A stretch of 64,000 nucleotides of DNA. Source: Amphibalanus amphitrite (Eukaryota > Arthropoda > Thecostraca > Balanomorpha > Balanidae). Positions within the stretch are counted from its first letter, which is position 1. Every line of letters starts with the position of its first letter. This document shows positions 1 through 64,000 of the stretch, piece after piece. Both the position numbers and the translations under genes were made by a program. Below the pieces are notes generated by a model. It saw only the letters and a program-made list of their open reading frames with translations. It made no database searches and was not told where the DNA came from. Where the stretch lies: assembly GCF_019059575.1 (NCBI RefSeq), contig NW_024881614.1:868001-932000 (forward strand), given 5' to 3'.

Positions 1-1974
1 CTATCTGACCATGGAAAACGCCAAACCATGGTGCAGCAAAGAAATATTCCTCCAGTCAAACCCTCTCAAATCATTTCCAAACAATGACAAAGACGTCAGA
101 CCTCAAGGCCTCACATCTGCGTTGTGCGTGACGTCATGTTTGTTTTGCTCGCAGCTGTGCTACCATATCCAAGGTAAGCTCAGCGCTACCATATGAAGGG
201 AAAACAGGGGAAATCCTTCATTGCCATAAGCACGTACATACAATGGGGGAGAACACTGGGGTTTTGCATATCATTTGTTTCGTGCGTGTGCTAGCTTAAG
301 CAAAATGGCTGCTCAAAGCCCAACGGTTAGCTTCTACCTAAATGTGTTGAGCCTACAATAATCCTTTGAACGGGGAGTTGAATTCAGTGACTGACATATC
401 CATGTCCGATCGGCGATCTGGATTCATCCACGGTGACTATAAATAGCTAAATAGGATTCATCATTATCCATTCGCTTTTTTCATTCTGCTTTGGGACTTG
501 GGGCCGAAAACAAAAGGTACGAGTCACGAGAGGAACAGCGATAACTGACCCCGCCTCTACATCTACGATTGATTGAAATTCATAGCTGTGATAGCATACT
601 GGCCGGCTTCCGCTTCGCAGTACACCGTGAGACCGCAATTCACATCCATTCATCCACCCGGCAGTCAGCTATGCTCCGCCGCGACCATCAGCAGCTTGTT
701 TGGCCGTTCGTCACCCGCTATCAGTCAAGCCAACGTCCGATCTCGTAGTGCTCCACCGGTCCACGTCCTAACTCGCTGCGCCCGACCAGAGCACGTGAGA
801 TACGCGCGAGCTCCGCCACTTCACTCCCAATAGGCGAGAATGGAAAACGAAACGACGAAAGACGTGTTCCACACTGTCGACGACACAGCTGCGGCCCGCC
901 GGTCTTCACATTGGGCCCGACAACCAGGGGCTTCACCTCACTCTGTTTGTATGCTCCACTCGGAAACATAACATTTTTTAACGCATGCATTTTTTGTCAC
1001 ACTATAGTTGTTTTTCTTGAATTTTGGCACGTCATTTATTGTTTGCTTTATACATTTCCTGATTCACATCTGATCCGCTTCAGTACATACATGAGGATAT
1101 CCAGTGTGAATAAACCATTAACCAAGGCACGGAAACATGTGAGCATACTATAAGTTCGACCCGTTTGCATTTATACATAGCTCGTGGCATGATTAATGAT
1201 TGTACAATGTACTCACGACTTACTTGACAGTATTCACAAAAATGCAACGAAATCACATACAAAATTGAGGAGGCATACATATTCACACGCCCCACGACTA
1301 GGCGGAAACGACGAAAACTTCCCGTTCTTTTCTTGATGCTAAGAAAAGTAACGATATACCAAACAAAAAGAACACAACTCGTATGCATGCGGTACACGCA
1401 AGTACCGAATTATTAATATTCAATGTAAAATTAACTCCCATACATCGACAAAGTCTGCTCCCACCGCATGCGCGAGTATATAATAAAAATCAAAATATTA
1501 CCAATAATCATCCACCCACATACTTCTGGAAGGTTTCCATTTCCCTTCCATCAGAGTAAGACAGCATAACAATTAACAAATAAAACGTCACGCTAATATA
1601 CAATTTGATTTAAATGTGGCAGTAAATATGGCAGTTATAATGCAGACAAATCTGGTTGGTTCCCAAACCTCGCATTGTACAATGGACTAAAACATCCACA
1701 CCATAAAGCATTTAGCCATAGACTAGCAGGTGCAACTCCTCGCATTTCATTCATACATTACCCTGCTAAGCACAGCCTATATAACGATAAAACATCCTTG
1801 TAAAACTCACTAAGAAATCCTAAGGCACGCTATCGGTGGGAAACCATCCTCTCACGTGATGGTTAGCGCATTGTTTTGCGGAGAGTGGGCAGGACTAGAC
1901 GGCTCCCAGCTGCCTCGCTTCCGGGGGCGGAAAACGGTGCCGTCTGCGACCGCTACTCCTGATTGGGGAAGCTA
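1..1974. other. gene-poor sequence downstream of ABCD4
   Basis: No conserved exon was recognised here on either strand. Open frames are under 110 codons with no family resemblance. The stretch 570-930 is GC-richer and CpG-bearing, and could belong to a neighbouring gene outside the window. The stretch 1000-1860 is AT-rich. A minus-strand AATAAA lies at about 1035-1040 and could serve ABCD4, but it is about 1.1 kb past the stop codon, so this is weak. Confidence 0.4.
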
Positions 1975-2160
1975 GGCGGTCGGTCCCTTCAGCCGCTACT
2001 CCTGCGCGGCACGGCAGGCGAGCGGAAGGCGGGCGGTAGGCGGGCGGTCCGCTCTGCCGCTACTCCTGCGCGGCACGGCAGGCGAGCGGTAGGCGGGCAG
2101 TAGGCAGGCGGTAGGCGGGCGGTCTCTTCTGCCGCTACTCCTGCGCGGCACGGTAAGCGG
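1975..2160. repeat. minisatellite overlapping the ABCD4 stop codon
   Basis: Three or more diverged units carry the core GCCGCTACTCCTGCGCGGCA, followed by (GGCGGTAGGCGGGC)-like runs of variable length. The unit is roughly 60-75 bp. The first unit on the gene strand includes the last codons and stop of ABCD4 (RAAQE-stop), so the array appears to have grown from the coding end into the 3' UTR. A partial fourth copy of the core lies near 1950. Confidence 0.75.
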
Positions 2161-5100
2161 GCGGCGCGATGGGCTCCAGCGACCACCGGCCACCGCCGAG
2201 CAGGTGCAGCTTCCAGTCGTGGTAGGAGGTCAGACTCTCACGGTGGCCCACGCTGAACAGCGTCATCTGTAGCCGCAGACACTCCTGGCGGATATAAGAT
2301 ACACGTGAGCCGTCTCACGCAGTGAATATTACGTCGCTAGGCTAATAGTTTCGTGAAACGGGCGAAGATACAGCAACGTGTCACTCAATACATGCCTTGC
2401 CAACGAAATAAGACGGTGCACTGAGCGTTGCTCAACGCTCCGATTACGCTAACGGTAAAATTCGTGTGAAAGTAAAAATCCGGCGGTGTTCTCAACGCCA
2501 TCTGGCCTAGGTAAAACATAGCACGATGCGCTTGGTTTGATGGATGCGACAAGCAAGACACACACAACGTCCGAAAGCGTTTTATCGTCACGCGAACAAC
2601 AGTTCAAAACGCTTAATTGTTTTGCGAGCTCGGCTGTCTCGTTCGAATCCTAGTCCCACTCAATCCTAGTCCAGATATCGACACAATATATCGGTATCAC
2701 TGAATAGTACTAACTCGGTATCGTACTTTCAGGCAAGATGACCTAATGAACCAGCAATGTCTTACCTGGTAGAGGATCTCCTCCATGTCGGGACTGACGG
2801 CGCTGGTGGCCTCGTCCATGAACACAAACGAGGGACGGTGGTGGAATAGACGCACGAAACAGAGCCGCTGCATCTCCCCCGGCGATAACAGGTCGTACCT
2901 GAAAGGTTACGGACGGCGCCGTCAGCCAAACGATAGGAGATGGTGATCGTTATGAATACCGGTGAGAGCTCTTGATCCCCCGAGTGTTTGGTGGCACATA
3001 TGGATAGCAAGTCGAACTTCACACTACTTTTATTTTCAACTGCAATCGCAAGAAGCTTTAAAAAGGCGCACTAGGATTTCCTATAAAATTGTCATCTAAT
3101 TTTCTGCCGCTATACGGCGAGAGCCAAGCACTCTTGCAGGCGAAAAACAACATTGGCCAGGCATTCCTTCCTTTTCTGTCGCGAGTGAGCGAGTGATGAG
3201 TGCAGAAGCGGCAGAAGCGCCCACCACTAACCAGTTTCTGGCGACGTCGGCATCCAGGCCGCCGCAGCGCTCGGCCAGACCGGTGAGCTGCGTCAGCTGC
3301 AGGTAGTGCAGCATCTGCTCCGACTCGGCCGCCGAGTAGCCGTCCTCCTTCAGACGCTCCGGGTACACAATCTGACAGATAAATAAGTAAGGTCATGAAA
3401 CAAAGGTACACATCCTGAAACAGGAGGACTTGGTGTACAGGACACAGGTATAGAAAGCATGCCAAAGGAGCACAGCACGATTGTTTCAAACGACCGACTC
3501 ACTTATCTGCACGCTGAAACTAAAAGGGCCAATCTTCTAGCTCGTTCCTCTGAATAAAATTTGCATAGTTACACAGCATATCGAAATCGGCATACATTAT
3601 CTACCATTCTCCCAAAGTCAGAGGGTTCCGATTCGATATGATATCGAGCGAACCGTCAGCCTACCTAAACACGGTTCAACACCACCATTACTTCATACCT
3701 GTTGCCGGAGCGAGCCGTCAGTGAAGAACGGTCTCTGCGGCATAAAGAACACATGCCGCGGTCCGGGCAGCACGGTGCGGCGCACACAGCCGGTCGCCGG
3801 CAGCCAGAGGCCGCGCAGCACGCGCAGCAGGCTGGTCTTGCCGCTGCTGCTGCTGCCGGTCACTAGCAGACTGCGGCCGCGGCGGACCGTGAGGCTGAGG
3901 TCGGACACCAGTGCCTGGCGGCCGCCGGGCGCGCGTACCGTCACCGAGTGCAGACGGTACGGAGTGTCGAACCGCGCGCTGGTCGGGTCCGCGTCAGCGC
4001 TGCCGGGGAGGGAGGGAATGGAGCTACCGTCAGAGCCAGAGTAGACGCAGTGATGGTAGACACGATTAGTGCAGTCAAAGCATAAACGATGATTGAAAAA
4101 CATATTTGAAGGGTAGGGCATCATCAAAAATCGCCTTAGCATCTACCGAAAGGCACAACATAAATTGGAACGTTTTCATTGCAAACGATTTTAAATATAA
4201 AACAGACAATCCCCGACACTCACCTCTCATCACCATCCTCTGTCTTCTTTTCATCACCAGTTGTCATCACCTCCTCCTCCTTCAACTTCTCCCCAACCTT
4301 CTCTCCCTCCCGCTCTCCTTCCTTCCCGGGCGGCGGCGGCGGCTTCCCGTCACCACCGGCCGGCTCCGGGGACGGAGTGCGGCTCTCCCGTCTCCTCTGC
4401 AGTGTGTCCAGACGCTCCATGAGCTGACCGATACGGTGTGTGACGCCCACCACCTCTGTGGCGCTCGAGGATAGGTCCACCAGCTGGGTGAAGTTGTAGA
4501 TGAGGTACATACAGACGAACGAGTTCTGGAACCGGGGAGGGACAGCGTCAGTCGGAGACGGAAGCTGGCGATCGAGGTTGACGAGTTAATGACGAGAAGC
4601 ATTCTTGAGCTGAGCTCAGTCATGATCAAGCTTTGAGCCTGAAATCGATGCGTGCTTATCACTGAAGGAATTAACATTTGATAATATCGCATACCCACAT
4701 CGGATTGATGTCCACTTTACGACATAAAACGACTCATTGTGACAAGGCCTGCACCCCCAACCCAATATACTAGCCAGTACGGTCGACTATCCCTATCCCA
4801 CTCTCGGGCAGACATACCTGGCTAATAATAGCGCTCAGCTGCTGCGGCGTCTTGTCGTCATACATCCCAGCAAATATCGGGATGGCAATGACCAGATAGT
4901 TGAGGATGCTGCCCAGGTAGTCGAACAGATTAACAACCAGCGTCAGCATGAAGCGCCGGTTGAACAGCGCCAGCTGGGTGGCGACGAGCGCCCCGAGTCG
5001 CCGGTTACAGCGGTGCTCCTCCACCACGCTGCAGCCATGAAAGCCCAGCGCCTCTGCGTGCACGCGGATCTGCATGTGCTTGAACCTGACGGAGAAAGGT

Positions 5101-7194
5101 TAAATATATTAACAAACGATCCATCAATCGGGTTTTGCGCCCAGTTGATGTATAAACGGTCTAAGTGTATCACCCAGCCGTATGACGTGGCTTACAGTCC
5201 AAGAACTCCTATTTTCGGCAATAGATGTCGCGCCAATCGAGCGCCTGATGCATACTGTGCCGCATGACACTAAGCTTCTTCATTTCGCCGGTAGATGTCT
5301 CTAAGACACGGCGCCTGAAGCATGCTCAATGCTGTGCCGCATGACACTAAGCTTCTCCATTTCGCCGATAGATGTCTCTGGGACACGGCGCCTGCTGCAT
5401 GCTGTGCCGCATGACACTAAGCTTCTCTCTTTCGCCGATAGATGTCTCTAGGCGTTGCGCCTGTATCATGCTGTGCCGCAGAGCTCTAACCTTTACTTCG
5501 ACGAAAAATGTCTCTGGGCGTTGCGACTGAAGCATTCTGGACCGCAAGCCTCCAACTCCGATGAAACACGATATGCGTTACTTCAGACATGAAATGAAAC
5601 AACTTATTTAACCAAGACTTACACTACCGAAATGTTCCAATAAAGGGAACATTTCCAATAAAGGGAACATTTTCCAATAAATGTTCCTTTATCGTTTTTT
5701 AGTAACCCGATCTAAAACTGACAACGTTCCGCAGCGGTATATCAGAATGCAACGCTGCGCAACGAAGCAGAGCACGCACTGAGGACAACTGCAGCCCACG
5801 TCTCCCGCGACTAACCTGAAGGTGCCCTCCTTCTCCTCCTGACGCACCACGTACGTCACGATCGGCGTCATCATCACCTTGTTGACCACCGTCGCCACCA
5901 CGAAGAAGCCGTAGATGCTCAGCACGCCAATGTACCCCGTACTGTGGGCGATATAGGAATGACTGAACAGCAAACTTGACAGCGATCATATGATATCGAG
6001 TCAAATGACATGAACTTGCGAAACAAACTCGATGGAAGACAGTGTGCCAATGTAACATCCAGGAAATTGATTTCAGGAATGTTGGATGCAAGATGCAAAC
6101 AATAATTCCAGATCTGGGCAACAAGAAAAAAGGCAGTAAATCTCCTCTCGCAGCGGTGGCTTACTTGGAGTATACGGCGTAGGTGTAGTATCCAATGATG
6201 AATGGAGCCACGAGCAGCTGGGCGATCATTGTGCTCAGCGTTTTACACATCTTATCGACATCCTGAGTGATGCGCTGGTCACTGCGAACGGCATAACGAG
6301 GAATCTCAGGGAGGAGGCATATAAAAAGTGGGACGTGATGAGTCGCAGGACAACGTATAACGTGTAATCATCATAGCCCAAATCCGCCCACATTAGAGTT
6401 CAGAGTAGATATTCATCTAATTGGGCGGAAATATCGGAGATATCGATAAGCGTCAGCTTAGTTTCCTAGCAAACAATTAATTGCACACTTCCAGCAAGTA
6501 ATTAACGAAATATCATTAAATATTCATACGTTAGAGAAAAAATGCATATGCTACAACAGAAAAAGTGCATAGGCTGCAAACCGATGCCGATTCACTCAGG
6601 TCCCCAAGTCCACCCAGGGCCTAGTGACACCACTCACGGGTTATCGATGCGCTGATCGAGCACGTTCAGCAGGTAGTAGTTGATGCCGGCGAAGTAGCGG
6701 CGGTGCAGCGCCCGATCGATCAGCTGCCGCCAGTTGACGTACAGCACCGTCGACAGAAAGATGCGGGTGCCCTTGACGAACGAGATGACGAGCACGAGGC
6801 CGAGACACTCGGACGTGAGGACGCCAAACGCGTCTAAATCCTTGTCACCGAGCACTTGGTAGTAGCGGCTGGGTATGATACCCACCCAGTACACGACATA
6901 CTGTTCGGCACCGCACGCCACCATTAGCGCCATTAGCAGGAACACAGTGTAAGCGCCGCATGACGGGAACATGACACCCAGCAGAACGCGCGCCCGACGA
7001 CAGAAGGTGGCGTCCAGCCCATATCGGCGACTCGCCGGCTCCGGGCCGTCAGAGTCGGCGTCCTCGGGCTCCGACGGCGGCGACGGGTCGCCACCGACGG
7101 CCGGGTGAGGAGCCCGGTCGGCGGGGGGCACGAACGCGGCCTCGACGTCCGAGTCCCCGCCGCCGCGTGACGAGTGGTCCCCCGAGTCGGTCAT
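2135..7194 (-). CDS. ABCD4: ABCD4, lysosomal cobalamin ABC half-transporter
   Basis: Half-type ABC transporter of subfamily D. ABCD4 acts in the lysosomal membrane with LMBD1 in vitamin B12 release. Coding exons on the minus strand: 6638-7194, 6165-6281, 5816-5941, 4818-5085, 4224-4525, 3699-4023, 3232-3371, 2766-2898, 2135-2284. All junctions are GT-AG, and the phases sum to 706 codons including TAG. An acidic N-terminus leads into the transmembrane domain (VGIIPSRYYQVLGDKDLDAF is near-identical to vertebrate ABCD4). The EAA-like segment is HMQIRVHAEALGF. Walker A GSSSSGKTS is at about 513-521, signature LSPGEMQ at about 616-622, Walker B FVFMDEATSA around Asp640, and the H-loop His at about 670. 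The C-terminus GGGRW matches the family. It is longer than human (606 aa) because of the N-terminal extension and a Pro/Glu/Lys-rich linker in exon 5. Walker A lacks the usual middle glycine. Exon 6 acceptor is the least certain junction. Confidence 0.96.
5206..5556. repeat. ~70-bp tandem repeat in ABCD4 intron 3
   Basis: About five diverged units of roughly 70 bp occur in the intron between exons 3 and 4. Each contains TTTCGCCGATAGATGTCTCT, then a CGGCGCCTG-like segment and ATGCTGTGCCGCATGACACT, then AAGCTTCT. Divergence increases toward the 5556 end. It carries short open frames only because the unit length is close to a multiple of three. Confidence 0.85.
5636..5692. repeat. short palindromic tandem repeat
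   Basis: GGAACATT and AATGTTCC elements separated by CCAATAAAG recur about three times within 57 bp. The array can fold on itself. It lies inside ABCD4 intron 3. Confidence 0.6.
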
Positions 7195-7488
7195 AGTCGG
7201 CGACGGCAGGCGGGCCGACCGGAGAGAGTCGAGGGCGGCGGCTGCCGAAACGGCAAAACAGTCCCGGTAAAAATAGATTTCTGATTAATTAGGTACCGCA
7301 AGAGAATTGATAACACTAACTTTCCCCGGTCCTGTAATACCTAAATGTTTTAAGGCAGAAATGCCCGAATGTCTTCCGCATCTAATGTTGCCCCGGCCCT
7401 TCACTAAGCGCTGTGAGATCCGCGCGCGTCACTCACCGAGCAAAGACTGGCCGCCAGCGGGCGGCGCCCCGCGACCTCCGAGGCGCAG

Positions 7489-7498
7489 GTCACGTGAC
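7489..7498. promoter_or_regulatory. CLEAR/E-box palindrome upstream of ABCD4
   Basis: The 10-mer GTCACGTGAC is a perfect palindrome. It matches the CLEAR consensus bound by TFEB/MITF/USF-type bHLH-zip factors at lysosomal gene promoters. It sits 295 bp upstream of the ABCD4 ATG in a GC-rich stretch. A YY1-like GCCGCCAT lies a few bases further on. ABCD4 being lysosomal makes the match functionally sensible, but binding is inferred from sequence only. Confidence 0.55.
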
Positions 7499-8232
7499 GG
7501 CGGCCGCCATAGGCGGAGGCAGGCTCTCAAGCCTGGAAGGCTGGAGCTCGCCTCTCACAGCGCTATAACGCCTTCATCGAACGTGACTTCGTATGTTGTC
7601 TGCGCGGGCGGCCGAATATGTTTCACGGCATACACCGCCACAGGCCACTCGGCAGATCTGAAGTCTGCAGACTACCATCGAGTTATTTTATCATTTAATA
7701 TAACTAGATTTTAGTCAGTAGTCACACTTTGTCGATGTTTGCCGTGAGCCCCAAGCCCAGTATGTGCGCCGAAAGACGTGCAATTGACCCGGGCGGGACA
7801 TCTGTCCTCTCGAGTCAGGCATTCGGAGCTCGAGTGGTCAGTAGGCTGCAGTTCGCTTCGGATCGGGTCGCGTGATCCTGTCGCTATGGCCGTGCGGCGG
7901 GCGTGAGCGAGGTCCTCAGACCAGATAGCCGTCAGAGAAAATCGAGATCTGATCAATCAGACAATGGTGTAATCCAGTTTATTTCATTCAGGAATTGGAA
8001 AGTACTCCGGAAAGTACATACCTAAATTTCCCCAGATTCCCACCATTGATTGGCATGTTTGGCTTTTATTTGAAGTATTGGTCAGAAGATTCAGCCTTGG
8101 ATCTGAGGAACGACCGAACGGGTATCTATTAGGCGAAAAGGAACACCAGCCGCCAGCCGCCTATAATTATCGAGCCGTCAACGTCCGGACTCCAGACACC
8201 CCACCGGGCACCGACTGCGACCGGTCAGTCCC
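7499..8232. other. intergenic, ABCD4 5' flank
   Basis: GC-rich promoter-type DNA grades into ordinary sequence by about 7700. No conserved coding segment was recognised. Small open frames here have no family resemblance. Confidence 0.4.
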
Positions 8233-11200
8233 CACGGTTCGTCGGAAGGTCATCTCAGGCTCAAAAGAAACGATATATACCATTCGAAAGCTGACGGCGA
8301 GCTGAATCCAAAAATGTAATTTTTATCAAAATCGATCGATGGCCTTTTTTGAAAATTGCGTTTTTGTAAAAACTTAATAATCTTTTATTCAACGGGCTGT
8401 CCTGGACATTCTTGAAAACATAAACATGTATTTTTGAGTTCCAGTGAAAGCTGAATGCCAAAAGAACAATATTTAGCGAAGCAACATTTCCAAACATTAA
8501 TATGCGTCTCCCACAGCCGAAAATAAGGCGCAATCACACAGCTCAGTGTCACGATGGACCAAAGTCAGCCACACAGAAGCGTGAAATGACCCTTATCGAC
8601 TCGCAGACCCGGCGCTCTAGGCCCGCCTGACCGGCCACGGAAAGAACGTTCGGCTCTCGTTCTACTAAACAAATGTCATATTTGTCAGTTTAACTGTCCA
8701 CATCGCTATTAAAGTCATCCAGGATACCTGTGAAGAAAATTCATTGTTCTGTCATCCTCACATCATGCATTAATTTGCATTTGTTCATGTCTACTTTGCT
8801 CAATTGAGCTTGGTATCATGCCCATATAAGGAAAATTGGCCGCGCTGAAATGTCAGAGGCTGCACCGGCCTCAGCTCGGGTGGAGTGGGGGTAGCGCCCG
8901 GCGGGGCAGGGTAACCTTTGACCGGTCGCACGGCCGAGCAGCTGTCACCAGTACAGCCTCTGACAGTGAAACCCCGCTCACTTCCCCTGCGCGGGCACCG
9001 ATCGCAGCTGGATGGAACAAAACATGCATAAGAAAAATGTAAATTAAAGCATGTTGTAAATCGAGCAGAACAATGAATTTTCTTCACAGGTATCCTGAAT
9101 AACTTTAATAGCGATATGGACAGTTAAACTGACAAATATGACATTTGTTTAGTAGAACGAGAGCCGAACATTCTTTCCGTGACCGGTCAGGCGGGCCGAG
9201 AGCGCCGGGTCTGCGAGTCGATAAGGGTCATTTCACGCTTCTGTGTGGCTGACTTTGGTCCATCGTGACACTGAGCTGTGTGATTGCGCCTTATTTTCGG
9301 CTGTGGGAGACGCATATTAACGTTTGGAAATATTGCTTCGCTAAATATTGTTCTTTTGGCGTCCCTAGTAGCACACAACATTGATACAACATCGAGATAT
9401 GTTGAAATCGGGTTGATTGTCAATATTGGTGCTTCAACACGAATTCAACATTGATTCAACGTTGATATCACGTTGAAATTTGGTTGTGCTTTGTCGAATC
9501 TTGGTTAAAGTTCAACATTGTAGTTCAACATCGATACAACATTGTCCCAATGTTGAGTTCACAATATCGACAGATTTAGAATTTCAACATTGTGATTCAA
9601 CATTGATACAACATTGTCATGATGTTGATTTCACAATATTGATAAAAGTAGATTTCCAACATTGTGATTTAATTACTATATTGCCCCGCAGTTGTGTTGA
9701 CACTTGACAACATTAAAGGGAGAATGCCCCCTCGGGTGTAAGAGGTCCCATGAGCTCGACAGGTCCTAGCTAAGGCGTCAATCGGACTAGTAAGGGTGGG
9801 ATCACTGAGGTTCCAAATTGACGAATATGGTCGTATATAAATAGTACCTATTGGTGTCTTATATAGGCATATACGTCTTGAATATGATATATAGAGAGTT
9901 ATAAAGTGAATCGATCCTTAAATAAAGATAGCTCCACTTCATAAAATCCTTTTATAACATCCTCAACCTACGTTGAATTAAGCAGTATTATTGTAAAAGG
10001 CATTATTTTATTCGGGTGCCACCGGTGCCATTCAGTATCACGGTAGATCCTATACCAGTCATGCGTTGAGCTCTTTCAGAGACCGTACCGACTGGAATCT
10101 AGCGACCGTTGGGCGCTGACCGTTTTGAAGACTGTACGCGGCCGGCAGCGGGCGGTCCCATCCTCGCCTCCGGCTAGAGAGGGGGAGACCGCGACAGGGG
10201 ACCGCGCGTCCCCGTCCCGTTGTGCCGGCTCGCAGAGTGCGGACGGGTGTGACAGTGTGTTGAGTGTGTGGTGTCCAGTGTCGTCTTGCGTCTCCTCTTC
10301 CGACCATGTAAGTTTCCGCCAGTTTCTGCTGTGTGACAATCAGTGCATTTATCCTAGTTATTGCAGTGCTAAGTTAAAAAAAAACTGGCGCTGAAACGTT
10401 CTCTTCAAAATGGTGGCGATCACCGTCGTCACTCACTTGCCTGCGGCAAAGGGAAAAAGTGCTACCGGTGGCGTCATGTAGCGCCATGCCTTGAAACAGG
10501 GCCCGGTAAGTATAAAAGAATAGATGCAGGGTAGTGGGACGTATTAAGGGTACATGCGTCATACTAAATGCACTTACATAAGTATCTATTATCTGAGCTG
10601 AAAATGACTGAACTGAATTTACTCAAAGGCCCAATTTATTACCGTTGTTACATAGGAATCTCCGCTTTGTTACAGGAGTGCGAGGCTCGACGGGCGACTC
10701 AACCCCCACGGCCCTGACTCAACCGCTCAAGATGTGAAAATGGCGGGGACTGAGCGGCGGCCGAGGTTGTGTGACGTGACGTGATGTGTGAAGTGTAGCT
10801 GACTCGAAAAAAGTGAAGAGCTGTCATACTGCATATATCATAGAAATACATTTTTCCCCCGAATATTGACTGTGACGGGGACACTGGAATATTTTAGGTA
10901 ATTACGGGATACGTGATTTCGTACACGTATAGGTCTGTCGACAACAACATCGAGACAATGTTGTATCAACATGGAAACAATGTTGAATCAACCAAGAATC
11001 AACATCGGGACAATGTTGTATCAACACCGAGACAATGTTGAATCAACCAGAAATCAATATCGAGATAATGTTGAATCAACCAAAAATCAACATCGAGACA
11101 ATGTTGTATCAACATCGAAACAATGTTGTACAATGTTGTCCTGTCAATATTGATACGATGTCGAAATTCAACATCGTATCAATGTTGAAAGTGGCTAACA

Positions 11201-11494
11201 GATTGACATCGATACAACATTGTTGTCAATATTGATACAACATCGATACAATGTTGATGTGCTACTAGGGGTTCAGCTTTCACTGGAACTCAAAAATACA
11301 TGTTTATGTTTTCAAGAATGTCCGGGACAGCCCGTTGAATAAAAGATTATTAAGTTTTTACAAAAACGCAATTTTCAAAAAAGGCCATCGATCGATTTTT
11401 ATAAAAAATACATTTTTGGATTCAGCTCACCGTCAGCTTTCGAATGGTATATACCGTTTCTTTTGAGCCTGAGATGACCTTCCGACGAACCGTG
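8233..11494. mobile_element. fold-back (long inverted-repeat) DNA element, interrupted
   Basis: The left arm at about 8233-8757 is the inverse complement of 9063-9362 plus 11273-11494. The arms share well over 90% of bases by eye, across about 520 bp each, around a unique loop of roughly 305 bp (8758-9062). The right arm is split exactly by a 1.9-kb insertion (9363-11270). Arm tips read CACGGTTCGTCGGAAGGTCA, and TCCC flanks both tips, a possible 4-bp target duplication. There is no transposase ORF, so it is non-autonomous. The family is not assigned. Before interruption it was about 1.35 kb. Confidence 0.85.
9363..11270. mobile_element. nested TIR element with subterminal CAACATTG arrays
   Basis: This element is inserted in the right arm of the fold-back element. 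Ends read CCCTAGTAGCACA and its inverse, with GT on both sides (9361-9362 and 11271-11272) as an apparent 2-bp target duplication. The intact left arm of the host element shows the empty site. Subterminal arrays at about 9379-9720 and 10940-11258 consist of many diverged CAACATTGATACAACATTG-like units in mixed orientation. The centre (about 10050-10500) is GC-rich and unlike the rest, and may be captured sequence. No transposase ORF is visible. The superfamily is not assigned. Confidence 0.85.
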
Positions 11495-11840
11495 TCCCCA
11501 GGGCTTGTCTATGAACGATTGGTCAATGATACAAACAACTATTTTCCCAAGTGAAAACAACACATTCACTATCCTCATCCTATTGCTATGTGATATTACA
11601 AGAAATTATTGTAGATGATGGCATTGGTATCTGAATATTTATCGTAAAAGCATTCGCATTTCGGAAAGAAAAGCTAGATTACGAATTCGCTGATCGGACA
11701 CATCCGGCATTGAATGTGCAGATTAGAACTTACCTCAGTTTGTGCACGAATTGCAGAAGAATATATCCAAGCGTGTCACCTGTAGAAAATTAAAACCACC
11801 TAAGTTGCGGAAAGAATTATCAACCCGTGTCAAGCAAGAG
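11495..11840. other. intergenic spacer between two transposons
   Basis: AT-rich sequence with no open frame of note and no recognised repeat end. Confidence 0.4.
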
Positions 11841-12935
11841 CAGTCGGTGACACACCAGGGAAATAAGCTAAAATTAGAGTGCTCTATTTATTGCTCCCGC
11901 TACTTCACCGTCTCCCATAGGGTCCTGTGTTGAGCTGGTGTCGAGGCTCTAAAAATGACGCCGATTTTTGCACCCTTCTCACGAAAATCGCTCGGACCGC
12001 CTGGAAACCAATTGTTCCGCTCTAAAAATTTCATGATCGACGGGAAAATGAATGAGGAAAAGATTGGTCCTGAAATAATTCTGAACTCCCTGTAGAACAT
12101 ATCGAAATATGGCTGCAAACTAGGAGCATGTCAAAATCGACAAAACAATACAAATAAACTTACCGGGATTTTTTTATTTTCCATGCATCTGTGTATGAAA
12201 TGAGTCGGTTTTTCGGAAAGATCATCTTCTGTTTAATTAATAATTCCACAATTGCAATCGAGAAAAAAAAAAACATTTCCGCTGTGACAGCAGTTTTGGC
12301 ATTGTGCCAGTAGTGTGGCGTTCGCGGTGCTGCGTGGTCGTCGGGACGGAGTTGTGAGTATTTTCGGTGTTTTAAATGGTTGATGGCCATTTGAACCAGC
12401 TTCATATTATTTCCTACACATTTTTGCATCAAATTATTGCTTTGAAAGACCATTGAAACCCCTTATCTCTTCATGAAACACGATCATATTCATCGTCGAC
12501 GAAAATGGCGCGGGACTCCATGTGCATTCCGATCGAAATAAAGGACATGCCTAAGAGCTGGACTTTTTGCACGCGTTCCCCGCCAGGGGGCGCCACTGAG
12601 GAAGCACCCTATGACGTCACGATAAAACTGCGCGCACTGTGCGCACGGTTCTGTAAGCAAGTAATATAGTGGTGGTTTCATGGTGGAGATTGGAATAAGT
12701 ATTTTGACGCTGTAAAATTTCAAGCCGTTTTTTGAAATTAATTAGTAAATGCATTTCAAAAGTATTTATTTAAAGTGTGAAAGGAGAATAATTAGAAGAA
12801 CATGCATATTTTTGTTCCAATAGCTTATTATGTGAGACCTGATCGGTACTAACGGGTACTTCTAAGAAATAGTGAAGAAGTACCAAACAGCCTGCTCGGC
12901 TACGATCGTCAGCTGTCCTTTGGAGCTGGACTTCA

Positions 12936-15560
12936 GCATATTTACGTCTGGACAACGAGTTGCGGGGAAAAGTGCTGATTGTGTTGCAGTTTTAGGAGCC
13001 GGTGATTAGGCTGGATTTTTGGGTTACTTTTTCGTTCCGATTCATGTATTTCATAGTGTTTGGCTTTTGAATATTTTAGTTCTTTCAGATAAATATTACT
13101 CGCCTTACAACTTTTGTAAAAACGTTTCATTTTTTATAAGCCGACGTTCAGAGTCCTAAAAATACACCAGCACTACAATCATTGTAAACCTTGTTGTAAA
13201 CAAACAAATGGAGCACACAACCTGGCTCTGTTCCAAGGCCAGTTTTTGTACGTCGTTTTGTTGGATGTTTTGAATCCCTTGAGATTGACTTATATCATAT
13301 TTAAGAAGCATGTTGACTGAAAACAATCTGAAGTATCCAGGAGGCTGACAGAGGTCCTGACTACTGAGCAATATCAATATCAAGTTGAACAAGTTGTGAA
13401 ATTTTGGTTGATAAACGCAAGTTGATCGGGCTCATATATAAGCAAGAAAAAGTAAAATTAAAAGAGCTTATTGTCCAAAAACAAGCTATAATATTGCAGA
13501 CCTTGGAGCAATACTGAAGAGCACGCTGAGCAGGATCATGCCAGAAAATGTTGACTGATGAGCGCATATTGATGTATTGGTATGAATAATGAATGGTAAC
13601 TTACAGCAGCAAGATAAATTAGTGCTAACTATCAAGTTAAAATCTAGAATGAATGGACTTGGGCAGTTTTACTATGCTTACTATATTTAGATGCTATGCA
13701 GATTGTAATGTGCATCGGTACTCAGTGTCTGGCAAATGAAACATGCAATCATTCCATTGCTACTGGAGGAGAAAGCTTGGATCACTAAATCCACTTTATG
13801 TTGATTTTGATGTTAATCATCATCACTGTATTTCTTTAAAAAAGGATTGTAGTAAAATTGTCAATGTGACAATACATGCAATGATGTGATCATATTATGT
13901 GTTCATAGTCATTCGTAATAGTCATTATTGGTCCAATATACAATGGCAAAGCTCTCAGTCTCAGCGTTTCTTCCTGTGGATGGCCAGCAATGACTCAGAG
14001 CTTAGAAGTATTAGGTTTCTTCACAGGGCTGGAATAAAAAGTACTGAGGGTAATCTTCTTCCACCAAGGAACTCTACTTTGACATGGTATGAGATGTAGG
14101 CACAAGTAGGTAGGTGCTCAGTTCCTATAGTCAGTAGTTGACAGTTGTGTATGTTTAGTCGGGTTAGCTTAGATCAGATTGTTAGTTTTTTAATTTGCCA
14201 AATGTCCATAAAAATGTGACCTGAGCAATGAGCATACCTGAACCTGACTAACCCGACGGCTGACCTAACCTCAATCATCACACATATTTGCATCCTACCC
14301 AAGACCTGCATGGCAGTAGCACCCAGTTATAGGTAGGTACTCACCCTAACTCAATCTTACCTGCTAACCTTCAACTTGCCAAAAGTTAGCTCACATTGCC
14401 AAGCTGTGCCCAGGGAAACAGTCAACTGAGGAACTGGCTCATTGGGTGGCTGGTGTGAGTCTGTGCATTTAAAGTGTTTCTTCTCTGAAGCTGCTCTGCA
14501 CTGCTGTATGCCATGTTAGATGCTCAGAAAATGTGGGAAATGATTACTAAGCTACTTAAGTGCTTTGTTAATGCTCGAGACATGAACAAGTACAGATCCT
14601 GCAGGGTACAGCTATGAGTTAGGTGCTAGGTGAGTAGAGTATGTTATGTGAATGTGCTGTTCCCTGTTTGACCGTAAGTATACAAACAAGCACAGGGTCA
14701 CAGTTATATTCAATCTCCACATAAACATACAACAAAAACGGCCATATAGCCTAACTCCGAACACACCACAGATAACTTAATTGCCTTTGAAGGCACAAAA
14801 TGTTTTGATTAACAGGACAGGTTTACAATATATCCTCTGTCCTAGGGGGATCTTGCTGCCAAGTTGAGGTATGATGACTGAACTTCAGGATTGATCAACC
14901 TTTTCTTAGCCACTGCTTATATACGAGAAAGACCAAATGCTTGTTTGTTTTGATTTACAGGACATGTATACAATATATCCTTTGTCCTTGGGGGATCTTG
15001 CTGCCAAGTTGAGGTACGATGAATGAACTTCAGGATTGATCAACCTTTTCTTAGCCACTGCTTATAAACGAGAAAGACCAAATGCTTGTTTGTAAACTGC
15101 GTTGAAAATTTAATGATCCACCTTCAATTCTGACATGAAGGCACAAATGAAATAGTTCCCTCTCCTTTTGGAATACACAAAGCAAAATATTTGATAAATT
15201 TTAGTGGATGGACAAGAGCAATTCAAATTAGCATAGCTTTCCCTCAAGTTCACTTCTGGCACTGTTGATGAATTACAACTGACGCTTATTCGCTTCATAT
15301 TTTGTAACAAACGCGCTAAAACTGCAATATAACAGCACTATATCCTTCTTGACAAAATGTATTAAAAATTTAGCCCTGATGGCATTCGTTCTTGGTGAAA
15401 ACGTAATTACAAAATATTTTGTAGTAACTATTAAATTCCGGCCGAAAACAGTGCACGGTTTAAAAAAGAATCATTCCAATGACGGTCCATTCTTGCGGTC
15501 CTGAAATCGCCACTATTTCCGGCCTCTCCAACGCAACTCGTTGTCCAGACGTAAATATGC
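12936..15560. mobile_element. 2.6-kb TIR element with 9-bp target duplication
   Basis: Perfect 29-bp terminal inverted repeats (12936-12964 and 15532-15560) start GCATATTTACGTCTGGACAA. TGGACTTCA is present immediately outside both ends (12927-12935 and 15561-15569), a 9-bp duplication as in Mutator-like elements; an 8-bp reading is possible if the ends differ by one base. The interior is AT-rich with only broken short frames. A lysine/glutamate/leucine-rich stretch on the plus strand near 13420-13510 may be a decayed coiled coil. It is non-autonomous or degraded, and inserted in the 6.8-kb element. Confidence 0.85.
14801..15093. repeat. 146-bp tandem duplication
   Basis: Two copies in direct order, 14801-14946 and 14947-15093, differ at only a few positions. 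Shared text includes GGGGGATCTTGCTGCCAAGT and GAACTTCAGGATTGATCAAC. It lies inside the 2.6-kb TIR element, so the duplication probably occurred in that element. Confidence 0.9.
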
Positions 15561-16032
15561 TGGACTTCAACGCTGTAAAAAAAATGTGTGCTGAATTAAT
15601 TTTTAGTTTCACCAAAATATGAGCATTTTATCATTTCCTTTTCACTTTTGTAATTATTGTTGAGTGAAGAGACATGTTGCTGGTTCTGACAATATAAATT
15701 ATTAATTAAAAAAACCGAAATGCGACGGTAAGTATCTGCTACTAAATTATCACTTTAACCAAATACATGGAGAATCTTTCTACCATTGCTTATAAAACGT
15801 GCTTATCAATGCACAAATGTTTTATTTCAGACAAAAAGGATTTATTTGCCTGAAGTCTTGCGTCATGTGCTACTGCTTTGATTCCAAAGACGCTCTCCGG
15901 GTCGGGGTAATTTAACTTTCTTCATCGATCGATAAGAGATTTTGATTCCATTGATATCCAAATTGATAAGCTCGGCAGTCGGCACCATGGAGTAAGGGCG
16001 TCCCCACAGGGGTGACGCAGGAAATATGAATG

Positions 16033-16094
16033 GCGTTTACACCGACAGTAGTTTCCCACAGCCGGCAATGGGAATCTCCTGTCGGTGTAAACGC
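16033..16094. repeat. hairpin, 16-bp perfect arms
   Basis: GCGTTTACACCGACAG (16033-16048) is matched by its inverse at 16079-16094. The 30-base middle contains a second inverted pair, TTCCCA/TGGGAA. No terminator or RNA family is recognised. It sits within the 6.8-kb element. Confidence 0.7.
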
Positions 16095-16604
16095 TACTAT
16101 AGTCCCATCCAACTCAAACACTGGGGAATATCCCCGCACTTTTGAGGACGGAAATCTATGGACCAGTGGATAAAATGCGGCGAGCTTTCAGTTTTATGGT
16201 TGGGTCTCCCTTCCGAGGCACATATTTACGTTACGGTCCAAACTCCATAGACAAGCGGACATACGGTTTTACAAGAGTTAGGCGACGAAATGCTCAGCTT
16301 AATGATTAAGTAATGGGCACCATTAGGTAGGCCATACAATTTTCTGTAGTACCGCATAGTCGCTGCAGTCAAAGGTGTTCTGGTTTTTATGCTATATGCC
16401 AAAGAATTTTTGCGTGTAATCACCGGTGACACGACATATTTCTGCTTTATTGGGTTGGGCGGTGAAGTCGATGACGTGATCACAATGAAAATGGCTTAGT
16501 TTTGTAGAACATTGAATTCTGATTCCGGCACGACTCTCGCTAGTCCATTTTTTATTATAAATAAACCATTAATTGCGGTACAAAGTCAAAACTAGCCCGA
16601 AACG

Positions 16605-17148
16605 GCGCCCGCAGCGGCCGTTAGCACAGCGGCCTTATGGTAAACAGGTTAGTTCACATTCCCGCCGCTATGCGAGTGGCGGCGGCGCCACCTGTCCTCA
16701 TGTCCGCCTTGGACCGTAACGACGGGGGATATTGGGTCATATTCCCCCGGCGTCCTGATGATCGGCGCCCAGCTCAACGTCGAAGGCGCCCTGATACACG
16801 GCACTGCTATCTGTGAAGGTGCCCAGGTTGCTGCCGCTCGAATTTTGGTCGCCTACTTAACAAAACCTCCGTTGGTGCCATCTCAGTTTCCTCGAGGTCA
16901 GGCAACCTTCACACGCCGTTGGCTACCTTGGCTGGCCGGCGACTCGTTCCCCTCGTGGCGACGCTCTTGACATCCAGTCAAAAGTTGGAGTGGCTGGCGC
17001 CCCCAGTGGGGGCCGGGGAAGGGGCAGTGGGCCTCCACGTTGCTCTCTTCCCGAGCCCATGGTGACTTGGCTCAACTCTCCTCAATAGAATCTGGATTCT
17101 GCACGCTGTATGAACATGGGCGTATTGTATTGTATTGTATTGTATTGA
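16605..17148 (+). mobile_element. tRNA-headed SINE with (TATTG)n tail
   Basis: The head has a polymerase III A-box TAGCACAGCGG (16622-16632) and a B-box-like GTTCACATTCC (16652-16662) at tRNA-like spacing. About 450 bp of non-coding body follows. The 3' end is a run of TATTG pentamers (about 17122-17148), the usual SINE/LINE tail arrangement. The size, about 540 bp, is long for a SINE, so it may carry a conserved central domain or be fused to another repeat. No clear flanking duplication was found. Confidence 0.65.
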
Positions 17149-17270
17149 ACAATCATGAGCGATCCACATTCTGAAAGTGCGTGGCGATTACTGCTCAGAC
17201 ACCACTACGGACAATACGGACAGTGGGTGTGACAATCAGTAGTGCCATTCATATAGAGGGTGTCATATAT

Positions 17271-17811
17271 GAGCGGAGAGGCAACAGCACAGCTGAGCGG
17301 AGAGACAACATTAACACAACAGTACAGCTGGTGTTGCATGGAGCTGCAGGCAACCAGACAGCGGAGGTTGCGAAAAATAAACAATTCGTCACTTCAACGT
17401 ATAAACAATAGTAAAAGCAACATAAACACATATTCTCATGGTCGAACCCATGCACTAGCGGCTCACGGCGGGCACAGGCACGCAGTGCGGTAGCGGTACC
17501 GGATCACACGTCATGGGCGTTGTCTCAGCATAGGTTGTTATGAGCGGAGAGGCAACAGCACAGCTGAGCGGAGAGACAACATTAAAACAACAGTACAGCT
17601 GGCGTTGCATGGAGCTGCAGGCAACCGGACAGCGGAGGCTTGCGAAAAATAAATAATTCGTCACTTCAACGTATAAACAATAGTAAAAGCAACATAAACA
17701 CATATTCTCATGGTCGAACCCATGCACTAGCGGCTCACGGCGGGCACAGGCACGCAGTGCGGTAGCGGTACCGGATCACACGTCATGGGCGTTGTCTCAG
17801 CATAGGTTGTT
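17271..17811. repeat. 271-bp direct tandem duplication
   Basis: Two near-identical units, 17271-17541 and 17542-17811, each begin GAGCGGAGAGGCAACAGCAC and end near CAGCATAGGTTGTT. Few mismatches suggest a fairly recent duplication. It directly follows (on the minus strand) the terminal PHD exon and so would fall in that gene's 3' UTR. The minus strand has a B-box-like GGGTTCGACC in each copy, but no matching A-box was found. Confidence 0.9.
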
Positions 17812-17828
17812 CGCAATCTAGTTGAAGC

Positions 17829-18669
17829 CTAAGAAGACGGCCAGTGGGGTCTCACTGCTGCTGAGGCGACCTCGGAGACGATGCGTCGCTCCTCCTGTCG
17901 GCGACCTGCGGTGAGCAGGACTCCAGATAGCTGTCTGGCACGTTGCCGACACTGCCAGACGCTGTCAGCAGGCCTCACTGCTGCAAGTGATGTGCAGATG
18001 GACGCCAGGTGACTTCGTCTGCAGGCGATTCCGGAGACCGCGGCCTCACCAGGCAGCACCACCTGCATCGCCATGTCGGTGTTTCTAGAAATGGAAAAAT
18101 AACAGTATCGGTGAAGGACAAGCAATACAATGTATTCTGTTTTCCTCTCTTGCAGGTATACGTAATCTACAATTATCATTGTTCCTATTTCATTCAACTG
18201 AACCTGAAAATTCCATATTGGCACATTGTTTGACTAAATTTGTGTAGTTGGGAACAGGGGCGACACCACGGTGCGACGACTGGAGGGGACATTGACCATT
18301 TTGGAGGGGACGAGGACTATTTCAAGTCGATTCTTTCCATGCAACGCCATAGGCGTAATGTTAAAATTTTAAAAAGTGGAGGGGACGAGATCCCCTCCGT
18401 CCCCCCCCCCCTGTGGTGACGCCCTTGGTTGGGAAGCAGATTCTGATTGTTTGAAATACATGTTTGGCTGAACAGTGCGGAAAATATTTCATTGATCACT
18501 ATAGCTGCAACAAAAATACTGAGACAGAAAACATTTGCGCTTACCTGGCTCCTTAGTCAGTCCCGCACAACGGAAGTGGTACCATTTATCGCAGCCGTCG
18601 CATCCGACCATCGGTGCTGCACTGATGCTGCTGCACTCCCCACATTCCCAGTACCTTGGAGCATCTTGG
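17829..18669 (-). CDS. PHD-finger protein, two 3' exons (partial)
   Basis: Two exons with matching phase. Exon 18545-18669 has acceptor TTTTCACAG and donor GTAAGC. Exon 17829-17980 has acceptor CACTTGCAG and ends in TAG. The spliced frame gives CGEC, then APMVGCDGCDKWYHFRC, then a WQCRQR segment, the C4HC3 layout of a PHD finger. The PMVGCDxCDxWYH text is closest to the TAF3-type PHD that binds histone H3K4me3. Seven of eight zinc ligands are present; the last expected Cys (CxxC after the conserved Trp) is Arg. A basic tail of about 40 residues follows. Upstream exons were not found. The exons lie inside the 6.8-kb transposon interval, with a hAT-like MITE in their intron, so this may be a captured or decaying gene fragment. 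Confidence 0.6.
18255..18427. mobile_element. hAT-like MITE, 173 bp
   Basis: Ends read CAGGGGCGACACCAC and, inverted, CAAGGGCGTCACCAC. GTTGGGAA is repeated exactly on both sides (18247-18254 and 18428-18435), the 8-bp target duplication typical of hAT elements. It has no coding capacity and is inserted in the intron between the two PHD exons. Confidence 0.85.
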
Positions 18670-20136
18670 CTGTGAAAAGATTACATGAGTCATGGCGCAT
18701 ACATGAATAGTAAGATGTTTTATAAGTTTAACATCGCATAGCAAAGACACAACAGCTGGGAGTCAAATGTAAGCCAAAGTGTAAGCCCTGCCATGTTTTG
18801 TAGACTGGATTTTAAGCAAGAAAAGCTTTGCTAAAAATGATGCTTGACGAAGCCTCATCCTGCTGGGCTGTCTGACATGTCTCCCTGTGAAAAGCATGTG
18901 GCCCTTATATTGTATATATGATGAATATGTTAATAATACAGAGAAAACACAGTATAAAATAAATTATACCCAACGTTTCATCTTAATCGACTTTGCCAAG
19001 GGTGTTTGAACAGCTTGAGATGAGTGAAGTGTAAGGGTACCTAGGTACATCTGAAAATAAACTGAATCTGCGTTCAATAAACATTGATTTTGATAATACA
19101 TTTCACAAATCAACTGCTAATAACAATCATACCTACTAAAATAGCACGACAGATAACTAACAATCGCATGAAGAACTTCTTGATTCGCCTTGACTATTGT
19201 CGTCCGAACGAATGTTGTCTAAAGTTACACATTTGTCTTTTCTGCGCAGCATTTGTGTTTGCCATTTACCGCACCAATGTTCGCCAGCGATGGTGACTTT
19301 TCCTTACCTGCTCACGAAACGTCACACACGACATGACGTCACCCGAAGACGTCATCAAAAAGTCCAGCTCTTAGGCGTGTCCGAAATAAATCGTAAATTA
19401 AATAATATTCGATGATAAGTATCATATTCTAGTGACACATTTTCATAAAATAAGGCATAAACTTTGCAAGGAAGTCAACATTGGATAATTGGATTCTTAT
19501 TTTGCTCACATATCCTTGTAGTAGTCAAATGGCTCAATTGTTAGATAGATGTAAGTATATGTTTTGGCTTGATGTTTGCTGTGAAACCACCCAGCCACTT
19601 GCAGGTTGAGTGATTTTCTGATAATTACCTGATAATCATTTCTCCTTTTCCTTAAAAGAAACTAAAATTCCTTTCAAAGTAATCCATTTTAAGGAATGGC
19701 GGCTTGCTCATTGGCATTTCATGTTCTTGTTTTGTTATTGCTGGCAGTATTTTGATACAATAATGCAATATGAATTTTTTGCAATAATAAAACCTAAGAC
19801 AAACTCAGTTAATGCGTCAATCAAACACCCAACAGAAAGATTGTGAGTCCTTGTAATGTGAAGCATAATATTCTATGAATGTGTTATATAGAATATGCCA
19901 AATATTAAATTAATTATTATTTGATACTGATAGCTGAGCAGGTGAATTATGCCACAATATAATTTCATTTTCTGGTTTTGAAATAGCCGGCAGTATTTTA
20001 CTTCAACAAATGTAATATACATGGAATACATGTTGTTATGTTACCTATGTTAAAAGTTTAATAACAGCCAACAGAAGGAGCTGTTTCAGCAGATAATGTT
20101 TGTACCTTATGCATTACCTTTCTTTTCTGCAGGGCC

Positions 20137-20286
20137 ATGCTTCCGCTGGGTGGTCGACATTTGCCTCCTGAAGAAGTTGAGCAACATGAAGACCACCAGA
20201 TGAGGTGTCTGCAGTTCATGTGGAACTCTGCAGACTACAAGTGTTATGCCAACCACAACCAAAGTGCTGTGATCATGGAGGCATGA
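20137..20286 (+). CDS. possible terminal exon, unknown protein
   Basis: A strong acceptor (TTTCTTTTCTGCAG, ending 20132) is followed by a 50-codon open frame starting ATG at 20137 and ending TGA. About 470 bp further on is AATAAA (20759-20764). The peptide contains PPEEVEQHEDHQMRCLQFMW; no family was recognised. No upstream exon was located. It may be the last exon of a non-coding or transposon transcript. Confidence 0.25.
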   Translation: MLPLGGRHLPPEEVEQHEDHQMRCLQFMWNSADYKCYANHNQSAVIMEA

Positions 20287-22182
20287 ACCTCATGACAACA
20301 CTTCAGATTTGCAGTTGAACCAAAGTGTGATTCAAACCACCTGTGGCATCTCACTCAATGTGTGAACAGTGTGATTATTGTGCAGTGTTCAGCTGCAACT
20401 AAGACATTTTTTAGTGACTTGTTTGCAATTAGCCACCAAAAGCATTTTTGGGCTGGCTGCTGTAATTTGTTGTGCACACTGCACTGCACAATAGTGGTAG
20501 TGTTTTGTCACTTGTCAAGTTGTCAGTTGTGCATGTTGCATGTTTCTCTTCCCTCGGCCCTCATTATCAGTTAAGTGGTGAATTGGCATCACTCAGTCTC
20601 CCCAGATCTCCATTAGGCATTAACTGTCTGTCAACCACCTAACTTGAGATGGTATTTGCTAATAGTGTCAGAAAAGAAGTGATTGTAGACATTTTTAGGA
20701 ATATGAGCTCCGTTTCATGCGTGTTCCAGTGGTCATTTTGTCACATGTCCCATAGTGTAATAAATGGAAACTGTTGTTCCCTTTTGAAGGTACTCGCGGA
20801 TGCAGAAAGCGTTGGGCCTAATTATTAAACGCACCCTCCTATCAGCGACGCACGAAATCGACAAATATCATCCTTTTTAGAACAGGAGGAAACGAAAACT
20901 TGTGAACATAGCTGTACCTACAACAGTGCATAAGGAATTGAAATTCTGGGAGTTTTTGAAATTCGGAGAAACTCAAGTTGTCGACAGGTATGCCCCCGCC
21001 CCCCTTGCACGTCAAAGACCGCCTAAAAAACAAACGCCTACAAATGAAGGCATTATTCGTATGTTCGTTGTAATTGCAGCAGCCTGGCAACATGTATTGC
21101 GGTCCGATGGCGAATTACACTCGTGCTCAAAAACTGCCGGTAACTGCCAATGCACTTAGGTCATAGGTGAGGAGAGGAAGGGTTATGTCATATATCAACA
21201 TCATAGAAATGGCTTCATCTGAGCTGTGCCTATTGTACATAATTCAACCAATATGTGCATTTCGTTTCTTGCAATCTACTCATGCTTTCACTCCAGCTTC
21301 AGAGTAATCATCCCATATGGTACGTCTTAAGATATTGATTTCTATGGCGGTTTGCAATTACTAGCCACGTCTCACCTCAGTTTGGTGGCCCCGCATCGGC
21401 CCACTCGGCCGCTCTAAAATTGACTTACGGAGGAGGATGGTGGCTTTTATTTTAGCTTCTCCGCCGACTGCGGGGAGCGCCGTCGCCGAGGTAGGAGCAA
21501 TAATTAGCTTATGTTTGGGACTTATTTCCACGCTTAATTAACATTTTAATGTTATTTTAATTAATTCATGTTAATCTTTGACGCATTCTCTTTCTATTGA
21601 TACCATCCACCGGTCTGAGAATTACTGCCTTGCTGCGTAAGGGCCGATAAAAGATCACGCTTTTAGGGGTATCTCTTCAACATGGGGCAGGAGCAATAAA
21701 TAGAGCGCTCTAATTTTAGCTTATTTCCCTGGTATGTCACCAACTGAGAGGGAAAATTTGCAATCACTGTTTTGTCACAACAGCGCCATAAATGGAACAC
21801 AAAATTATTCTGTTCAATCAAGTTGTTCTTTGGCGTTCGTAAGCCAAAAATACGTGAATGTCTCATTTCGATTTGCTATCTAGCAGGAAACTCCTAATAC
21901 TCACTGCTGATAAGAATAAGGAATACTACTGGATTTATTTGTCTTCTTTTTGGTGCCCCAAATAATGCAAGTAGATGAAGAAGATGTCGAATGTCGATGT
22001 AGTTTGTTGTTTCATTTTGGAATATTCACCAGCGCACTTGTGAGTGAATGGTTTCTGCACTTGAATATCAAGACATTTTGTGACTTACTGGAGTTTAATT
22101 TTAGTTTATGGCTGTCATCAGTTTCAGTTTCTTAGTCTTCATGATGTTGCATCCACGGCAGCATGTCCAAGCGCATTTTGCC

Positions 22183-22216
22183 GCAACCACAGTGTATTTA
22201 TATACACTGTGGTTGC
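22183..22216. repeat. hairpin, 14-bp perfect arms, upstream of OPA3
   Basis: GCAACCACAGTGTA, a 6-base loop TTTATA, then the exact inverse. It lies about 105 bp before the OPA3 ATG, probably in a 5' intron or the promoter. It could be a small transposon relic or an extruding palindrome. Confidence 0.75.
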
Positions 22217-22321
22217 ATCATGATTGATTTGCATGCGTTGACGTGAGTCATAGGCACCTAATTCATTTCTGATAAACTTCTTATATTGTCCCTTATTTCT
22301 TCACAGACAGAGACAGCCAAA

Positions 22322-23657
22322 ATGGTGGCTGCTTTTCCACTGGCCAAGCTTGGCACACTGGTAATCAAACAGGTCAGCAAGCCACTGGCCAATGTCATCA
22401 AAGAGCGGGCTAAAAGGAGCTACTTTTTCCGCACCTACGTGTGCATGCCACCTGCACAATGTGAGTATTCATGGAAAATCAATGCATTTCAGTAGTGACA
22501 AAAAGATGTCTACAGCTATGGAAATCCAGGTATTTCCAGGCTATGAAGTGCTATTTTATGCCTACCAGTCACTAATCAGTGACATCATCCAGTCAAAAAC
22601 ATGTTTATCAGGGCATGCCATTTTTATCACCTAAATCACATCATTAGCCCTTGACTGGCCTCATCCCTGGTGCTAACTAGAAATTGTTGAACATAATGTG
22701 CTGTGACACTTTTGATAGACATTGGAAACTTGCAACAGATTACAGATATAATGTATTCATCCACTGGTCTAATTTTTAATGCCTATTAATTTGTGTAAAA
22801 TAGTGTTTTATGCATCATTTATCATAGGTATGTGTAATTGTACATCCTCCCAAGCGCCTAAATTAAAGCATTTTATGATAAGTATTTTATGTTCTTATAA
22901 ACTTTTTATTATGAGTATTTTACTGTTTAATGTTCTTATTGCTGATGTTCCCAGTGTATCATTGGTGTGAGGTACGAACAAAGATGTGGATCATGAACTT
23001 GGGGAGGTCCGGAGATATTCCAAAGCTGAATGAAGCAATGGCTATCGATCTTGGGGCCAACATGCTTGGAGAAGGTAAGCCTGAAAAGAAATTGTGTTGT
23101 TCATCCATTCCCACTAATCAATGCTGACTCAGCTTCTCAAATAATATGGAATGGTCTACTTCTTCACCCTTTTATTCATTGTATTGCTTTGATAAAATAT
23201 GATTGCATGAGTTTCATGAAGTTACCAAACACAGCCTTTTGCTATTGTAATGTTCACCACCTCTGAAATCTGCCCAAATGCACACACATGCCTGCAGCTG
23301 CGGTGCTCCTTAACCGGTGACTCGCGGTGCTCTCTCACAGGCGTTATTCTGGGTATCGCTACCGGCGTGCTGCTGTACGAATACAACCGTTCAGCAGCCA
23401 AAGAGGAGGCCCGCGAGGCCGCCCAGCACGCCCGGCTCCGCTCCCTCGAGACGGCGCTGGACGACCTGCGCTTCACGGCCGAGGAGCAGGACACGCGACT
23501 GCGCGAGCTGACGCGCCGGCTGGTGGCGCTCAACCCTCCGCCGGTGCCCCCACCGGCCCCCGCGGCGCCCGCCGGGACCACACCCCAGCAGCAGGGCGGA
23601 GAGGGCCGGCTGCAGACGGCGATAAAGGACGCGACGGGACGACTACGGGGCAGCTGA
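22322..23657 (+). CDS. OPA3: OPA3, mitochondrial outer/inner-membrane lipid-metabolism regulator
   Basis: Three coding exons, 22322-22460, 22955-23074 and 23341-23657, with GT-AG junctions and phases closing at 191 codons plus TGA. The N-terminus [20 protein letters not shown] and the following [19 protein letters not shown] are strongly conserved with vertebrate OPA3. Exon 2 gives [12 protein letters not shown] and [16 protein letters not shown]. Exon 3 gives a short hydrophobic segment ([15 protein letters not shown]), a charged coiled coil of about 50 residues, and a Pro/Ala/Gln-rich tail that is lineage-specific. OPA3 is a mitochondrial protein; human mutations cause optic atrophy and 3-methylglutaconic aciduria. 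The ATG is preceded by a likely 5'-UTR intron acceptor (TTTCTTCACAG, ending 22305). It is convergent with the nucleoside transporter. Confidence 0.95.
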
Positions 23658-24330
23658 GAGGGCGAGCTGTGGGGAGGTGTGTGTGTAGCTGTAAATGTTA
23701 TGGCTTCCTGTGAACGTTACCGTTGTGTGGCATAATTCGCGCTGAGAGCTGCAGCCCTGGTGTCGCCGGCGTCGTGGCGACTACACTGTGCTTTTTGTAC
23801 CTGCTGGGATAAGTGAAACAATGCCCTTAGAGCGAGACCCCATCACGGCACTCGAGATGCTCTGACAGTCATGAATCATTGACATTTAGAATTTCCTGTG
23901 TAAGTCTCCAGAGATGCTCGCAGCTCGTGATCTATATTTAGGCTCGGTTGTTCGTACCTCATTATCCACATGTCTGTTGGAGCAATGCTCGATAACGTTA
24001 CCACTGGGCCAGTTTGCGCTGTTTTGTTTGTGCTCCGATGTGGCTGGCTCCCAATACGCCCACCGGTTCAGGTACCGTTCCGGTGGGTGGGCTCGGTCTG
24101 CCCTCTGTGAGCCGCGGAGGGTTGGGTTATTTGGCGATCCCCGTGTCGGATGTGACAATCCTTGCAATGGTGCAATACAGGGAGAGGGACGGTGGTAAGA
24201 TAACAGGTGCTGTGTGTGGGATATCACGGAAGGAAATGACTAGTTTTTTTTTTATATTTTGAGAGAACAAGTTGGACTTCACTGTATAATTATGTTGATA
24301 AATCACTTTGACGATTATCGCTGGTCAGAT

Positions 24331-24336
24331 TTTATT
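24331..24336 (-). terminator. candidate poly(A) signal of the nucleoside transporter
   Basis: AATAAA on the minus strand, about 555 bp past the stop codon at 24891. It is the first canonical signal downstream. Confidence 0.45.
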
Positions 24337-24848
24337 GACAGCGCTCTAAAACAGATACGTGTAACATCAACAGGCAACAGTTGGAGCGGAGCGACATCCG
24401 ATGAAAGCATCACTTCCACACGTTCGATATGAGGCGACATTACAGCTGCGGTGATGCAAACGAGGAACATCGGCGACGCTGAGTCGCAACCGATCCGTGG
24501 AAGTGACAACATATCACGATAAAGTAACTCAATTTGGCGAGTCGTCTTGACTAAGGGCGACACGTAACTCTCATGCTCTCGCAGCGGAGAGCTCGCGCCG
24601 TCTCAGATAGTCCCTTCCTCTCTGCCACCTGGTGATCATGTAACGAACCTGTCGATCGTTTCTTTTCCGCTAGGCGGCAGCACATGATGGCAACACTAAC
24701 GTCCGTTCGCCATCATGGCGCAGCTCTCCGCCAAACGTTTGATTGACTATCACTGGCGGGAACGATCGACCCGGAGACAAGCCGAAGCACCGCGCCAATC
24801 TCGTGCGCCAAGCTCGTCACGAGGTGCGCCGGGCTCGTCACGAGCCGC

Positions 24849-24869
24849 ACGTGACGTGACGTGACGTGT
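24849..24869. repeat. (GTGAC)n short array
   Basis: CACGTGACGTGACGTGACGTG lies 22 bp beyond the transporter stop codon. It creates overlapping CACGTG and TGACGT motifs. It is in the 3' UTR, so the motif content is probably incidental. Confidence 0.7.
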
Positions 24870-24890
24870 GACGGCGGGTGTCGCGCACGC

Positions 24891-48471
<23,581 letters not shown>

Positions 48472-49739
48472 GGCGGCTTCCCGTCGTCACGGCAGAAGTC
48501 GGAGCGTCTTCGTCGACGACCGTCGACGATTGGGCACGGGGCGCGAGTGACGCCCGGGGCGACAGGCCGCCGGCCGCGCCGCGGGGGGCTCGTCTCCGCC
48601 GGCAGCGACACACAGCGGGAGCCGCTGGAAACAGGCTGCCGCGCGCGCAGGGGTCCCATGCCCGGAGGGTATGTGAAGGTCGCCCGGTGCGGCGCTGGAG
48701 GCGCGCTGTCCAGGGGGCGGTACCACATCGCTGACCAGAGCTTATAGGAAGAGTTGTGGTATGGAGGTTACGTCATGCAGTTACGCCTCTTTCTGAAGGG
48801 CTGGTATGGTATCGTCGAAAATATGTTACCGACTTTGCATAATGACTGGAAGCGTATTTCTCATTTGTCAGTCGAAAACAAACAAAAGATAGCCCCAGCG
48901 GTAGGCGGAAGTGCGAACAATAAATCTCTGGAAATCAAACTCTACGGAAATCAAATGAGTACACACGGGTCGCCAATTTTTACTAGCTTTTGTATCAGGC
49001 AGGTCTGTTTCGAGGGCACCAGGCTACCCGAAATCAATTATTGCCTTCGCTTTGTAACCGGTATCCGCGATAATGCACAGCAGTGAGCAGCTCCTTTCCA
49101 GCGCACCACGCTCGGATGCTGTGCCGCAGTGCTCCGGTGCGTCCCGGCACAGTCTACCCACTCGCCGGTGAACGGCGCCTTCAAAACGGGTAGCCGATAG
49201 GCTGGAAAACAAAGTAAAAGAAGAATGAGATAAAATGATGTAAGTGCTTGCATTGCCGGGTCTTGGCACCAGCCATAAGAAACAAACGACACTGCATGTC
49301 CTTCGAGGGGACTCGGTGCCCGGCAGTAGGCACTACTTCCCCATTTTCATTAGCTAAGTGATGGATACGGACGAGCCAAGTATGCCAATCTAACTGAGCC
49401 AATGGTGAACTTTTGATCTTATCGCGCATGGCATTAGTCCTTCCGGCCTTTGTCTACGCGGTGCCATTCAGCATAATGACATAAATCGTACGCCAATTGG
49501 AAATGGAATATCGCGAAAGAATGCGTGTAGGTGTGTGTCTAGCTCCTCCGTGAGCACATTTTTCGTAAACTGCTGGATGTTTGACCTTTGAAATTACGCT
49601 GACACGGCTCGTTCACCAACTGTTTAGAAATAAATCCTAAAATCGATACAGGCTCCAGTTTTGACTGACGACACGTTGATAACCGCAGATAGCACTGGCG
49701 GGCGAAGCGCTCTATATCGATCGTATACTCAGCAAACAA
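48472..49739. other. ENT 5' flank
   Basis: 48472-48740 is CpG-rich and is the likely promoter and 5' UTR of the nucleoside transporter; overlapping frames on both strands reflect GC content. 48741-49739 is ordinary AT-richer DNA with no recognised feature. Confidence 0.4.
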
Positions 49740-49840
49740 CCTTATTACGAGCGAGCGAGCGCAGCGAGCGAAGCGAGTCTTTTCAATATAACGGAAAAAT
49801 CTCAGTATGAGCGGCCCGGCCCGGCCCGGCCCGGCCTGTA
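49740..49840. repeat. GAGCGAGC-rich and (GGCCC)n simple repeats
   Basis: GAGCGAGCGAGCGCAGCGAG at 49749-49775 and five GGCCC/CCCGG units at about 49811-49837. They directly precede the CACGTG-rich array and may be its edge. Confidence 0.75.
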
Positions 49841-49845
49841 ACGCT

Positions 49846-50575
49846 TTTGAGAGGCTTATATCTCAGCAACCGCTGGACCGAATGGCCTGCGGTCTTTTTT
49901 GCTGGGTAGCCCCATCCCTTCTACCCCGTAATTGACTACTTTTGATACATCTCAGTGACCGCCGTGGCACGTGCCACGTGAAAAGTCAAGGGTGTTCAAG
50001 CAGTTTTGCAAAAGTAATGATTTTGAGAGGCCCATATCTCAGCAGCGGCTTGAGCGATTGTCTTGCGGTCATTTTTATAGGGTAGCTGCATCCCTTCTAC
50101 CAAAGGTCGGATACTCTTCATCTATGTGAGTGACCCCCACTGCACGTGCAAAATACAACAATAAGAGGTGCCAAATTTGTTCCCATTTCAGTAACTCGGT
50201 AATTACTGGGGCGATTTCGCTGAAACTTGGCATACAGGTAGGCACCCACCAGGCAATGCATTCCCATGTGTTGCGGTTAGGGTGCTACTGCACGTGCGCT
50301 CGTGCAGGGGGCGTTTCCAGATCTCGAGAACGGGTGGGCCGATTGCGCTCAAATTTGGTACACGGTTGGGGACCAGTTAGTAGGGTGCCGTGCAAAAGTC
50401 AGTTTGGACCCCGTTTGCACGTGCGCACGTGCAAAATGCCGCTTCCAGATCTCAGGAACGGCTGGGCCGATTGTGTTCAAATTTGGCACACCGCTAGCGA
50501 CCGGTTAGAAGGGTGCTTTGCACAAGCCCGTTGAAAGCACCTTCTCGCCCTTCCGCACGTGCAGGGCTCACTATC
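49846..50575. repeat. array of five diverged repeats, each with a CACGTG box
   Basis: Units begin near 49846, 50023, 50190, 50320 and 50449 (128-178 bp each). Shared features are ATCTCAGNAACGGCTGGGCC, CCGATTGYGYTCAAATTTGG in the last two, a CCCTTCTACC or GGGTGC segment, and a distal GCACGTGC. Seven CACGTG hexamers occur in about 600 bp by eye. It has no coding signal. Similar repeat sentences are common in arthropod transposons, but I cannot name the family. Confidence 0.65.
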
Positions 50576-51287
50576 TCGCTCGCTCGTTCTTCGCCCAAAA
50601 GGCGTTTTACTGGTACTAACAACCGAGGAGATAACATAAACGTTCGCACGGCTGTAGTACACGTAAAAGCCAGCACCGCGACTTCATCCATAAAACTTAA
50701 AAAAAAAAAGAACCCAGCAGCCGGCTAACTGTATTCACTTTTTTTCGGCGAAAACCAAACATCTGATGACACACAAGTACACGATGAATGACGATGGTAA
50801 GGTCACAAGAACAGGACAGAGCTTCCAGCCGACATAGGGATAACGTGAGAGGTCTGTGGGCTGACGACACTGCCAAATCGATGCGGCAAAGCTCTCCGGA
50901 CTTACGGAACCGGTTACGTCAGTCAGAGTCTAACCGTTCTGGAGCTTCTGGAAAACGCTGAATGAAATGCCAGCATTTGGTCAATATGTGGCAGAGTTTG
51001 TCTATGAAACCTTTGAGAGGAATTTTGCGCATGTATCAAAGATCAGAACGAGAACCCATCAATGAACACTTTCACGCGATGTAGGAATATTCACTTCCCA
51101 GCTTTCTAGGATTGGGTGTTTTTAGCCTGAGCCCGTAAGTACAAACATCTTCCAGCAAGTCAGTGTTGCGCAATGCCGCAGCTCTCCTTAGACGTGGCAA
51201 TAGCATTCAATCACTGTTTGAATGGTCACCGAGACACCGTCTGAGTCACTTGGGGTGGTATGTGCGGCTTGGACCAAAGCGTGTCAT

Positions 51288-51569
51288 TCACAGCTCCATG
51301 ACACCAGCGACATCAGATAGGCCTGACTGGTGTAGGTAGGTCCGGGCAGCGTGCATCCGGGCAACTATCACACTGCACAGGCTGTCGGTCACCTCTAACC
51401 TATCAGCTTCACCGCCACGGAACTCCATCCAGCCAGCACCCGAGCTGCACTGGTACGGGGTGACCTCTGGTGATCCGTCAGCAGTCGGGACGAACAATGA
51501 TGGCAATGGTAACGGGGGTTCTGGCACGCGCAAGTTCACTTCCCTTACGTCCACTGAACAATCATGCAC
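51288..51569 (-). CDS. possible exon or 3'-UTR ORF, unknown
   Basis: About 93 codons open without an ATG at the start (begins GTG), ending TGA. The peptide (LRVPEPPLPLPSLFVPTADG ... LCSVIVARMHAARTYLHQSG) looks less random than neighbouring frames but matches nothing I know. It lies 210-490 bp past the RBM42 stop on the same strand, so most likely RBM42 3' UTR; an unrelated terminal exon is possible. Confidence 0.2.
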   Translation of the reverse strand: MHDCSVDVREVNLRVPEPPLPLPSLFVPTADGSPEVTPYQCSSGAGWMEFRGGEADRLEVTDSLCSVIVARMHAARTYLHQSGLSDVAGVMEL

Positions 51570-51778
51570 GCCACAGGACCGCTGTTCCGTCCTCTAGAGA
51601 TCGCCTTACTGTCAGTTTCGGCGTAAGTAATGCACACTGCACTGGGCAGTTCACAGCTGTGAGGTCCCCGCCGCAGCGATACACACCACATGAGCCGCTC
51701 TGATGACACGAATTAGACACAACACGCCGCATGTTCTGTTGGACTGAGGCTAATCAAGATACTCGTCGTGGACGAGCA

Positions 51779-54700
51779 TCACAACAGTCCGAACGCAGCG
51801 CGCTCCTTTTGCTTCTTTCGGACAACATCGATCTGCCGGTCGCGCCACTGGCTCTTCCTCAGCTTGATTGGTCTGCTGCCCACGTACTTTCCTACAGGGG
51901 AGCACGGTACGGGTCAGATGGGCAGGGGTCAGAAACGACGGATCATCTATTAACTTGAAAACAGTGTGGTAGCACGATAAAAAAAAATAAGTTGATAACA
52001 GCCAGAATAGCTTATGTGAACAAGTAGGCAACCTGTAAAGGAGAGCAATAAGTTGTCTGAAACGTTAGAGCGTTTGAATTAAAACATGCACGATTATTTT
52101 ATCCGCATGAAACCTGAAGCTATGGAAGCCATGAACGCAAGCAACAAAAAAAGCTTTAAAACATCTTGTTAACACGCAGAGAGCGAAATTCGTAAGATCA
52201 GTTGGTAGTTCTGCAGATATCATCTTTCAAAAGGGAATATTTAAACAAAAATCCTATTCCTAAAAAAATCAGATGAGGAATGAGACAAAGGTTAAACTTA
52301 CGATTTGTTGTTTCAAGCCAGGTTGCAGTTATCGGTAAAAAATGAATAAAAAGCAATACGAGAACAACACATGGTGCAAATTAGTGATACAAAAAAAAAA
52401 TAGAGCCAGCGTACTTCTCTAATCCCAACCCAGACATAAAGCCCCATTAACCCGCGCCCTGCTGGGGGGGGGGGGGGGTGTTTGAACACCTCCCCCCCCC
52501 CTTGTGGTTTTTCGCGAATATCTCAAAAACGGCGGCGCTCCGCGCCGCCCTTTTTGGTATACCTTATCATACATCAATTCTACACATGTTGTGAAAATTT
52601 CAGACCAAGGTCATTCGAGGTCAGGTCACCAGGTCACTTTAAGTGACCTCACCTCATAAAAAGTTTCAATGTCTGTCATAGCTACACCGAGTGACCGATC
52701 GCTTTGAAACTTTCAGCGATTGCTAAGAGCAACAGCATGTACAAAATGTATATCTCAGAATTTTGATATCGATGACCTAAGGTCAGGTCAATTTTGCGAC
52801 CTCCCCATTATAAGTCAATGGAAAAAATTGAAATGCGCCTCTTTTGAACGAAAGACATTATAAACACTCCCAAACACTGAATTACAAGTGGTTTAGACAC
52901 ACTGAACATGAAAATGGTGTCCGTGACCCCTGTTTATGCCCTGAGGTCATCTAAGGTCACGAATGGTATCGAACAGTTTTTCGCAAATAACTTTTGATAG
53001 AGGCATGCTAGAGCGATGAAAACGCCTTAGATGTGTTCAGCTCGACGATACGGATCGACTGATATGCAACATGACCCTTTCCGGTCAGGTCATGACCTTG
53101 ACCTGAGGTCAAATTTTCAAGTTGACCTCTCAAGGTCAAGTTATAGTTCATTCCATGCGGCTTGACGAGAGGAACACGATGCCGGTAAAAGTAAGCTCGT
53201 ACAAGGCTTGGGTCAAAAGTTATTGCAGAAAAACCGTTTCCGAAAAAATCGGCTATTTTTGCAGTTTTTGCCCCCTGAAGGCAAAACCGTTGACGTTTGG
53301 TCAAATCTGAGAGAATTACTCAGAAAGGGCGTTAATAGGGCTATCGAATGCGCTTTTCCGCGGCGCTGTAGCTCTATTGGTTCCCGAGTTATGCGTTGGC
53401 TTCTTGGAAATTGTCTACATTCGAACTAGAAATTGGCGAAATTTTGCCTTCAATGACCTCTGGTGACCTGACTTTTGACCTGACCAAAAAATTGACTGAA
53501 GTAATTTCCTCATTATTTTTGACGCTCTTTCGAACGCCGCCTTCCGCGTATCGCTACGTGGCCCAGGAGCCGAGTTGGAAGGGGGGGGGTGTTCAAACAC
53601 CCCCCCCCCCCCCCAGCAGGGCGTGGAAATCCAGGACCCCCAGCCGGGCGCGGGTTAAGACGGCAAACTTGCGCATGCTCAGTGCTCACCATGTGCATTC
53701 CAAGCGAGCGCCGTTATCCACACCGCTGCAGCATCCACCATCCCAACATACCAATATCAACAGCTCCCTATGAAGGCTAAAATAGTTTTTGCAGCGCATG
53801 CAAATCGCCAGCCCCGCCAAGTAATGTTACAACAGCTATTTCACGACACAGACAATTTGATTCGAGGACGGAAGGATAACCTTGGTCATAAATCAAGAAC
53901 CGTGAATTTAGGTCTAAGATAAAATGACTGTTTCAAAGAGTTTGCTATTTCGTCACTAGATGGCAGTCTGATCGGCGCCTGCAATCATGCTGTACCGCAC
54001 TGCAAGAATATTTCCCCATTCCTGCCACCAGAGGGCAGTGGGGTGAAAGGCTGGAATGTTAATCATCAATTAAGGATCAATTAATCATTTTCGTCTGGCA
54101 ACACTCGCAATTGGACAATCGAGCAAGGAAGAATAAAGCAGATAAACCAAAACCACTCAATCACCTGCAACAATATACCACAAACTGAAAACATCCGCAA
54201 GCGTAACTTGAGCAAGCGTACCAGACACCAACAAATCCGACATCCACCACCACAACGCATGCGCCCATTATACCCCTGCGTTCCGTCTCCCTGATTCCCT
54301 CATCTCACCATTCATCTCCTTCATGGCGCGCACGTAGTCATCCGACTCGCGGAAGCTGATGAACCCGTAGCCCTTGGTCTTGTTGGAGCGCTTGTCGCGC
54401 ACCACCTTGGCCTTGACGAAGGACGGGTAGACGGAAAAGTAGCGCGTCAGCACGTCCTCCGTCACGTCGTTACCCAAGTCGCCGGCGAAGATGCGGAAGT
54501 CATCTGCAGAGAACAGACAGAACGGCGGTTATAAAAGAAGTACATGAGTGTCATACGTCAGTTTAGAGGGATAGCAGACATGACTCGTTAAGCACAGACT
54601 TAAGTTGCATTGTCAAAATAGCGATTTTTTTCTCAATAGGTCTGTACAGCCCTCACAGCATTAAGCGGTTGGCAAGGTTGCCAACATCACAATGATCCAT

Positions 54701-57110
54701 CAGTATTGATGAATAAGTCTTAAGTTTTTTTTTTTCTTCTTCACGCTTTAGCACTTCTTCAATTCGTCTGAGAGTTCTGCGATCAGTTTACGAACAGTGC
54801 CAAAAAGGCGGGCACCAAACCAGTTGAATGTTTCGAAAGATTTACAACAAGTTGCGTATCATGTGGACTGTTTACAATGAAAAAGTAGCCAGAGACAGTG
54901 TGCAATATCATTCTGCGCCCAGTGCCGATTACGTACTAAATTCCCCGCTAAACCGTTCTCCACAACCCGCTTACCCTGGTCCCAGTCATGCAGGGAGCGG
55001 TCCTCCCAGATCTGCCCGCCGGCCGTGCGGATGAACTTCTTCGGTCGCTTCTGTTTCTGCTGTTTGCCCTGTTTTCCCCCGTGCTGGTGACCGCTGCCGC
55101 CGCTGCCGCCGGGTTTACCGCCGTCCACCACAGTCGTGGTACTGGAGGCCACCCGTTCTGCCATCGCCGCCGCCTTGGACTTCTTTGACGAGCCGCCGGC
55201 GGAGGCAGCGGAGGACGAGGGTTTGGCGTCGGCGGCGGCGGCCGGCGCGGCAGCGGGCTCCTCCTCAGCGGGCGCGGGCCGCTTCAGCTGCGGTTTGGAG
55301 GCGTATACCTTGGGCCCAGAGCTGGGGACGAGATGGCGGGTCAACATGACGCTGGTAACAGGACAAAGTACACTGGGGTGTACACAAACCTTCGGCCCGG
55401 AGCTGGGGACGTGATACAGGGTCAACGGGACGCCGAAACGCTCTCCGTAGCACTATGCTGGTATGCGTTAGACAAACACGAATTATACCTGTTAGCAGCC
55501 AATGAACATCAACTCACAGCGAAGCTTAACGCCACGCGTAGCACATCGTTAAAAAAAGGTAAGTGATACCCATTGGCCATACCTCATCAGCACACGTCCT
55601 CCAATCACGGCCTTTTCATAAACACACTTTCAGTCCCAAGCACGCCCGCCCCCTTGCCTCTACACAGCAAGGACACACCCCTTCATCTTCCCCTCACCTG
55701 ATGACGGGTGCCGAGATGACAGGTCGCGGCGGCGCCGGGCCCCTCCAGCCGGGCGGCGGGCCGGGGCCGCGCACATAGCCCGGCGGCGGTGGCACGAATC
55801 CACCCGGCGGGCCCATGCCCGGCCCGGGCCCGTAGTGGTGCGGCACGTAGCCGGGTGGAGGCGGCGGCGGGGGCGGGGGAGGAGGCGGAGGAGCCGCGGC
55901 ACCCACCGCGGTCACCGGCGGACCCCCGATCTCAGGCAGCTCCGGCAGCGGAGGCGGCGGCGGCGGCGGGGGCAGCGGACCTGACGACGGCAGGTGGTGA
56001 GTTATTACATGTAAAACATAGACTCAGACAGAGCCGCCCATCCCACCCATGAACAGCTGTTAGATGTGCAGTTTAAGTCGATGCAGTAGCCTACTGACAT
56101 TACGTGAAAGCTCAGAGACTGACCTGACGGTTTGCTCAGCTGGTGAGGTACGAACATATTGGCCGGTCTAGGTGGCGCTGCGGCAGCCGCCGCACCACCG
56201 TAGCCTTCAGAAGCTATTTGTGTCAGCTTATCCTGAACCTGTCAAAACAAGGACGTCGAGTCAATAGCTCATACCTAAATCCTTGTTGCAGTAAATTACT
56301 ATGTATGAACCGCAGTTCTGTAGACAATGACATGGCTCTAATGTGGATGAAAAACTGTGCCTAATTTGCTCCCCATATTACTATTAAGTTGTAATACCTC
56401 TCCTAAGACGATGCGGGAGGCCTTATCCCCAAAGACGGCCATCAAACCTCACCCCACGAAATATGGGCTACGCAAAAGTCGCACCCTATCATCTGCCTTT
56501 TATTATAAAGATATTTTGTTTAAACATACCTTTATTAGTTAATCAGCTAACTAGCTCATCAAGCTTAACATAGCAGCAGAACAGCCTGTTGCTGCCCGAG
56601 GCACAGTTGGCCGACACTCACCGAGGTGAAGGTGTTGGCGGCGATGATGGGCGGCCGTGGCTCGGCCGACACGACCTCCGGGGCCACGGCAACACCGGCG
56701 CCGCCGCCGATCTGCTGCTCGAACCTGACACAGACAGGGAACACATGAAAATCAGACATGGGAAATTGGGAAATGGGAACAAAGAGGAGAATAGGAAATT
56801 GCCCAATCCTGCCATTGTGGAAAGGGAACACATAAAACAGCAGTGAATGCAATTATCTGAGCCATCAGTGATCAGCGATTAGACATATTGGAAATGAAAA
56901 GGTAGGTAATATGCCACAGCTCAAAGATGACTGACACATGCATGTAGCAAAAAAATGTGTGGTAAGATTTTATAAATAGCAAAAGAAAGCACCCATCATT
57001 ATCACAAGCCATTTCCCAGTAGTCTCCAAGCTGTGTTGAAAACACAAGTGCATGTGTTGTTATACTCACATGTTCATCTCTGCCTCCAACATTCCCTGAC
57101 CAGTATCCAT
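51779..57110 (-). CDS. RBM42: RBM42, RNA-binding motif protein 42
   Basis: Seven coding exons on the minus strand: 57070-57110, 56622-56724, 56124-56238, 55698-55980, 54975-55321, 54309-54503, 51779-51891. GT-AG throughout; phases close at 398 codons plus TGA. An in-frame TGA six codons upstream supports the ATG. The short N-terminal motif LEAEMNMFEQQI matches human EAEMALFEQE. A Pro-rich exon with poly-Pro runs (about 87-181) and an Ala/Lys/Gly-rich exon follow. KKFIRTAAGQIWEDRSLHDW leads into one RRM: RNP2 RIFAGDLG, RNP1 KGYGFISF, then YVRAMKEMNGKYVGSRPIKL. The C-terminus is KKQKERAAFGLL. The family binds RNA through this RRM and works with hnRNP K and the spliceosome. The last intron (2.4 kb) contains a piggyBac-like element. 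Confidence 0.96.
52451..53654. mobile_element. piggyBac-like non-autonomous element, 1.2 kb
   Basis: TTAA flanks both ends (52447-52450 and 53655-53658). Terminal repeats read CCCGCGCCCTGCTGGGGG and, inverted, CCCGCGCCCGGCTGGGGG. A second inverted pair (TGCTGGGGG, poly-G, GTGTTTGAACACC) lies next to the left end but about 30 bp in from the right end, the asymmetry known from piggyBac. There is no transposase ORF. The interior carries about 19 AGGTCA/TGACCT hexamers. It is inserted in the last intron of RBM42. Kolobok elements also use TTAA and cannot be excluded. Confidence 0.8.
55312..55410 (-). repeat. duplicated splice-acceptor segment in RBM42
   Basis: The start of exon 5 (CCCCAG, then CTCTGGGCCCAAGGT) is repeated about 68 bp upstream as CCCCAG, then CTCCGGGCCGAAGGT, together with the intron sequence before it. 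The upstream copy has an intact acceptor and is followed by a GTTTGT donor-like site, so it could act as a 13-nt alternative exon or a decoy. Confidence 0.7.
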
Positions 57111-59050
57111 TGTGGCTTGGAGTGGTCACAGACAAACTCAGATGCTGGAAGACAGTGTGTCATCATCAGCACTTTTATGTTTGCTTGAATAGGTGCAACA
57201 AATACAAAGAAACACTTTTCTGGACAAATGAGACAAAGAAAACAAAGAAAAAGTGTACAAGTGTTGCTGGTAACGTAAGTGATTCAGGTAAGATGACTTT
57301 GAATGATGCATTACCTACCTATGTACATAAAAATACACCTTTTGCTTTAAAAAGAATATAACATTTTCCTCAAATTAGTTTTTTTTTTTTTTTTTTTTTG
57401 CTAGTTAAAGGTAGTGTGCCACCTTTGAAAGATTTCCCATTTTATTTTTCCTAGGATAAGAAGCTTCTGTTTTTACCTAATATCGCAAAGAAAATAAAAA
57501 ATGGGCCTGGAATAGTGCCTTTTTCGCCTAAAAGTTTATCGGTTTTTCGATATGTATAACAACTGTAGTGGACTGACCTGCAAACACCACAAAGTATGAG
57601 CAGAAGCCGCGCCCAAAGCCAGGGCCCCGGTAACGTGAGGTAGCCGAGTCGGGGCAGCGTGCGCTGACCCAAGCCGGGGCCGCAGCTTTGTGCGCGGTCT
57701 ACCGCATCCCCGCGGGCAGCCCCGGGCTATCACATGACACCGGGAGGACGCGCGGCCCCGGCTTGGGTCAGCGCACGCTACCCCGACTCGGCTACCTCAC
57801 GTTACCGGGGCCCTGGCTTTGGGCGCGGTCTACCGCACCACCTAACAGGCGTGTTCGAAACCGCAGGAGATGATGATGAACGGGTTTATCGAAACTTGAT
57901 TGAATGAGCATATCGGTAATAGCGATTTCAGTGTGTGCATTTATTGTTCATAGTGGTGTGAAATGTGGTTGGGGTACGACCGACAACCCGTCGGGGCGAA
58001 TTTCGCACTGGGGTACTCAAAATTTGAAGAATTTAAGGCGTTTCCATGAGTTTTGAAGGTATGGGTAAGTTCTAAAAATCCGGTTCTCCTTATCTGGGCC
58101 ATTAACTCCATACGGTCCAGGAAAGCTGGCACACTACTTTTAAAATGATCAGAAAAGAAACTGATAAACATCTTTATCTAAAAATGGAAAATTTTCATTT
58201 TTTGTAGGAAGAACATTTTTTTCATATTTAATGCAGGCTATAAAGTGTTTGGAGCAGAATTCTTTTTGTACAATGACCGATCACATTACCTAGTTCACTT
58301 CAAAAATATATATTTTTGATGCCTAACCCAGGCTTTTTGTCATAAGTAGCTCATATTCCTACTAGGTGCTACACACTTCACTTTACACACTGCAGTGGTA
58401 CTGAGCGTTTTCAGCACCTGCCAAGCAGGCCAGTCTTGCCCACATGCTTCCTGTCCTGTCATTCAGTGTACCCCAGGTTGCACTGGTGTGCACGCTGGGG
58501 CACCTGTGTGCAGTGTGCACACTGTTGAATGTCTTATATCATTGATACTTTTCTGTTATTATGATTTCTAGGCATATAACAGTGCTGCAATTGCAATGAA
58601 CACATCTTGTAATGGTAACATTCTTCTCTAAAAAACAAAAATTGTATGCCAAATGAATTTTATTCTGAGCTAGAAAACTTATTAGGATTCATAATTTGGT
58701 ACCATTGGCTATGTCTTTCCTGCCTCTTGTCTCTCGACATGAGTTGATGATTATATGTTAATTGTTACTAATCCAGCTCATGTAAGCTGAAGCATAACAA
58801 CAAATAATGACTAACATGTCAAAAAGAGTACAATCCACTTAATACATTCTCGGATAATAAACCCAGCCGCTTATGGTGGCCACTTGAGCTGATTTGCTCA
58901 CAGATTTCTCCATAGAAGCATAACTGACTCCAGTTAATAAAGCAGCCCCTTAATAAGTCTACAACACTGTGTCACCAGACACCAGGATGGATTTATTTAG
59001 TGGATTTTGCTGATATTTGTAAATAATAGCAAAGTGAAAATCAAGGAAAA
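57111..59050. other. RBM42 5' flank
   Basis: AT-rich except for the hairpin at 57609-57826. A 24-base poly-T run lies near 57378-57401. No exon was recognised up to the LINE. Confidence 0.4.
57609..57826. repeat. 75-bp near-perfect GC-rich inverted repeat
   Basis: 57609-57683 and 57752-57826 are inverse complements with a single mismatch (75-bp arms, about 70% GC). The 68-bp loop contains another copy of GCGCGGTCTACCGCA, which also follows the right arm. It would form a very stable RNA or DNA hairpin. No target duplication is obvious. It lies 0.5 kb upstream of RBM42. Confidence 0.9.
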
Positions 59051-59067
59051 GGTTAGGTTAGGTTAGG
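59051..59067. repeat. TTAGG-type pentamer tail of the LINE
   Basis: GGTTAGGTTAGGTTAGG on the plus strand, i.e. CCTAA units at the 3' end of the LINE. It equals the arthropod telomere repeat. It most simply is the element's own tail microsatellite. Confidence 0.85.
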
Positions 59068-59187
59068 TATATACGGAAAAGAAAGGTCCTGAGGGACCTG
59101 GGTGATTTCCGATCAGTGGCATTTCAATGTCTTCTTAGTTCCGTCTTGTTCTCGGTGACTTCGTTTCCTACTCGTCAAGCGTCTTCT

Positions 59188-62016
59188 TCACTGCCTTGGT
59201 CTCAGTTCGTAGACTCGGTGCGCCCAGAACTTGTCAAGTCGATTCTTGAAGGCGTTGACGCTTGGGGCAGATACAACGTCCGCTGGGAGTCCATTCCAGG
59301 CCGAGATGACGCGCGAACAGAAGGAGACTTGACGCAGCTGGGTGTTGACTCTGGGCTGTCTCAGTTTCAGACCGTGGTTCCTCGTTCTCTGGGACGGTTC
59401 TCGTTCCAGCAGGTCACCAGCTGTCACCTTCAGGCGTCCCGTCAACATCAGATACACTGTGATGACATCACCCCTCAGCCTCCTGTAGTACATGCTGGGG
59501 AGCTTCAGTTCCCTGAGCCTGTCCTGGTACTCGAGATGCCGCACGGAGTGGACGAACCTTGTCGCTCTCCTCTGCACCCTCTCCACGGCGTCTTGATCAC
59601 CTCTGGACGTCGGTCCCCAGACTGAGTTGGCGTATTCTAGATGGGGCCTCACCATGGTCTTGAAGAGGATGGGCAGTGTAGTCTTGTCCAGTGACAGGAA
59701 TGTGCGCTTGATGAGTCCAAGAATCCTGTTGGCGCGTCCCACTGCTGCTGCTGTCTGCTCATGGAACTTGAGGGTATCATCAACGAGCACCCCGAGGTCC
59801 TTCTCCTTCTTGACAACGGTCAGCTCAGTCTCGGCCATCCGGTACTCGAAACCAGGGTTTGTGCTCCCCAAGTGCATGACTTTGCACTTACTCCTATTAA
59901 AGGGGAGCTGCCACACAGCTGACCAAGCCTCCAGTGCTGATATGTCGTCCTGGAGAAGACCTCTGTCAATGTCACTGGACACCCTCCTGTACACCTTGGC
60001 GTCATCTGCGAACAGCTTGACGGTGCTGCTGATGGCGTCCGGTAGGTCGTTGATAAATAACAGGAATAAGACAGGTCCCAGGACAGACCCCTGCGGGATC
60101 CCGCTGATGACATCAGTCCACTCTGAGAAGTGTCCCTCAACAGCAACACGCTGTCTCCTGTTACCGAGAAAGGCCTGAAACCAGTGTAACAAGGGCCCGT
60201 CAACTCCGCAAGCCTTCAGCTTCAGCAGGAGCCTCCTGTGCGGCACGCTGTCGAAGGCTTTGCGAAAATCAAGATAAATGACATCCACAGCACTGCGCTC
60301 GTCAACAGTTCTCAGCCAGTCTTCAATTACCACCAGCAGCTGCAGTGCACAGGATCGTCCAGGTAGAAACCCAAACTGGTGCTCAGACAGTACGTTCTCC
60401 GTTATCAGGTGATCCAGCAGAGCGTCCCTTACAAAAGACTCCAGCACCTTGCAGCAGATGGAGGTCAAGCTCACTGGGCGGTAGTTTCCAGGCAGACTCC
60501 GGTCACCAGCCTTAAAGATGGGCGCGATATTTGCAGCTCTCCAATCCGCCGGGAGCTCTGCGGAGTCCAGCGATTTCTGGAAGATTGTCTTCAGGAGGTG
60601 GCTTAGTGGGCTCGCCAGTTCCTTCAAGATCCGTGGGTGGAGCTCGTCTGGTCCTGGGGACTTGTTTATGTTCAGTGCCTCTAGTCTCTTCTTCACTTCT
60701 CGTGCAGATATCTCAACCTCAGTTAGTCTGGTACCGTTGAACCTGGAAGTAGCCTGTGGAGTATGTTGATCTTCAACAGTAAACACACCACTGAAGAAGT
60801 GACTGAGTGTCTCTGCCTTCTCTCTACCGCTGTGGGCTCTTGAGTTGTCCTCTCTCTTCAACTCTTCTACTCTCGCCTTCGTCTTGAGTTTAGACCTGAC
60901 GTACTTCCAAAAGCATTTAGGGTTCCTTGTGACATTCTTCGCCAGGTTGTTCTCATGTTGTCTTCTAAGTTTTCTTGACAGCTTCCTTAAGTCATTCTTT
61001 GCCCGTTTGAAATCCGCCAACGATCTTCCATCTCCAGAGCGGCGGTAGAGTCCATACAGATGGTCCTTCTTCCTCTTGGCTCGTATCAGCTTGTTGTTAC
61101 TGTATGGTTGTCGCTTGTTCCTTACAGTCTTCATTGGTATGTACCTTGCTTCGAGACACTTTATCAATTCCTTTAGACAGTTCCAACCCTCTTCAACTCC
61201 TAGGTTCTGCACCCTGTGACTTATATCTGATGTTTCAATATCATGGGCCATGCTTTCAAAATCCGCATTTCTCATATCCTTCACAAGAGCACGCTTCGAA
61301 CATACATCAGCATAACATCTTATCTTGAAAATCAAGCAGTCATGGTGGCTGTTTCCAATAGGTGGCCGGTGGTTCAGGTCCTGTATCATGCTCTCTTCTG
61401 ACGTCAAGACCAGGTCCAAGAGACTTGGTGTTCGGTTGGGCATGAAGTGGGTTGGTGAACACACATGTTGACTCAAGAAGCAGTGCTGGATGGTTTGGAT
61501 GAACTTGTGCGTGTAGTGCTGGTCTCCTGCAGTTGACATTCCCAGACTCCAGTCAATTTCTCTGTAGTTCAAATCGCCAACTAGTACAAGGTGACTTGGC
61601 TGACTGTCACACACCTCCTCCAACAGGGTACACAGGGCCTCTGTGGATCTATGGGCCGCCCCCCTGGGGCTCCTGTACACAGCACCGAGCACTAACATGT
61701 CGCTGTTCCTCAACTTAGGCTTAACAAACACAGCTTCTTGAAAGAGACTGCCAAACTTGACCTCTGCTGGCCTTAGCTCACACCGTACCATGATTCCGAC
61801 ACCTCTTATGCTTAGCAGTCCCAAATTCTCTAGTTCCGGATCAAAGTTGAGATATGTTGTGTAGTCTTCTCCAACTGAAAAGAATGACAGTGACAGTGGT
61901 TTTCGTTGCGCTTTAGGTACACACTCAGTGAGGACCACTATATCCGGCTTATCATCTTCAATTCTCACCAACAGTTCATCCATCTTGTTTGGGAGCCCAT
62001 CAATGTTAGTGTACAT
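59188..62016 (-). CDS. LINE ORF2: AP endonuclease and reverse transcriptase
   Basis: 942 codons from the first ATG; the frame is open 24 codons further upstream. The APE-type endonuclease starts YTNIDGLPNKMDELL, with catalytic-type segments VVLTE, YRSPRG, GDLNYREIDW and IGNSHHDCLIF. The reverse transcriptase begins near KSPGPDELHPRILKEL, with GNYRPVSLTSI, EHQFGFLPGRS, YLDFRKAFDSVPH, GIPQGSVLGPVLFLLFINDL and the catalytic LFADD (60001-60012). The C-terminal region ends ISAWNGLPADVVSAPSVNAF and FKNRLDKFW, the usual CR1/Jockey tail. All key Asp residues are present. No RNase H. Confidence 0.95.
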   Translation of the reverse strand: MYTNIDGLPNKMDELLVRIEDDKPDIVVLTECVPKAQRKPLSLSFFSVGEDYTTYLNFDPELENLGLLSIRGVGIMVRCELRPAEVKFGSLFQEAVFVKPKLRNSDMLVLGAVYRSPRGAAHRSTEALCTLLEEVCDSQPSHLVLVGDLNYREIDWSLGMSTAGDQHYTHKFIQTIQHCFLSQHVCSPTHFMPNRTPSLLDLVLTSEESMIQDLNHRPPIGNSHHDCLIFKIRCYADVCSKRALVKDMRNADFESMAHDIETSDISHRVQNLGVEEGWNCLKELIKCLEARYIPMKTVRNKRQPYSNNKLIRAKRKKDHLYGLYRRSGDGRSLADFKRAKNDLRKLSRKLRRQHENNLAKNVTRNPKCFWKYVRSKLKTKARVEELKREDNSRAHSGREKAETLSHFFSGVFTVEDQHTPQATSRFNGTRLTEVEISAREVKKRLEALNINKSPGPDELHPRILKELASPLSHLLKTIFQKSLDSAELPADWRAANIAPIFKAGDRSLPGNYRPVSLTSICCKVLESFVRDALLDHLITENVLSEHQFGFLPGRSCALQLLVVIEDWLRTVDERSAVDVIYLDFRKAFDSVPHRRLLLKLKACGVDGPLLHWFQAFLGNRRQRVAVEGHFSEWTDVISGIPQGSVLGPVLFLLFINDLPDAISSTVKLFADDAKVYRRVSSDIDRGLLQDDISALEAWSAVWQLPFNRSKCKVMHLGSTNPGFEYRMAETELTVVKKEKDLGVLVDDTLKFHEQTAAAVGRANRILGLIKRTFLSLDKTTLPILFKTMVRPHLEYANSVWGPTSRGDQDAVERVQRRATRFVHSVRHLEYQDRLRELKLPSMYYRRLRGDVITVYLMLTGRLKVTAGDLLEREPSQRTRNHGLKLRQPRVNTQLRQVSFCSRVISAWNGLPADVVSAPSVNAFKNRLDKFWAHRVYELRPRQ

Positions 62017-62262
62017 AACTTTTAAAACCTTAGGTACCTCAGCATGCAACACGTCACCCAGGTTTGTGCCATTTACACACTACACATTCTGCATAGGTGC
62101 TGTGAAATTGCTGTCATGCAGCATGGGACAGGTCACATTCACATTATCACTCCAGCATGCAGTTTGTAAAAGCGATTTGCAGGCAGCATGGGCAAGCTGG
62201 GCCCCATCCACACCTTCCATGCGAAGACATCCTAGCAATATGTCTTTTACTCTCTCATTTAG

Positions 62263-63534
62263 TCAGACTGTACTCCCGTGATCAGCTCGATCACTCTGTC
62301 CTGCCTCAGGGTTTGGCTGCAGAATAACGACCCTTCCTCTCTGTATACGGACAGTTTTTCCTTCCTCTCGGAGCCTCTTCGCCTCAAGTCGCAGCTTGCG
62401 GTCCTTCTCCCTCTCCTCAGGGGTCCTGTCTGGAGAGAGGAACACCCCTCGGTACCTCTCACTGTCTCGCAGCTGTGGAGCCATCCTCAGTATGTCCCAC
62501 TTTGTCCCTTCTTCGACCAGTGAAACTATCAGTGGTCGTGGTCGATCCTGCTGCCTTTTCCCTGCCCTGAAGACCTGCTTGATGTTGGTTGAGATGTGCA
62601 GCTCTTCCCGGATCATATTCTTAAATGCCTCAATGTCCTTCTCAGTTCTTCTTTTTGGGTCCTCGTCCACACTCTCTGGAAGGTTATGCACCACAATATT
62701 TTGCTTCCGCCTTTCCTTGTCAAAGAAGTCACCAACAGATTTGACCAGAGTCTCGCCTGATCCAGACTCTGCAGTAGTTCTCACTTCTCTTGCTGATATG
62801 GCCTCTATCTTGGCTCCCAGTGACTTGATTGCCTCTGCATAGGTTCTCCTCTGCTCTTGTTCTGTAGAAACAACTACTTCAGCTTGATCTTCCTGGCACT
62901 TGATCTTTTCCTCAATGCGGAGCACAGTGTCTGATACTTGCTTTGTCTGCTCCTCACAAGACAGGTGGCATGCTTTGATCACGCTTGCCTGTTCTTCAAA
63001 CTGCGTCTTGAGATCATTATACATTTCTTCCTGCACTCTACATAGGTCCCTGCTGCTACTTGCTACACCCGCAACTGCTCGTGCCTGGTCCACCAGCAGC
63101 TCCTTGAACTCGGTCAGGGATCTCCCAACCTGCTCTGAGAGGTCCAGTCCTGCCCGTGTAACAAGGGATGGGATGAGCGCCTGGCAGAATGAACAGACCC
63201 AAAATATCTTGAACCTGCGGAGAGCATCAAACTCCTCGGCTGACTGAAGCTGACACATCATGTGGTACCACCTGTTGCAGACATCACAACATATGCATGT
63301 GTCCTCCTTAATCTCCTTATTGCAAGCCTTCCCTGAACTACCACGGCAAATATATTCATCCTCCTCCTCCCCCATCTGTCCATCTCTACCTCCCTGATCA
63401 CTTCTGGCTCCATCTCCACCTTGTTTACTTCCACGCAACATGAAGGTTACCTTCTTTGACGAACCTGGCGCAGTCTTGGAAGGGGCCAGTTTGAGTTTAC
63501 CTGGCACTTTATCTCCCGCTTTTGCTTCAGGCAT
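62263..63534 (-). CDS. LINE ORF1: PHD-finger, coiled-coil RNA-binding protein
   Basis: 423 codons from the ATG at 63534. After a basic N-terminus comes a PHD-like zinc finger (YICRGSSGKAC, CICCDVCNRWYHMMC, WVCSFC; all eight ligands present). A long coiled coil follows, then an RRM-like domain beginning QNIVVHNLPES and ending RGRVVILQPN, as in CR1 ORF1 proteins. It probably packages the LINE RNA. The PHD finger differs in text from the spliced one at 18.5 kb. Confidence 0.9.
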   Translation of the reverse strand: MPEAKAGDKVPGKLKLAPSKTAPGSSKKVTFMLRGSKQGGDGARSDQGGRDGQMGEEEDEYICRGSSGKACNKEIKEDTCICCDVCNRWYHMMCQLQSAEEFDALRRFKIFWVCSFCQALIPSLVTRAGLDLSEQVGRSLTEFKELLVDQARAVAGVASSSRDLCRVQEEMYNDLKTQFEEQASVIKACHLSCEEQTKQVSDTVLRIEEKIKCQEDQAEVVVSTEQEQRRTYAEAIKSLGAKIEAISAREVRTTAESGSGETLVKSVGDFFDKERRKQNIVVHNLPESVDEDPKRRTEKDIEAFKNMIREELHISTNIKQVFRAGKRQQDRPRPLIVSLVEEGTKWDILRMAPQLRDSERYRGVFLSPDRTPEEREKDRKLRLEAKRLREEGKTVRIQRGRVVILQPNPEAGQSDRADHGSTV

Positions 63535-63660
63535 GAATATCCAATGCTCTGTTACTTTCCAAAACAAACAACAGCAAAAATCTTGCAGATTATGCACAAA
63601 TCACCCAAGTTTGGAGAACCAGAGGGAGGACAACCGATCGGCAAGGAAGCGGGAACCTAA

Positions 63661-64000
63661 TCTGCTAACCTAATCGGGAACCTAAACCCTAAAAAGCAAC
63701 ATAATGACAAGCATAACGCTAGTGTAAATTTACAAGCCACTTATGTCCTCATTCCTTCATGGTTGCAACATGACCAGAAAATGAAATATAAAATAGAATA
63801 TCATACAAACAAAATGTTCAAAAATATAAAAATTGCACAATACACGCCAAATCAAAACTTCGAACAGATTACCTACAAATTATCAGTAGTCACTACACAG
63901 TCAAAACACTTCTGCAAATCAATGAAAAAAAGAATGCAATGAAATCAAAATAAAATTATCTCCCATGCAACTGATTCCGTGTCAATGTTGTCAGTGGTGT
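63661..64000. other. flank of the LINE, no feature seen
   Basis: AT-rich sequence. Several CCTAA words occur at 63655-63700 just beyond the LINE 5' end. Nothing else was recognised. Confidence 0.4.

Follow-up and report, generated by a model that had tools for sequence, protein, structure and literature searches.

The 64,000-nucleotide window analyzed here, the whole stretch of Amphibalanus amphitrite contig NW_024881614.1 from position 868,001 to 932,000, holds a transposon with terminal inverted repeats (TIRs) and a target site duplication (TSD), inside which lie two exons of a PHD finger. Judging from the sequence, we consider it probable (about 0.6) that this is a non-autonomous, Pack-type, Merlin-like element that is moved in trans and carries a captured PHD fragment.

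Boundaries and architecture of the element

The 27-nt TIRs of the window copy differ at a single position (T/C, position 6), and the element is flanked by a perfect 8-bp TSD (Table 1). A 21-nt stretch of the TIR, allowing up to three mismatches, matched just these two places within the window, and two matches were obtained in none of 100 shuffles. Elsewhere in the genome, the joined flanks were contiguous over 599 to 600 of 600 bases at 98 to 100% identity in all 40 places scored (of 296 candidates), and the three empty sites that were read contain one GAAATAAA apiece. The transposon is therefore real: the first-pass annotation had proposed a TIR-bounded element with PHD exons inside, and the 27-bp TIRs, the 8-bp TSD and the empty sites bear this out. 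A palindrome that we take to be CRE-like lies near either end; RNA families and tRNAs were not found in the window.

That annotation had also described the unit as 6.8 kb long, a length that is real for the window copy (6.84 kb) and not for the family, the core of which is about 3.6 to 3.7 kb; the window copy is long because two inserts sit inside a core of about 3.7 kb. The larger is a nested 2,625-bp element present in 3 of 39 copies (the window copy, L034, and L036). The smaller, of about 490 bp, is aligned across by none of the 38 other copies, the gap corresponding to element coordinates 3689-4179. Within the core, a 272-bp tandem duplication appears to vary in unit number among copies, and a MITE nested in the PHD intron is found in all 39, being full-length in 38 and shortened in L027.

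Table 1. Features of the window copy and its surroundings (positions within the window)
Feature	Position	Strand	Details
Outer repeat, host of this insertion	11841..21746		TIR-like ends CAGTYGGTGACAYACCAGGG, AGAG flanks; context, outside the element
TSD, left copy	12535..12542		GAAATAAA; single at the three empty sites read
Left TIR (T-end)	12543..12569	+	GGACATGCCTAAGAGCTGGACTTTTTG; polarity common to the 39 copies read
Palindrome near left end	12612..12619		TGACGTCA; within left 150 bp of 39/39 copies
Nested TIR element, 2,625 bp	12936..15560		Ends GCATATTTACGTCTGGACAACGAGTTGCG; 9-bp TSD TGGACTTCA at 12927-12935 and 15561-15569; outside the family core
Insert of ~490 bp	16231..16721		Ends TTACGGTCC / GGACCGTAA, read by eye
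272-bp tandem duplication	17268..17811		Within the core
PHD exon B	17975..18084	-	Rest of domain and short tail; TGA at 17977-17975
Intron between PHD exons	18085..18544	-	GTAAGC ... TTCTAG; PF00628 score gain on splicing
hAT-like MITE, 173 bp	18255..18427		Nested in PHD intron; TSD GTTGGGAA (18247-18254, 18428-18435)
PHD exon A	18545..18669	-	Six of eight zinc ligands; donor GTAAGC at 18545 side
Palindrome near right end	19334..19341		TGACGTCA; within right 150 bp of 39/39 copies
Right TIR (C-end)	19356..19382	-	GGACACGCCTAAGAGCTGGACTTTTTG on minus strand; polarity as in the 39 copies read
TSD, right copy	19383..19390		GAAATAAA; empty sites

The family and its recent movement

Exact TIR ends occur 297 times (146 + 151) in the 807.55-Mb genome, and the control gave 0. 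The family statistics rest on 39 copies read whole, namely 38 that were fetched and the window copy. All of these have GGACAT at one end and GGACAC at the other, and each is flanked by a TSD, of 8 bp in 25 copies and 9 bp in 14; copies lacking this TIR-bounded organization, which would have spoken against the proposed unit, were absent from this set. TIRs in which position 17 is not T were found at two places, each near PHD matches of the family (C34 and C1257), and one further locus (L075) has lost part of exon A and kept a TIR end. The family has moved very recently: L015, L034, and L044 show no substitutions over about 3,455 aligned bases and occupy different sites with different TSDs. In viral contigs the 21-base TIR had no match; a 16-base TIR gave five (L001 to L005), and the two of these that were read, L001 and L002, appear to be chance similarities within related coding sequence.

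Structure and decay of the PHD exons

The window copy specifies a C4HC3 PHD finger with all eight zinc ligands and a score above the Pfam cutoff, PF00628 scoring 32.1 bits for the spliced exons versus 20.8 bits for the unspliced frame. Its exon A is 1 bp shorter, upstream of the domain, than in the majority of the family. Both exons were found in all 39 copies read whole, and 37 have all three splice sites intact (two acceptors and one donor); in L019 and L050 the extension is out of register. No convincing start exon for the PHD frame, that is, an in-phase one with a good donor, was found; a candidate "exon 0" immediately inward of the right TIR (ATG ... GCAG/GTAAGG) combines a strong donor with a phase that does not match this frame.

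Although 36 of the 39 copies retain the first seven zinc ligands, the last is Cys in just 11, Tyr in 23, and Arg in 5. Two of the 28 copies that have lost this cysteine also lack another ligand, L018 lacks one other ligand through a gap, and all eight are intact in 10 copies; these residues were tabulated by reference columns, in which insertions (e.g., in L049 and L050) are invisible. Among the 10 copies with eight ligands, two have an internal deletion and a stop and three have a stop in the tail, and the recently moved L015, L034, and L044 all have Tyr at the last ligand position. Over 77 codons (domain plus tail), pN/pS was 0.67, which is no significant constraint (Fisher p = 0.18), and variants per site numbered 0.31 in exon A, 0.26 in the intron, and 0.11 in exon B. 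The seven retained ligands, the lower variation in exon B than in the intron, and a pN/pS under 1 mean that past or weak constraint on the PHD finger is possible, and a cysteine adjoining the lost one might replace it as a ligand. Apparently, however, the PHD finger is a captured passenger fragment rather than a working part of the element. Between the two options raised in the first-pass annotation, an element-encoded PHD protein or a captured host fragment, capture fits better and the encoded protein less well, because copies that have transposed carry both the cysteine loss and frame damage.

Merlin-like ends and the search for a transposase

The Merlin superfamily (Feschotte 2004; description in PMC8101967) is characterized by GG ends, TIRs of 24 to 462 bp, and TSDs of 8 or 9 bp; the present family has 27-bp TIRs beginning GGACAY and TSDs of 8 or 9 bp in all 39 copies. 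Unlike Merlin, the window copy does not encode a DDE_Tnp_IS1595 transposase and contains PHD exons and nested repeats instead; no transposase family, including PF12762 and the MULE transposase, was detected in its six frames at E <= 0.05. The earlier remark that the TIR start fits no superfamily that can be named with confidence can be narrowed to Merlin-like, since GG ends and mixed 8- and 9-bp TSDs match the published signature, but membership is unproven because the window copy encodes no recognizable transposase, and we do not file the family as Merlin. The family also departs from hAT elements, which are characterized by TSDs of 8 bp alone, T occupying the second and A the seventh position; here, 14 of 39 TSDs are 9 bp, and among the 25 of 8 bp, 6 have the T and 8 have the A at these positions.

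Merlin transposase domains do occur elsewhere in the genome: of 21 matches, 11 lie in frames of 296 to 401 aa uninterrupted by stops. Three (C8, C59, and C221) are on contigs of the TIR listing and lie inside none of its TIR pairs; the remaining 18 are on contigs beyond the 100 TIR places listed, and for these the listing is uninformative. Seven transposase loci that were read (L054 to L060) have no TIR pair of the family and no convincing TIR or TSD of their own, wider stretches at four (L071 to L074) contain no convincing TIR, and paired loci look allelic. When five Merlin ORFs of this genome were compared by tblastn with the core, the window copy, and six large copies, the best match had E = 0.02 (L053). 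No autonomous partner was present among the matches listed.

Search for a source gene

The concern that the PHD exons might simply belong to a longer host gene found no support: Pfam searches, which covered 10 kb to either side on the minus strand and, on the plus strand, 10 kb to the right, recognized ABC-transporter, OPA3, and nucleoside-transporter matches, but neither a PHD gene nor any longer gene that includes these exons. One codon-degenerate pattern had no match to a source gene, a MITE-free intron junction had none with up to three mismatches, and protein searches for PHD relatives gave no candidates, the number of animal proteins in the database being uncertain. Nor was a source present among the PHD matches listed (150 scored of 410 candidates), where it could have been missed because transposon copies filled the search. 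TAF3 was rejected, as the genome's TAF3-like PHD exon (C62:347789 and C737:312120) is 74% identical to the TAF3 query and the transposon copies are at most 48% identical; PHD matches with unusual open frames proved to be further transposon copies (L061 to L064) or distant PHD genes (L065 and L066). Since these searches yielded no source gene, capture from the host is what we infer rather than something observed directly.

Proposed origin and spread of the PHD fragment

In the explanation we prefer, the ~3.7-kb core would have acquired a two-exon PHD gene fragment at the DNA level, intron included, ahead of the family's expansion. The GGACAYGCCTAAGAGCTGGAC ends would be recognized by a transposase that is encoded outside the element, most likely of the Merlin/IS1595 type, and that inserts the element through staggered cuts of 8 or 9 bp; the PHD exons would ride along, presumably without function. 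An unlikely alternative is that the exons are left over from a gene that the element itself once had, the family being an internally deleted derivative of an autonomous ancestor whose transposase or second protein had a PHD finger. The presence of both exons in every copy read and the failure to find a source gene agree with this, PHD fingers are known in transposon proteins (e.g., in one Ginger1 transposase; PMC2836005), and an autonomous copy could lie beyond the 100 TIR places listed or among the long copies at C3, C8, C30, and C62, which are outside the 39; yet the lack of a transposase family in the six frames of the window copy and the weak tblastn matches argue against it, as does the inspection of the Merlin ORFs that were read, which showed no PHD finger. 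It is less likely still that the ends belong to another superfamily with 8- to 9-bp duplications, such as Mutator-like elements (MULEs) with short TIRs. Mutator/MULE elements mostly have long TIRs and TSDs of about 9 bp, and the present family has 27-bp TIRs and TSDs of 8 or 9 bp; MULE duplications do overlap 8 to 9 bp in size, the nested second element also makes 9-bp duplications, and there is no transposase to prove the Merlin label, but the 27-bp TIRs, GG termini, and mixed TSDs closely fit the published Merlin description.

We regard it as very unlikely that some copies still make a working PHD protein that aids the family and is used in trans by broken copies, for instance by directing insertion toward or away from chromatin with histone marks. 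The intact splice sites in 37 copies, the 10 copies with eight ligands, and the presumably CRE-like TGACGTCA at both ends of all 39 would suit such a role, whereas an in-phase start exon with a good donor is lacking, half of those 10 copies are damaged as described above, the recently moved copies have lost a ligand, and exon A is no less variable than the intron. In an even more remote version, a small H3-tail reader made by a few copies would act in trans on the whole family, with the transposase borrowed; if true, the arrangement would have two components, the non-autonomous element providing a targeting or anti-silencing factor of its own.

Relation to known systems

For plants, the capture of genes by TIR transposons is well documented. 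Like plant Pack-TYPE elements (Pack-MULE and Pack-CACTA; PMC8903248), the element is non-autonomous and TIR-bounded, lacks a transposase, and carries coding sequence, a gene fragment, that has multiplied. Unlike them, it resides in an animal genome, has Merlin-like ends, and lacks a separate source gene among the matches listed; the main text of PMC8903248 on Pack-TYPE does not mention Merlin. Ginger1-9_HM is likewise a DNA transposon with a PHD finger, but there the finger is part of the transposase (PMC2836005), which the window copy lacks. In animals, capture by Helitrons is known (PMC4778049), and a 2008 paper called capture by TIR transposons unknown there and reported a case in Caenorhabditis elegans (PMC2572040). 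That transposon, Turmoil-1, similarly carries protein-coding fragments, including one RNA recognition motif, but in its inverted terminal repeats and with named source genes, whereas the PHD exons are internal and their source was not found. A 2026 survey of arthropod MULEs also discusses gene capture (PMC13359780). Since all 39 copies carry the fragment, movement is very recent, and the genome has Merlin-type transposase genes, how a chromatin-reader fragment is captured, spreads, and decays would be directly testable in an animal.

A recent insertion into another repeat

The element is bounded by 27-nt TIRs that differ from each other at one position, and GAAATAAA flanks it on both sides in the window sequence. 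The TIR 21-mer occurs at two places in the window and no others, and two matches were reached in none of 100 shuffles. The strongest test of the element is its empty site. When the flanks were joined without the element and searched against the genome, 296 candidates were drawn, and all 40 that were scored were 98-100% identical over 599-600 of 600 bases. The three empty sites that we read (L067-L069) each contain a single GAAATAAA; L067 is identical to one window flank over 2,352 bases (100%) and 99.86% identical to the other over 702 bases. The TIR-bounded unit with a flanking duplication proposed in the first-pass annotation is thus real, and these near-identical empty sites indicate that the insertion of the window copy into a member of another repeat was very recent; that repeat, judging by the similarity of its copies, is probably a very young burst itself.

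Features in and around the window copy, and a LINE-like element elsewhere in the window
Feature	Position	Strand	Details
Outer repeat around the window copy	11841-21746		CAGTYGGTGACAYACCAGGG ends, AGAG flanks
Window copy	12543-19382		non-autonomous TIR transposon
Palindrome, perfect	12612-12619 and 19334-19341		TGACGTCA; terminal 150 bp, both ends
Nested TIR element	12936-15560		2,625 bp; 9-bp duplications; inside window copy
Insert	16231-16721		~490 bp; ends TTACGGTCC/GGACCGTAA
PHD exons	18669-18545 and 18084-17975	minus	splice sites GTAAGC and TTCTAG
hAT-like MITE in PHD intron	18255-18427		173 bp; CARGGGCGWCACCAC ends; TSD GTTGGGAA
LINE-like element	59188-63600	minus	by inspection only

A family with shared ends and PHD exons

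Exact matches to the TIR 21-mer in the genome containing the window (G000; 807.55 Mb, 2,644 contigs) numbered 146 forward and 151 reverse, with none for the reversed control; near-identical contig pairs are present and both haplotypes seem to be in the assembly, so that family counts are not haploid copy numbers. The first 100 places, reaching contig C234, were read as 45 pairs of neighbouring, opposed ends plus 10 single ends, and 38 of the pairs (L014-L051) plus the window copy make up our sample of 39 whole copies. This collection of copies by TIR search, suggested in the first-pass annotation, found the TIR-bounded structure in every one: one end reads GGACAT, the other GGACAC, and the TSD is perfect (8 bp in 25 copies, 9 bp in 14). 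Lengths range from 3,360 to 6,840 bp around a family core of ~3.6-3.7 kb; the annotated size of 6.8 kb therefore holds for the window copy, which owes its length to two extra inserts, but not for the family. Across the 39 copies the base composition of the TSD is a target preference: the first base is never T, the last is A once, and the middles of the 8-bp class are A/T-rich. All 39 copies have the palindrome TGACGTCA in the outermost 150 bp of each end, and only two have it elsewhere inside the element; it is possibly a promoter or a transposase accessory site.

Once spliced, the two exons encode a complete C4HC3 PHD (PF00628, 32.1 bits against a cutoff of 24; 20.8 for the unspliced frame), to which the TAF3 PHD is the closest solved structure by sequence (E = 1.6e-8). 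Whether every copy carries them had been raised earlier; both exons are present in all 39 whole copies. Beyond these, matches were taken from the best 150 of 410 candidates scored in a genome PHD search. Among the six remaining listed pairs, an exon match of this set lies between the TIR ends on C3, C8, C30 and C62. For C33 (L052) and C165 (L053), stretches that were read in part contain both exons; since the core apparently ends within L052, the pair on C33 is probably no single clean element. Nine of the 10 single ends have an inward match in the same 150, that of C72 at a distance of 11 kb; the tenth, on C204, retains only 289 bp of the left end, with no PHD within the 3.6 kb read. A second listing, of right ends preceded by C on all contigs, gave 46, of which 28 are located beyond C234; among the PHD matches scored, 26 of these have one inward on the same strand within 9 kb. 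At the other two, 1.3 kb was read: on C946 exon A carries a deletion and is followed by the beginning of exon B, and on C1155 exon A is frameshifted and the stretch stops short of exon B.

Superfamily and transposase source

The published description of Merlin elements gives TSDs of 8 or 9 bp, GG termini and TIRs 24-462 bp long (PMC8101967), and the family agrees in all three; this supports a Merlin-like assignment, short of proof of membership. The transposase sought inside the element following the first-pass annotation was not found: the window copy matches no transposase family. Genome-wide, DDE_Tnp_IS1595 is matched 21 times, in 11 cases by a stop-free frame of 296-401 aa, and an autonomous copy may exist elsewhere in the genome. 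Just three of these matches fall on contigs among the TIR places listed (up to C234), none inside a listed pair; one, C8:2022790, lies ~2.8 kb outside a family copy, with no shared ends found there, and six further transposase loci that we read have no family TIR pair. Intact Merlin-type transposase ORFs (L054/L074, L058/L073, L056/L071 and L057/L072) have no convincing TIRs, and L054/L074 with L058/L073, and L056/L071 with L057/L072, look allelic, so some may be transposon-derived host genes.

Pack-type elements are described for plants, in a paper whose main text contains neither "Merlin" nor "animal" (PMC8903248). Captured fragments are known from a C. elegans transposon (PMC2572040), and a paper on arthropod MULEs discusses gene capture (PMC13359780); among the best-ranked matches of this limited search we recognised no description of a Merlin-type element with a PHD fragment.

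Recent movement and the state of the PHD

Mean pairwise difference between copies is 2.1%, and the average difference from the majority 1.1%. Leaving indels and inserts uncounted, three copies at different sites with different TSDs (L015, L034 and L044) have no substitutions over ~3,455 aligned bases; in several further pairs the difference is 1-4 bases. The three identical copies carry Tyr at the position of the last zinc ligand; an intact PHD in the moving copy was thus not needed for recent movement.

Evidence from the copies points to a PHD that is not working. Across the 39, the last zinc-ligand position holds Cys in 11 copies, Tyr in 23 and Arg in 5. All eight ligands are present in 10; among these, L023 and L024 combine an internal deletion with a stop, and L025, L033 and L035 have a stop in the tail. 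Immediately before the domain the window copy lacks 1 bp relative to the family majority and five copies have a TACC insertion. Neither the window copy nor the majority sequence yielded an upstream exon that combines an ATG with a good donor and the correct phase. Over 77 codons there are 15 distinct synonymous variants (50.3 sites) and 36 non-synonymous ones (180.7 sites), a ratio of 0.67 with Fisher p = 0.18. At 0.31 variants per site, exon A is as variable as the intron (0.26); exon B is less so (0.11), near the stretch downstream of it (0.14). Counting against a non-working PHD, the first seven ligands are retained in 36 of 39 copies, which makes weak or past constraint possible.

Nested inserts and origin of the PHD fragment

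The 2,625-bp nested element lies at the identical nucleotide and in the same orientation in L034, whose core has no substitution relative to L015 and L044, both without it. The two inserts are only ~91-94% alike and apparently arose by two independent insertions at a single site; in L036 the element is at another position, reversed. No alignment with any of the 38 other copies extends across the ~490-bp insert. The intron MITE is found in all 39 copies, so it was already in place before the family expanded, probably in its founder.

Since the intron is present, the exons, if captured, were captured at the DNA level. The TAF3 gene of this genome was rejected as the source by sequence comparison. 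Genome searches with a codon-degenerate pattern for the CDxCD[K/E/Q]WYH motif (K/E/Q codon ending in AG) and with the MITE-free intron junction gave no match. The source gene may have been lost, be strongly diverged, come from another species or lie outside the candidates scored (best 150 of 410). Elsewhere in the window, the LINE-like element has, by inspection, a long ORF resembling an endonuclease/reverse transcriptase, preceded by another ORF whose PHD-like motif is distinct from that of the transposon.
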